47,619 nucleotides of DNA from Acidimicrobiales bacterium (GTDB taxonomy: Bacteria > Actinomycetota > Acidimicrobiia > Acidimicrobiales > SZUA-35), in assembly GCA_020629155.1 (NCBI GenBank), contig JAHDDW010000015.1:1-47619 (forward strand). The letters run 5' to 3'. Under the pieces are notes generated by a model that worked only from the letters and a program-made list of their open reading frames with translations, did no database searches and was not told the origin of the DNA. Positions 1 to 47,619 of this stretch are shown here, in pieces. Position numbers and translations under genes: made by a program. Numbering within the stretch: the first letter of the stretch is position 1; each line of letters begins with the position of its first letter.

Positions 1-54
1 TCTATTCTCTATTCTCTATTCTCTATTCTCTATTCTCTATTCTCTATTCTCTAT
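1..54. repeat. Tandem heptamer repeat (TCTATTC)n at window edge
   Basis: Seven perfect copies of TCTATTC followed by a partial copy (TCTAT). The array begins at the first base of the window, so its true length is unknown. It lies just beyond the 3' end of the minus-strand gene that ends at 66. No function is evident; such arrays can vary in length by slippage. Confidence 0.95.
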
Positions 55-65
55 CATCTGCCATG

Positions 66-923
66 CTAATCAGCAAGCATTGGGCCATACTCATCGATCA
101 ACGCTTGATCACTCGGGATTAACTCAGGCGGGAAATCAGGCACGACTTGAGGCAACTCGCCAGTCTCTTTGTTGAAGAAAAACTCTTGCCCCAGAATGTC
201 AATAATTATCTGCTCATTTAAACGAGCTTCTCCATCCAATGAGTCTTCAGCGTTCTCGCTGGTCTGCAAAACCCAATACCCAGACGAATGTCGATACCCA
301 AGTTCTCGCGGAAGTTGCTGCAAACGCTCCTCGCCGAACATGTCGATGTAGTAATCGCCTAAAGCCAATCGCCACGGTACACAAGACAACCCACGCCAAT
401 CTCCTGGAGCAGAAACTTTATGCACTTTAGATCTCACTGATCTAAGCAGTTTCTCGTTATATAGGGTGGAAATGGGTTTACGGTTGCGATCTCTATAGTC
501 AAAGGAAATCAGATGCGAATTACACGTATAAGCTGAGTCTAGAATTGTGTCGAAATGTTTTACTGCGTTACCAGATGAGAACGGTACATGTATTTGAATA
601 CCGCTTCGCCATTGGAAAGGCTGATCGCCGCTTTCAACCTCGTCCCTACAAATGAAAAATTTCCAGTCGAATATCTGACCACCAGTAATGCCTAGTTTAA
701 TTTCATTGCCTTCGCTCGACTGATTATATTTTCTTTCAAGGAAGTCGTAGATTTCATTGCCCTCTGGAAGTGGCTGGTCAATTTCACCGCCCCAACATCT
801 GGCAGGCATAAGTTTGTCTGGACCAATTAAAGATTCAAAAAGACGCCGAACGGACCCTCCAGGCCGCGCTACTGGCAAAAACTTCATTTCACACTCAATT
901 GCTACCGAATCAAAAATCCCCAT
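66..923 (-). CDS. Hypothetical protein, candidate immunity protein of the adjacent toxin remnant
   Basis: A 285-residue, probably cytosolic protein with no signal peptide, no clear membrane segment and no motif I recognise. It is rich in aromatic and acidic residues, with a WRSGIQIHVPFSS segment near the middle and an acidic C-terminus. The ATG start lies 16 bases after the stop of the toxin-like ORF at 940-1311 on the same strand. The toxin-then-immunity order with a short gap is the standard arrangement of polymorphic toxin systems, so I infer a cognate immunity role from position only. No strong ribosome binding site is visible before the ATG. It could equally be an unrelated hypothetical gene. 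Confidence 0.6.
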   Translation of the reverse strand: MGIFDSVAIECEMKFLPVARPGGSVRRLFESLIGPDKLMPARCWGGEIDQPLPEGNEIYDFLERKYNQSSEGNEIKLGITGGQIFDWKFFICRDEVESGDQPFQWRSGIQIHVPFSSGNAVKHFDTILDSAYTCNSHLISFDYRDRNRKPISTLYNEKLLRSVRSKVHKVSAPGDWRGLSCVPWRLALGDYYIDMFGEERLQQLPRELGYRHSSGYWVLQTSENAEDSLDGEARLNEQIIIDILGQEFFFNKETGELPQVVPDFPPELIPSDQALIDEYGPMLAD

Positions 924-939
924 AAGCTAAGTATAGAAA

Positions 940-1311
940 CTATAGAATCAATGTTGATCGAGCTTGATTCGACCGATTTACTAGAGTAACAGTGACATCT
1001 TTACCGTTTGCCTGCAAAAGCTTAAGCTCGCGTACTGGCGGTTGACTCAATTTGGTGTCGTCTCTTATTATTAGTTCAAACGCCCCCGTTTTTCTTCCTT
1101 TGAGGTTGTTGATCATTGCTTTCACGTTGCCTGTGTAGGATTGGTAGCGCACGTTCTTGACTTCGACGAACTTAACATAACTAGCAGTTCCAGGGAGCTT
1201 CGTGATTCGGTTGCCTGCCATGTCTAGAAGACCGTCAGGTATGAAACCAGTGACAGTGAAGCTTGCGATGGCTGCTGCGATTCTGGTAAATCTAAGGATT
1301 CTATGGATTTT
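940..1311 (-). pseudogene. Polymorphic toxin C-terminal fragment, Tox-REase-7-like
   Basis: The longest ATG-started frame is 940-1221 (93 residues), but the same frame stays open back to 1311 and the upstream stretch also looks homologous: it reads TGFIPDGLLDMAGNRI and then YVKFVEVKNVRYQSYTGNV. This resembles the restriction-endonuclease-fold toxin family Tox-REase-7, where a PDGL motif precedes a conserved EVKNV..-SYT motif, then an RPDTKLS-like segment (here RDDTKLSQP). In the family this domain sits at the C-terminus of large secreted RHS/CdiA-type proteins; here no N-terminal carrier is present. The frame starts directly after the erpA stop codon and is in phase with erpA. Likely a displaced toxin tail, translated poorly or not at all. 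Family assignment is from remembered motifs. Confidence 0.6.
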
Positions 1312-1632
1312 TTAGCAGAATGATTCGCCGCAACCACAGGTGCGTTGTGCGCTAGGATTATCGATTGAAAAACCTGTTTTCTGCAGACCGTCTTTATAGT
1401 CGAGCGTTGCACCTTTTAGCATGTCAGCGCTCGCTTGGTCGACAACAACTTTGACGCCGCCGTGTTCTGTGGTTTTGTCCTCGTCAGTAAATTCGCTGTC
1501 GAAAAACATTTCATAACTAAAGCCTGAACAGCCGCCTGGTCGAACTGCAACGCGTAAAGCAAGTGCCGTATCATCTTCTTGCTCAAGTAGATCTTTGACT
1601 TTTCCTGCTGCTGCGTCTGTAACTGTGATCAT
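1312..1632 (-). CDS. erpA: A-type iron-sulfur carrier/insertion protein (ErpA/IscA/HesB family)
   Basis: A 106-residue cytosolic protein that carries or delivers Fe-S clusters to apoproteins. The three family cysteines are present: C35 in GGCSGFSYEM and C99/C101 in the C-terminal TCGCGESF motif; an extra cysteine ends the protein. Length fits the family (about 105-120). A longer reading starts at a GTG at 1644, but the ATG at 1632 has a well-placed GGAG six bases upstream and begins with the normal MITVTDAA N-terminus, so I use it. It is transcribed divergently from mrp, another Fe-S carrier gene, with about 76 bases between starts, suggesting a shared control region. The stop codon is followed in the same frame by the toxin remnant. 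Confidence 0.93.
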   Translation of the reverse strand: MITVTDAAAGKVKDLLEQEDDTALALRVAVRPGGCSGFSYEMFFDSEFTDEDKTTEHGGVKVVVDQASADMLKGATLDYKDGLQKTGFSIDNPSAQRTCGCGESFC

Positions 1633-1708
1633 CGGGGACTCCACGTATTGTAAGGGGATATCCTTCAGTATACATCACCTTAGCATTTCCGCTGCTAGCA
1701 TTTTTGGT

Positions 1709-2878
1709 ATGACCCAAGCACTGTCTGAAAAAGTTGTTATGGCTACGTTAAAGGGCGTGATTGATCCTGAGCTTGGCAGCAATATTGTTGAGCTGGGCAT
1801 AGCTCAAAAAGCGACTGTTGACGCTGCAGGCTCTGTCAATGTAACGATTGCTTTAACCACTGGTGGCTGTCCGCTTCGCGCTCAAATCCAAAAAGATGTA
1901 AAAGCGCGTGTCTCGTCGATTCCTGGTGTAATAGAAGTAAAAATAACGTGGACTGAGATGGACGACAAAGAACGCGCTGACGCAATGGCAGTGGCCCGCA
2001 AAAATGCTGCTGATAAAGAAACCTATACATCTATACCTGCGGCAACAAAAGTGTTAGCCATAGCCTCTGGTAAAGGCGGCGTAGGAAAATCGAGTGTGAC
2101 AGTGAATTTGGCTGTTGCGTTAGCTCAGCAAGGCATGCGAGTCGGCTTGCTAGATGCCGATATTTGGGGTTTTTCTATCCCTCGTTTACTGGGTCTAGAT
2201 AAACGAATCGAAGCGATTAAAGTTGACGGCAAGGCGAAAATGAAACCTCACAGGGTAGAAATGGGTACAGGTTGGGTCGATGCTGTGTCTATGGGGTTTC
2301 TTGCCGAAAATGAAGAAGACGCGTTGCTGTGGCGAGGGTTAATGCTTAACCGTGCTGTCCAGCATTTCTTGCAAGATGTTGTGTGGGATGCAAAACTTGA
2401 TTACATCTTAATTGATTTGCCTCCTGGCACAGGCGACGTGTCGATGGGGCTCGCTCGTATGCTTTCACGAACTGAAATGATCGTTGTGACAACACCAGCG
2501 TTAGCAGCACAAAAAGTTGCTTCGCGAGCTGTTTCGATGGCCCGTAAATGTTACTTGCGCGTGGCAGGCGTGATCGAAAATATGAGTAGTTTCGCAGATC
2601 CTAGTGGACAAGTGCACGCTCTTTTTGGCAGCGGTGGCGGTCAAGCTCTCGCCGATGAAGCAGGCGTTGCGTTGCTTGGACAAATTCCGATCACGCCAGA
2701 GTTGGCAGCAGGCGGCGATGCCGGGCAACCCATAGCAGCGAGTAATCATGAAACCGCACAGGTGTTTCACGCTATAGCAAAACAAATCGTCGAAGAAATC
2801 TGCCCGCCTGTCGAAATGGCAGGATGCTCCGCTCGACTTTTTGAAGCTATGGAAGACGCGCTAGCTGCCCAAGAGTAA
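1709..2878 (+). CDS. mrp: Mrp/NBP35-family Fe-S carrier ATPase (ApbC)
   Basis: A 389-residue P-loop ATPase. Residues 1-85 form an MIP18/DUF59-like domain with the TTGGCPLR motif; residues 110-370 are the Mrp ATPase, with the deviant Walker A SGKGGVGKSS at about 120-129 and LDADIWGFSIPRLLG after it. Members bind and transfer Fe-S clusters. The CxxC usually found after the ENMS motif is absent (ENMSSFADPSGQ), which I recall as normal in actinobacterial Mrp. The open frame extends upstream to 1595, but that part runs over the divergent erpA start; the ATG at 1709 gives the usual N-terminus. Divergent neighbour erpA fits a joint Fe-S role. Confidence 0.93.
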   Translation: MTQALSEKVVMATLKGVIDPELGSNIVELGIAQKATVDAAGSVNVTIALTTGGCPLRAQIQKDVKARVSSIPGVIEVKITWTEMDDKERADAMAVARKNAADKETYTSIPAATKVLAIASGKGGVGKSSVTVNLAVALAQQGMRVGLLDADIWGFSIPRLLGLDKRIEAIKVDGKAKMKPHRVEMGTGWVDAVSMGFLAENEEDALLWRGLMLNRAVQHFLQDVVWDAKLDYILIDLPPGTGDVSMGLARMLSRTEMIVVTTPALAAQKVASRAVSMARKCYLRVAGVIENMSSFADPSGQVHALFGSGGGQALADEAGVALLGQIPITPELAAGGDAGQPIAASNHETAQVFHAIAKQIVEEICPPVEMAGCSARLFEAMEDALAAQE

Positions 2879-2895
2879 AAACTCTTAAGAAACTC

Positions 2896-3618
2896 CTATT
2901 TCTGACGCTCTATCTTTATCGGCTGCTCCAAAAATTGTGAAGAGGGGATCAGCACAGCCTTGCCATCAATACCTGTTACTTCGATGTAGGTCGGGTGGAT
3001 TGCTGCAACAGACCCATATGTTGAATCAATAGTAACTCGGTCTCCGACTGACACAAGCCGTTTAACCGCACGTCCAGAAGCGACATGCTTTGCAACAGTT
3101 AAACCGCCGACGCCGACAAGTAGGACAAACGCGCCAGCCAGCGAAAAGAAGATAGCAGCAACGCCCATGTTGATAATGTCGGTGTTGATACCTAACTGCT
3201 GCACGGCAAGTAGAGCTGCCACTGTTGTGATTGTGCCTTTGAGAATAAGACGCGCTTTTTGTTGCATGTTGATCGACATGCGCGCGGTTGCCGTATTCAG
3301 GGCCGTCTCTGCAAAAGTTGAGAGAACATTAGAAGCAATCAAAATGATGCCAGCCACTAACGCTTTAGGGATAAATGCTATTGCGTCGCTTGACAGCTCT
3401 TCTACCGCTTCAGGTTGTAGTTTGCTTAACGCTGTTATCAAACCAAGCACGGTGAACAAGGCAAAAACGAAACTAGCGATAGGTTTCGCCGCTTGTTGTA
3501 GCGGTTCAGGTCGTGTTTCTTTTCCTAGTAGGGATTTGACTAAGGTTGAGAGCGCGTAGCCTATAAATAAACCAGCTAACAGTGCACCTCCTACAAATAT
3601 CCAATCTGACAGTGTCAT
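2896..3618 (-). CDS. Small MscS-like mechanosensitive channel / conserved TM-helix protein
   Basis: A 240-residue membrane protein with about five predicted helices (roughly 5-28, 45-65, 82-104, 125-145, 150-175). A soluble MscS-type beta segment follows, near 188-235, with the VGDRVTIDSTYGSVAAIHPTY and VLIPSSQFL motifs. The glycine/alanine-rich helix before it fits the pore helix of MscS proteins, which open on membrane tension to release solutes. Its ATG overlaps the anti-sigma stop by four bases (ATGA), so it is the third gene of a sigma/anti-sigma/channel operon. That link suggests the sigma factor answers envelope or osmotic stress; this is inference. Confidence 0.85.
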   Translation of the reverse strand: MTLSDWIFVGGALLAGLFIGYALSTLVKSLLGKETRPEPLQQAAKPIASFVFALFTVLGLITALSKLQPEAVEELSSDAIAFIPKALVAGIILIASNVLSTFAETALNTATARMSINMQQKARLILKGTITTVAALLAVQQLGINTDIINMGVAAIFFSLAGAFVLLVGVGGLTVAKHVASGRAVKRLVSVGDRVTIDSTYGSVAAIHPTYIEVTGIDGKAVLIPSSQFLEQPIKIERQK

Positions 3619-3926
3619 GCGCTTTCCTCCGAAGTTAAAATTTTAGTTGTTTCAATCGCTGCGCCAAAAAGGTCAGTCGCTGCGGTAAATATATATTTTG
3701 ATTGCAACCTTACCGCAACATCTTTCTCAAGACGTTCAGCCAGATCTATTGGAGGGTCAAATGCCTCTGACATGGCAAGTGGTAGCACAAATTCTTCTTC
3801 TTCGGCAAATGATTCGATGATAGCCGCACACCTTTTACATGTCAGGAGGTGTTTATCAATAGCAGCGTTCTCTTCACCCTCAAACCATCTACGCAACGCT
3901 TTTTTGCTTGGGTGTCTTCTAAACAT
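3615..3926 (-). CDS. Zinc-finger anti-sigma factor
   Basis: A 103-residue protein with a zf-HC2/ZAS-type motif H26-x3-C30-x2-C33 (HLLTCKRC) in the N-terminal third, typical of anti-sigma factors that hold ECF sigma factors. No clear membrane helix, so it is probably soluble. The ATG at 3926 overlaps the sigma-factor stop (TAATG), and an AAGGAG sits eight bases before it inside the sigma gene. A GTG nine bases further upstream lies too close to that RBS, so I prefer the ATG. It overlaps the MscS-like gene by ATGA at its 3' end. Partner of the adjacent sigma factor by position. Confidence 0.85.
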   Translation of the reverse strand: MFRRHPSKKALRRWFEGEENAAIDKHLLTCKRCAAIIESFAEEEEFVLPLAMSEAFDPPIDLAERLEKDVAVRLQSKYIFTAATDLFGAAIETTKILTSEESA

Positions 3927-4528
3927 TATGCCCACTCCTTAAGCGCAACGCTTAAACGTCGCCGAGCGCGCAGCAGTCGTGTTTTTACCGTAGGCATAGG
4001 CACCTGCAAAACGTCTGTGATTTCTTCATACGAAAGCCCCTCTAACTCTCGAAGAACTATGATACTGCGAGAAAGATCATCAAGCAGGTTCAGTGCATCT
4101 AAAAACTCTTCAACAGCAACGCCATGTTGCACTTTCTGCTCGACAGAGCCTGTTGCTGTTGGGTTCGTATCAATAATGTCTGCTGGGTCGACGAGAACTG
4201 CTTTGCGTGAACGAAGCACCGAAATTGTTGTATTGTGCGCAATGCGTAAGACCCAGTTTTTCAGTGAAGCGTCGCCTCGAAATGTTGGCAGCGCAAGCCA
4301 CGCTTTTACCATGGTTTCTTGTGAAATGTCTTCAGCTAGTGAACGATCTTTGGTCATCGAATAAGCGAGCCGATAGACCGCTTCGCTGTAATTAGAAACA
4401 AGATGGTGAAGCTCATCAGGGTCGTTGTTATTTGACTTGACCGAATCTGGTTGCGTTGGAGGTTCAGAATCGCAGCTTTTGTTTGTGTGTGCTATGGAGT
4501 GTTCAGCTGTAGTATTCACATCAAACAC
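3926..4528 (-). CDS. ECF-type RNA polymerase sigma factor
   Basis: A 200-residue sigma-70 family protein. Region 2 spans about 45-110, with the core-binding DISQETMVKAW motif and FRGDASLKNWVLRIAHNT. Region 4 spans about 140-195, with LRELEGLSYEEITDVL and PTVKTRLLRARRRL as the helix-turn-helix for the -35 element. No region 1.1 or 3 is seen, which fits the ECF class. The first 40 residues are polar and probably disordered. The start is a GTG at 4528; an internal start cannot be excluded. It is coupled to a zinc anti-sigma factor and an MscS-like channel. Confidence 0.92.
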   Translation of the reverse strand: MFDVNTTAEHSIAHTNKSCDSEPPTQPDSVKSNNNDPDELHHLVSNYSEAVYRLAYSMTKDRSLAEDISQETMVKAWLALPTFRGDASLKNWVLRIAHNTTISVLRSRKAVLVDPADIIDTNPTATGSVEQKVQHGVAVEEFLDALNLLDDLSRSIIVLRELEGLSYEEITDVLQVPMPTVKTRLLRARRRLSVALKEWA

Positions 4529-4724
4529 CGCCTTGATTATTTGCCTGTCGTATCATAGGACGCTCCATAGAGATCCTACGGGCAATATGGCCCAATTGCA
4601 TTGTGCAGAAATTTCTTTTTATTTCTTGCAACTTTCCTGCCACTTGAGCGTCAATAGCCTTGGAACCAAAAAAAGTAAATGATTTTCTGGGAGGGAACCC
4701 TCATCCCGCTCAGAAACTAGGGAG

Positions 4725-4765
4725 CGAGATTCGAAGTAACTTTCGGATCTCGTTTCTGTTTTTTT
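4725..4765 (+). terminator. Rho-independent terminator on + strand
   Basis: GAGATTCGAA at 4726-4735 pairs with TTCGGATCTC at 4742-4751 (ten pairs, one G-T; C4725-G4752 extends it), with a six-base loop, followed by a T-rich run to 4765. It reads in the + direction, yet both flanking genes are on the minus strand and no + strand gene ends nearby, so it may end an unannotated small transcript. Confidence 0.75.
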
Positions 4766-4772
4766 AGTATGT

Positions 4773-5675
4773 CTATAAGGCAGCTAAAACCTCGTCGAGT
4801 TCTTGCGCGTCGAAAAGGTTGTCTAGTCGATCAGCCACAAAACCTTTATTGTTAACAAGAAAAAGAGCTGGTTCAAAGTTGAGGTTGAGTTCATCAACTA
4901 GTGACGCTTTAATCAACCTTTCATCTTGGTAGTTGCCTGAAACTTCTTTTGTGTTGGCGTACACTTCGCTATGAATCATTGCTATTTCAGGGTAGTTTTT
5001 GCTCGCTTCGATAAGTGTCTCAACGACAGGGCCGCAATAGGCCGTTGCGCAAAAAGCTGGAGTTGCAATAAGCAACGCAAAAGGTTTGTTGCGCTGCAAC
5101 AGATCAGCCACATTGTGGTTATGAAATGGGCATTGTGGTGAACGTGTGCAAAGCGTGTCCATGTCTAGTTGATTGTCTATTGTTGGAGTTTGGACAGAGG
5201 GAAATTTGCTGCCCTGCAAAGGAATGCGAATATCTTGCTGATTAAATGCTTGCACTTGTAGCGACGCTGTTCCTGTGGGGAAAGAAACGATAACGTCATA
5301 AACACCTGGTTTGGGTAGCGTTATGCGCAGCGGGTAATAGCGATACAGTGTGCTGTGTTGATGGGCTTTTTGCTCTTTTTCGCCGAAATGTTCATGAGTG
5401 ACGACATAGGGTACTGCGGTCAGCTCGGTAATCACATCGCCGCCAATGGTGACCCGAACAGGTAGTTCAGCTTGGTCGTCTAATGTGGCACTTGCTTCAT
5501 CTTCGACCACGGCGATAGGGATCCGCTGTTCGACCCCAGCTGCTATAACAAAATCTGGGCTATAAAGCGAGACCAGCTCGGGGATGGTGCTCACTTTACT
5601 GCATCCAAGTAAGCTAACGGTCGCAACAGAGGCCGCGCCAGCTAAAAATGATCTCCGAGTAAAGGGGGTCGCCAC
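4773..5675 (-). CDS. Exported lipoprotein with thioredoxin-like domain
   Basis: A 300-residue protein. The N-terminus has twin arginines (FTRRSFLAG), a hydrophobic core and a lipobox ending at C25 (SLLGC), suggesting Tat-type export and lipid anchoring outside the membrane. Residues 30-155 look like a beta-sandwich. The C-terminal part (about 190-300) is thioredoxin-like: FALLIATPAFCATAYCGPVVE carries a C-x4-C pair, then a strand/helix pattern ending in PALFLVNNKGFVADRLD. Actinobacterial proteins with this TPAFC...CGPV motif are usually annotated as thioredoxin-domain lipoproteins; substrate unknown. The start is GTG. It stands alone between RidA (divergent) and the sigma operon. Confidence 0.8.
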   Translation of the reverse strand: MATPFTRRSFLAGAASVATVSLLGCSKVSTIPELVSLYSPDFVIAAGVEQRIPIAVVEDEASATLDDQAELPVRVTIGGDVITELTAVPYVVTHEHFGEKEQKAHQHSTLYRYYPLRITLPKPGVYDVIVSFPTGTASLQVQAFNQQDIRIPLQGSKFPSVQTPTIDNQLDMDTLCTRSPQCPFHNHNVADLLQRNKPFALLIATPAFCATAYCGPVVETLIEASKNYPEIAMIHSEVYANTKEVSGNYQDERLIKASLVDELNLNFEPALFLVNNKGFVADRLDNLFDAQELDEVLAAL

Positions 5676-5813
5676 AACATGTAACGCTATCTGATTATCT
5701 ATTGTCTATGGCACTATTTTAAGCAGGTAGCTACCTTGGAAAGGATTACTAGTGTCTGTTTTTGATCGGCAGCTTCTAGAATCGTGTTCGTTGTTTGATG
5801 GTAAGGAAAAAAT

Positions 5814-6161
5814 ATGAGTAAACCAGTTGGCCCGTATTCTCCGATTGTCGCCGCAGGGCCGTTTTTGTTCACTTCAGGTCAAATCGGTTTACAAGATGGA
5901 GCTCTTGTCGATGGTGACGTGACAGATCAGTTTAAGCAAGCGCTTGTGAACCTTCGTTCTGTGCTTGAAAGTCTTGAAGCTAACGTTTCAGATGTGGTGA
6001 AGACAACCATATTTGTAACGAACATGGCTGATTTCGCGCAGGTTAACGAAATATACGCCGACTTTTTTGGTGATCATCGACCAGCGCGGTCAACAGTGGA
6101 AGCTGCGGCATTGCCGCTAGGTGCGCTTATCGAGATAGAAGCTATTGCCCATAAAGGATAG
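5814..6161 (+). CDS. ridA: RidA family reactive enamine/imine deaminase
   Basis: A 115-residue cytosolic protein covering the whole RidA/YjgF/UK114 fold: GPYSPIVAAGPFLFTSGQIG at the N-terminus and RPARSTVEAAALPLGALIEIEAIA at the C-terminus. The arginine of RPARST is the residue that binds the carboxylate of 2-aminoacrylate-type substrates. The family hydrolyses reactive enamines released by PLP enzymes. The ATG follows GTAAGGAAAAAAT. It lies upstream of glutamate dehydrogenase on the same strand but 220 bases away, so probably a separate unit. Confidence 0.93.
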   Translation: MSKPVGPYSPIVAAGPFLFTSGQIGLQDGALVDGDVTDQFKQALVNLRSVLESLEANVSDVVKTTIFVTNMADFAQVNEIYADFFGDHRPARSTVEAAALPLGALIEIEAIAHKG

Positions 6162-6382
6162 CTCTTGGCAAAAATTTGCTAGAAACTGCGTGCAACATGC
6201 CGAGCGCAGCGGAAACACTGTGGAGATGTAAAGTAAGGGCAGAAAGCCTTAAAAGACATCGCCTATGTTAATGGTATGTTTCCTCGGGTGATAGTTTCTC
6301 TGTGAGGCTTATACTATGGTGTGTGTCGAGTCGCCGCTGATTCGACGCCGAGTTATATACATTACTATTTAAGGACAAGATC

Positions 6383-7642
6383 ATGGGGCAAAGAAGCCTT
6401 CATCAAGCATCTGTTGACCAGTTTCAACGGGCAGCGGATTTGATTGAAATAAGTGATACCTATAGGAATATTCTCTCTCATCCGAAAAATGAGATCATAG
6501 TTAACTTTCCTGTATGGGTCGGTAGCGGCGAGTTAAAGATTTTTACTGGATACAGAATTCAACATAGTAATGTATTGGGGCCTTTTAAAGGCGGTCTGCG
6601 TTTTCACCCTGATGTTGATTTGGACGAGGTTAAAGCGCTCGCTGCGTGGATGACCTTTAAAACAGCGCTTGTCGGCATACCGTTCGGTGGCGCTAAGGGT
6701 GGCGTGACAATCGACCCGCGAGAATACTCCAAAGATGATATGCGCAAGATTGTTCGTAAATTCACTCATGCATTGGGCTCTAATATTGGTCCGAATCATG
6801 ATATTCCAGCCCCTGACGTCGGCACAAACAGCCAAACAATGGACTGGATTATGGATACCTATGCAAATATTACTTCGCCTGGGCAGCGTCAAAGCGTTAA
6901 AGGTGTTGTAACAGGTAAATCTATAGAATGTGGCGGTTCGAGTGGTCGTGAAGAGGCGACGGGTCGCGGCGTGCTTTATAGCTTGCGTCACTGGTTAGGT
7001 GAGACAGGCGGCCGTCTTGACGAACTGAGCGTGTCGATTCAAGGTTTTGGTAACGTGGGTAGCCATTTTGCTCGTTTGGCTGTTGAAGCTGGTTGTAAAA
7101 TCGTCGCTGTTGCCGACCACACCGCAACATTGATCAATGAAGATGGTATTGATATCGAGAAATTGCGTGACTGGACAGCGCAAAACCCTGGCATCATTGG
7201 TTTCGGCGGTGCGACAGAAGCCGACACGGAAGAGCTTTTTAGCCTGCCAGTGGATGTTTTTGTGCCTGCTGCGTTAGAGAATCAAATTACAAAAGAACGT
7301 GCCGAGAAAATGTCGTGCCGTCTTGTTATCGAAGCTGCTAACGGCCCAACAACGCCTGAAGGCGAGAAAGTTTTGGCTGAGAAAGGCATTGAAATTGCGC
7401 CTGACATTTTAGCTAACGCTGGTGGTGTGATTGTGTCCTATTTCGAATGGTTGCAAAATAAGTCGTCTCGTGCATGGTCGGCGGAAGATATCGATCGTCG
7501 TTTCAAAGACCTTGTGTGGAAAGCGCACGATAATGTTGTAGATGTTCGCAAAAACCTTGACTGTAGCCGTCGTGACGCAGCCTATGTTGTTGCGCTTCGT
7601 CGTCTCACAAGTGTCTATGAACGTCGCGGTATTTTCCCGTAA
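6383..7642 (+). CDS. gdhA: Glutamate dehydrogenase (Glu/Leu/Phe/Val dehydrogenase family)
   Basis: A 419-residue enzyme interconverting glutamate and 2-oxoglutarate plus ammonia. The N-terminal substrate domain shows GPFKGGLRFHPDVDLDEV, the catalytic-lysine segment PFGGAKGGV, and PAPDVGT. The nucleotide domain contains the Rossmann GFGNVGSHFARL. Length matches hexameric GDHs of about 420 residues. The start has AAGGA seven bases before the ATG. Roughly 300 bases downstream lies glutamine synthetase on the same strand, so the pair forms a nitrogen-assimilation locus. Cofactor preference (NAD or NADP) cannot be settled by eye. Confidence 0.95.
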   Translation: MGQRSLHQASVDQFQRAADLIEISDTYRNILSHPKNEIIVNFPVWVGSGELKIFTGYRIQHSNVLGPFKGGLRFHPDVDLDEVKALAAWMTFKTALVGIPFGGAKGGVTIDPREYSKDDMRKIVRKFTHALGSNIGPNHDIPAPDVGTNSQTMDWIMDTYANITSPGQRQSVKGVVTGKSIECGGSSGREEATGRGVLYSLRHWLGETGGRLDELSVSIQGFGNVGSHFARLAVEAGCKIVAVADHTATLINEDGIDIEKLRDWTAQNPGIIGFGGATEADTEELFSLPVDVFVPAALENQITKERAEKMSCRLVIEAANGPTTPEGEKVLAEKGIEIAPDILANAGGVIVSYFEWLQNKSSRAWSAEDIDRRFKDLVWKAHDNVVDVRKNLDCSRRDAAYVVALRRLTSVYERRGIFP

Positions 7643-7850
7643 GGATCACCGTTTTGGATGGTTCTTGTTGATTGTTGTGCTTGGTTGGTTTGAATTCAGG
7701 GCTATTTTGAACTTGTGTTGTCGTAGGAACAGTGGCAAAAGACTTTTCGTGATGTGTAGTCTGATGAAGAAATTGTGAGCCTGTGTAAACAACGAACCAC
7801 TAAAAAACGTGTATGGCGGGTGCTTTCTGATCCAGGACATAGAAATCAAC

Positions 7851-7866
7851 TTAACACAGAGTTAAC
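7851..7866 (+). promoter_or_regulatory. GlnR-like AC-n9-AC motif upstream of glutamine synthetase
   Basis: TTAAC at 7851-7855 is followed by GTTAAC at 7861-7866, placing two AC dinucleotides nine bases apart. AC-n9-AC is the spacing described for actinobacterial GlnR sites, and glnII is a classical GlnR target. It lies about 85 bases before the start codon. The motif is short and may be chance. Confidence 0.35.
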
Positions 7867-7874
7867 TTTTGTAG

Positions 7875-7934
7875 CCTCCATTGTGGTAGTTTTTGCGCTT
7901 TACTACTTAGTAAGCATTGAACCCACTATGGAGG
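7875..7934 (+). promoter_or_regulatory. Inverted repeat masking the Shine-Dalgarno of glutamine synthetase
   Basis: CCTCCATTGTGG (7875-7886) is complementary to CCACTATGGAGG (7923-7934) at 11 of 12 positions. The right arm contains the GGAGG ribosome binding site of the gene starting at 7939. The 36-base loop holds a smaller CTTA-G-TAAG element. If formed in the mRNA, the stem would hide the RBS and reduce translation. Confidence 0.6.
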
Positions 7935-7938
7935 ACAA

Positions 7939-8952
7939 ATGGTGTACAGAGCAGAATATTTGTGGATAGATGGCACAGAGCCAACTGCCGAAATACGTTC
8001 AAAAACAAAGATACTAGCCGATGGTGATGAGCCTGGAATCTGGGGGTTTGATGGTTCGAGCACCAATCAAGCTGCTGGTGACGACTCTGATATTGTGTTG
8101 AAACCGGTTAAAAGTTTTCCAGATCCTCTTCGAGGTGGTGACAACATTTTGGTGATGTGTGAAACGTTTTTGCCTGGCGATATGAGCCCGCACCCTTCCA
8201 ACAATCGCATCAAAGCCCGTGAAGCATTCGATGCCTATGGAAGTCAAGAGCCGTGGTTTGGGTTGGAGCAAGAATATACGTTGCTTGACCCTGTGACAGC
8301 ATGGCCAGCAGGTTTCCCTGCGAATGGTTTCCCTCGTCCGCAGGGGCCATATTATTGCGGTGTCGGTGCGGTGAAAATACGTGGTCGTGAACTTGTTGAA
8401 GAGCACACCACGTTATGCATTGAAGCTGGCTTGGCGATTGCTGGCACAAATGCCGAAGTTATGCCTGGTCAGTGGGAGTTTCAGATCGGCCCTGTTGACA
8501 CGGTAACTGTAGGCGATCATATCTGGGTGGCTCGTTATTTGCTTTATCGTTTGGGTGAGAAGCATGGCGTTGAAATTTCGTTGGATGCTAAACCTATGCC
8601 AGGCGACTGGAATGGGGCTGGGATGCACACAAACTTTTCGACCAAAGCGATGCGTGAAACCTATGAAAGTATTGAATTGGCTGCAAAATCGTTGGGTGAA
8701 CCTGGTAAACCTGAAGAGCACTTGGCTGGCTATGGTCAAGGTATCGAGCAGCGTTTGACAGGTGCCCATGAGACGCAGCGTTATGATCAATTCAGTTATG
8801 GTGTGTCTGATCGTGGTGCATCGATTCGTATCCCATGGCAGGTAGCGAAAGAGGGCAAAGGCTATATCGAAGATCGCCGCCCTAACGCCAATGCCGATCC
8901 GTACATGGTTGCAGCGCTTATGACAAATACGGTGTGTGCTGCCTTGGCCTGA
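7939..8952 (+). CDS. glnII: Glutamine synthetase, type II (eukaryotic-like GSII)
   Basis: A 337-residue ATP-dependent glutamate-ammonia ligase. It is much shorter than GSI (about 470) and has GSII hallmarks: WGFDGSSTNQA near residue 35, the FGLEQEYTLLD glutamate motif, PQGPYYCGVG, GTNAEVMPGQWEFQIGP, and the C-terminal SIRIPWQVAKEGKGYIEDRRPNANADPY segment with the catalytic Arg/Glu residues. The ATG follows GGAGG at five bases. The gene has its own 290-base upstream region with a GlnR-like motif and an RBS-masking inverted repeat, and a strong terminator downstream, so it is probably monocistronic. It works with the upstream GDH in ammonia assimilation. Confidence 0.95.
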   Translation: MVYRAEYLWIDGTEPTAEIRSKTKILADGDEPGIWGFDGSSTNQAAGDDSDIVLKPVKSFPDPLRGGDNILVMCETFLPGDMSPHPSNNRIKAREAFDAYGSQEPWFGLEQEYTLLDPVTAWPAGFPANGFPRPQGPYYCGVGAVKIRGRELVEEHTTLCIEAGLAIAGTNAEVMPGQWEFQIGPVDTVTVGDHIWVARYLLYRLGEKHGVEISLDAKPMPGDWNGAGMHTNFSTKAMRETYESIELAAKSLGEPGKPEEHLAGYGQGIEQRLTGAHETQRYDQFSYGVSDRGASIRIPWQVAKEGKGYIEDRRPNANADPYMVAALMTNTVCAALA

Positions 8953-8980
8953 GCCCCCAACTAGTATATAGTTAAATTTT

Positions 8981-9026
8981 GAACGAGAGGGACGCCTTGG
9001 CGGGGGCACCCTCTCGCTCAATTTTT
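8981..9026 (+). terminator. Rho-independent terminator of glutamine synthetase
   Basis: CGAGAGGG (8984-8991) pairs exactly with CCCTCTCG (9009-9016), with a GC-rich inner part, followed by CTCAATTTTT. It lies about 30 bases after the glnII stop codon. Confidence 0.9.
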
Positions 9027-9065
9027 AGAAGAACTATGTTTTTTTGCTTAAATAGAGGGAAATTT

Positions 9066-9089
9066 TGATTCGGTAACTGATTCGGTAGC
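9066..9089 (+). repeat. Tandem 12-bp direct repeat upstream of sigma-like gene
   Basis: TGATTCGGTAAC and TGATTCGGTAGC stand head to tail (11 of 12 identical), about 35-55 bases before the ATG at 9123. A protein binding site or duplicated promoter element is possible. Confidence 0.6.
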
Positions 9090-9122
9090 TCAAACAGTAG
9101 TGCTATAGCTCACTATCGAGTT

Positions 9123-9803
9123 ATGTTTACACAGTTAGAAAATCAATGGTTTCTTTGGTCGCAATCGCTAACGGCACGTAAAGTGTTTGCTGTGTGGGAT
9201 GATGCACATCCCGATGTTTTTGCTGGTTGGGATGTGGAGAGTCTTCGGGAACCGCAAGGCTCCTATCGCACTGACAGAATGCAGGCAGCGCTGGTTTCTC
9301 TTAGTCAACACGGAGATCAAGATGCTATTTCGACATTGACGGTGCAACTGCTTCCTGGTTTGCGCAAGCTGGTGCGGACCTATGGTCCACGCGGTCAAAC
9401 CAGTCAAGAAGTGCTTTCGTTCTTCTATGAAACGCTGGTGCGGCATAAGCTAGAAAAAAGACCTAGAAAAATTGCTGCAAACCTACTGTTAGACACAAAA
9501 AATAAGTTATATCGCCAAAATCTTCGTGTAGAGAAAGAACAAGACAAGTCGGAGCAAGGCTTTGCGGCTGACAGTTTTGAAAACAGCGTTGTGGAGAGGA
9601 TTTGCTTGCACAATGATTTCAAAAAAGCGATTGATAGTCAGTCATCTAAACAGCGTCAAACGACAGCATTGCTTGCCTTCGGTAAATGGGTGATGGGTGA
9701 AGATATTGCCACGCTAGCGCAGCGCCATCAGCTGAGCGCTACAGCGACAGCAACAAAGCTTTGGCGATTGAAAACCGCAGTGCGTCAAATCGCTGCTGCA
9801 TAG
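9123..9803 (+). CDS. Sigma-70-like / helix-turn-helix actinobacterial protein
   Basis: A 226-residue soluble protein. The middle (about 70-145) has a sigma region-2-like pattern: LLPGLRKLVRTYG, then SQEVLSFFYETLVRHKLEKRPRKIAANLLLDTKNKLYRQ. The RPRKIAANLLLDTKNKL stretch recalls a family of degenerate sigma-like proteins common in actinobacteria (RPRRVAANLALDTRxRL). The last 50 residues (GEDIATLAQRHQLSATATATKLWRLKTAVR) look like a region-4 helix-turn-helix. I infer a transcription regulator of unknown target. No RBS is seen before the ATG; translation may be leaderless. A tandem repeat lies just upstream. Confidence 0.6.
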   Translation: MFTQLENQWFLWSQSLTARKVFAVWDDAHPDVFAGWDVESLREPQGSYRTDRMQAALVSLSQHGDQDAISTLTVQLLPGLRKLVRTYGPRGQTSQEVLSFFYETLVRHKLEKRPRKIAANLLLDTKNKLYRQNLRVEKEQDKSEQGFAADSFENSVVERICLHNDFKKAIDSQSSKQRQTTALLAFGKWVMGEDIATLAQRHQLSATATATKLWRLKTAVRQIAAA

Positions 9804-9822
9804 AAAAACAATTCAAAAAATA

Positions 9823-10125
9823 TTGATACAAAAAAGTGGCGGTAGGGCCGCAGGTGTCACGCAAAAATCTCAAAAAAGTTCACACGTCAACTATCTGATT
9901 GAAACTCAAAGCAGAAATATATTTTTGTGTGAAATAAAATATTCTTCTCAACAGATTTCTAATTCGGTTTTAAATCAACTCGATAAAACGTTACAAGCTA
10001 TCGGAACTCCCAAACGCTATACAGTTGGACTGATTTTAATTCATTTCGGCCCGATCACTGACAAAATAAAATATGCAGGATTATTTGAAAAAATTATCGA
10101 TTTCTCCAAGTTCTTTACCGTGTAG
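9823..10125 (+). pseudogene. C-terminal remnant of an ATPase with PD-(D/E)XK-like tail
   Basis: About 100 residues from a TTG codon with no convincing start. SSHVNYLIETQSRNIFLCEIKYS resembles the nuclease-like tail of DUF234/DUF4143-type AAA ATPases (pattern VDLLI...-ICEIKYS), followed by a region ending in LFEKIIDFSKFF, like the end of those proteins. The ATPase part is missing and the usual acidic residue of the VDLLI strand is Asn. Probably a decayed fragment beside the intact relative at 10302. Confidence 0.5.
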
Positions 10126-10145
10126 ATGAGCAGACCTCCAGACAA

Positions 10146-10214
10146 CTGAAAAAACGCACAGTGGGACATCTGAAAACGTACATTGCGATGCCTGAAAAAC
10201 ATGTATTAGGTAGC
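10146..10214 (+). repeat. Three degenerate ~23-bp repeats (CTGAAAA..GTACATT type)
   Basis: Successive units begin at 10146, 10170 and 10192 with CTGAAAA and share a following ACGTACATT-like core. Similar units recur at 11912 and 12531-12609. Iterated repeats of this size are known at the ends of IS21-family elements, where the transposase binds; here no transposase gene remains. Confidence 0.55.
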
Positions 10215-10238
10215 TTAATGTCCAGCCATCGGAAAATA

Positions 10239-10272
10239 TTCAACCTTATATATAGCTATATATAAGGTTGAA
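10239..10272. repeat. Perfect 34-bp palindrome upstream of DUF4143 ATPase
   Basis: The arm TTCAACCTTATATATAG is followed directly by its exact reverse complement. Part of it (ATATATAGCTATAT) recurs at about 10281-10294. The palindrome sits 30 bases before the ATG at 10302 and could be an operator or a hairpin in the leader. Confidence 0.9.
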
Positions 10273-10301
10273 TAGTGCTCATATATAGCTATATTTAAGT
10301 C

Positions 10302-11642
10302 ATGTTTGATCGTGTGTTTACTTCACATCTAGTTAATTGGTATCACAATGAGGCAAGAAAACCCCTCATTGTGCGAGGTGCTCGGCAAGTCGGAAAGACT
10401 ACCACCATAAAGTCTTTCGCAGAAAAATATGGCATGGTGTACCTTAACCTTGAACGCGCAGCCGACAGAAACATATTCAGAAGCGTCACATCAGCGCAGG
10501 AATCTATCAGAGATATTGAAATAGCTACAAAGCATAAAATTACTCCTGGTAAGACGGTTCTCTTTATTGATGAAATCCAAGAATCTCAACTAGCTATGAG
10601 CCAGCTCAGATTCTATTATGAGGAACAGCCAGATCTGCATGTCGTTGCTGCTGGTTCGCTCCTTGAACTTAAACTCAAAGAAAGTTCGATCGAAGTGCCT
10701 GTTGGCAGAATCCAATACGGGTATATGTCAGGTGTAACTTTCGACGAATATTTACGAGCGATAGGCAATGAGCAAGCGCATGATTATCTAGCGGAACTCA
10801 CTATGTTTGACACAATCTCAGAATCTATACATGAAACAATGCTAAATACTTTTCGGGACTATGCACTTATCGGAGGTATGCCAGAAATCGTCGCAAACTA
10901 TGTCTCAAATCACAGTTATGAATCACTCCACGAAATTTATGATTCAATACTTACAAGTTTCTCGGACGATATCAGAAAATATTCCAAAGGAGCGAAGTCT
11001 GACCATCTGACGTACTTGCTAAATGCCTGTCCAAAATATGCTGGAACTACCGTGACGTTCAATAAGTTTGATAACTCTGACCTTAACTCAAAACAAGTCA
11101 GCGCTGCTTTTACGACCCTGCAACTTGCACGTTTAACTACATTGGTGCGGCCAAGCAACTCAATAGAATTGCCTGTAGCAGAAAACTTGAAAGCAAAACC
11201 TAAGCTTCTCTTTTTTGATACTGGTTTGGTGAACTATGCTGCTGGGCTTGTGAGCAGCTATATAGAAACAAGCGATCTGAGTGCCATTCATAGAGGTGCA
11301 ATAGCTGAGCAGGTAGCGGGCCTTTCTTTGTGGCAACAAACAGAAGGTGTGCAGAATGCTTTAAATTTTTGGACGAAGTTTAAAGCAGGTGCTAGCGCCG
11401 AAATCGATTTTTTGCTAACGCACAAGGGTCGGTTGGTGCCTATCGAAGTGAAAAGCGGTTCAGTAGGCAGATTGCGATCTTTGCACCAGTTCATTGATGT
11501 GTCTGAGTTCCGTTTTGCTGTGAAAATATCTTCTCAGCCTTTACATATAGAACAGGTCAAATCGTTGCAAGGAACAAGCTTTACGCTTTTGAATATCCCG
11601 CATTATCTAACGTATCGACTACTTGACCTCATAGACTTTTAG
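10302..11642 (+). CDS. AAA+ ATPase with C-terminal DUF4143 domain
   Basis: A 446-residue protein. The N-terminal ATPase shows Walker A GARQVGKTT at 26-34, Walker B TVLFIDEIQES at about 85-95 and a VVAAGSLLELKL sensor strand. The middle part is helical. The C-terminal quarter is DUF4143, a PD-(D/E)XK-like nuclease fold with AEIDFLL and VPIEVKSG as the candidate D/E-x-K residues. Such ATPases are widespread, often in variable DNA; their cellular role is poorly known. The gene appears intact, unlike its two decayed relatives at 9823 and 12003. A 34-bp palindrome precedes it. Confidence 0.85.
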   Translation: MFDRVFTSHLVNWYHNEARKPLIVRGARQVGKTTTIKSFAEKYGMVYLNLERAADRNIFRSVTSAQESIRDIEIATKHKITPGKTVLFIDEIQESQLAMSQLRFYYEEQPDLHVVAAGSLLELKLKESSIEVPVGRIQYGYMSGVTFDEYLRAIGNEQAHDYLAELTMFDTISESIHETMLNTFRDYALIGGMPEIVANYVSNHSYESLHEIYDSILTSFSDDIRKYSKGAKSDHLTYLLNACPKYAGTTVTFNKFDNSDLNSKQVSAAFTTLQLARLTTLVRPSNSIELPVAENLKAKPKLLFFDTGLVNYAAGLVSSYIETSDLSAIHRGAIAEQVAGLSLWQQTEGVQNALNFWTKFKAGASAEIDFLLTHKGRLVPIEVKSGSVGRLRSLHQFIDVSEFRFAVKISSQPLHIEQVKSLQGTSFTLLNIPHYLTYRLLDLIDF

Positions 11643-11909
11643 CCAAGCTGGAATGTAGTTCTGTAAGGCGAGAACCTCAGTTGTGGGATTCATAGACGTC
11701 GTTTCCTGAAGCGGCTGATCGAAAGAAGTATCAGGCTGAAAGCTTCTGCGTTTTAGCAATTTGATGAACTTGTTTGCCAGTTAAGCCGTCATCGTAAATA
11801 GTTAACGATGAAGGTGGCGCGACGTTGGCGCAGCGTCATTAGTTATGTGTCACAGCGACAGCACCAGAACTCTGTTGGATGATGTCAACTGGTCTTGCAT
11901 GGCATGGAT
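11643..11909. other. Non-coding stretch, no gene seen
   Basis: I see no supported gene in either strand here or up to the remnant starting near 12003. It lies inside the decayed zone between ATPase genes and probably holds unrecognisable debris. Confidence 0.5.
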
Positions 11910-11974
11910 AGCTGAAAAAAGTACATTAGACCTCTGGATTAGGTGTAATGAGCCATTTTGAACGGAAGATAAAA

Positions 11975-12041
11975 TGCACAAATCGAAATAGCAAATTCGC
12001 ATTTGTGCACAAAATCGGGATTGTGGGTTCACATTTGTGCA
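11975..12041. repeat. Inverted and direct copies of ATTTGTGCA
   Basis: TGCACAAAT at 11975-11983 is the complement of ATTTGTGCA at 12001-12009, and the latter recurs at 12033-12041. The sequence overlaps the start of the truncated ATPase frame and may mark a breakpoint. Confidence 0.5.
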
Positions 12042-12524
12042 TTTTTGAGCAACGTTATTTTGCCTAGCTATCACAAGTCTTTGCGGAAACAGCATAGGAA
12101 AGCTCCAAAGTTCTTTTTTTATGATGTGGGCTTAGTGAGGGCGTTGACTAATTCTTTGCATGAACAACCAAGGCCAGGGACCTCTGAATTTGGAAAACTA
12201 TTTGAAGCGTTTGTTGTTAATGAATTTGTAAAAATGAATGAATATACACGCTCTCGTTTTCAGTTCTCGCATTTGCGAGTTCGACATCAGGATGAAGTTG
12301 ATTTGATACTAGAAAAACCTGGTAAAGAAACAATTTTGATAGAGATTAAATCGACTAACCAGATAGGCCCAAAACATGTTCGTGGCCTAAATAAGCTTCA
12401 TGGCACCTTTGAAAATGTGAAGCCATATTTGCTTTCTCAGGATAAAACCGCCCGTACTATTGGCGAAACAACGTGTTTGCATTGGCAAGAAGGCATAGCA
12501 GAAATATTCGACGGTTCTCTATGA
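12003..12524 (+). pseudogene. 5'-truncated ATPase gene, DUF4143-like C-terminus only
   Basis: The open frame encodes 173 residues, of which about the last 150 look genuine: LPSYHKSLRKQHRKAPKFFFYDVGLVRAL is typical of the linker before the nuclease-like tail, followed by FGKLFEAFVVNEF and DEVDLILEK...ILIEIKST, the D-x-L/E-x-K core. The N-terminal ATPase with Walker motifs is missing; the first 20-odd codons come from unrelated repeat-bearing sequence. A related but distinct member of the family at 10302. It is flanked by inverted repeats, so truncation by a mobile element is likely. Confidence 0.7.
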
Positions 12525-12530
12525 GTTCAA

Positions 12531-12609
12531 GATGTAAAAAGTACATTGAGCGTCTTGAAAAAGGTACATTAGGGTTCTGAAAAAAGTACATCTGATGTAC
12601 TTTTTTCAG
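12531..12609. repeat. Iterated GTACATT repeats ending in a 33-bp near-perfect palindrome
   Basis: Units of about 23 bp carry AAAAAGTACATT, GAAAAAGGTACATT and GAAAAAAGTACATC. The last unit, CTGAAAAAAGTACATC (12577-12592), is followed after one base by its exact complement (12594-12609). This back-to-back arrangement resembles two element ends facing each other. Confidence 0.7.
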
Positions 12610-12656
12610 CTGTCAGCTGCGAGTAATTAAAAGGTGAGACCTTGTAAGCTAGACTC

Positions 12657-13121
12657 ATGGCGTCTGTAGATTCTTTCCTAAACTTCTATGATGACTATTC
12701 AGAAGCAGTGCACCCAGAAATTCTGAGCTATATTTCAGAGAATAATCAGATAACACAAAAAGGTTATTGCAACGATGATTTCTGTGCGTTGGCTACCGAG
12801 CGCATCCGGTCCTTCTTTGGATTGCCTAACGCCCAGGTCTTCTACTTCCCGAACGGCACTATTTGTAACATTGTTGGCCTCAAAGCTATGCTGCGGTCTT
12901 TTGAATCGGTTATTTCAGCAGACAGCGGACATATCAACACTCACGAAGCTGGCGCTTTGGAAGCAGCTGGCCACAAAATAGTGAGTCAACCAGGGATAAA
13001 TGGAAAATTAACGCCTGAGCTTGCAGATCGGGCATATGAAACCTATGAAGATGAACATACTGCTGTGCCGAAGGCTTTATATCTAACGCAGGGGACAGAA
13101 GTCGGCACGGTTTATATGTAG
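12657..13121 (+). pseudogene. Truncated threonine-aldolase/beta-eliminating-lyase-like gene
   Basis: A 154-residue N-terminal part of a fold-type I PLP enzyme of the low-specificity threonine aldolase superfamily: GYCNDDFC, FFGLPNAQVFYFPNGT, INTHEAGALEAAGHKI and ALYLTQGTEVGTVY match the family in order. The frame then stops at TAG. The PLP-lysine and the whole C-terminal half (normally to about 350 residues) are missing, and I see no continuation in the next 180 bases. It begins about 45 bases after the IS-like repeats. Almost certainly non-functional. Confidence 0.75.
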
Positions 13122-13304
13122 TAGATCATATTTTATGCAGGGAAGCATGTCGCATCGTTAGGGGACAGGATAACTGCCATGCCAATATCATTGCTATGGG
13201 CTGAGTAGTCAGCTCACTGTTTGGCTGGGGATTTACTGCTTCTCAAATTCGATTTTGACCGACACGCTAGAGGATGTGTAGAAAACGGCTTTAGAGTAGA
13301 ATAA

Positions 13305-13889
13305 ATGCAAAGTTTTTTCGGCGTTCTATCTTTTATAGTTATTTTTGGGGTCACGTTTCCGTATATTCGAGATATTTTAAATCTTAAAGCCAAGCCATCT
13401 AGAAGTACGAGGCTTTTATTTTTTGTATTAATGTCGACAACTCTTGTCATTCAAAGCAGAGATTTCACGTCTTGGGTGCTGGCTTTGACTGTCGCAGAAG
13501 TAGCAAGCCAGATTCTTTTGTTGGGACTTTCCTTTAAATATGGACTGGGTGGTTTGCAGCGGTTAGATGTTATAAGCTACGTCCTCTTTACGATCGCTTT
13601 GACGGGGTATCTTGTTACTGGAGAAACTTTAGTAGGCTTAGCCCTTCTTTGTCTTACTGATCTTGTTGCTTTTGTGCCCACTATTGTAAAAAACTTTAAA
13701 GATCCCAAATCTGATACACCTTTATTTTTCTTTATGGGAGTTGTTGGCGGGGTATTCTCGGTTCTTGCTGCCGACGATTTGACTGATATTAACGAGATTT
13801 TAGTGCCTGGATACATAGCGGTTATTAATCTTTTCCCCTTGCTTCCTTTAATTAGCGAGCCGCTAAGAAAGAAGTTTGTGTCTTCTTGA
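13305..13889 (+). CDS. Multi-helix membrane protein, PQ-loop/SemiSWEET-like
   Basis: A 194-residue, very hydrophobic protein with six or seven predicted helices. The pattern is duplicated: FPYIRDILNLKAKPSRSTRLLFF near residue 19 and FVPTIVKNFKDPKSDTPLFFF near 122 both look like the proline-containing P-x-I-x-K/R...-S motif of PQ-loop transporters. I infer a small transporter-like protein; substrate unknown. It converges on the TrmB-family gene, whose restored stop lies two bases beyond this gene's stop. Confidence 0.65.
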   Translation: MQSFFGVLSFIVIFGVTFPYIRDILNLKAKPSRSTRLLFFVLMSTTLVIQSRDFTSWVLALTVAEVASQILLLGLSFKYGLGGLQRLDVISYVLFTIALTGYLVTGETLVGLALLCLTDLVAFVPTIVKNFKDPKSDTPLFFFMGVVGGVFSVLAADDLTDINEILVPGYIAVINLFPLLPLISEPLRKKFVSS

Positions 13890-13891
13890 GT

Positions 13892-14673
13892 TCAGCTTTC
13901 TATCTTGGTGCCTGCTTGCCATAACATTTGAAATATCTGTTTTTGTTGGCTTGCAAGAGCTTTATTGTGAATTTCTACTCCGAAAACATCATGATTATCG
14001 TAGCTCAGTAGAGCGACGCAATCGTTATAGACGTACGTCTCGAACTCGATAGTAAAAATTTTCGGGTCAATATATCTTACTTCGTTAAATTTTGAATATC
14101 CAGCTACTTTTGAGTCTTGTTCCCATTCTTTATTATTGGTTAGATCTTGTATCGTGATGCTACTCGCTGCTCTCGTAATTTTTCGGCGAAGTTTGGGTCT
14201 ATACCTGGGTGCTGACCTAGCTGTGCAAGCTCGAAAACTTGGATGAGGCCATTGGCCTGATTTAAATGGAAATTCATTTGATTTAGTCCATCAATGCCAC
14301 GATATTCAATGGTTCGAGACCCTAAAGGTGATTTGTGTCTCATTTCAGTTAACGTGTTGATAACGGAAGGCAGTGAACGTTTCATTTTTTCTGCTTGTGC
14401 TTCAATTTCTGCAACCAGAAACTCCAAGGACCGCAATGAAGCTGCTTCGTAGTTTGTTCCATAGTGTCGTTTATGTGCAACAACTATTTGCTTGTCTAGT
14501 AGTTGCTCTAATAGCGTGTAAAGTTTTGTTCGTCCTGTGTCTAAGCCTCGTGAGATTCCCAAAACACTACTTCTGCCATGGCTATTTAGATAAAGAAAGA
14601 CAGAAATCTCATCTTTTTCTAAGCCTAGTTCAGCTAAATAGCTTCGTATCTTGAGCATTTGAGTTTGTTTCAT
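13892..14673 (-). pseudogene. TrmB-family transcriptional regulator, frameshifted
   Basis: The first frame (14140-14673, 177 residues) has a winged-helix TrmB domain: ELGLEKDEISVFLYL, then SSVLGISRGLDTGRTKLYTLL and KQIVVAHKRHYGTNYEA, followed by a coiled linker. It stops at 14140. Shifting frame by one near 14140-14165 restores about 80 more residues down to a TGA at 13892-13894, reading TNNKEWEQDSKVAGYSKF, then EVRYIDPKIF and YNDCVALLSYDNHDVFGVEI, ending MLWQAGTKIES. This matches the C-terminal effector domain usual in this group. So the gene carries one frameshift, or the sequence has an indel error. It is divergent from the oxygenase at 14755. Confidence 0.75.
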
Positions 14674-14690
14674 GCTGTATTACTGTAGCA

Positions 14691-14721
14691 ATAAATGTCT
14701 GTCGTTTCAGACAACATTTAT
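14691..14721. promoter_or_regulatory. Imperfect palindrome between TrmB-like regulator and oxygenase
   Basis: ATAAATGTCTG at 14691-14701 is mirrored by CAGACAACATTTAT at 14708-14721, with a small bulge in the right arm. It lies in the 81-base divergent promoter region and is a plausible operator for the TrmB-type regulator. Confidence 0.5.
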
Positions 14722-14754
14722 CTAGTGTGCGGAATCCTTTCTACCCTTGCGTAG

Positions 14755-15504
14755 ATGAACAGTGTTTTGGCTAGGTGTTTACCCCTCGAAGGTAGCGAAC
14801 CTTTCGTGCTGCATTCTTTCGATGTCAAGAGCGTACTTCCCGTAGGTTGGGAACATCAAGTAGCGCAGATTGTATGTGATAAAACAATTTTTCGAAGCCT
14901 AAAGCCAACTTCTGTAACTTCTCGTGAAGATCAAACAAAAGTGAGCTATGTGAAAGTAGGAACAGTACCTTCAGAAGAGATAGCTAGAGGGTTGTCGTGG
15001 CTAACTTGTTTATATCGAGGCCTTTTTTTTGAACTGGCTAAAGCGGTATCGCGTGAGTCGGTTTATTTGGCTGGTGGAACTAAAGCCGTAAATTTAAATA
15101 TTCAAACTGGAAGCATGCGTTATGAATCTCATACAGATTCTAACCCGATACAAGGAATGTTGTACTTTACTACACACAACAACGGCGATGGCGGCGAGCT
15201 TGTAGTGGCAAATAACCCTAACGCAAGTTCTAAAGAAGAAGTAGATGCCGATTGCCAAGTGTTCTATCCACAAGCTGGTCAATTTGTTCTCTTCGATGCA
15301 AGAAAATTCCCTCACTATGTACGACCCTTGCAAGATAAAAACCAGTGGCGTATTGCAGCAGCAATGAATTTTTACACGCCTTCATGTTCAGAGAAACAGC
15401 GACCTGCTGATTTGAATGAACATCTGTATGGGAGAATGCCGATTTCTAAGAATCCTCCAGCTACTAATTACCACGGAATAAAAAGTTCTTTGTCTCTTGG
15501 CTAG
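14755..15504 (+). CDS. 2-oxoglutarate/Fe(II)-dependent oxygenase
   Basis: A 249-residue cytosolic protein. The double-stranded beta-helix core shows H126-x-D128 (ESHTDSN), the distal H187 (KFPHYVRPL) and R199 (QWRIAAAMNFYTP) for 2-oxoglutarate, which together define the Fe(II)/2OG dioxygenase superfamily (prolyl-hydroxylase-like subgroup). GDGGELVV is the usual strand between them. All metal ligands are present, so it should be active; the substrate is unknown. The ATG is just after a divergent regulatory region shared with the TrmB-like gene, suggesting control by it. Confidence 0.85.
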   Translation: MNSVLARCLPLEGSEPFVLHSFDVKSVLPVGWEHQVAQIVCDKTIFRSLKPTSVTSREDQTKVSYVKVGTVPSEEIARGLSWLTCLYRGLFFELAKAVSRESVYLAGGTKAVNLNIQTGSMRYESHTDSNPIQGMLYFTTHNNGDGGELVVANNPNASSKEEVDADCQVFYPQAGQFVLFDARKFPHYVRPLQDKNQWRIAAAMNFYTPSCSEKQRPADLNEHLYGRMPISKNPPATNYHGIKSSLSLG

Positions 15505-15747
15505 AAATAGCACAACGAAAGACTAAGCCGATTAGGTGATGCTATAGTTTCCTTTTTCAGTATTTTCGCTGCGAGTACTCTAAGGAATATCCAGGAAATT
15601 TTTACCCAGCATTTCTAACAATTGTTAATATTATTTTGTTTGCTCCGCTGATGAAAGGGAAAAATGCTGGCCGATTCCAAATAAGAACTCGCTGACACGT
15701 CATTTGCGAATATAATGTTGTTTTTTCGCAAAAATAAGTCCTGGTAG

Positions 15748-16131
15748 CTAGAAGCCGTCCCATTCGTCTTCGGCTCCGCCTTGATATTGCGGTAGAGGCT
15801 CGGACGGGTCTGGCGGTGGAACGTCGGCGATAACGCTAAGGCTGGAAGGTGCCTCGGCAGGGTTCGTCGCCTGTTGTGCTGGCTTTACAGTTTGGTTTTG
15901 CGTGTCGCCATCTTGTTCTTTGTCGTAGCCGTAACACATTTTGACGCCGTCAACGTCGAACGGGCTGCCAAGCGAAACGACGGTATATGAAGACCAGTCG
16001 CCCGACTTCTTAAGAACGTCTATCTTGCCGTCGCCTTCAAGCGCTTTCTGTAGATCTTCGACAGGGGCCATGACAGCCCAGCTGCCTGATTTGGTTTTTC
16101 TAAAACTTGGGGCTTTTTTCTGCTCATCCAT
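15748..16131 (-). CDS. Hypothetical protein with conserved-looking N-terminal domain
   Basis: A 127-residue soluble protein. Residues 8-70 look like a small globular domain (SFRKTKSGSWAVMAPV, then VLKKSGDWSSYTVVSLGSPF and GVKMCYGY); the rest is Pro/Gln/Glu-rich and probably disordered, ending in DEWDGF. I do not recognise the family. The GSWAV...KKSGDW...V pattern suggests a beta-rich fold handling a short peptide or nucleic acid, which is only a guess. It is separated by about 190 bases containing two hairpin repeats from the folP operon upstream. Confidence 0.6.
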   Translation of the reverse strand: MDEQKKAPSFRKTKSGSWAVMAPVEDLQKALEGDGKIDVLKKSGDWSSYTVVSLGSPFDVDGVKMCYGYDKEQDGDTQNQTVKPAQQATNPAEAPSSLSVIADVPPPDPSEPLPQYQGGAEDEWDGF

Positions 16132-16222
16132 AAGGCCACAATAGCTGTCTGAGATTGTCTTTCCACATGCCTAAAGTCAGAAAATATTTCTCTAGATGGT
16201 TGATTCCTAGCCTATTCAGATC

Positions 16223-16279
16223 GTGATTCCCACGAAAGTGGGAATCACTGCAGAACCAGATCCCCGATTTCTCGGGGAT
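16223..16279. repeat. Pair of GC-rich hairpins, likely dispersed repeat
   Basis: GTGATTCCCAC-GAAA-GTGGGAATCAC (16223-16248) and ATCCCCGA-TTTC-TCGGGGAT (16260-16279) are two adjacent perfect stems. Similar GATTCCC/GGGAATC and ATCCCCG/CGGGGAT hairpins are common dispersed repeats in bacterial genomes. They could also act as a terminator for the folP operon, which ends at 16322. Confidence 0.75.
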
Positions 16280-16321
16280 GACGATCCCAGAATCAAGATA
16301 GAGCAAAAACGATAGCGCTAC

Positions 16322-16879
16322 TTACACGCCGCTACCTGCGAGAACAGGTTTGCGTTCATTGGTTTCTGCATTGGCTGCGTCGGCAATTTCACCAGCAGCA
16401 GTAATAATAGTTCTCGCTTCAGGGCCAAGTTGTCGCTCTAAAATATTTTCTGCCACAATAATTGCCTGACAGGTATTGGGAACAATTTGCGTCCAACGCA
16501 AGTAGCCGCCGAGAAAGCCAGCAAGACGGTCGCCAACTTCTTCTAAATGGAGCAGCAGTTTTTTATCGTCGGCGAGTAGTCGTTGTAGCTCAGAATAGAT
16601 AACTGGCAGCGAGATCTCTAAATCAACAGATGGCGAAAAAGGCCAGTGCTTCCAAGGCATGCCGTATTCATCATAGGTATGCAGGTTGTGGTCGGAAGGG
16701 ATTAGCGAAACAACAAAAGCATAGTCGCTTTCTCGCAGCCAGATAACCTCTTCCTGTCGCCTGACTTTGCGATGATCAGGGCCGTAGCCTCCTGGTCGTT
16801 CACAAATAGCGAGACGGTTTTTGATAAACCAGCGCATATTTCGCGGCTCAATTCCTTGAGCCCATTTTCCTTTAGCCAT
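16322..16879 (-). CDS. Conserved folP-linked protein resembling an inactive dual-specificity phosphatase
   Basis: A 185-residue protein (MAKGKWAQGIEPRNMRWFIKN...). The GIEPRNMRW...RLAICERPGGYG start and HNLHTYDEYGMPWKHWPF resemble an actinobacterial family I recall next to folP. The segment LLLHLEEVGDRLAGFLGGYLRW aligns with the phosphatase P-loop HCxxGxxRT: the catalytic Cys position is Leu, while the loop Arg is kept, so I infer a pseudophosphatase. An upstream extension to 16945 lies wholly inside folP; the ATG at 16879 overlaps the folP stop by eight bases and has GAGGAAAGG before it. Confidence 0.7.
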   Translation of the reverse strand: MAKGKWAQGIEPRNMRWFIKNRLAICERPGGYGPDHRKVRRQEEVIWLRESDYAFVVSLIPSDHNLHTYDEYGMPWKHWPFSPSVDLEISLPVIYSELQRLLADDKKLLLHLEEVGDRLAGFLGGYLRWTQIVPNTCQAIIVAENILERQLGPEARTIITAAGEIADAANAETNERKPVLAGSGV

Positions 16880-17678
16880 TATGCCTTTCCTCAGCAAACA
16901 CTGCGCGCGCCTCGCCTGTTGCCTGAACATCATGCACTCTAACAAGCTTCGCTCCGTTAATCAATGCATATGATGCTGTAGCTATCGACCCAACAAAGCG
17001 TTGATCGGTCGCCAGCGGCTCTAGAAGCTGGTCTGCGTCTGCGAGAAGCTGCCCGAGCATAGTCTTTTTGCTTATGCCAACAGCAACGGGCCATGGCGAT
17101 TTGGTTAACACGTCGAGATTTGCAAGCAGTGCAAGGTTATGTTCTAGTGTTTTGCCAAACCCGAAACCTGGATCTATCCAAACATTGGTAACGCCAGCGT
17201 CGTTGGCTTGTGTAGCTTTAGCAAAAAGATAGTTAGCTACGTGCGACACCACATCGTCATAGTGTGGCGATTGCTGCATGCTCTGCGGTGTGCCTTGCTT
17301 GTGCATTGCTACCCAACCCGCGCCTGTTTCGGCTGCAACTGGCCATAACGAAGCGCTAACATCGTTAATGATCGTAGCCCCAGTGGCCACAGCTCGGCGT
17401 GCAACTTCAGGTTTATAGGTGTCGATAGAAACAACACCATATTCGCTGAGTTCTTCAATAACAGGCAGCACCCGAAAAAGCTCGGTTTCAATGTCGACCA
17501 TATTGGCCCCAGGCCTAGTTGATTCGCCGCCCACATCGACAATGTCAGCTCCTTCAGCAAACAGCGCTTTGCCTTTGGAAATGGCAGCGGCGGCCCTTTG
17601 ATAAAGGCCGCCGTCGCTAAAAGAATCTGGGGTTGCATTAACGATCCCCATTATGAGAGGACGATCAACTCTTCTCAA
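16872..17678 (-). CDS. folP: Dihydropteroate synthase
   Basis: A 268-residue TIM-barrel enzyme joining 6-hydroxymethyl-7,8-dihydropterin pyrophosphate and p-aminobenzoate to give dihydropteroate for folate. Signatures are in order: MGIVNATPDSFSDGG, ADIVDVGGESTRPGA, VSIDTYKP, INDVSA, and VWIDPGFGFGKTLEHNL; the C-terminus has LVRVHDV. The start is a TTG overlapping the RDD-protein stop as TTGA, a normal coupled arrangement. Third gene from the end of a minus-strand run RDD-folP-pseudophosphatase. Confidence 0.94.
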   Translation of the reverse strand: MRRVDRPLIMGIVNATPDSFSDGGLYQRAAAAISKGKALFAEGADIVDVGGESTRPGANMVDIETELFRVLPVIEELSEYGVVSIDTYKPEVARRAVATGATIINDVSASLWPVAAETGAGWVAMHKQGTPQSMQQSPHYDDVVSHVANYLFAKATQANDAGVTNVWIDPGFGFGKTLEHNLALLANLDVLTKSPWPVAVGISKKTMLGQLLADADQLLEPLATDQRFVGSIATASYALINGAKLVRVHDVQATGEARAVFAEERHNG

Positions 17679-18346
17679 GTTTTTATAACAACCGTTTTAG
17701 CGATTTTGTCATTTGGCACTTGGCGTAGATCATCGCTAAAGATCATGACGACTGTAGCTATGCCGACACCAAAGCTAAGTAAGCTACCGAGCACAGAAAT
17801 AAACCCTATGAAAGCACCTACGAAACTGATAAATGCGATTGCAGCTGAGATCAGTAACCGTTGTATAACTATTTCTGAAGTAAGCTTTTCTTCGCCTGTT
17901 TCTCGGATAACTTGGAGGCCGAGAATTTTTTTCCCAGGTGTGGCGCCTTCTTTTTCGAGGAAAAAGTATTCATACCCAAGCACCAAAATGTTGACGCCAA
18001 TAATGGCAAGTGTGAAATAGTTAGGTCCGCTCGTGACTGTAACTTCGATAACTCCTGAGCTGACTGTTTCAGAACTTCTAAGCAGGAAGCCAAGAGGAAT
18101 CGCGAAGATGATTAGTGCAGGAATCAGAAGAATCAAGCCATCGATAATGCGTGCGCCTAAACGCAACCATGGGTCTGCTAGTCGGTTTTTAATATCGCCA
18201 GAGGATTGACCGCTGTTGTCATAAGGTCGTGGGGCATCTGCTGATTGCGGTCCACCTTGCCATTGTGCTCCGTCCCAATAGCGTACAGTTCCTTGCGGGT
18301 CGCCTGCTGCGTTATACCACCCTGGTGGTTGGCTGTTTGTATTCAT
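17675..18346 (-). CDS. RDD-family membrane protein with N-terminal DUF2510
   Basis: A 223-residue protein. The first 35 residues form a DUF2510 motif (PPGWYNAAGDPQGTVRYWDGAQW), a short domain found almost only in actinobacteria. The rest is an RDD domain: WLRLGARIIDGLILLIP begins helix 1, followed by a second helix pair around IIGVNILVLGYEYFF, the GATPGKKILGLQVI loop, and two more helices near the end. The function of RDD proteins is mostly unknown. The frame opens at 18469, but the ATG at 18346 has GAGGAAACG before it and gives the DUF2510 start. It overlaps folP by four bases. Confidence 0.85.
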   Translation of the reverse strand: MNTNSQPPGWYNAAGDPQGTVRYWDGAQWQGGPQSADAPRPYDNSGQSSGDIKNRLADPWLRLGARIIDGLILLIPALIIFAIPLGFLLRSSETVSSGVIEVTVTSGPNYFTLAIIGVNILVLGYEYFFLEKEGATPGKKILGLQVIRETGEEKLTSEIVIQRLLISAAIAFISFVGAFIGFISVLGSLLSFGVGIATVVMIFSDDLRQVPNDKIAKTVVIKT

Positions 18347-18410
18347 CGTTTCCTCATCTGTGTGTGAACGCAGAACAGTGTACTCGGCAAATGATGTGTC
18401 AGGCGACTTT

Positions 18411-20168
18411 CTAGCTTGGTTTGTTGATAGCAGCATGTTTTTTGTGATGTAAACGCCACCATAAGGCAAGCAGAAACATCGCAGCGACCGAAAGCCCTAA
18501 ACCTAGACCAGGAATTGCTGTTGAACGCAACCGAAAGTTGCTTGTCGCAAGTATTTTGCCGCTTGGCGTTTGTGCTTGCACTTCGACAAAAGAAACCCCG
18601 AGCGATTTCATGTCAACATCAACATCAACCAGGCTAACACCTGGAGGTATTGCTATCGATTTAGTTTGTTCTTTAAGAGCAACTTTGTCGCTTTTAAAGG
18701 TTAAATCTACTTTTTTGGTGCCTTGTGAGTTGTTCGTTAGCGTTATCGGGATCGTCGCTTGGGGTGAAGTTATTGTTAGTGACTGGTTTATGGGTAGCGT
18801 GACGTTGCCCCATTCTGCGTCGATTTCCTGGTTGAGTTTGGTCAAAGCAGTTGCCGTTTTCTCAATCGACGGTTGTGTTAACGCCTCTGTTAGTTGGTTT
18901 TTGTAGTCGAGAGGGCTGGTCCCTTCGCTGCTATAAAAAGTCTCGAACTCTTGAATTTGTTGAATCACATCTTTGAGTTCGCCCGCGACTGGTTCAAGTC
19001 GATCGTTGCTGACAGCGACCTCGTTGACCTCTTGCCTCAAGTCCATCGCTGTTAGGCGGTCTGAAAGAACCCAATTGTTTGTGCTGATTGCTTCGAAAAA
19101 GGTTTCTATGTGTCGAGTTGGTGTTTCTTGAGTCAACAGTAGTGCTGTTGGTTCGTCTTTGGGTTGTTCCGCTACATATGCTAGGAGTTCACTAGTAGCT
19201 TGGTAAGGGTTTGGCGTGCTGGTAAAAAGCTCGACGGGTTCGGTGTTTGCCGCGAGTGCTGCAACGCCTGCTATGTTTTGGCTTTCGAAGTCGGCGTGGC
19301 TAACTAAAATATGTTCGAGTTTGCTTATCTGTGTTGTTTTGTTTATTGTTTCATTGCTAAAAGGTGTTGCGATTACAGCTGTCGGCGAGATTTCTTTAGC
19401 TCCTAAAGTGTCTAGGTTATTGCGGTATGTTTGAAGCAGTGTAGGATAGAAGCTTTCCTGGCCGACATGTGCGAGCGCTTCGATATCTAGCGGATTTGTT
19501 TGTGCCGCAAAAACAGGTCGGTCGCCTATGGCGGCGAAAAGGTTTTTAGCGTCGTTTGGGTTTGCGCGCAACTCTTCGGCGTAGGTTTCTGTTATGCCAA
19601 AGGTGGCAGTCAAATTTGGGTGACGAGCTAGGAGCTCACTAGTTATCTTTGTATCGGCGTCAAGTAGCAGGTACACAAGCAGCTCTTTCGCTGCCTCTTC
19701 ATCAGGTTTGATGAGGTGGGTTTGTGTTGAAGCCAGCACTGTCTCAGCTGAGAGTAGGGCAATGGCCAGCCGGTACGGGCCAGGAGCCGGTAAAAGCAAC
19801 CCGTCTTGTGTGCTCGATGCTGTTTTGATAGGCAGTGTTATAGCAAGGTCACCGCTTTGTGTTTCAGCTTCTTTAATTGTTTGGCGGACTCGGTGAATAG
19901 GTTTTTCGGTGTCGCCGTTAGTTTCAGCAGTTGAATAGATAGTGACGTCTATCACAGCGTTTGAAGTGTCGGCTGCTGGTTCTTTCAGTACAATCGTGAA
20001 CTGCCCGTCTTCTGGGAGTGTGAAATCTTGTGTTTCGATTTCGAGTGTTTCAACAGTAGCGTCGATGCTAGTTTCTTGCGCAGCTGCTTTGAACGGCGCA
20101 GACAATAGCAAACCGCTTACTATGATGATGAAGAAAAATGCTACTTTGGTTGAGAGAAACGGGTGCAT
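18411..20168 (-). CDS. DUF6049-like exported envelope protein
   Basis: A 585-residue protein with an N-terminal signal peptide (about 1-30), a long extracytoplasmic beta/alpha part and one C-terminal helix (about 553-572) followed by a basic tail, so it is anchored facing outward. The C-terminal domain before the helix is Ig-like (ITSPQATIPITLTNNSQGTKKVDLTF). Position divergent from the CCA-adding enzyme matches the actinobacterial pcnA neighbourhood, where mycobacteria have mutT4, a DUF6049 protein and MurJ; family assignment rests partly on that. A Nudix gene and murJ are not found here. Confidence 0.7.
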   Translation of the reverse strand: MHPFLSTKVAFFFIIIVSGLLLSAPFKAAAQETSIDATVETLEIETQDFTLPEDGQFTIVLKEPAADTSNAVIDVTIYSTAETNGDTEKPIHRVRQTIKEAETQSGDLAITLPIKTASSTQDGLLLPAPGPYRLAIALLSAETVLASTQTHLIKPDEEAAKELLVYLLLDADTKITSELLARHPNLTATFGITETYAEELRANPNDAKNLFAAIGDRPVFAAQTNPLDIEALAHVGQESFYPTLLQTYRNNLDTLGAKEISPTAVIATPFSNETINKTTQISKLEHILVSHADFESQNIAGVAALAANTEPVELFTSTPNPYQATSELLAYVAEQPKDEPTALLLTQETPTRHIETFFEAISTNNWVLSDRLTAMDLRQEVNEVAVSNDRLEPVAGELKDVIQQIQEFETFYSSEGTSPLDYKNQLTEALTQPSIEKTATALTKLNQEIDAEWGNVTLPINQSLTITSPQATIPITLTNNSQGTKKVDLTFKSDKVALKEQTKSIAIPPGVSLVDVDVDMKSLGVSFVEVQAQTPSGKILATSNFRLRSTAIPGLGLGLSVAAMFLLALWWRLHHKKHAAINKPS

Positions 20169-20252
20169 GGTACGCCAGAAAATAGTTTGCCGTTTCTTAC
20201 TGTAGTTGCATATGGTTTATGGGGGTGGGACTAGCGGTAAGGAAGAAGGACT

Positions 20253-21506
20253 ATGTTTACAGGAGACACTTTGCAGCAAATGGAGTCAGCGTTGGCGCCT
20301 GTGAGCGCAGCTTTTGTTGACGCTGGCTATTCTTTTTACCTGGTTGGTGGTGTGGTTCGTGACCTTTTTCTCGAAAGCGATAGTTGTGACGTTGATGTAA
20401 CAACCGATGCGCTCCCTGCTCAAATCAAGGCGTTGCTGGCCCCTTTCGCTGCGAATCTTTGGACCCAAGGCGAGCGTTTCGGTACCATTGGCGCTCATGT
20501 TGAAGGCTATGATATTGAAATTACGACACATCGCGCCGATGCCTATGACAAGCATTCGCGTAAACCACTAGTGCAATTTGGCGACAACATACAAGATGAC
20601 GTAGCGAGGCGAGATTTCACTATTAACGCTATGGCGCTGTCACTGCCAGATCGAACGCTGTTTGACCCTTATGGCGGCCAGAAAGATTTAGAAGCGAAGG
20701 TATTGCGCACGCCGCTTTCTCCTAGTGTTTCTTTCGTTGATGATCCATTGCGTTTGCTTCGTGCGGCGCGTTTTATTTCTCGATTTGATCTTACTGTCGA
20801 CCCGCAGCTATTGTCTGCGGCGAAAGAGTTTGCTTCTCGTATCGAGATTGTTTCAGCCGAACGAGTGAGGCAAGAATTCGAGCGGCTCTGGGCACAACCA
20901 GAAGCGGCAGAGGGTTTTGCGTTTCTGTCGTCGGCTGGCTTGCTAGACGAACTGTTTACTCCTTATAAAGCATTGACAGAACCGCAAAAACAGCAGGCCA
21001 GACAACTTGCAACTGCGCCTATTTCAGCTTCTGACGCAGCGCTTGTGCGCCGTAGTGGGTTTTTGTGGTTGATGCGAAATGATGCAGCTTCAATTCTGAA
21101 ACGTTTCAAATATTCAAACCGTGACATCAAACAAACGCGTGCGTTGCTCGCAGCAATGAACCACACGACACGTACAGGTTGTGATGCGTACCATGTGCGA
21201 AAAACAATCAGCGAGCTGGGGGTCAACCTTGTGGCTGATCTGCAACATCTTGCGAGAAACCTGAGTGAAGTTTGTGGCGTCGCGAGCGCAGAGTTTTTTG
21301 CTCTTTATGAAGAGCTTGCTCAGTCAGAAGACATGGGAGATTTCTCTCTTCCGCTTTCTGGTCAAGAAATAATGACGCTGCTGGGCATAGAAAGTGGCCC
21401 TGAAGTCGGAAAGGCAGTTGCCATATTGCAAGAGCATCGTTTGCGCAGCGGCCCCCTCACCGCTGAAGAAGCAACGGCACTTTTGCAAGGCACAGCAGTT
21501 GCTTAG
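20253..21506 (+). CDS. pcnA: CCA tRNA nucleotidyltransferase
   Basis: A 417-residue class II nucleotidyltransferase that adds or repairs the 3' CCA of tRNAs. The head domain has YLVGGVVRDLFLE, then DVDVTTDALP with the two metal-binding aspartates, RFGTIG, and RRDFTINAMA; the neck shows DDPLRLLRAARFISRFDL and AERVRQEFERL. The C-terminal helical body is present (about 250-417). The ATG has AAGAAGGA four bases before it. No HD-type metal motif is evident in the body. It is divergent from the DUF6049 protein with 84 bases between. Confidence 0.93.
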   Translation: MFTGDTLQQMESALAPVSAAFVDAGYSFYLVGGVVRDLFLESDSCDVDVTTDALPAQIKALLAPFAANLWTQGERFGTIGAHVEGYDIEITTHRADAYDKHSRKPLVQFGDNIQDDVARRDFTINAMALSLPDRTLFDPYGGQKDLEAKVLRTPLSPSVSFVDDPLRLLRAARFISRFDLTVDPQLLSAAKEFASRIEIVSAERVRQEFERLWAQPEAAEGFAFLSSAGLLDELFTPYKALTEPQKQQARQLATAPISASDAALVRRSGFLWLMRNDAASILKRFKYSNRDIKQTRALLAAMNHTTRTGCDAYHVRKTISELGVNLVADLQHLARNLSEVCGVASAEFFALYEELAQSEDMGDFSLPLSGQEIMTLLGIESGPEVGKAVAILQEHRLRSGPLTAEEATALLQGTAVA

Positions 21507-21709
21507 TTCTGTTTATCCCTGGGTCTAACTGGGAATCTTACCCAGGTTGCAAAAGAGTCTCCAGCGTCGACCAAACGACGAACGCCCGTTGGAAGGTCAA
21601 GATTTAAATTTTGAGAAATCTTAGGTCTACCTCCTCCGAGTTGGCGAACAAAAGTTTGCAGGCGTTTGGCTCTCAAGCCCCTCTGCCCCGAGCAGCGAAA
21701 TAAATGCCG

Positions 21710-21737
21710 TTACTTTTAGTGGTTTTTGCTTTACAAT
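21710..21737 (+). promoter_or_regulatory. Candidate sigma-70 type promoter for the small ORF/GNAT pair
   Basis: TTACTT (21710-21715) and TACAAT (21732-21737) are 16 bases apart, about 45 bases before the small ORF at 21782. The preceding stretch after pcnA (21507-21709) shows no gene. Confidence 0.45.
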
Positions 21738-21781
21738 GGTGATACGACAACCGATAAGGTTGCTGTGGAACGGGCAGAAAA

Positions 21782-21922
21782 ATGAGCGACACCAAAGCAA
21801 AACCAAACACCCCGAAAAAAAGGGGGTTCAAGCGTTCCTCTTCGGACGCGTCTGTGGCTCAAACTCTGCGGATGCTAGCCAAAGGTAAGCCTGTTCCTGT
21901 TAATCGTTCTTTCGAACTCTGA
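21782..21922 (+). CDS. Small basic protein upstream of GNAT gene
   Basis: A 46-residue reading frame starting MSDTKAKPNTPKKRGFKRSS and ending PVPVNRSFEL. It is lysine/arginine-rich at the N-terminus, with a possible amphipathic helix (DASVAQTLRMLAKGK). A candidate promoter lies upstream and the next gene starts ten bases after its stop, so it appears to be the first gene of a two-gene unit. No known family is recognised. It could be a short regulator or antitoxin-like partner of the GNAT protein, or only a leader peptide. Confidence 0.5.
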   Translation: MSDTKAKPNTPKKRGFKRSSSDASVAQTLRMLAKGKPVPVNRSFEL

Positions 21923-21931
21923 TCTCAGGAA

Positions 21932-22444
21932 GTGCCCGATAGGGATCAATTACCCCCATACCCCTATGATGTCACGCTAAGAGCGCTGACCAGGTTCGAC
22001 CGCATCTCACTTTTTCGTTTCTCCTGCGCCGACGACAACGAGCACTCTCAAAGAGTCGAAGAAATGATCCGCAGCGAAGTATACAAAATGTGGAGGAAGA
22101 AGACCGAAAGGATTCGTGTCTTGGTAGCCAAGCAGAACAAGCCCAAAAAAATTATTGGTCTGATCGCTTTCGAGGCATTCATAGACGGAAACGTCTTCGG
22201 GTACGTTCATCTACTCGCAGTCACCCACGAACGGCGACGAGAAGGCATAGCAACCGCCCTAAAACAAGCAGCGCTCGATCAAACCGCTACTGATGGGTGC
22301 ATAGGTATGGAATCCAAAGTCGCCCTCGAAAACATTCCCATGCAGCAAGTCAATAAATATTGGACCCCAGAAATCGAACCTTCTGAAGAAATTGGCGGCG
22401 AAGGATTCCTAAAAACAGTCATCCCATACGAACAAGAAATATAG
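21932..22444 (+). CDS. GNAT-family N-acetyltransferase
   Basis: A 170-residue protein. The acetyl-CoA binding region is VFGYVHLLAVTHERRREGIATALKQAALD (about 90-118), containing the R-x-x-G-x-A pyrophosphate loop (RREGIA). The flanking strands IIGLIAFEAFIDG and the later KYWTPEIEP fit the fold. The substrate is unknown. The start is a GTG close behind an AGGA, and translation may be coupled to the 46-residue ORF ending ten bases upstream. C-ending codons are more frequent than in neighbouring core genes, hinting at a different origin. Confidence 0.7.
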   Translation: MPDRDQLPPYPYDVTLRALTRFDRISLFRFSCADDNEHSQRVEEMIRSEVYKMWRKKTERIRVLVAKQNKPKKIIGLIAFEAFIDGNVFGYVHLLAVTHERRREGIATALKQAALDQTATDGCIGMESKVALENIPMQQVNKYWTPEIEPSEEIGGEGFLKTVIPYEQEI

Positions 22445-22657
22445 CTAGACCTAGATGGACATCTCAAAGCCCAATAATCTGCCAGCTTTGAGGTGGCTCA
22501 CGCGTTTCTTGGTCTTGCTGCACAAGCCTCGCTAAATCATAGAAACTCCTCCAAAACCCGATCGCTGCTGACCCTGAGCGACGGGGGCAAGTCGGCAAAA
22601 AGGCTATTTTTAGAGAAGTAGCTGATTAGTAGGTAAAACGATCGATCTATGTGACCA

Positions 22658-22671
22658 AGGTTATATAACCT
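22658..22671. promoter_or_regulatory. 14-bp perfect palindrome upstream of PBP gene
   Basis: AGGTTATATAACCT lies 60 bases before the PBP start, next to the AT-rich TCTAGATATATACTGG. It may be an operator or part of the promoter. Nothing gene-like is seen in 22445-22730. Confidence 0.4.
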
Positions 22672-22730
22672 CTAGATATATACTGGTTTTTAAGATTGAA
22701 TGGAACTGTTGGCTATTTGATGGGCATCAT

Positions 22731-25610
22731 ATGAGTAACAAAAGATTTCCAGGGCTTGTCTCTGGGCCAGTGCAAGAGCGTGATCGTTCTCGTAACCCTC
22801 TGTGGAAGATCCGCCGTTTTGTGTTTGGCGGGTTCTTGCTTGGCTTGTTGGGTGTCATCGCGCTGTTGGCTTACAATTTCAATTTTGTAGATTTGCCAGA
22901 CGACATTAGTGAAAGTTTGCAAGAAGAGAACGTTATCTGTGCCAGCGATGTAACCGAAAATTGTACGGTTGACAATGCAATGGCTGCTGGTGCGACAGTG
23001 GACGAGGATCGTGAACTTATCGAGCCTGAAGACTTTGATGAGGTGCCTCAAATTTTTATAGATGCGTTGCTATCTGCTGAAGATAAAACGTTTTATACCC
23101 ATTCAGGTGTTGAAGCTTCAAGTTTGGTGCGTGCTGCTGGCCGTTCGGCGATGGCGCTTGCTGGTCGCGGCGGTGTGGTGCAAGGTGGTTCGACTATTAC
23201 GCAGCAGTATGTCAAAAAAGCCTATATTGACGAGAAAAATACATCTACGTGGAAACGAAAAACTATGGACCCTGTTTTGGCGCTTAAGCTAGAGCAAAGG
23301 TTGGCAGACGAGATCCCTGAGTGTTCAAGCGGTGATAAGAAACGTTGCGTCAAAAATGAGATCCTTAGAAGGTATCTAAATACGGTTTACTTTGGAAGAA
23401 ACGGATCAAATCTTGCCTATGGGTTGAAAGTGGCGTCAAAGACGTACTTCGGAAAAGAAAATATGCAGGAGCTAACATTAGAGGAAGCTGCTTACCTTGT
23501 GGTGACGCTTCGCGCTCCAGAAAGTGCTTCTCTAGGCACTGATGGTTCATTTATCGGTGATCCTAAGCAGTTGAGATTTCGTATTGACGCAACCCTTGGT
23601 TTGATGCTCAAAGAAGGCTACATAACCGAAGCTGACATTGCTAAGGCGCAAGCCGACATGGACGCAAACGCATCTCCTGATAAATATGATGGCGTTGGTC
23701 TCCCTACATTCGTTGAAGCTAGAACAACAGATACTAAAACAAAGGGCAGCGATTTTGGTTCTAGGTACTTTGTTGATGCCACAAACCAAGAATTGGCAGA
23801 ACTTGCTGAAAGCGGCGATGTTCGCCAAGGCGGTTTGAAGGTCTACACAACACTTGATTTAGCAAAACAAGAACAAGCACATAAAACAGTAACCAACTAT
23901 GTAAAGGCAGATAATCCGCAGATGCCTAATGCTGCGCTTGTTAGCGTTGATAGTAACGGGTTAGTGCGTGCGATGGTTGGAGGTACGAACTACCAAGAAC
24001 GTCAATTTAACTATGCTCGTGATGGCTATACACAGGTCGGCTCGTTGAATAAAACATTCGGTTTGGCGGTTGCTCTTGAGCAAGGGCTTTCCATGAACTC
24101 GCTTCTTGTGGCGCCAAGCGAGATGGTTTTCCCTAAAGCAAACGGTGGCGAAGATTGGGTTGTCGGCGGTGGAATAAGTGACTTCCCAGACGAGCAACAG
24201 CCAAAATACGGCAATCTGAGAGAGGCGACGGAGCGTTCGTGGAACACTGCGTATGCTCAGCTCATTCAGCTAGAGCAAGTTGGCCCACCTAGGGTTGCGG
24301 CTAAGATCGAAGAGTTTGGTATTCGTGCAGTTCCAGAATCGCAGCAAGTGCCTTCGCTAATCCTTGGTGTTAACGGAGCTACTCCGATGGAAATGGCTTC
24401 TGCGTATTCAACGTTTGAACGCGAAGGCGTCAAAGTCGATCCTGTGATTATCGAAAAGATTGAAAATAGCAGGGGTGAAGTTATTTGTTGGTATCCGTCA
24501 AACGGCAAATGTGAATCAAAAAGCGCCGAACGTCCACAACGTAAAGCGACTCAAATTATTGACGCAGAAATCGCGCGTCAGATAAACGGTGCGCTAGTTG
24601 ATGTCGTAAAAAGTGGAACAGGTAAAAACGCAAATCAGATCCCTCATGCTGCTGGAAAAACAGGTACGACGCAGGACTATCAAGCTGCCTGGTTTGCAGG
24701 GTTCTCTTGTGATTTAACGACCACCGTGATGATGGGGTATGAGGGCGAGCTTCGTATGAGCGACGCTGTGAATCAAGCCAAGGGCAATGACGTGCTGCCT
24801 ATGCGCGAGTTGTTTGGCGATAACGCTAGCTCTAAAGGTAATATAACAAGTGGTTTGCCTGCAAAAATGTGGGGCGACTATATGAAGGCTATTGATAAGC
24901 CTGCGTGTAACGGTATTAACGTTTCAACAAACTATACAGGTAACGTGCTGGGGCAAGAGTTAGTCACAAACCTTGACGTGTGTGGTGCGGTTCCTGTTCC
25001 ACAACCGCAGCCTGACCCAAATCAACCAGGAAACCCTAATCAACAACTGCCTGTTGACCCTACGCAGCCAGGTAACGGTCAGCAGCAACCTGGCCAACCT
25101 CAACAGAAACTAGAAGATCTTGTTCTGCCTGACGGTCGTGTGATTTCAGCTGACCAACTTCGATTCTTGAGCGAAGAACAGATTGAACAGCTGAAAAATG
25201 GTGGACAACTGAGAAATGGGCTGCGAAATGGGCAGGTGCAAAATGTTTCTTTCAGCGGGTCGTTGGCTTTTCAAGAACAAGTGGCGCAACAGCCCGCACA
25301 GCCTTGCCTAGTTTATGAAGGTAACGGCAGATGGGTGAGTTCTAACTCGGCTGCTAACCCAGCTGGTCCAGCTACTTCGATGCCTGAGACGACGGTTCCT
25401 GAAACGACGATGCCTGAAACTACCATGTCTGAGACAACGCTTCCTGAAACGACACAAAAGGTTCCAACGACAAGAGATCAGCCGCCAACGACTCTTCAGT
25501 CGTCTACAACTGAAGAAGGCGTTGAACCAACGGTCGATGAGAGTTCGACGACTAAAAAGGAAGAAGAGCCAGGTCGACCAACTTCTCCAAGAAAGCCTAA
25601 CGGCAACTAG
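22731..25610 (+). CDS. Class A penicillin-binding protein (transglycosylase/transpeptidase)
   Basis: A 959-residue bifunctional cell-wall enzyme. One N-terminal helix (about 30-50) anchors it in the membrane. The glycosyltransferase GT51 domain has SAEDKTFYTHSGV (catalytic E117) and QGGSTITQQYVKKAY at about 151-165. The transpeptidase domain has S438-x-x-K441 (GSLNKTF), S503-W-N505 and K643-T-G645. The last 200 residues are low complexity: Pro/Gln-rich, then repeated PETT units and a charged end, probably spanning the wall. Length is greater than most PBP1 proteins because of this tail. It lies upstream of the rpsF operon, as ponA-type genes do in many actinobacteria. Confidence 0.93.
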   Translation: MSNKRFPGLVSGPVQERDRSRNPLWKIRRFVFGGFLLGLLGVIALLAYNFNFVDLPDDISESLQEENVICASDVTENCTVDNAMAAGATVDEDRELIEPEDFDEVPQIFIDALLSAEDKTFYTHSGVEASSLVRAAGRSAMALAGRGGVVQGGSTITQQYVKKAYIDEKNTSTWKRKTMDPVLALKLEQRLADEIPECSSGDKKRCVKNEILRRYLNTVYFGRNGSNLAYGLKVASKTYFGKENMQELTLEEAAYLVVTLRAPESASLGTDGSFIGDPKQLRFRIDATLGLMLKEGYITEADIAKAQADMDANASPDKYDGVGLPTFVEARTTDTKTKGSDFGSRYFVDATNQELAELAESGDVRQGGLKVYTTLDLAKQEQAHKTVTNYVKADNPQMPNAALVSVDSNGLVRAMVGGTNYQERQFNYARDGYTQVGSLNKTFGLAVALEQGLSMNSLLVAPSEMVFPKANGGEDWVVGGGISDFPDEQQPKYGNLREATERSWNTAYAQLIQLEQVGPPRVAAKIEEFGIRAVPESQQVPSLILGVNGATPMEMASAYSTFEREGVKVDPVIIEKIENSRGEVICWYPSNGKCESKSAERPQRKATQIIDAEIARQINGALVDVVKSGTGKNANQIPHAAGKTGTTQDYQAAWFAGFSCDLTTTVMMGYEGELRMSDAVNQAKGNDVLPMRELFGDNASSKGNITSGLPAKMWGDYMKAIDKPACNGINVSTNYTGNVLGQELVTNLDVCGAVPVPQPQPDPNQPGNPNQQLPVDPTQPGNGQQQPGQPQQKLEDLVLPDGRVISADQLRFLSEEQIEQLKNGGQLRNGLRNGQVQNVSFSGSLAFQEQVAQQPAQPCLVYEGNGRWVSSNSAANPAGPATSMPETTVPETTMPETTMSETTLPETTQKVPTTRDQPPTTLQSSTTEEGVEPTVDESSTTKKEEEPGRPTSPRKPNGN

Positions 25611-25820
25611 TCGCCCAACTTCGACCTACAGATTCTTAAGCATAATAAAGAGCATCTCTAAAAATTGTAGATGTCATACGTATTTCCGCTGCGCTTGGCG
25701 CACTAGTACGCAGCTTGTAGCGGATTTCCGTTAGAACGTTCTGGTAGAAAAACAATAAATAGAAATACCTAAATAACGATGCGTAGTTGTGTGTGTCAAA
25801 TTTGCCGCTAGCCTTAAAAG

Positions 25821-25895
25821 GTCCTAGCGTGCTAGGTCAACCCCTGCTCTCGACAGTCGAGAGCTCCAGTTTATGGGTCCATAGGGAGGACATAT
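25821..25895 (+). promoter_or_regulatory. Structured leader of rpsF, candidate autoregulatory RNA
   Basis: Two perfect stems stand in series: CCTAGC-GT-GCTAGG (25823-25836) and GCTCTCGAC-A-GTCGAGAGC (25846-25864). ACCC before and GGGT after the second could form an outer helix. The RBS GGAGG follows. Leaders binding the S6:S18 complex are known upstream of rpsF in many bacteria; this may be a divergent example. Confidence 0.45.
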
Positions 25896-26219
25896 ATGCG
25901 AGCGTATGAGCTCATGGTTATTTTTACATCTGATTCAGAAGAATCTGATGTGCAAACCTTCATTAACAGATTAGGCGACCTTGCCAAAGAGGCAAGTGGG
26001 TCGTTGGAAAAAATCGATAAATGGGGCGTAAAAAGATTTGCATTCGAAATGAAGAAAGCTCGTGAAGGTTTCTACGTCGTTCTTGAATTTGTTGCGCCAA
26101 ATGCCTTATCTGAAATAGATCGAACATTGCGTCTTGCCGATCAGGTTATTCGGCACAAAATTATTCGACTACCGTTGGACGAAGCACATAAGCGTGGCTT
26201 GTCTGCTGTAACAGATTAG
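25896..26219 (+). CDS. rpsF: 30S ribosomal protein S6
   Basis: A 107-residue ribosomal protein of the small-subunit platform, which binds 16S rRNA as a dimer with S18. MRAYELMVIFTSD and DKWGVKRFAFEMKKAREGFYVVLEF are typical, as is the ending VIRHKIIRL. First gene of the rpsF-ssb-rpsR-rplI unit; a GGAGG lies seven bases before the ATG, and a structured leader precedes it. Confidence 0.96.
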   Translation: MRAYELMVIFTSDSEESDVQTFINRLGDLAKEASGSLEKIDKWGVKRFAFEMKKAREGFYVVLEFVAPNALSEIDRTLRLADQVIRHKIIRLPLDEAHKRGLSAVTD

Positions 26220-26227
26220 GAGTCACT

Positions 26228-26671
26228 ATGGCTATGGATAACACCGTTACTGTTACAGGTAACGCAACCAGAGAGCCCGAACTTCGCTTCACACCTTCAG
26301 GTCAAGCTGTTGCTAATTTCGGTTTAGCGGTGAATCGCCGTTGGCAAAACCGTAAAACGCAAGAGTGGGAAGAAGCTGTTTCGTTCTTCGACGTTACCGT
26401 ATGGTCACAGCTGGCAGAAAATGCTGCTGAGACTGTCGCAAAAGGAACTCGAGTAACAGTAACTGGTCGCCTTGACCAGAGAAGTTGGGAAACCCAAGAC
26501 GGCGACAAGCGGTCAAAGGTGGAAATCGTTGCCGACGATGTGGCGGTAAGCCTACGTTGGGCAACAGCAGAAATTAATCGTAATGAAAGAGCCGAAGGTG
26601 GCCGACCAGCTGGGAATAGTTCTCCACAGCAATCAGTGCCAGCGTATAACCCAGATGAGGAGCCCTTCTAA
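26228..26671 (+). CDS. ssb: Single-stranded DNA-binding protein
   Basis: A 147-residue OB-fold protein that coats single-stranded DNA in replication and repair. [39 protein letters not shown] is the usual start, and the acidic tip YNPDEEPF, which docks partner proteins, ends it. The linker between is short. RBS AGGAG; eight bases separate it from rpsF, and its stop overlaps the rpsR start (TAATG). Confidence 0.96.
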
Positions 26672-27105
26672 TGAGTAAAAGTAGCAACACAAGAAAACGT
26701 GCAAAGTTCGCTGATAGCGATCGCAAGATGAAGAAACGCATCAGTCCAATCAATAGCGAAAAAATCACCTACATCGACTATAAAGACGTTGATCTTTTGA
26801 AGAAGTTCATGTCTGACCGGGCGAAGATCAAATCTTGTCGAGTAACAGGCAATACTGTTCAGCAGCAGCGTGAAGTAGCAAAAGCTATTAAAAACGCTCG
26901 TGAAATGGGTCTGATTTCTTATACCAGCCGTGTGACGACACAACGTCGTGGTCGTGGTGATCGCAATGATCGCGGAGATCGTGGACGTGACCGTGGTGAT
27001 CGCGGAGATCGTAACAAGTCGGCTGAGTCGCCTAAGGACGAGAGTGCAGCTAAAACAGAAGTTGTTGAAACAACAACTGAGGCTGCTGAAACGAAGGAGA
27101 GCTAA
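26671..27105 (+). CDS. rpsR: 30S ribosomal protein S18 with long C-terminal extension
   Basis: Residues 10-90 are a normal S18: [28 protein letters not shown], then [34 protein letters not shown]. Typical bacterial S18 has about 75-90 residues; this one has 144. After residue 90 it continues with an Arg/Gly/Asp-rich run of RGD-type units and then an acidic Glu/Thr/Ala tail ending TKES. The tail is in frame and followed immediately by rplI, so it is part of the gene. It resembles RGG-like RNA-binding tails. Coupled to ssb by TAATG. Confidence 0.94.
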
Positions 27106-27552
27106 ATGAAAGTTGTTTTGTTTGAATCTGTTTCAGGTCTTGGCAATCGAGGAGACGTCGTCGATGTTTCTGATGGCTATGGCCGCAACTCATTAATTCC
27201 TAAAGGTTTGGCTCAAAAAGCTACTGAAGGAACAAAAGCACAAGCTGATTTGATGAAAAAAGCGTGGGAACAACGTAACGCTAAAAACAGAGAAGCAGCT
27301 GAAGAGCTCGCAAAGTCGTTGGTAGCAAAACCAATCATTATCTATGTTAAAGCTGGTGGCGAAGGTAAACTTTTCGGCTCGGTAACAACAAGCGATATTG
27401 CTTCGTCGATAGCAGAACAATCTGGTGTAGAAGTTGATCGAAAGATGATTACTCTTTCTGATCCAATTCGTACCCTAGGTAGTTATTCTGTGGCAGTGAA
27501 ACCTCACCCAGAGGTGCAGTTTCCTGTCAGCGTTGAAGTACTTTCAGAGTAA
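27106..27552 (+). CDS. rplI: 50S ribosomal protein L9
   Basis: A 148-residue protein at the base of the L1 stalk. The N-terminal domain MKVVLFESVSGLGNRGDVVDVSDGYGRNSLIPKGLA and the C-terminal domain with GKLFGSVTTSDIA are joined by the usual long helix (AWEQRNAKNREAAEELAKSL). The ATG follows the rpsR stop directly, with AAGGAGAG inside the rpsR end. Last gene before the DnaA-box region and dnaB. Confidence 0.96.
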   Translation: MKVVLFESVSGLGNRGDVVDVSDGYGRNSLIPKGLAQKATEGTKAQADLMKKAWEQRNAKNREAAEELAKSLVAKPIIIYVKAGGEGKLFGSVTTSDIASSIAEQSGVEVDRKMITLSDPIRTLGSYSVAVKPHPEVQFPVSVEVLSE

Positions 27553-27554
27553 AC

Positions 27555-27712
27555 TTGTGGAAACTGTGGATAACGTTTGGGGTTTCTTATCAAGAGAATC
27601 TCAGACGTTATCCTCACTAAAGCAGCCATATCGAGCAGTTTTCCACAGAATAAATACGTTATCCACAAACTGGATAGAGAAATTCACAGGCTGTAACCAC
27701 TAGTAATCCACA
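27555..27712. promoter_or_regulatory. Cluster of DnaA boxes between rplI and dnaB
   Basis: Perfect TTATCCACA occurs at 27659-27667 and, reversed, at 27565-27573. One-mismatch boxes are TTATCCTCA (27608-27616), TTTTCCACA (27639-27647) and TAATCCACA (27704-27712); a weaker one lies at 27556-27564. Three share the extension ACGTTATCC. Five boxes within 148 bp of a 184-bp gap is far above chance. It may bind DnaA as an origin-like element or control dnaB. Confidence 0.75.
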
Positions 27713-27736
27713 AGCGTTTGGGAGGATACTTTCATC

Positions 27737-29098
27737 ATGGCAAAACTTTCTTCCCGGGTACCTCCACATAATTTACGTGCTGAAGAGTCTGTGCTGGGAG
27801 CCATGCTGCTTTCTCGTGAAGCGATAGCAGATGTCCTTGAATCGCTTGATGCAGAGCATTTCTATAAGCCTGCCCATGGCCATGTGTATGACGCAATAGT
27901 TGGGCTTTATGGCACGGGTAAGCCAGTTGATGCGGTGACTGTTGCAGAAGAACTTAATCGATCAGATTTGCTTGATGAAATAGGCGGCCCAGATTTGTTG
28001 CTTTCGCTTCAGGCTTCGACTCCTGCGATTAGTAACGCTTCGCATTATGCAAAAATAGTTGAAGAACACGCATTGCTTCGACGTCTAATAGCTGTAAGTA
28101 GCGAGATTGCCGAAACGGCCTACGGCGTTCCCGACGATGTTATTAAAGCGGTTGATGAAGCCGAAGCGAAAGTGTTCGACGTAGCACAGCGCCGTGTAAC
28201 AAACACTACTGCGGTGATCAAAGATTTGCTTTCGGCGAACCTTGACCGTCTAGAAATGCTCTATGAACGCGGCGACGAGATCACCGGCCTTCAGACAGGG
28301 TTCATCGATTTAGATGAGATGATGGCTGGCTTGCAGCCAAACGCGCTGTATGTTTTGGGTGCTCGCCCTGCGATGGGTAAAACAGCGTTTGCGTTGGGTA
28401 TGGCGGCGAACGCTGCGATGAAAGATCAGAAACCTGTTCTTGTGTTCTCGCTAGAAATGAGCCAGCTTGAACTTTCGCAGCGTATCATCTGCTCTGAAGC
28501 CCTTGTCGACTCGTCACGAATTAAAACAGGAAAAATTCAAGAAGACGATTGGAGTCGCATCAGCAACGCCGTTGGTCGTCTAGCTGAAGCTCCTATTTAT
28601 ATTGACGATAATCCCCATACTTCTGTGATGGAAATTCGTGCGAAGGCTCGTCGGTTGAAAAGTCGCGTGGGTGATCTTGGCGCTGTTTTTGTTGACTATA
28701 TCCAGCTGATGACAGGGCGCAGCAACGCCGAAAGTCGTCAAGTTGAAGTGTCAGAAATTAGCCGTAACCTCAAAATTTTAGCTCGTGAACTTGAAGCCCC
28801 TGTTATTGCGCTGGCGCAGCTTAACAGGTCGCTTGAGCAGCGTGTCGATAAACGCCCGATGCTCTCAGATCTTCGTGAATCAGGTTCGCTTGAGCAGGAC
28901 GCCGACGTTGTTATGTTCTTGTATCGAGACGAAATTTATGATGAAGAGTCGCCAGACAAAGGCATCGCAGAGGTCATCATCGCAAAACATCGTAACGGCC
29001 CAACTGGCAAAGTGCGTTTAGCGTTTCGAGGTCAATATACCCGTTTTGATAATATGGCACGTCCTGCCCCTACCGATTCTGCAAGCGGCGGTTTCTAA
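27737..29098 (+). CDS. dnaB: Replicative DNA helicase DnaB
   Basis: A 453-residue hexameric 5'-3' helicase. The N-terminal domain begins VPPHNLRAEESVLGAMLLSREAIADV; the C-terminal RecA-type domain has Walker A GARPAMGKTAFALG, LVFSLEMSQLELSQR, VDYIQLM, and LSDLRESGSLEQDADVV. No intein interrupts it, unlike some actinobacterial dnaB genes. The ATG has GGGAGGA upstream. The gap from rplI carries a DnaA-box cluster. Confidence 0.97.
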   Translation: MAKLSSRVPPHNLRAEESVLGAMLLSREAIADVLESLDAEHFYKPAHGHVYDAIVGLYGTGKPVDAVTVAEELNRSDLLDEIGGPDLLLSLQASTPAISNASHYAKIVEEHALLRRLIAVSSEIAETAYGVPDDVIKAVDEAEAKVFDVAQRRVTNTTAVIKDLLSANLDRLEMLYERGDEITGLQTGFIDLDEMMAGLQPNALYVLGARPAMGKTAFALGMAANAAMKDQKPVLVFSLEMSQLELSQRIICSEALVDSSRIKTGKIQEDDWSRISNAVGRLAEAPIYIDDNPHTSVMEIRAKARRLKSRVGDLGAVFVDYIQLMTGRSNAESRQVEVSEISRNLKILARELEAPVIALAQLNRSLEQRVDKRPMLSDLRESGSLEQDADVVMFLYRDEIYDEESPDKGIAEVIIAKHRNGPTGKVRLAFRGQYTRFDNMARPAPTDSASGGF

Positions 29099-29103
29099 AG
29101 CAG

Positions 29104-29436
29104 TTATAGCTCTATTTCGTTATCGGGAAAGATAAAAACGTCTGGCGGCGGTGTATCTGGCAATTGCATTTGTGTAAAAGTTGTTGTCGTCGGTGCAGGA
29201 GTTTCGATAAAGCTAGGCGACGATGTTCTGCTTTGCTGAATTATTGCGATTAAGGTAAGGCAAATTGCTGCGGTTACAAGCGTCTGAAATAGTATAGTTG
29301 TACGCCTTGAAGCTTGCTGTATAGCAGGGCGGGTAAGCTCTTTGGGGAGCTGCCCGATGATTTGTCCCTCTTTCACAACCGACGGTCTATATGTCGAATG
29401 TTTCTTCTGCTTTTTCGTAGCGATAAATTCCGACAC
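29104..29436 (-). CDS. Small single-pass membrane protein
   Basis: A 110-residue protein with a basic N-terminal half (KKQKKHSTYRPS...), one helix at about 47-66 (TILFQTLVTAAICLTLIAII) and a Pro/Thr-rich outer tail ending DNEIEL. No family recognised. It converges on dnaB, with five bases between stop codons. Confidence 0.6.
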   Translation of the reverse strand: MSEFIATKKQKKHSTYRPSVVKEGQIIGQLPKELTRPAIQQASRRTTILFQTLVTAAICLTLIAIIQQSRTSSPSFIETPAPTTTTFTQMQLPDTPPPDVFIFPDNEIEL

Positions 29437-29491
29437 TCTTTCTAATCGACTTTTTTTTGCATAAAGTGAAAGTTTTTCTCTGAGAAAGGCT

Positions 29492-29725
29492 CTAGATAAG
29501 CATTGTTGCGATCGCCCAGATAACCATTGCCAGACCTAACACAATTTGAACGATAGATCGTAGCATAGGTGGTTTCTCTAAAGCGCCCTCTTTGGGGTTT
29601 GCGGGAGGCCGCACCAACGCAAGAGTTGTCCCGACGACAAGAGCTCCTCCTAAGGCAAGCAGAAGGAGCGGAAAGAAGTTTTCGCCTAATGGGAATGAGT
29701 TTTCGGTCAAAATCATTGATCGCAT
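29492..29725 (-). CDS. Small two-helix membrane protein
   Basis: A 77-residue protein with helices at about 17-38 (FPLLLLALGGALVVGTTLAL) and 57-76 (SIVQIVLGLAMVIWAIATML), joined by a loop RPPANPKEGALEKPP. The ATG is at 29725; no strong RBS. No family recognised; plausible as a real gene because of its clear hairpin topology. Confidence 0.55.
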   Translation of the reverse strand: MRSMILTENSFPLGENFFPLLLLALGGALVVGTTLALVRPPANPKEGALEKPPMLRSIVQIVLGLAMVIWAIATMLI

Positions 29726-29792
29726 TCTTAAGTTTATCAGTCTAGAGGTCGATTCTATAAGTGCCGGTGACCACCCTTTCGCCGGAGCGAAT

Positions 29793-29900
29793 GGTGCGTT
29801 GTTTAACGATAACGCACCAAAGAAATAGGGTAGAAGTCGTATTCCTCCACATGCATTGAAAGACGTTTAGGCGTCTTCGGTCGGCTTCTACTCTTTTCTT
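29793..29900 (+). promoter_or_regulatory. Series of RNA hairpins upstream of DEAD-box helicase
   Basis: GGTGCGTT (29793-29800) pairs with AACGCACC (29811-29818). GTAGAAGTCG (29830-29839) pairs with CGGCTTCTAC (29882-29891, one G-T) around an inner stem AAGACG/CGTCTT (29860-29877), followed by CTCTTTTCTTT. This looks like a terminator or a structured leader about 170 bases before the helicase start. Confidence 0.5.
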
Positions 29901-30063
29901 TGCTTCGCGTTCGAAGCATGCATCTTTGTGCTTATTGCGCTGCCGTTTAGTGGTCTTCTTCTACGTATCAGGTAAGAAAATAGGTGAGGTCATAGGTAAA
30001 ACGGGGATTGCTTATGCCACAAGGTGGTACACTAGCTGTTTATCTGTGTGGCTTGGAGGCTTC

Positions 30064-31416
30064 GTGGTACAAACATTTGCTGATTTAGGGGTGCCGTCTC
30101 CGATTGCTAAAGCGTTAGAAAAAAAAGGGATTGTTGAGCCGTTCCCGATTCAAGCAGCGACGATTGCTGATTGTCTTGCTGGTAACGACATTTTAGGGCG
30201 AGCGCCCACAGGCTCGGGAAAGACATTAGCGTTCGGTATCCCAGCGATAGCACGTGTTGGCAAAGCGGAACCAAAACACCCGAAAGCGTTGATTCTTTCA
30301 CCGACGCGCGAGCTCAGCCAACAGATCAAAGACGAATTGGGGCCATTAGCAGCAGCTGTTGACCGTAAAGTTCTGGCGGTCTATGGCGGTTCGGATATTA
30401 AAAAACAGACTGCTGCGTTGCGTAAAGGGGTCGATGTTCTTATTGCCTGCCCAGGTCGGTTGTTGGATTTATTGCAACGCAAAGACCTTTTCCTCGGTGA
30501 TGTGTCGCTTGCGATCATTGATGAAGCTGACCGCATGGCTGATATGGGTTTTCTTCCAGATGTCCGCCGTATCCTAGATGCTACAAAATTGGAGCGGCAA
30601 ACAGTTTTGTTTTCTGCAACGCTAGATAAAGAAGTGCAAACGTTGGTGAAAAAGTATCAACGCAAACCAAAGCAGCATGAAATAGGTCCAGCCGAACCTG
30701 ATATGAAAGCAATGTCGCACCGGTTTCTTAAACTAGAAAAACCTCAGCGTGTGGGCTTAGCCGCTGAGCTAATCGAAAAACATGGCTCAACGATTGTATT
30801 TTCTCGTACTCGTTATGGCGCAGATCGAATCGCAAAACAGTTACAACGGCAAGGCATTACTGCTGGTGCGATTCACGGAGGGCGCAGTCAAAATCAACGG
30901 ACGCGCGCGTTGAAAGTGTTCACCGAAGGAGAAATTCAAGCGCTTGTGGCGACTGATGTCGCAGCGCGAGGCATCCATGTTGACGGCGTTAACTGTGTGA
31001 TTCATTATGATCCGCCGCAAGATGATAAAACCTATGTGCATCGATCTGGGCGAACGGCAAGAGCGGGTGCTTCTGGCGTTGTTGTGTCATTTATCATGGA
31101 TGATCAAGAAAAAGCGACAAAGGTTTTAAAAAAGAAATTGAAACTCGCTGTTCCGTTTGAAATAGTGCCGAAGGACACAAAAAATAGTCCTGCTAAACCT
31201 GCCAAAAACGGAAAATCTGCTACGAAAAAGAAGAAAAAGAAGTCTGAATCGACAGCTCAGAACCCTCTTCAGAAGAGTAAAAAAGAGAAAAAGTCTGGTT
31301 CTAAAAGGTCAGGGCGTAAACGCAGCAAGCCAAAGAATGGTCGTGCTAAGCAAGCTAACTCAAGCCCTAGTTCTTCTGGTCCCCGAAGGGCTAGGAAAAA
31401 AAAGTTGCAGAAATAA
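30064..31416 (+). CDS. DEAD-box ATP-dependent RNA helicase
   Basis: A 450-residue helicase. Motifs in order: the Q motif FPIQAATI, Walker A APTGSGKTLAF, PTREL, DEAD within IIDEADRMADMGF, LFSATLD, IVFSRTRYGADRI, and VHRSGRTARAGASG. The tail after about residue 375 is very rich in lysine and serine, typical of RNA-binding extensions. The frame is open from 29926, but the GTG at 30064 has GGAGG four bases upstream and gives the normal start VQTFADLGVPSPI. The structured leader suggests cold- or RNA-level control as for other DEAD-box genes, which is inference. Confidence 0.93.
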   Translation: MVQTFADLGVPSPIAKALEKKGIVEPFPIQAATIADCLAGNDILGRAPTGSGKTLAFGIPAIARVGKAEPKHPKALILSPTRELSQQIKDELGPLAAAVDRKVLAVYGGSDIKKQTAALRKGVDVLIACPGRLLDLLQRKDLFLGDVSLAIIDEADRMADMGFLPDVRRILDATKLERQTVLFSATLDKEVQTLVKKYQRKPKQHEIGPAEPDMKAMSHRFLKLEKPQRVGLAAELIEKHGSTIVFSRTRYGADRIAKQLQRQGITAGAIHGGRSQNQRTRALKVFTEGEIQALVATDVAARGIHVDGVNCVIHYDPPQDDKTYVHRSGRTARAGASGVVVSFIMDDQEKATKVLKKKLKLAVPFEIVPKDTKNSPAKPAKNGKSATKKKKKKSESTAQNPLQKSKKEKKSGSKRSGRKRSKPKNGRAKQANSSPSSSGPRRARKKKLQK

Positions 31417-31517
31417 TATAAATTTCTTATTTACTGGCAAATCGTTTAATTGCCTGATCGCCAGCTCCGATAGTTGAAATGTTAACTACTTAAGACAATC
31501 AATGAGGAGAAGTGATA

Positions 31518-32159
31518 ATGAGTTCTGTAAAGGTTCGTTCTAAGCGAAAAATGAAACGTAAGGTGGCGGCGGTTGCGGCAGGCCTTATGTCTATTGCTGG
31601 GGTGGCCGGAGCGTCTGTTATTGTGCAGAACTTCATGTCGGCTGAATTTACAGCCACAGCAGCCCCCTGTCTTATTAAAACAGCTGGCACCGATGTAGCA
31701 TTCGATGGCTTCGAATTTGCGACAGGTCCAGCGGCAACACCAATTGATAACGTCAATTTGACCGAAGAGCACATCACGATTAATGGTGTGACGGGTGACC
31801 GTGTAACAGCTAATGATGTCTATGTCATCACAAACAATTGTGACGTAGACTTGGAGGTTAAACTAACAGCTGGTGCACAAACAGGTGATTGGACACAGAA
31901 ACACCTTGAGGTATGGCTAGGTAATACGGCAGCACCTGGTAACTACCCTAACATAACTACAGGTTGGGATGATGATCCGCTATTGTTCGAAGATACAACA
32001 GTGGTGCCAGCGCTTACAACAAACTATGAGACGGGCACCGTAACGCTAGCCGCTAATGGTGGAAGCGTGCCAGTTGGCATGGTTGTCTCGACGGGTGACG
32101 GAGCTGTTGTTACAGGAACGGGAGACGCTATATGGACTGTTCAAGCAGAGTGGCCATAA
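31518..32159 (+). CDS. Exported beta-sandwich protein, TasA/camelysin-like
   Basis: A 213-residue protein. A basic start (VKVRSKRKMKRK) precedes a hydrophobic segment AAVAAGLMSIAGVAGASVIVQ, a signal peptide or anchor. The mature part is beta-rich with a two-cysteine pair (APCLIKTAG and TNNCDVDLEV). The GDRVTANDVYVITNNCDVDLEVKLTAG segment resembles TasA/CalY proteins, where a PGD...-v.NnG..dv.v strand pair follows the FTA motif (here AEFTATAAP). Those proteins form extracellular fibres, but no SipW gene is seen here, so the assignment is tentative. GAGGAG lies nine bases before the ATG at 31518. A UUCG hairpin follows the gene. Confidence 0.6.
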   Translation: MSSVKVRSKRKMKRKVAAVAAGLMSIAGVAGASVIVQNFMSAEFTATAAPCLIKTAGTDVAFDGFEFATGPAATPIDNVNLTEEHITINGVTGDRVTANDVYVITNNCDVDLEVKLTAGAQTGDWTQKHLEVWLGNTAAPGNYPNITTGWDDDPLLFEDTTVVPALTTNYETGTVTLAANGGSVPVGMVVSTGDGAVVTGTGDAIWTVQAEWP

Positions 32160-32192
32160 ACTCTGATATGAATAGACAGTAGCAGTACGTAG

Positions 32193-32220
32193 GACAAGGG
32201 CGGCTTCGGCCGCCCTTGTC
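32193..32220 (+). terminator. 12-bp hairpin with TTCG loop after exported protein
   Basis: GACAAGGGCGGC (32193-32204) pairs perfectly with GCCGCCCTTGTC (32209-32220) around TTCG. There is no T-run, so it may be a non-canonical terminator or a 3'-end stabiliser that keeps the abundant upstream mRNA separate from the next gene. Confidence 0.75.
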
Positions 32221-32243
32221 TGATATCTAGAAACGATGTACAT

Positions 32244-32870
32244 ATGGTCTTGCAAGTAAAGAAGAAAGCTAAGGGTAGAAGAAGAACAAGAGTATCGCAA
32301 ACACACCGAGAGGTTCCTGCGAACGACGTGTCGCAGTCTCACATCGATGAAGAAGCAGATGTCAACGTCGAGAATTATTATCCGATGTTCTGGTCATCTG
32401 CCCAAGCAGCGATTCTGACGTTAGTTGTTCAATTCTGTGCCCCTATTTTCTTGTCACTGCAAATGGGTATCCCATCGGAGCTTCGTCTCTGGAAAAGGAT
32501 CCTGCCATACTTTGCTTTGAGGACAGACTTCGAAACATTCCAAAGGATTGTGATGTGGTCTGCTCTGATAACAGCGACATGTCTTGCTATCTTTAGTTTC
32601 GCTAGTTTTGTCACCAAAAGAAGGTTGCAAGTGCAGGCAGGGCGAATGTTTGGCTGGCTCGACATTGCGTTGTTGGGCGGTATTCAGTTGATCAATATCT
32701 ATCTGCTCGATAGCCTTAACGAAGCAAGGCAGTGGATGTGGGCTTTATCCATCATAGGTATCGTTGGGTTTACCGTTGGGATGTACATCGTTTGGGTGGA
32801 ATATGCTGACCGTCGTGACAAAGAAGAAGCGTTTCCTCCTGATGACTCGTACCTTGCAGCGAACGGCTGA
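32244..32870 (+). CDS. Four-helix membrane protein of unknown function
   Basis: A 208-residue protein: a basic cytosolic N-terminus of about 45 residues, then helices near 55-75 (SAQAAILTLVVQFCAPIFLSL), 105-128, 140-158 and 165-190, and a charged C-terminal tail. No motif recognised. It lies 24 bases after the UUCG hairpin and between two exported proteins, so it may belong to the same surface-protein locus. Confidence 0.7.
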   Translation: MVLQVKKKAKGRRRTRVSQTHREVPANDVSQSHIDEEADVNVENYYPMFWSSAQAAILTLVVQFCAPIFLSLQMGIPSELRLWKRILPYFALRTDFETFQRIVMWSALITATCLAIFSFASFVTKRRLQVQAGRMFGWLDIALLGGIQLINIYLLDSLNEARQWMWALSIIGIVGFTVGMYIVWVEYADRRDKEEAFPPDDSYLAANG

Positions 32871-33047
32871 ACCATTGAGTGTTCAACAAATTGTAATATT
32901 GGCCATTTAGGTGACAACCCAGCTTTATAACAGTGATTAGCCGCTGTTTGTCGAATATTGTTGTCTCTCTTGTTTAAGGAAATCCTCGACTTTGGGTGCA
33001 AGACTGAGTAGATTCAGCGTTATATCTACCAGTAAAGAGATTGAACA

Positions 33048-33743
33048 ATGAAAAGTCCTTTAGTATCTTTCGGCCCTCTAGCGGTTTGTGTAGTTCTGAT
33101 CGGTTCAGCGATTGTTGTGCCTTCAGCTGGTGCGCAAAGTTTGACAATCGAAGTGCCTGTCGACAAGTTCATTTCTGGCGAGCCTGGCAGCACGCAGTAC
33201 ATAGAATCGGTCGAAGTCGATGAATCTGACTATGGCCATGTTTGTGACATTGAGTTGCTTGCAAGAAATAGTTTGTCGATTCATGAAGGTAACGACCTTT
33301 TGGTTACTAGTGGAGACAGTCAGATTGTTTTTGCTGGGATAGAAGACGAGGCGCAGCAGGTAGAGCCACTTACCGCCGAGATCACCTTGGCTGGCCCTAT
33401 TTTGTTAGAACTTCGTTTGGGCGAAGACGGCAAGTCAAGTATGGGTTTTGTAAGTACGTTCGATTGTGAAGCTGAACCAGTTGTTGAGTCTGCAGCGACG
33501 GTGTCAGTGCCTGCTGTCTCAACGACTGTTGAAACAGAACTTGATCTTACTGAAGTAACCAAGATAGATACTGGGAATGTCGAAGCTGAAACGACAATAA
33601 CCGTTGCTGCGCCAGATGTGACGGTGGCTGGGATAACAACCGATAAAGCTGTTGGGGTGCCGACCATAGACGAGGTGCTTGTTGAGTTGCCAAATGTTCC
33701 TAAAGCTGAAGCTATTGTCGCAAAACCTACCTATACAGGTTAG
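33048..33743 (+). CDS. Exported protein with repetitive valine/threonine-rich tail
   Basis: A 231-residue protein with a signal peptide (about 1-29, ending PSAGAQS). The mature domain (30-140) is probably a beta-sandwich with two cysteines (HVCDIELLAR and STFDCEAEP), likely a disulfide. The rest (140-231) is a low-complexity Val/Thr/Glu stalk ending TYTG, without an LPxTG motif or membrane anchor. Surface or secreted role by inference. Confidence 0.7.
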   Translation: MKSPLVSFGPLAVCVVLIGSAIVVPSAGAQSLTIEVPVDKFISGEPGSTQYIESVEVDESDYGHVCDIELLARNSLSIHEGNDLLVTSGDSQIVFAGIEDEAQQVEPLTAEITLAGPILLELRLGEDGKSSMGFVSTFDCEAEPVVESAATVSVPAVSTTVETELDLTEVTKIDTGNVEAETTITVAAPDVTVAGITTDKAVGVPTIDEVLVELPNVPKAEAIVAKPTYTG

Positions 33744-33889
33744 TAGGTGGAAACCGCAACTTGGTAGCGTTCTGCTAGCCCGTATTTGCGGGACTTGTTA
33801 GCTTCTCTACTGCTATGGATGAATCGCCGCGAATTGATAATGCGTGATGGCCGCTACCACTGGAATAGTCTAGAAGACATCGTACCTCG

Positions 33890-33911
33890 ATTTCCGATAA
33901 ATTTCCGATAA
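33890..33911. repeat. Two tandem copies of ATTTCCGATAA
   Basis: An 11-bp unit repeated head to tail, about 65 bases before the gene at 33977. It may be a binding site. The rest of 33744-33976 shows no gene. Confidence 0.75.
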
Positions 33912-33976
33912 ATTTTTACCTGACGATTGCAGCGTCAGCTAGCTCATTTCACTAGTGTTTTAGCCGAAATGTAGGT

Positions 33977-35302
33977 GTGAGGTTTCGGTTTCTTCCAACA
34001 CCACATTTTCAATGGTTGCGACGGTGGCGTTGGCGAGCAGCACTTGCATACGTGCTGCTTTTCCCAGCAATTTTTGTGTTGTCTCAAAAACCTGCCGCAA
34101 CAACAGAACTTCCCGTTGCGTCACAATGGAATGCTACTCTCGCCATAGAAGCGCCAGCGCAGGTCGCCGCTGGGTCGCCTTTCTCAGTCCTGGTTAAAGG
34201 AGCCGCTCCGCAAAGTACAGTCACGCTACAGGTTCAAGGCAACTATGGCCCGCGAACCTTCACAACAGTCGCTAATGGGCAAGCTCGTTTTGACATCCCA
34301 GCAGCTGACTGGGCAGAATCAGGCACACTCACGTTACTTGCTTTTGCAGATGAACAAGTCGGCGTAAATCAACTAGAAATTCTGCCCGATGTAGCTGTTG
34401 ACCCTGTCGATACCTACGTAGGCCCACGCACTGTGTGGGCAGACTCGCAAGATTTTACGATGGCGGTGACGGTTCCTAAAGACACGTTTGGCAATCCAGT
34501 CGCTGACGATACTGCCGTCGCCTATGACGTGACACGGGCAAACGGGCAAAGCCAAAAATTCACTTCAAAAACGCGAGGCCTTCTTTCATACATCACCGCT
34601 TTTTCAACAACTACCTCTGGTCGCAGTACTATTGCAATAACATCTGGCGACGCTAACGGCACGGAGGAAAGTTTTCTTGAAGTCGCTGGCCCACCTGCAA
34701 CAATCACACTCACACCGCAAGATGAGCTGCCGTTAGCTGACGGTCGGACATTGCTTCGGTTGAGGACCGAGCAACTCTTTGACCAGTTCGACAACGAACT
34801 GCCAGACGGCATCATCGCTGACCTTCTTGTCAATAAGCAAGACACGATCGTGCGTCGTCTGCAAAAAACCGTACAAAAAGGTACCGTTGAGTTCACCGTC
34901 GAAGCACCAGACGAAGCAAGTGAACTGACCTTTATAGTTGCTATCAATGGTGTGCAAAGCGAGCCGCTTATCCTCAGTTTCGAAACTGCTGTGAACAATA
35001 ACTTCTCAGCGACAAGCTGGCAGTTACAAGACGGTGAGTGGGTTACAGGCATCGGTGAAGTTGTGACCGCTAAAGGCAGCTATATTCCTGATGGCGCAGT
35101 GGCAACGATCACGCACGAAGACCGAACCTATGAAGGCGCTTTTTTAGAAGGGTTAGCGCTGATCGAAACACCATTTGATCCTGTAGGTAAAAACGTTGCC
35201 GTTCTTGACGCTTCGGCAATAGTCACCGCAGCGAAAACTGAAAAGCCAGAACCTCGCAGTCGTTTCGCCGCTTTGTTAGAACGCAAAGGGGAACGCAAGT
35301 GA
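33977..35302 (+). CDS. Exported Ig-like-domain protein coupled to glycosidase
   Basis: A 441-residue protein. One N-terminal helix (about 20-36, AALAYVLLFPAIFVLS) anchors or exports it. The rest is built of about four beta-sandwich modules of Ig/invasin type, for example IEAPAQVAAGSPFSVLVKG at the start and PPATITLTPQDELPLADGRTLLRLR in the middle, which resembles bacterial Ig-like domain 1. No enzymatic motif is seen. The stop overlaps the start of the next gene (TGATG), so the two proteins are made together and probably interact. C-ending codons are relatively frequent. Confidence 0.7.
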   Translation: MRFRFLPTPHFQWLRRWRWRAALAYVLLFPAIFVLSQKPAATTELPVASQWNATLAIEAPAQVAAGSPFSVLVKGAAPQSTVTLQVQGNYGPRTFTTVANGQARFDIPAADWAESGTLTLLAFADEQVGVNQLEILPDVAVDPVDTYVGPRTVWADSQDFTMAVTVPKDTFGNPVADDTAVAYDVTRANGQSQKFTSKTRGLLSYITAFSTTTSGRSTIAITSGDANGTEESFLEVAGPPATITLTPQDELPLADGRTLLRLRTEQLFDQFDNELPDGIIADLLVNKQDTIVRRLQKTVQKGTVEFTVEAPDEASELTFIVAINGVQSEPLILSFETAVNNNFSATSWQLQDGEWVTGIGEVVTAKGSYIPDGAVATITHEDRTYEGAFLEGLALIETPFDPVGKNVAVLDASAIVTAAKTEKPEPRSRFAALLERKGERK

Positions 35303-36849
35303 TGCGTAAACTTTCCCGAATATTGCGTGCACGTATAAAAAATCGGTGGACGTTTCGTTTCGGTTTAGCCGCAGCAGTCGCCCTTGTTGGATTTGTGGTG
35401 CTTACTGTTTCTGGCGCTGTTATGCGAGAAGTGACACAAGGCGGCGAGAAAGCTGACGTTTTTACTGACGCCGCAGAATTGCCTGACGCTCTACTTGATT
35501 CAGTGAGATGGCGAGATGACTCGCCTGATCTTCCACGTCAGATGGAGCCTCTAACACGCGACGACATCGCACAAGCATGGATTCGCGCATGGAGCCAGCC
35601 AGACGTTATCGCACAGACCGACGATATTTCTGGCTTAGAAGCTTATTTTTCGGCGAGCGCCCTTGACGCTATGGGCAGCGACGTACAGCGGTGGCGTAGT
35701 CAAAGCATCGAGCAAATAGGTCACGAGTTAGAACTAACGTTTTATTCAGAAGATGGACAAGTTGTAGGCCTTACGTCGCATCGCAGCGACTTTCTCTATA
35801 CACAAACTGTTGGCAGCAAGCAGTTGCCGTTCCATAGCGAAGAAAGTTTTGAAGCGGTGCTTTTGCTTGAAGACGGCAACTGGCGTATACAGCATTGGGT
35901 TCGCCGAGACACGAAGCAGTCATGGTTTTTCGAACCGTGGGAGACGAAAGAAATAACGTTTGAAACCCCTCTTCATGGGTTGAACTATTACCCAGCACAA
36001 ACACCGTTCATAGATTTTTTGCCAGGCTATAACGAACAAATTATCGAGCAAGATATGGCTCAAATGCAGGCATCAGGCACTGACACGGTACGTATTTTTC
36101 TCGACTTTGCTATTTTGGGCGGGCAATATGTAGACCGTGCTGAGCTCGCCAAAATCGAACATTTTATGGACACTGCAGCTGATGTAGATATAGCGGTTAT
36201 TGTCACCCTTTTTGACGGACGCACCGACCACAGGGCAACATCATGGCACGGCGATGCGCAACATATACGCCAGATAGTTGCTACTCTTGGCAACCACGAG
36301 GCGCTAGCCATGTGGGATATCAAAAACGAACCTGATCGAGATGTGGGCATACATGGGGTGACGGTCGAGCAGCTTTATGCTTGGCTGCGGTTTGTTGCCG
36401 ATGAGGTCAGAGAGCAAGACCCTCAAACACCTATCACTATTGGTTGGACGACGCCTGAGGCGATGCTTGCTGCGCCTGCGATTGGCGATGTGGTATCTTT
36501 CCACTTTTATGAGTCGCCTGACAAGTTGGCTGCAATGCTCGACGAGATCGAAAAGAAAGCTGATGGAAGACCTATCGTGCTTTCCGAGTTTGGTTTAGCG
36601 ACATGGAAATCGCTAGTCGTTGGCGATGACGCAAAAGCACAAGCTAACTATTACGAACAAATATACGAGCAAATCGCCCCTCGTCTTGATGGAACAGTCG
36701 CTTGGACGTTGTGGGATTTTGCCGAAGCGCCGCCTGATGCAGGCCGCTTACCATGGCGTAGCGGGCCACAGAAAAACTATGGCCTCATCCAATCTGACGG
36801 TACCGAAAAACCAGCGCTAGAGATATATAAACAGCAGGCGATTGGTTGA
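35302..36849 (+). CDS. Membrane-anchored GH5-like glycoside hydrolase
   Basis: A 515-residue protein (one residue longer from the GTG at 35299). An N-terminal helix (about 19-41) is followed by an NTF2-like domain (about 80-215, ending NWRIQHWVRRD). A TIM-barrel glycosidase of the GH5/clan A type spans about 225-510. The acid/base candidate is E344 (WDIKNEPD) and the nucleophile E430 (IVLSEFGLAT), with HFYESP and WTLWDFAEAP as other barrel-end motifs; numbering from the GTG. It acts outside the membrane, probably on a beta-glucan or mannan; the substrate is not known. Translationally coupled to the Ig-like protein. Confidence 0.8.
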   Translation: MRKLSRILRARIKNRWTFRFGLAAAVALVGFVVLTVSGAVMREVTQGGEKADVFTDAAELPDALLDSVRWRDDSPDLPRQMEPLTRDDIAQAWIRAWSQPDVIAQTDDISGLEAYFSASALDAMGSDVQRWRSQSIEQIGHELELTFYSEDGQVVGLTSHRSDFLYTQTVGSKQLPFHSEESFEAVLLLEDGNWRIQHWVRRDTKQSWFFEPWETKEITFETPLHGLNYYPAQTPFIDFLPGYNEQIIEQDMAQMQASGTDTVRIFLDFAILGGQYVDRAELAKIEHFMDTAADVDIAVIVTLFDGRTDHRATSWHGDAQHIRQIVATLGNHEALAMWDIKNEPDRDVGIHGVTVEQLYAWLRFVADEVREQDPQTPITIGWTTPEAMLAAPAIGDVVSFHFYESPDKLAAMLDEIEKKADGRPIVLSEFGLATWKSLVVGDDAKAQANYYEQIYEQIAPRLDGTVAWTLWDFAEAPPDAGRLPWRSGPQKNYGLIQSDGTEKPALEIYKQQAIG

Positions 36850-36870
36850 GTAAGTTTCGGCCAGGAAACC

Positions 36871-37062
36871 TTAATGCATAGCCCGTAAGGCGAACCACGC
36901 AAAGGTGATAACAGCGAGGCCCCAGAGAAAAAGTTTCGCTTCTTTTTGTTTGTTGCGTGTGCGAAATAGCACAACTGCCCAAAAAAGTGATGCGATAAGT
37001 ATCTGAATTTTAACGACGCTGTCGCTTGTGGGGAGAAGCATGTCGATGATAAACGATTTCAT
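36871..37062 (-). CDS. Small two-helix membrane protein
   Basis: A 63-residue protein starting MKSFIIDMLLPTSDSV, with helices at about 17-33 (VKIQILIASLFWAVVLF) and 44-60 (FLWGLAVITFAWFAL) joined by a basic loop RTRNKQKEAK, consistent with the positive-inside rule. A weak purine-rich RBS precedes the ATG. It is divergent from the SURF1-family gene. No family recognised. Confidence 0.55.
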   Translation of the reverse strand: MKSFIIDMLLPTSDSVVKIQILIASLFWAVVLFRTRNKQKEAKLFLWGLAVITFAWFALRAMH

Positions 37063-37074
37063 AGCATCTCTTTC

Positions 37075-37857
37075 GTGGCGATTGTTTCGATAGCCGCTAC
37101 TGTTTTAACAGTGCAAGGTGATTGGAAATTTCTTACAAAACCTTTTTGGCTATTTTCTCACGTTTTTGCCGCCACAGTCATTATTTCTTGCGGTTTTCTT
37201 AGCCTTTGGCAGTTTGATCGGCTCGACGAGCGTCAAGAGCAGAACGCTGTTATTCAGCAACGAGCTTTGGGAGAACCTAAAACGTTTGCTCAAGCGTTGA
37301 AAGAAGCTGATAGCAACTATCAATACGTGGCTCTGGATGCAGTATTTCTTGATGAAGATTTTGCGCGGGTTGTTAACCGTTCGCAAAATGGTGTAGCTGG
37401 AGAGCATGTTGTTGCAACTGCAGAAATTTCTGATGGGACGATAGTGCTGGTGAGCCGTGGTTTTATTCCGCTCAACACGGCCGATCAGGCTCTTGAAGCT
37501 GTGCCTGGTGGTGAGGTAACCTTGACAGGGTGGCTGCGCGCAACAGTGACGAAAGAAACATTCGGAGCGCAAGATAACGGGGTGAGCAAAGAAGTTCCGC
37601 GTTTGGATGTTGATGCCCTCAAAAAAAGGTTACCTGCCGCACAAGCAGAGGTAGTGGCGCCTCAATGGCTACAGCTAGAGACACTAAATGGCATGCAGCC
37701 TCAAGGCCTTCCAGATGTTGTCCCCCTGCCGACGTTAAGTGAAGGTTCACATTTCTCTTACGCCGTGCAGTGGATTATTTTCGGATTGCTTGGTGTGCTG
37801 TTTTATGCGATGCTTCTTAAACGTGCAGCCAAAGGTGCAACCCACGCTACGGCATAG
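37075..37857 (+). CDS. SURF1-family cytochrome oxidase assembly protein
   Basis: A 260-residue protein with the SURF1 layout: an N-terminal helix (SHVFAATVIISCGFLSLWQFDRLDERQEQN, where LWQ..RL is the family signature), an extracytoplasmic middle domain (VALDAVFL..., VLVSRGFIPL) and a C-terminal helix (FSYAVQWIIFGLLGVLFYAML). SURF1 proteins help assemble haem-copper oxidase. Start uncertain: the GTG at 37075 gives an extra stretch; a GTG at 37111 (VQGDWKFLTKPFW) matches the family start better. Confidence 0.88.
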   Translation: MAIVSIAATVLTVQGDWKFLTKPFWLFSHVFAATVIISCGFLSLWQFDRLDERQEQNAVIQQRALGEPKTFAQALKEADSNYQYVALDAVFLDEDFARVVNRSQNGVAGEHVVATAEISDGTIVLVSRGFIPLNTADQALEAVPGGEVTLTGWLRATVTKETFGAQDNGVSKEVPRLDVDALKKRLPAAQAEVVAPQWLQLETLNGMQPQGLPDVVPLPTLSEGSHFSYAVQWIIFGLLGVLFYAMLLKRAAKGATHATA

Positions 37858-37908
37858 GCTTGATTTATATTTAAAAAAACGATTCGCAAGCCAGATAAGG
37901 TATGTCTT

Positions 37909-38427
37909 ATGACTAAACATATTGTTCTTCTGCGAGCCATCAACCTTGGTGGACGCAATAAAGTAGCGATGGCGCCGCTTCGTGAAATGCTCGAAAAAAA
38001 TGGCTATAGCGATGTCGACACCTATCTGCAAAGCGGTAACGCAGTTGTCGCATCTGAGAAAGAGTCGCAAGAAATAGCGCAAGATATTCGCGCGCTTGTG
38101 AAAAAACATTTCACTTGTGATGTGCCTATTATTGTTCGCAGTGCTGAACAGCTTGCAGCAGCCTGTGCTGCCTACCCCTATGGCGAAGCCAATCCGAAGC
38201 AGTCAGGCATTGTCTTTCTAGCTGCACCTGTTGACGGCGCTATCGATGCTTCCGCATTCGCTCCAGACGAGTGTGTTGTGCACGGCGGCGAAGTTTTTGT
38301 GCATTGTCCAACAGGTTTTAGAGATACGAAACTGACGAACAACTGGGTAGAAAAACAGGCAGGCAGCGACGGAACAAGACGTAACTGGAACACGGTTATA
38401 AAACTTGTCGAAATGGTTAATGGATAA
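37909..38427 (+). CDS. DUF1697 family protein
   Basis: A 172-residue protein covering the full DUF1697 family: HIVLLRAINLGGRNKVAMAPLREMLEKNGYSDVDTYLQSGNAV at the start and the C-terminal WVEKQAG...TRRNWNTVIKLVEM. The function is unknown. Its stop overlaps the start of the next gene (TAATG), so the two are co-translated. Confidence 0.92.
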   Translation: MTKHIVLLRAINLGGRNKVAMAPLREMLEKNGYSDVDTYLQSGNAVVASEKESQEIAQDIRALVKKHFTCDVPIIVRSAEQLAAACAAYPYGEANPKQSGIVFLAAPVDGAIDASAFAPDECVVHGGEVFVHCPTGFRDTKLTNNWVEKQAGSDGTRRNWNTVIKLVEMVNG

Positions 38428-39284
38428 TGACGAAAGTGGAGTTCGTTCGTTTCAAAGCCGCTGACGAGGTTGAGCTGCAAGGTTGGTTACATCTCGCCGA
38501 TGGCGATAGCGCCGTGATACATATTCATGGACATTCAGGTAACGGGTATGAAAATAATTTTCTAGATTACTTGAGCGAAATGTATGTTCAACAGGGCGTA
38601 TCATTTTTTAGTATTGATACACGAGGGCGAGGTGTCATCAGCGACTTTGCGATGGGTTCTGGTTTTAAACACGCAGGCAGTTGCTTCGAGCTATTCGACG
38701 AAAGCGTACATGACATTGAAGGTGCGCTTACATATCTTCGATCTATTGGGAAGAAAACATTCCTTTTGCAAGGGCATTCATTGGGTTGCACAAAGGTTGT
38801 GAACTACATTGTTGCTCAAATGTGTTCAGATATCAGTAGCGTGGTTTTAATCGCGCCGACAGACATGGTTGGGTGGGCTGAAAGCGACCCGCAGCATGAA
38901 ACCTACCTAGTGAAAGCGAAGCATCATATCGCAGCAGGTGAAGGCGAAGAACTTGTCGATGCACAGTGCTGGCCTTTGGATAAGGTTCCAATTTCGGCAC
39001 AAACATATCCAACTATTTGCGAACGTGGCAGTTCGGCCGATATTTATAACAACCGTGATGGAGGTCCACTGCTCGGTCAAGTGTCACTTCCTATGCATAT
39101 CGTGTATGGCGATGCAGATATAGGGATACAACGTATTGATGGCGCAGTGGACAGTTGGCTTGCTCGGGTCAACCCGATAAAGAACCAGAATACAACCATT
39201 TCAATTATTGATGGCGCGCAGCACAGTTTCGCGGGCTGCGAAACTGACCTTGCAGCAGCTATCAAGAAATTTATTGCCGTATAA
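38427..39284 (+). CDS. Alpha/beta hydrolase
   Basis: A 285-residue cytosolic protein. The oxyanion segment is HIHGHSGNGYENN; the nucleophile elbow GHSLG (LLQGHSLGCTKVVNYI) carries the catalytic serine; the acid is probably in IVYGDADIG and the histidine in DGAQHSFAGCE. All triad elements are present. The substrate is unknown. Its last 71 bases, including the region of the catalytic histidine, are duplicated at 40361-40431, beyond the DUF3800 gene. Confidence 0.85.
   Translation: MTKVEFVRFKAADEVELQGWLHLADGDSAVIHIHGHSGNGYENNFLDYLSEMYVQQGVSFFSIDTRGRGVISDFAMGSGFKHAGSCFELFDESVHDIEGALTYLRSIGKKTFLLQGHSLGCTKVVNYIVAQMCSDISSVVLIAPTDMVGWAESDPQHETYLVKAKHHIAAGEGEELVDAQCWPLDKVPISAQTYPTICERGSSADIYNNRDGGPLLGQVSLPMHIVYGDADIGIQRIDGAVDSWLARVNPIKNQNTTISIIDGAQHSFAGCETDLAAAIKKFIAV
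39212..39282. repeat. 71-bp direct repeat, copy 1 (3' end of alpha/beta hydrolase)
   Basis: Identical to 40361-40431 at 69 of 71 positions. It encodes the C-terminus GAQHSFAGCETDLAAAIKKF of the hydrolase. The two copies are 1149 bp apart and bracket the candidate small RNA and the DUF3800 gene. Confidence 0.95.
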
Positions 39285-39385
39285 AGATGTAGTAGATCAG
39301 ACTTGTTCTACTACAAGAAATCTAGAAGTTCTCGTTTCCGTTCTCATCGAGAATGCTAGTATTTAGTTGCGTTTCAAAATTAATT

Positions 39386-39476
39386 GTTAAGCTTTTGCTT
39401 AACCGGTGCGATATAATGTTGTAGAGGGCTGTTCGTAGTTTCCCCCTTTGGGAGGCTCATCGGTCCTCCTTTTCTT
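39386..39476 (+). ncRNA. Candidate small RNA with palindromic promoter and terminator
   Basis: A perfect hairpin GTTAAGC-TTTT-GCTTAAC (39386-39403) overlaps the -35 area of a consensus -10 TATAAT (39412-39417). About 35 bases further on, GGAGG (39451-39455) pairs with CCTCC (39465-39469), followed by TTTTCTTTTT, a Rho-independent terminator. The expected transcript is about 50 nt, beginning near 39424. It has no reading frame and converges on the DUF3800 gene. Confidence 0.5.
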
Positions 39477-39477
39477 T

Positions 39478-40251
39478 TTATGTCGACCTATTAGGCCATG
39501 TTTTTCTGTTGCCTGTTTCATGTCTGATTATGTAATCATCCCATAGTCGTTTGAAGATGCTTTCCAATTTAGTTCTGTCGGCCTTTTCTTTATCAATAGC
39601 TCGGTCATATTTATTTTTGACATATGCGACCATGTCCGCTAACTGAATGCCTGCACTTAGTTGTGAGTCAAGAAAAAAGACGTTGCTAACAATATTGCTT
39701 GTTCGTCTGTTTAAACCATGGCTTGAGCCGACAGGTCCGCCTCCTTTTTTCATCGCAACAACTAAGTTATATGTGTCAGCTTCTTCAGGTTTATTTTCAT
39801 CTGCAACTAAAAGAACTCTTTGTCTTAAAGGGTCATCGGTTTTCTGTCTACCGATCCATGCATCTATATCTTCAAATATATATTGAAATGCGAATTGTTG
39901 AGGTCGATCAGAAGTTTTTGACATAAATTTTTTGTTGATAGTGACATGGAAAACTTTTGCATCACAAGAAGCGAGTACTGCAAAAACCTTTTCAAAAATT
40001 TCTATACGTTTTTCCATTGGAACCTTACGCCATTTTTTCTTGCCATGGATTATCTCACCTGCGTGAAACTCGTCGAGAGTGTCCATAGATAGTTCCTTGC
40101 ACAACTCGTCGCGGTAGTCAAAGATCTGTTTTTCCATTTCATTGACTTGGTTTTCAGCAACTAAAACGGCTGCGATGTAATGGCGAGGTTGTGTAAGATC
40201 ATGAAGGTTGTGGCCTGTGTTGCCACTTTCATCTAAAAAAGCTAAATACAT
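39478..40251 (-). CDS. DUF3800 domain protein
   Basis: A 257-residue protein. The DUF3800 signature YLAFLDESGNTG opens it, and the family's C-terminal QLADMVAYVKNKYDRA is present; the middle has FHAGEI and LLVADENKPE. The family has an RNase H-like fold by prediction (the early Asp and later acidic residues), and often occurs in phage and variable regions; activity unproven. The ATG at 40251 is preferred to a TTG at 40260. It stands alone inside a unit bracketed by 71-bp direct repeats, opposite in direction to both flanking + strand signals. Confidence 0.88.
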   Translation of the reverse strand: MYLAFLDESGNTGHNLHDLTQPRHYIAAVLVAENQVNEMEKQIFDYRDELCKELSMDTLDEFHAGEIIHGKKKWRKVPMEKRIEIFEKVFAVLASCDAKVFHVTINKKFMSKTSDRPQQFAFQYIFEDIDAWIGRQKTDDPLRQRVLLVADENKPEEADTYNLVVAMKKGGGPVGSSHGLNRRTSNIVSNVFFLDSQLSAGIQLADMVAYVKNKYDRAIDKEKADRTKLESIFKRLWDDYIIRHETGNRKTWPNRST

Positions 40252-40360
40252 GATGATCAAGATACATCAAAGTTTTCTAGAATTTGCCCTTGGCTGATAT
40301 TCAAAGATTCAGGCTTGGTTTATTGCCTTGTTGTTGGCCAGTGCCATGTTTCTGCTGGCT

Positions 40361-40431
40361 TGGCGCGCAGCACAGTTTCGCGGGCTGCGAAACTGACCTT
40401 GCAGCAGCTATCAAGAAGTTTATTGCCATAT
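40361..40431. repeat. 71-bp direct repeat, copy 2
   Basis: Second copy of the hydrolase 3' end (first copy at 39212-39282). The two differences are a synonymous AAA/AAG and a GTA/ATA, and the copied frame stays open to its own stop (ends FIAIF). It overlaps the last 12 bases of the minus-strand lipoprotein gene ending at 40420. Confidence 0.95.
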
Positions 40432-41625
40432 TCTGAGAGTGTTTTTGTCGGTGCCAACAGCTAGTGCTGCTTTGTTGCTGTTGTTTTGGATCGCTATGTT
40501 AGTGACACTAGTGCCGTCTGCTTCAACTTCTGCGGCTATCTCTATATCTTCGTCGGTTCGACGTAGCGCTACTAAATGCTGACGGTTTTGTGATAAGACA
40601 ACAACTTCAAGCTCATCGCCGCCTGCGACATCGGCAACGAGCGCCATATCAAGATTTCTGGTACCTATCACATGGCTTGTATATTCTTGCGTGGATGCTT
40701 CGAGTGTTAACGTCGAGTTGTCAAAGCGAAAAAATTCCACAACGCCGCCGATGTGAGGCACCCGAACATCTATAATTTCAAGCTCGCCAGCAGGGCCGAC
40801 TGGGGCGACAGCTAGCTGGTTGCGCCAACGATTGCCTTGCCCTATCGGCTCAGATTCAGCCAGCACAGATCCGTCGAGACGGTAGGCGACAAGTTTCGCG
40901 CCGACTGAAGCGTTGCTTACTGTTACGAGCACGTCAACAACGCCGTCACTATCAACATCGGCAAACATAGGCGAAACACCTTCGATAACATCTGGCGCTG
41001 CGATCTCAATTTTTGTTTTCTCTCCCGAGCAGGTATCGATAACTTGCATTGCTGCTGCTTCAAGAGGATCGCCTAACACGTCATGGTCGTAGCGGTCTGT
41101 TGGGTCAACGAGAGCAGCCAGCAGCGGGCCTTCTTGCACAACAGTTGTATCTGGCAGGGGATTGTCAAACAGATTGTGCTGATCAAAGACGCTTCTCACC
41201 TCAACTTGCCCTGCTTCGTCAAAGAATATTTCTGGTGGGCCGACAACTGCTTGAGCTGGGCCTACGATGCCTTCATCGTCAACCACGACAGCTTCGCCAG
41301 AAGCAAGGGCGACGTACCAAGATTGTGAATTGCCGTAAGGCACAACCCAAACAGGTTCACTTGGCAGCACAACATCAACTGACGTTGCTGCCTCCAAGTC
41401 AAGGCTGCCACTGCTTAGACGGTTGCCGCTGCTCACTACATCAGTTCTAGAAGACATGCGGCTATCAGAACAGTTGTCAGGTCCAGCTACAGTTTGGTCA
41501 GTAGAATTCGTATTGTTTGTTGCTTCAGATGTTGAACTGGCGCTTTTTGGCTCAGCATCATAGGAACAAGCTGAAACTGTTACGAGTAAAGCAAGCAACG
41601 TACTACTAAAAACGTTTCTGATCAT
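40420..41625 (-). CDS. Lipoprotein with beta-propeller-like (FG-GAP/VCBS-type) repeats
   Basis: A 401-residue protein with a lipobox at C20 (LLVTVSAC), then a Ser/Thr/Asn linker. The rest has recurring strands, including ADVDSDGVVDVLVTVSNAS, a calcium-loop pattern found in FG-GAP/VCBS repeats, and ALVADVAGGDELEVVVLSQN. Probably an outer-face lipoprotein that binds a ligand or another envelope protein. It lies 24 bases after the gene at 41650, so the two are likely cotranscribed. Its last codons (RIWQ and stop) come from the repeat copy 2. Confidence 0.75.
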   Translation of the reverse strand: MIRNVFSSTLLALLVTVSACSYDAEPKSASSTSEATNNTNSTDQTVAGPDNCSDSRMSSRTDVVSSGNRLSSGSLDLEAATSVDVVLPSEPVWVVPYGNSQSWYVALASGEAVVVDDEGIVGPAQAVVGPPEIFFDEAGQVEVRSVFDQHNLFDNPLPDTTVVQEGPLLAALVDPTDRYDHDVLGDPLEAAAMQVIDTCSGEKTKIEIAAPDVIEGVSPMFADVDSDGVVDVLVTVSNASVGAKLVAYRLDGSVLAESEPIGQGNRWRNQLAVAPVGPAGELEIIDVRVPHIGGVVEFFRFDNSTLTLEASTQEYTSHVIGTRNLDMALVADVAGGDELEVVVLSQNRQHLVALRRTDEDIEIAAEVEADGTSVTNIAIQNNSNKAALAVGTDKNTLRIWQ

Positions 41626-41649
41626 AGCCTCACTATAGGCGAGATGTTC

Positions 41650-42528
41650 TTAAGAGAGATATTCTGCTGTTGTCTGCAAGAAGGCTATGTTGTTTCGTAC
41701 CTCGATTGTATAACGCACGTGTACGCCAGCAGTATTGACGAGCGTAAGTGCTGCAGCTTCTTCAGTTTGCGGGTTCAGAGAAAACCCAAACTGTTCACTG
41801 CTAGAAACGATCGTGGCTTTAAGCTGCTGCGCATCGGTGTTTTCGTAGGTATGCAATGCAGAAATAGTATTACGCCCGAATTTGCTTGCACCGCCACCGA
41901 TTTGTTGACCGCCAGAAGGAATTGGCACCTGGTCTTTATGCCAATCAGACCATTTCGCTAAACCAAGTTCTTCAGCTGACCCTGGCCGTTGGAAAGAAAT
42001 GCTAAGACGAACCGCTGGCGATTGTGCATACTGCGTCACCTCAATCTTGAGTAGCGATCCGACAGGGTACCTATCAACAGGCGGTTCTAAAGTCAACGTT
42101 GCTTGTGTCTGCGAACCAAGTTGCGTCTGGTCTTGCGACGCGATAACCCAGTTATCTTGCTGCGCAAACGTTGCATAGAACGAGAACACTTCTGCGACGT
42201 TGCTTTCGACCTCGTAGGTAGCTTTGGTTAGAGACCAAAATGTTCGCTCTCTAGGTTCAATCAGTGCATCAAAACTTGTGACCTGTGAGCCAGTTGGTGT
42301 TTGTAGCTGAGGAAAAGGACCGAGACGTTCTAACGAGGCGATACTATTTTCTTGAGCGGCTAGTTCATTCAACGCTTCTTGAATCTCTGTTGCATTTGCC
42401 TTATCTGGAACTGGTGAACCTGTTTCGTCTCGAAGAAAAATATAGGCAAAAATCATTCCTAGAAGCAAGGCACAACATGCAGCGCCGAGGTAATAGTTTT
42501 TGTTAACGTTTTGCCAATTAGTCGCCAT
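41650..42528 (-). CDS. Membrane-anchored envelope protein of unknown function
   Basis: A 292-residue protein with one N-terminal helix (about 13-32, YLGAACCALLLGMIFAYIFL) and an extracytoplasmic part. The mature region appears to hold two similar alpha/beta units: YEVESNVAEVFSFYATFAQQDNWVIAS and LHTYENTDAQQLKATIVSSSEQFGFSL. No family recognised. It is the first gene of a two-gene unit with the lipoprotein at 40420. Confidence 0.7.
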   Translation of the reverse strand: MATNWQNVNKNYYLGAACCALLLGMIFAYIFLRDETGSPVPDKANATEIQEALNELAAQENSIASLERLGPFPQLQTPTGSQVTSFDALIEPRERTFWSLTKATYEVESNVAEVFSFYATFAQQDNWVIASQDQTQLGSQTQATLTLEPPVDRYPVGSLLKIEVTQYAQSPAVRLSISFQRPGSAEELGLAKWSDWHKDQVPIPSGGQQIGGGASKFGRNTISALHTYENTDAQQLKATIVSSSEQFGFSLNPQTEEAAALTLVNTAGVHVRYTIEVRNNIAFLQTTAEYLS

Positions 42529-42659
42529 CTCTATGGCGTAGTGTATCTGCGATTAACGACGAGAAGCGGATGTGCGATAGGTGACATTCGCAAGAAAATA
42601 GCGTTCAAGGAACATGCCAGAAAAACCTATATTCTAGATAAGGCCGATACTCGCTGAAA

Positions 42660-43340
42660 GTGCCTACGATGTTTGACTCTTTGACAGATATTTTTCATGA
42701 CGCTGAAAAGTGGATCGAGACAATATCTTCAAACCCTTGGTTTCTGCTTTTCATCTTTGCTGTAGCACTTCTTGACTCGATCATCCCGATCGTCCCATCA
42801 GAGTTCAGTGTTATTGCGGGCGGTGTCGCAGCCGCAGACGCTGTGTTGATAGATGATCGCCCTGTTTTTGCGTTAGTTTGCGTGATTATTTTGGGAGCTG
42901 TGGGCGCATATTTTGGTGACACAATTGCCTATTGGATAGGGAATCGCTCTGATAAGCTACTGCGAAACTGGTTTTTCAAAGGCGAAAAAGGCGAACAGCG
43001 TTTGTTGGCAACGAGTAAACAGATCCGCAAACGAGGCGGTCTGCTTTTAATAACAGCACGATTCATCCCAGGTGGTCGAACAGCGATGACGTTTACCTGT
43101 GGCCTAACAGGTCAACCTTTTCTTAAATGGTTCACACGCTGGGATATAGCAGCAACCACAATTTGGGCGTCATATGCTGCGTTGATTGGCTATTTCGTCT
43201 CGTCGGTCATTGAAAACCAGGCCACGGCGCTCTTGCTAGCTTTCGGGTTGGCGTTGAGTATCACCGTTGTTATCGAGGCAGTCCGCTGGATGCTTGAGCG
43301 TAAACGCTCTCAAGCACAACCAGCTGTTGTTGAAAGCTGA
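42660..43340 (+). CDS. DedA family membrane protein (SNARE-associated/VTT domain)
   Basis: A 226-residue membrane protein. The signatures are PIVPSEFSVIAGG, GAVGAYFGDTIAYWIGNRSD, the re-entrant FIPGGRTAMTFTCGLTG and WASYAALIGYF. DedA proteins are linked to membrane-lipid flipping (including undecaprenyl phosphate) and membrane integrity. Two start choices: GTG at 42660 or ATG at 42669 (MFDSLTDIF); both are plausible. It stands alone, divergent from the envelope gene at 41650. Confidence 0.9.
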   Translation: MPTMFDSLTDIFHDAEKWIETISSNPWFLLFIFAVALLDSIIPIVPSEFSVIAGGVAAADAVLIDDRPVFALVCVIILGAVGAYFGDTIAYWIGNRSDKLLRNWFFKGEKGEQRLLATSKQIRKRGGLLLITARFIPGGRTAMTFTCGLTGQPFLKWFTRWDIAATTIWASYAALIGYFVSSVIENQATALLLAFGLALSITVVIEAVRWMLERKRSQAQPAVVES

Positions 43341-43423
43341 GTTTATATACATAGAACTGTGTGCGAGTGGAGCGTAAACAGTGGCACCATTAGCAGAGGC
43401 GCTAATTCGCCTATACTTTGGGT

Positions 43424-44497
43424 ATGCAACCGCCTGTAACTGCGCCGATAAAACCGATGCTCGCTAAAGCTGTGACGACTATGCCAACTGACGGTCATTT
43501 TTTTGAACCGAAGTGGGATGGTTTTCGCTGCATACTTTTTAAGAACGGTGACGATATTGTTTTGGGTTCGCGTAATGAAAAGCCGTTGACACGTTACTTT
43601 CCTGAGCTTCTAGAACCACTTCGTACACAACTTCCTGACCACTGTGTGCTTGATGGTGAACTGATTGTTGTTGTCGATAACAAGCTTGACTTTGCGGCGC
43701 TGCAACAACGGATACATCCAGCAAAATCTCGGGTCGACATGCTAGCAGCCGAAACGCCAGCGGTTTTTGTTGCCTTTGACATTCTGGCGCTAGGCGATCA
43801 TGATCTGCGCAGCCAACCGTTTGAGAAACGACGCCAACAGCTAGAAACTGTCTTCGCTGACATTGCCGCGCCGCTGTATGTAACACCAGCAACCCAGTCG
43901 AATGAGCAGGCGCAACGCTGGTTCACCGATTTTGAAGGCGCTGGGCTTGATGGCTTGATCATGAAACCGCTCACAGAGCCATATGTCGAGAATAAACGCA
44001 CCCAGCTGAAACTGAAACATGTGCGCAGCGCTGATTGCGTTGTCGCAGGTTTCCGTTGGCATAAAGACGGCAAAGGCGTCGGCTCACTGCTTCTAGGGCT
44101 CTATAACGAACAAGACGAGCTGCGCCATGTTGGCGTGGCCGCTAGTTTCACAGCAAAAAGAAGAGCCGAACTTATCGATGAGTTAACGCCATTGACGTCA
44201 GAAACAGTAGGCACTCATCCGTGGGCTGATTGGGGCAATGCTATAGGTGACGACCGCTGCAATATCGCGATGCAAGGTGCACCCAATCGTTGGAATGCAA
44301 AAAAAAGCAACGCGTGGGTGCCTGTTCAAATTGAGCATGTGGCCGAAGTGAAATATTCAACAACGCTTGGTGGCCGTTTTCGTGACGTCACAAAAATGCT
44401 TCGCTGGCGGCCAGACAAAACCACGCAGCAATGCACAGTTGAACAACTTGTTGAACCCGAACCGTATGATGCGAACGCTATTTTGAGGCTACGCTGA
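43424..44497 (+). CDS. ligC: ATP-dependent DNA ligase, LigC-like
   Basis: A 357-residue ligase. The adenylation motif EPKWDGFR has the nucleotide-accepting K30. Motifs follow in order: SRNEKPLTRYFPE, DGELIVV, FVAFDILAL, EGLIMKP-like GLDGLIMKP, and the terminal motif KLKHVRSADCVVAGF. The length and missing nuclease/primase domains match mycobacterial LigC, a minor ATP ligase used in repair. A TTG two codons upstream of the ATG is less likely. It is followed 11 bases later by an MmcQ/YjbR-type gene. Confidence 0.88.
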   Translation: MQPPVTAPIKPMLAKAVTTMPTDGHFFEPKWDGFRCILFKNGDDIVLGSRNEKPLTRYFPELLEPLRTQLPDHCVLDGELIVVVDNKLDFAALQQRIHPAKSRVDMLAAETPAVFVAFDILALGDHDLRSQPFEKRRQQLETVFADIAAPLYVTPATQSNEQAQRWFTDFEGAGLDGLIMKPLTEPYVENKRTQLKLKHVRSADCVVAGFRWHKDGKGVGSLLLGLYNEQDELRHVGVAASFTAKRRAELIDELTPLTSETVGTHPWADWGNAIGDDRCNIAMQGAPNRWNAKKSNAWVPVQIEHVAEVKYSTTLGGRFRDVTKMLRWRPDKTTQQCTVEQLVEPEPYDANAILRLR

Positions 44498-44508
44498 ACG
44501 ATCATACG

Positions 44509-44910
44509 ATGGCTATTGACTCTGCGAAAGCACACCAAATTTTAGAGAAGCTGCGCGAGCTTTGTGAAACCTATCCTGAAGTCAACGAACGACTATCTCA
44601 TCACACGCCGACGTTCTTTGTTAGAGATAAAAAAGTGTTGTGCCATCTGTGGGAAGGCTCACACAAAAAGTCTGACGCTAATGAGTTGCCAATGATCGCT
44701 ATCTGGTGTGCAGCGCCCGCTGGTGTCCAAACCGAAGTGACTGAACGAGAGCCAGATCGTTTCTTTGTGCCTCCATATGTTGGTCATCGAGGGTGGATCG
44801 GCGTCAGGCTAGATCAAGACATTGACTGGAGCGAGATCGACGCGATTTTGCGTGATGCCTACCGTCTTGTTGCGCCCAAAAAGCTTGTGAATCAGTTAGA
44901 CACGCCATGA
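44509..44910 (+). CDS. MmcQ/YjbR family protein
   Basis: A 133-residue protein of the MmcQ/YjbR fold (CyaY-like DNA-binding superfamily). LRELCETYPEVNERLSHHTPTFFVRDKKVLCHLW and PPYVGHRGWIGVRLDQDIDWSEIDAILRDAYRLVAPKKLV are typical. Precise function is unknown. It starts 11 bases after the ligase gene and is probably co-transcribed with it. The 3' end overlaps a minus-strand small ORF by 19 bases. Confidence 0.9.
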   Translation: MAIDSAKAHQILEKLRELCETYPEVNERLSHHTPTFFVRDKKVLCHLWEGSHKKSDANELPMIAIWCAAPAGVQTEVTEREPDRFFVPPYVGHRGWIGVRLDQDIDWSEIDAILRDAYRLVAPKKLVNQLDTP

Positions 44911-45041
44911 AAACCGAGTTGGACGGCTACAGCTATATGGTAGGCGCGAGAATATACCTCTGCCCAATCATCGGCATCTCTATAGTTTCTCTTGCAGGTA
45001 TCGAGTTTGATTAGTCGCTTTTCGAGTTCAGGATCTATCAT
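44892..45041 (-). CDS. Small ORF downstream of toxin, candidate immunity protein or remnant
   Basis: A 49-residue frame, MIDPELEKRLIKLDTCKRNY, then ADDWAEVYSRAYHIAVAVQLGF and a stop. It starts 26 bases after the restored stop of the toxin-like gene at 45067 and runs the same way, in the usual immunity position. The helical charged composition suits a small immunity protein or the first part of a truncated one. No RBS is clear. It overlaps the MmcQ gene end in opposite orientation. Confidence 0.35.
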   Translation of the reverse strand: MIDPELEKRLIKLDTCKRNYRDADDWAEVYSRAYHIAVAVQLGFHGVSN

Positions 45042-45066
45042 ACAATTCTTAGAATTATAGATGTTA

Positions 45067-45839
45067 TTAGGTTGGGAAACCAGTCACTATTCGGTTAGTT
45101 GGGCCGTTGGGTCCGTCTTCGACAACAATACTTATTTCGGTCCCATCGGCACTCCGACCCTTTACCAGCCATCGTCCGCTGGGTTGCTGCTGTCTCGGAG
45201 TACCTATTTGGTTATTCCATGCTTCGTCGATAGCTTGTATCGGGTCGACTCCTTCTGTGAATGTTGTGTGAGAAGGATTGTTTTTGTTTGGCAGGTTATT
45301 TCCGTTTTGTGTTGCAAAACATGCTCAACACGATCGGTGTAGATATCATCGAAATTTCGATAGAATAGTCCTCCGTCGCTGTCGTAGCCTAACTTATCGG
45401 GGCGTTCGGTTAGGGATGGGCTTCGTTTGGCTCCGCCGCTGTGTTCAAATATCGGGTTTTTCTGTTCGTCGTCGCTGAACTGGACTTCACCTTCATTGTC
45501 AATTCGCACGTTTTTGTACTCGATTTCGTCTGGATCGATGTAGTCCGCAGTGCGGTCGGGGCGGATGATGACGATTGATTGGTCGTCGTTGGTGATTCTA
45601 CAATTCCCGTCGGCGTCAAGCTCGCGTTCAAGGTTATGTACCAATACGTCGGCGCTGCCAGTCCACACGGTGAACGTGTCAGGTCCTGCGGTGTCGAGTT
45701 CCCAAACCAGTGTTTCACTGCTTGGGTTGTTATGTTTACTGTCACTATCGGGTTCGTTGTGCTGGTTCTCTGGGCGCTCACGCAAATCAACTAACAAAGA
45801 ATACAACTCAACGACGGCCTGACAGTTGCAGCGGGTCAC
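45067..45839 (-). pseudogene. Polymorphic toxin tail (HINT end plus toxin domain), frameshifted
   Basis: The first frame (45204-45839) includes WELDTAGPDTFTVWTGSADVLVHN, the typical end of a pretoxin HINT/intein-like domain closing with VHN. After a variable linker comes YRNFDDIYTDRVEHVLQH. The frame then runs into nonsense. Shifting by one at the T4 tract 45304-45311 restores a coherent domain ending at a TAA at 45067-45069: NPSHTTFTEGVDPIQAIDEAW, then SGRWLVKGRS, EISIVVEDGPNG and NRIVTGFPT. The H..F...IDEAW...G...TxFP pattern is typical of CdiA/RHS-type nuclease toxins. Family name unsure. Carrier protein is absent. Confidence 0.65.
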
Positions 45840-46171
45840 GGGAATGCGGCGGGAATTTGACTGAGGTGGTGTGTCACGGCGGCTTCAACCGGTCAAGAAC
45901 GACCCCTACGGGATCGGTTTTTCCTCCAGCATTCACAAAACCCCGAAACCAGAAAATAGCGGTTGCGGAACATCTAAGTCGTAAGTGGTTGACATGGCGG
46001 CAGAGGGGTTTCGTGAGGTCCGGAAAAACCCAACCACAGCCCAATTAGGGCTGCTGAGGTGGTTGGTACGTTGACAGGTCTACACCGCCGCAACTTAAGC
46101 GGGGCATGGAAATCGAGGCGCAGCCTCGACCCCCAAAAATACGAGGGGTCCTGAACCGAAGGATCAAAGCC
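45840..46171. other. GC-richer non-coding region with nested inverted repeat
   Basis: No gene is supported. CCAACCAC (46030-46037) pairs with GTGGTTGG (46059-46066), with an inner CAGCCC/GGGCTG stem (46037-46053). The composition is visibly GC-richer than the core and continues into the two DUF7249-like genes. Confidence 0.55.
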
Positions 46172-46552
46172 ATGTACAACGAAAAAGGCAAACAATCCTA
46201 CCAACGCCAGCTCGACCTGCTGGAAGATAAAGAACCCTACGCCGTAGCGTTAGCTAGAGAAATTATCGATCAGGAATCCTACAACGGGTGGTTCAACCGA
46301 GAAACATGCGTCGTTGCTCTGCATTTGTCGTCTGATGAGGATTTGTACCGTCAAACACTCGCCCGAATCGACGACACGGAAACCGTCGGCCAAGCGGCGA
46401 TGACTATCGAGCGGTGGGTGAAAGAAAAACACAGCATTTTACATCACGAACCACCGAACCGGATCGCCCAGCCCTGGCTCAACCTGCTCGCTGACGCAGG
46501 CAGCTTGTGGCGTGTCGACTGGCAGCAAGTCGCAGCCCATTTCGTCGACTAG
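46172..46552 (+). CDS. DUF7249-like protein, copy 1
   Basis: A 126-residue protein. ESYNGWFNRETCVVALHLSSDEDLYRQTL matches the YNGWxNRETWLVxLxLxxDExLY signature of a small family I know from phages, plasmids and cyanobacteria (DUF7249); function unknown. The C-terminus has LWRVDWQQVAAHF. The frame opens at 46106, but the ATG at 46172 has AAGGA nine bases upstream. Codons mostly end in C, unlike the core genes. A broken paralogue follows. Confidence 0.7.
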   Translation: MYNEKGKQSYQRQLDLLEDKEPYAVALAREIIDQESYNGWFNRETCVVALHLSSDEDLYRQTLARIDDTETVGQAAMTIERWVKEKHSILHHEPPNRIAQPWLNLLADAGSLWRVDWQQVAAHFVD

Positions 46553-46659
46553 CAGCAACTCTTGGTCAGGCAGCGAAACCCTATAGCGGCCGTATGGTTT
46601 CTTGGTTCTCGTTGCCTGGCCTCTATGAACCGAACCCAATTTTTGAAAGGAATCTCTCT

Positions 46660-47038
46660 ATGTACACCGATCACGAGAAACAACAGTTGCCCACGCCGCC
46701 TCAACCAATTTAAAACCAACAGCAGCGACGCCCTGGAGAAAGCTACCTCAGCGGTCACCACGACCGATATCGGGGATTGGCCGAACCGAGAAACCTACCT
46801 CGCCGCCTTGCACCTATCGGGCAGCCAAGATCTCTATCAGCGAACGCTCACAGTTCTGACAGAAACCGATGAGGTTGACACCGCAGCACACACCCTCAAC
46901 GAAGTCGTCTGTGTTTACCGCAACAGGCTACAACTTGAACCGCAAACAGTCTCAAACAGCTGACAGACGATACTCACAGAAATCGGCGACCTATGGCCGA
47001 TCGAATGGGTGACACTCATCGAACACTTCTCAGAATAA
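46660..47038 (+). pseudogene. DUF7249-like protein, copy 2, frameshifted and with premature stop
   Basis: The ATG at 46660 follows GAAAGGA and gives MYTDHEKQQLPTPPQPI before a stop at 46711, matching the MYNEKGKQ start of copy 1. A +1 shift near there enters the frame KTNSSDALEKATSAVTTT, DIGDWPNRETYLAALHLSG and SQDLYQRTLTVLTETDEV, which stops at TGA 46961-46963. Reading on in the same frame gives QTILTEIGDLWPIEWVTLIE and HFSE to a TAA at 47038, matching the LWRVDW...HF end of copy 1. So two lesions break an ancestral full-length paralogue. Confidence 0.8.
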
Positions 47039-47042
47039 CAAC

Positions 47043-47082
47043 GACGGCTAGAAGGACATGAATTCGTGTCCTTCTAGCCGTC
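47043..47082. terminator. Perfect 16-bp hairpin after the DUF7249 pair
   Basis: GACGGCTAGAAGGACA (47043-47058) pairs exactly with TGTCCTTCTAGCCGTC (47067-47082) around an eight-base loop. A second small stem, TGCCGCT/AGCGGCA, lies at about 47100-47120. There is no T-run, so a bidirectional or factor-assisted terminator, or an element-borne structure, is possible. Confidence 0.7.
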
Positions 47083-47265
47083 AGGTTCTTCCTCGCAAAA
47101 TGCCGCTAAAAGAGCGGCACATTTACCAGCGACAAAACCGCGATGGCTCCGTTAACAGGTCGGAGGTGAAGCTGATGGGAGCACATGGTTCGGGCACGTC
47201 GACGATTCGCTAGTAGTCAGCCGATGTGTTCCGCCTAACTTCCTATCAGATAACCATCTTTGAGG

Positions 47266-47619
47266 TCACTTGAGTGTGATCCGTTGACTGGAAACATCGT
47301 ATCGAAAATCCATTATCGTCTCAGCTTCAATCAGTCGAACAGCTTCATCGATTACTCCAAGAGGTACATCGAACCATTCGTGTGCTGCAACGACATCTTC
47401 CCCGTTGCGTTCAAACCAGACATCTAACCGTGCTTGAGCAAAGAAATCGTGAAGCATCTTCTCAACAGCTAAAGCAACGGCAGCTGGCACTTCGTACTCA
47501 GCCAAAACCTCGACTGGAGCACTAAGGAAAGTCGGATGCCTGTGGGCATTCGCCAGCCGCTGCTTAACAGTTTGTGTTGTCGCCCCGATCTTGTGTAGAG
47601 ATTCAACGTTTCCCACTTG
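47266..47619 (-). CDS. T5orf172/GIY-YIG nuclease family protein, C-terminal part
   Basis: The frame is open at the window edge, so only the last 118 residues are seen. LHKIGATTQTVKQRLANAHRHPTFL, then VEVLAEYEVP and VEKMLHDFFAQARLDVWF, HEWFDVPLGVIDEAVRLI follow the T5orf172 (Mug113-type) GIY-YIG domain: KIG for the second half of the active motif, R for the arginine, and the conserved EWF...-P-x-x-VID end. The GIY-YIG start and any N-terminal domain are outside. Such nucleases occur in phage and defence contexts. The GTG at 47616 is not a likely start. Confidence 0.75.
   Translation of the reverse strand, partial: QVGNVESLHKIGATTQTVKQRLANAHRHPTFLSAPVEVLAEYEVPAAVALAVEKMLHDFFAQARLDVWFERNGEDVVAAHEWFDVPLGVIDEAVRLIEAETIMDFRYDVSSQRITLK

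What the first reader, a model, noticed from the sequence alone, without database searches (positions are those of the whole stretch)
39212..40431. DUF3800 unit bracketed by a 71-bp direct repeat of a gene's 3' end
The hydrolase C-terminus is copied at 69 of 71 positions 1149 bp away, and both copies stay open. The unit between holds only a DUF3800 gene and a candidate small RNA. The layout resembles an element that integrates at a gene end and restores it, but has no recombinase. It may be a minimal mobile cargo or defence unit moved by homologous recombination or by a helper.
Basis: partly seen in the sequence, partly recalled or inferred. Interest (0 to 1): 0.7.

Follow-up and report, generated by a model that had tools for sequence, protein, structure and literature searches.

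The report
Nuclease-RNA module inserted at gene ends
A one-kilobase unit made of a predicted RNA-cutting protein and its own small structured RNA appears to have inserted at the end of a bacterial gene, copying that gene end; relatives of the unit sit at the ends of other genes, some at the edge of anti-virus gene islands, and at two of those genes related genomes show the empty site.

Summary
The repeat is real: 39212-39282 and 40361-40431, 69 of 71 positions, spacing 1149. Between the copies lie a DUF3800 gene with a predicted RNase HII-like fold and a structured RNA transcribed towards it. The RNA is conserved with compensatory changes, lies beside all 13 intact close relatives of this DUF3800 examined and matches no Rfam family. 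In 14 of 19 loci a gene could be assigned beyond the RNA; all 14 (8 different genes) end facing it on its strand. The window's own empty site could not be tested. Relatives show insertion: at prcA, G369 carries about 7.5 kb bracketed by a 76-bp, 93% copy of the gene end, while 20 of 29 other loci held are empty; at rlmB, 10 of 22 genomes have 18-48 bp where G339 has 7.3 kb, without a long repeat. How it moves is unknown: no recombinase appeared among the island proteins scanned, and clear gene-end repeats occur in only 3 of 19 loci. Most likely a nuclease-RNA pair moved by recombination it does not encode; self-mobility is not excluded.

The parts
38427..39284 (+). alpha/beta hydrolase gene whose 3' end is the insertion target
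   Evidence: ORF; Pfam DUF1749/Hydrolase_4
39212..39282 (+). repeat copy 1: present 3' end of the hydrolase gene
40361..40431 (+). repeat copy 2: displaced copy of the hydrolase 3' end; also holds the end of the convergent gene
39224..39246 (.). 9-bp inverted repeat with 5-nt centre inside repeat copy 1 (same in copy 2, 40373-40395)
   Evidence: meaning not tested
39288..39315 (+). hairpin just behind the hydrolase stop
   Evidence: fold
39412..39417 (+). TATAAT, possible -10 element of the RNA
   Evidence: read; GATATAAT also lies before the RNA of L059; inferred
39421..39487 (+). structured RNA, convergent with DUF3800, new DUF3800-associated RNA family
   Evidence: model R1 match 31 bits; the window is one of the 16 rows the model was built from
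39470..39479 (+). T-run at the RNA 3' end, overlapping the DUF3800 stop codon
39478..40251 (-). DUF3800 gene, 257 aa, predicted RNase HII-like fold
39381..40296 (.). extent of the conserved module (about 45 bp before the DUF3800 start to about 40 bp before the RNA), transferred from relatives
   Evidence: homology between loci with different target genes stops at these distances; inferred for the window
40420..41625 (-). convergent gene whose last codons lie in repeat copy 2
   Evidence: no Pfam family

Best explanation
The segment is an inserted two-gene module: an RNase HII-like protein (DUF3800) and a small structured RNA transcribed towards it. It went in at the 3' end of the hydrolase gene; a copy of the last 71 bp stays joined to the hydrolase, so the gene remains complete (285 aa; 286 aa in the rejoined site), and the displaced copy still completes the convergent gene. 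Shown here: the repeat, the RNA's conservation and strand, the constancy of the pair, its gene-end position in relatives, and empty sites at two other target genes. Inferred: that the window's unit arose in the same way. Inferred function: protein and RNA form a nuclease-RNA pair, most likely of an addiction or anti-phage kind, that travels alone or at the gene-proximal edge of defence islands. Inferred mobility: it is moved by recombination it does not encode, either a site-specific recombinase acting in trans on the gene end or recombination of a circle that carries the gene end.
For: Repeat. RNA: 200 of 208 pair cells form on the modelled strand against 146 of 208 on the other, 55 G-U against 1 C-A; 6 of 13 pairs change on both sides and none of 500 shuffles reaches the covariation score. 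All 13 intact close relatives have the RNA behind the stop. In 397 order genomes R1 finds 13: 11 have the close DUF3800 or a fragment of it (all 11 are rows of the model, so they match by construction), G344 keeps the RNA beside what reads as a DUF3800 C-terminal remnant, G082 is marginal. Gene 3' end on the RNA strand beyond the RNA in 14 of 14 assignable loci, 8 genes. Module edges coincide between loci with different targets. prcA: G369 insertion with a 76-bp 93% repeat, 20 of 29 other loci held empty; G354 has a 63-bp 81% repeat and a second RNA copy. rlmB: 18 bp in G355, G182 and G231 against 7.3 kb in G339. The module diverges more than its flanks (78.1% against prcA 88.4%; 73-77% against 92.7% at tRNA-Pro). 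The tree joins the G272 tRNA-Pro module (N-terminal piece only) to the G070 P-ATPase module (95/91) and places G182 tRNA-Pro outside (fork 89/86, below the tool's star mark).
Against: Only 3 of 19 loci show a clear gene-end repeat. The rlmB insertion has none; the last ~28 bp of the gene differ instead. prcA also hosts a defence-type island in which I found no DUF3800-RNA pair (G289), so the site may be a general hotspot. In G354 the outer flank of the island was not found in the 17 kb held, so its outer edge is open. In DUF3800 loci at large, repeats bracketing the gene are hardly enriched: at E<1e-5 4 of 64 (window included) against 3 of 299 control ORFs, those 3 all in one repetitive locus; at E<1e-2 5 of 64 against 22 of 299, no enrichment. 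No empty site for the window. No functional data.
Confidence: 0.6

Rival explanations
1. DUF3800 and its RNA are themselves the integration machinery: an RNase H-fold enzyme that uses the RNA to recombine at gene 3' ends, as IS110 recombinases use a bridge RNA.
For: The pair is the part common to the insertions, while cargo and target genes vary. It sits at the gene-proximal edge, where an integrase gene usually lies (recalled). A unit holding nothing else is bracketed by a gene-end repeat. No recombinase among the island proteins scanned. The second RNA next to the displaced prcA end in G354 reads as successive insertions.
Against: Best structural matches are RNase HII/H2, not a recombinase. 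The RNA shows no more match to its own target end than to others (7.5 against 7.3 nt). Pfam shows no further domain in DUF3800. rlmB has no long repeat.
Confidence: 0.17
2. Gene 3' ends such as prcA, rlmB and tRNA-Pro are general island hotspots filled by ordinary homologous exchange; DUF3800-RNA is only a frequent passenger and the repeats are by-products.
For: The G289 prcA island has a diverged prcA copy of about 440 bp but no pair found; G207, G400, G308 and G416 carry another gene at the same rlmB point.
Against: The pair lies directly at the gene end, with the RNA facing it, in 14 of 14 assignable loci, and the module is more diverged than its surroundings.
Confidence: 0.22
3. The window repeat is a local duplication of the hydrolase end unrelated to mobility.
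For: No empty site for this locus; 71 bp is short.
Against: The same arrangement with empty sites at prcA; the DNA between the copies is not duplicated.
Confidence: 0.05

Closest known systems
DUF3800-associated RNA motifs (Rfam DUF3800-I RF02969, DUF3800-IX RF02968 and others)
   Same: A structured RNA next to a DUF3800 gene; two Rfam entries named in PMC11701678 (passages); association of DUF3800 with putative ncRNAs stated in PMC10910872 (passages). That there are eleven such motifs is recalled
   Different: No match near a family's gathering score in the window region at E up to 10, none at the RNA in 13 related loci at E up to 1; gene-end position and target duplication were not in the passages I read. 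The original motif paper (recalled as doi 10.1093/nar/gkx699) is not held
RNase HII / RNase H2
   Same: Fold: Foldseek E 5e-5, VIA Z 11.9, rmsd 3.8 over 172 residues; N-terminal DESG resembles the RNase HII DEAG motif (recalled)
   Different: Low identity (best rows 6-16%); linked to an RNA gene and to mobile regions
Integrative islands at tRNA or protein-gene 3' ends (recalled)
   Same: Gene-end target, restored end, direct repeat, empty sites
   Different: No integrase gene in the window unit nor among the proteins scanned of three prcA islands; the unit can be about 1 kb
IS110 elements with bridge RNA (recalled)
   Same: RNase H-fold protein with an adjacent structured RNA
   Different: No guide-like match found; long gene-end repeat in the window
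Type III toxin-antitoxin pairs (recalled)
   Same: Nuclease gene with a small structured RNA
   Different: Fold differs; here the RNA is convergent with the protein gene and not an upstream tandem-repeat RNA

Membership tests
DUF3800 (PF12686) | match above the curated score | tested here: met
   57.2 bits against 21
Rfam DUF3800 RNA families | match to a covariance model | tested here: not met
   no match at gathering score in the window and none to a DUF3800 family at E up to 1 in 13 related loci
Site-specific integrative element | empty sites with one repeat copy | tested here: met
   for the prcA relatives only; not testable for the window
Site-specific integrative element | encodes a tyrosine or serine recombinase | tested here: not met
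   in the window unit the other listed ORFs lie inside DUF3800; none among the 11 island proteins scanned
IS110 / bridge-RNA element | RNA guides complementary to target | tested here: inconclusive
   no excess match to own target in 11 loci
IS110 / bridge-RNA element | DEDD RuvC-like plus Tnp domain | tested here: inconclusive
   only the DUF3800 Pfam match; structure searches list RNase H-type enzymes first
Type III toxin-antitoxin | toxicity relieved by the RNA | not testable with these tools
   needs expression tests
RNase HII | fold and active-site residues | tested here: inconclusive
   fold matches; residue correspondence not checked by superposition; a profile search of PDB sequences finds no RNase HII

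The most novel reading that the evidence does not exclude
The RNase HII-like DUF3800 protein and its structured RNA form a new kind of RNA-dependent integration system that places DNA, from a 1-kb minimal unit to defence islands of several kilobases, at the 3' ends of genes while restoring those ends.
Probability: 0.14. Interest if true: 0.92.

Novelty: new variant of a known kind. Interest (0 to 1): 0.6.

Why it matters
DUF3800 genes with nearby RNAs are known but, in the passages I read, unexplained. This family gives them an anatomy (convergent RNA, predicted RNase HII fold), a recurrent place (gene 3' ends, in part at edges of defence islands) and natural before-and-after pairs, so both the function of the pair and the movement of islands in which no integrase is seen become testable.

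Tried and rejected
RNA as a guide to the target: no excess match. General claim that DUF3800 genes are bracketed by repeats: first scan at E<1e-5 5 of 59 against 8 of 269 controls, second scan 4 of 64 against 3 of 299, and no enrichment at E<1e-2; too weak. Of nine members of one other clade added later (L194-L202), two (L199, L201) have long direct repeats at larger distance. The tRNA-Pro repeat of G182 (23 bp, 87%, E 0.007) lies between a neighbouring restriction-type gene and the module and may be chance; not counted. Viral contigs: no relative of the window protein or of the L091 protein; nine distant ones with the alignment. Phages and plasmids: only distant DUF3800s at 25-28%. An R1 match in Brevundimonas L070 (17 bits, E 0.34) was inspected and not accepted. 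The G604 match was not followed. The G426 difference at prcA is a small gene, not a module. Alignment A2 was misframed in some rows and replaced by A3. RNA kept where DUF3800 is broken or lost (six cases: G272, G385, G414, G344, G417, second copy in G354) against no intact DUF3800 without RNA (13 looked at) fits an antitoxin-like RNA, but also neutral decay of a target nine times longer; not used as proof. Three plasmid neighbourhoods of distant DUF3800s were looked at for annotation only.

Full report
Observation. The repeat is as described: 39212-39282 and 40361-40431, 69 of 71 positions, direct, 1149 bp apart. The hydrolase C-terminal end occurs nowhere else in the own genome at the sensitivity used. 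Copy 2 also contains the stop codon of the convergent gene 40420-41625. Rejoining the flanks at one copy gives a 286-aa hydrolase ending ...FIAIF and a 17-bp overlap with the convergent gene, so both genes are complete without the unit. ARAGORN finds no tRNA in the window.

The unit. DUF3800 (39478-40251, minus strand) matches PF12686 and no PADLOC model. The AlphaFold model built on nine sequences (mean pLDDT 85, pTM 0.88) resembles RNase HII/H2: Foldseek E 5e-5, VIA Z 11.9, rmsd 3.8 over 172 residues. A sequence-profile search of PDB chains finds no such relative, so this rests on fold alone. PMC10910872 (passages only) also reports an RNase H fold with a catalytic rearrangement for a DUF3800 domain and mentions associated ncRNAs; [quoted passage not shown] Region 39285-39480 folds better than all 200 shuffles.

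The RNA is real. A search of 397 genomes of the order (named records of the same contigs read Acidimicrobiia or Acidimicrobiales) with the window DUF3800 gave 20 genomes at E up to 1e-6; 11 besides the own form a close group at E below 1e-27 with 34-41% identity. Directly behind the DUF3800 stop of these genes lies the same RNA core. In an alignment of 16 copies with 13 pairs, 200 of 208 cells pair on the strand opposite DUF3800 and 146 of 208 on the other; 55 cells are G-U, one is C-A; 6 pairs have changes on both sides and none of 500 shuffles reaches the covariation score (the number of further pair types is not above the shuffles, 398 of 500 reach it). I looked at 13 relatives with an open DUF3800 frame over the full length (window, L045, L052-L061, L063); all 13 have the RNA, in G339 and G253 with a doubled hairpin. 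Model R1 finds 13 of 397 order genomes. Eleven of these, the own genome included, have the close DUF3800 or a fragment of it, but these eleven are rows of the model. Not rows of the model: G344, with the RNA beside what reads as the last residues of a DUF3800, G082 (marginal), and, in a search of 64 loci, G417 (85.9 bits), G339 and G253 (28.6-29.1 bits). So the RNA was hardly ever found away from a DUF3800 or its remains; the second RNA of G354 is the exception. In 396 genomes drawn from the phylum only the own genome and one weak match appear. Rfam has no matching family.

Where the pair sits. I collected 19 loci: the window, L052-L064, L045, L073, L121, L177 and L189; in L073, L189, L121, L062 and L064 the gene is truncated, reduced, deleted or broken, and L177 ends at the contig start. 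In 14 the gene beyond the RNA could be assigned, and in all 14 its 3' end faces the RNA, on the RNA strand: hydrolase (window), P-type ATPase (L053), CoA-transferase (L054), proteasome subunit prcA (L055, L056, L177), tRNA-Pro (L057, L062, L064, L121), CoxE-like protein (L058), short-chain dehydrogenase (L060), SpoU/rlmB-type methylase (L063, L045). That is 8 different genes; loci that share a target may be related by descent (L057 and L064 are 96% identical). In L052, L059, L061, L073 and L189 I could not assign a gene. The distance from RNA to gene end is 50-153 nt in the 11 loci measured.

Module edges. Homology between units at different targets stops 41-45 bp before the DUF3800 start and about 40 bp before the RNA (G070 against G182, G272 and G385); the two prcA units agree from -73 to 33 bp before the RNA, while their cargo differs. 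This defines a module of roughly 0.9-1.0 kb. It is more diverged than its surroundings (78.1% against prcA 88.4%; 73-77% against 92.7% at tRNA-Pro). The tree groups G272 (tRNA-Pro; N-terminal piece only) with G070 (P-ATPase) at 95/91, with G182 (tRNA-Pro) outside at 89/86, which is below the tool's star mark.

Insertions. prcA: in G369 the prcA end is repeated (76 bp, 93%) on both sides of about 7.5 kb. The search found prcA matches in 47 other genomes of the family; 29 of these were held as loci. Of the 29, 20 have the flanking DNA joined to prcA with 105-233 bp between the two probes, against 7750 bp in G369; 9 are filled or undecided, G354 among them. In G354 the prcA end is repeated at 81% over 63 bp, and the displaced copy is itself preceded by a second RNA at similar spacing, which I read as two successive insertions; the outer flank was not found in the 17 kb held, so the outer edge there is open. 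rlmB: of 22 genomes of the genus, 10 have 18-48 bp (G355, G182 and G231 18; G419 25; G290, G152 and G417 27; G418 29; G272 46; G324 48) where G339 has 7.3 kb. G207, G400, G308 and G416 have another gene there, so relative to these the insert is about 5.7 kb; G415 has a different 1.2-kb insert; the remaining five (G070, G119, G370, G385, G420) gave pieces I did not resolve, and G253 carries the pair like G339. There is no long rlmB repeat; instead the last ~28 bp of the gene differ. The prcA islands carry defence-type genes: a type ISP restriction system and an exonuclease (G369), a helicase and a PDC-S11 protein (G354). No recombinase was found among 11 proteins scanned from three prcA islands; not every ORF was scanned.

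Against. A clear gene-end repeat is seen in 3 of 19 loci (window, G354, G369). The prcA site also holds an island in which I found no pair (G289). Across DUF3800 genes in general the enrichment of bracketing repeats is weak or absent depending on the cut-off, although single cases are striking: L091 (149 bp, 97%, the end of the preceding gene) and L085 (451 bp, 98%).

Reading. The window most likely holds the smallest clear member of a mobile nuclease-RNA module that enters gene 3' ends. Insertion is shown for relatives and inferred for the window. Function as an addiction or defence pair is inferred from the predicted nuclease fold, the partner RNA and the defence cargo. Movement by functions supplied from outside is the cautious choice; that the pair itself drives integration is not excluded. 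In the held library DUF3800 occurs in 11 papers (ten seen as a listing; passages read in four) and PF12686 in one (listing); none of what I saw describes gene-end insertion.

Noticed in passing
L051:824-1561 (own genome, contig 10): A second, distant DUF3800 gene in the own genome; a 36-bp, 92% inverted repeat brackets it.
   Followed up: partly
L172 (G289): Defence-type island (DpdE/DrmD-like helicase) at the prcA 3' end, bracketed by a diverged prcA copy, with no DUF3800-RNA pair found.
   Followed up: partly
L062:10570-11880: DUF3800 of G272 is interrupted by about 1.3 kb that holds an ALIL pseudoknot (RF01497), suggesting an IS3-type element (recalled).
   Followed up: no
L091:9393-10825: A different DUF3800 clade: a 149-bp, 97% repeat of the preceding gene's 3' end brackets DUF3800; four of eight plasmid relatives fetched have an annotated helix-turn-helix gene just upstream (L195, L196, L197, L202).
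   Followed up: partly
L085:9372-11617: A 451-bp, 98% direct repeat including a gene 3' end brackets a DUF3800 gene; the locus is repetitive elsewhere too.
   Followed up: no
L233-L236 (G207, G400, G308, G416): An ATPase-type gene at the same point of rlmB, preceded by short TTAGT/ACTAA palindromes.
   Followed up: no
L053 and L057, upstream of DUF3800: The same large restriction-type gene precedes the module in G070 and G182 although the target genes differ.
   Followed up: partly
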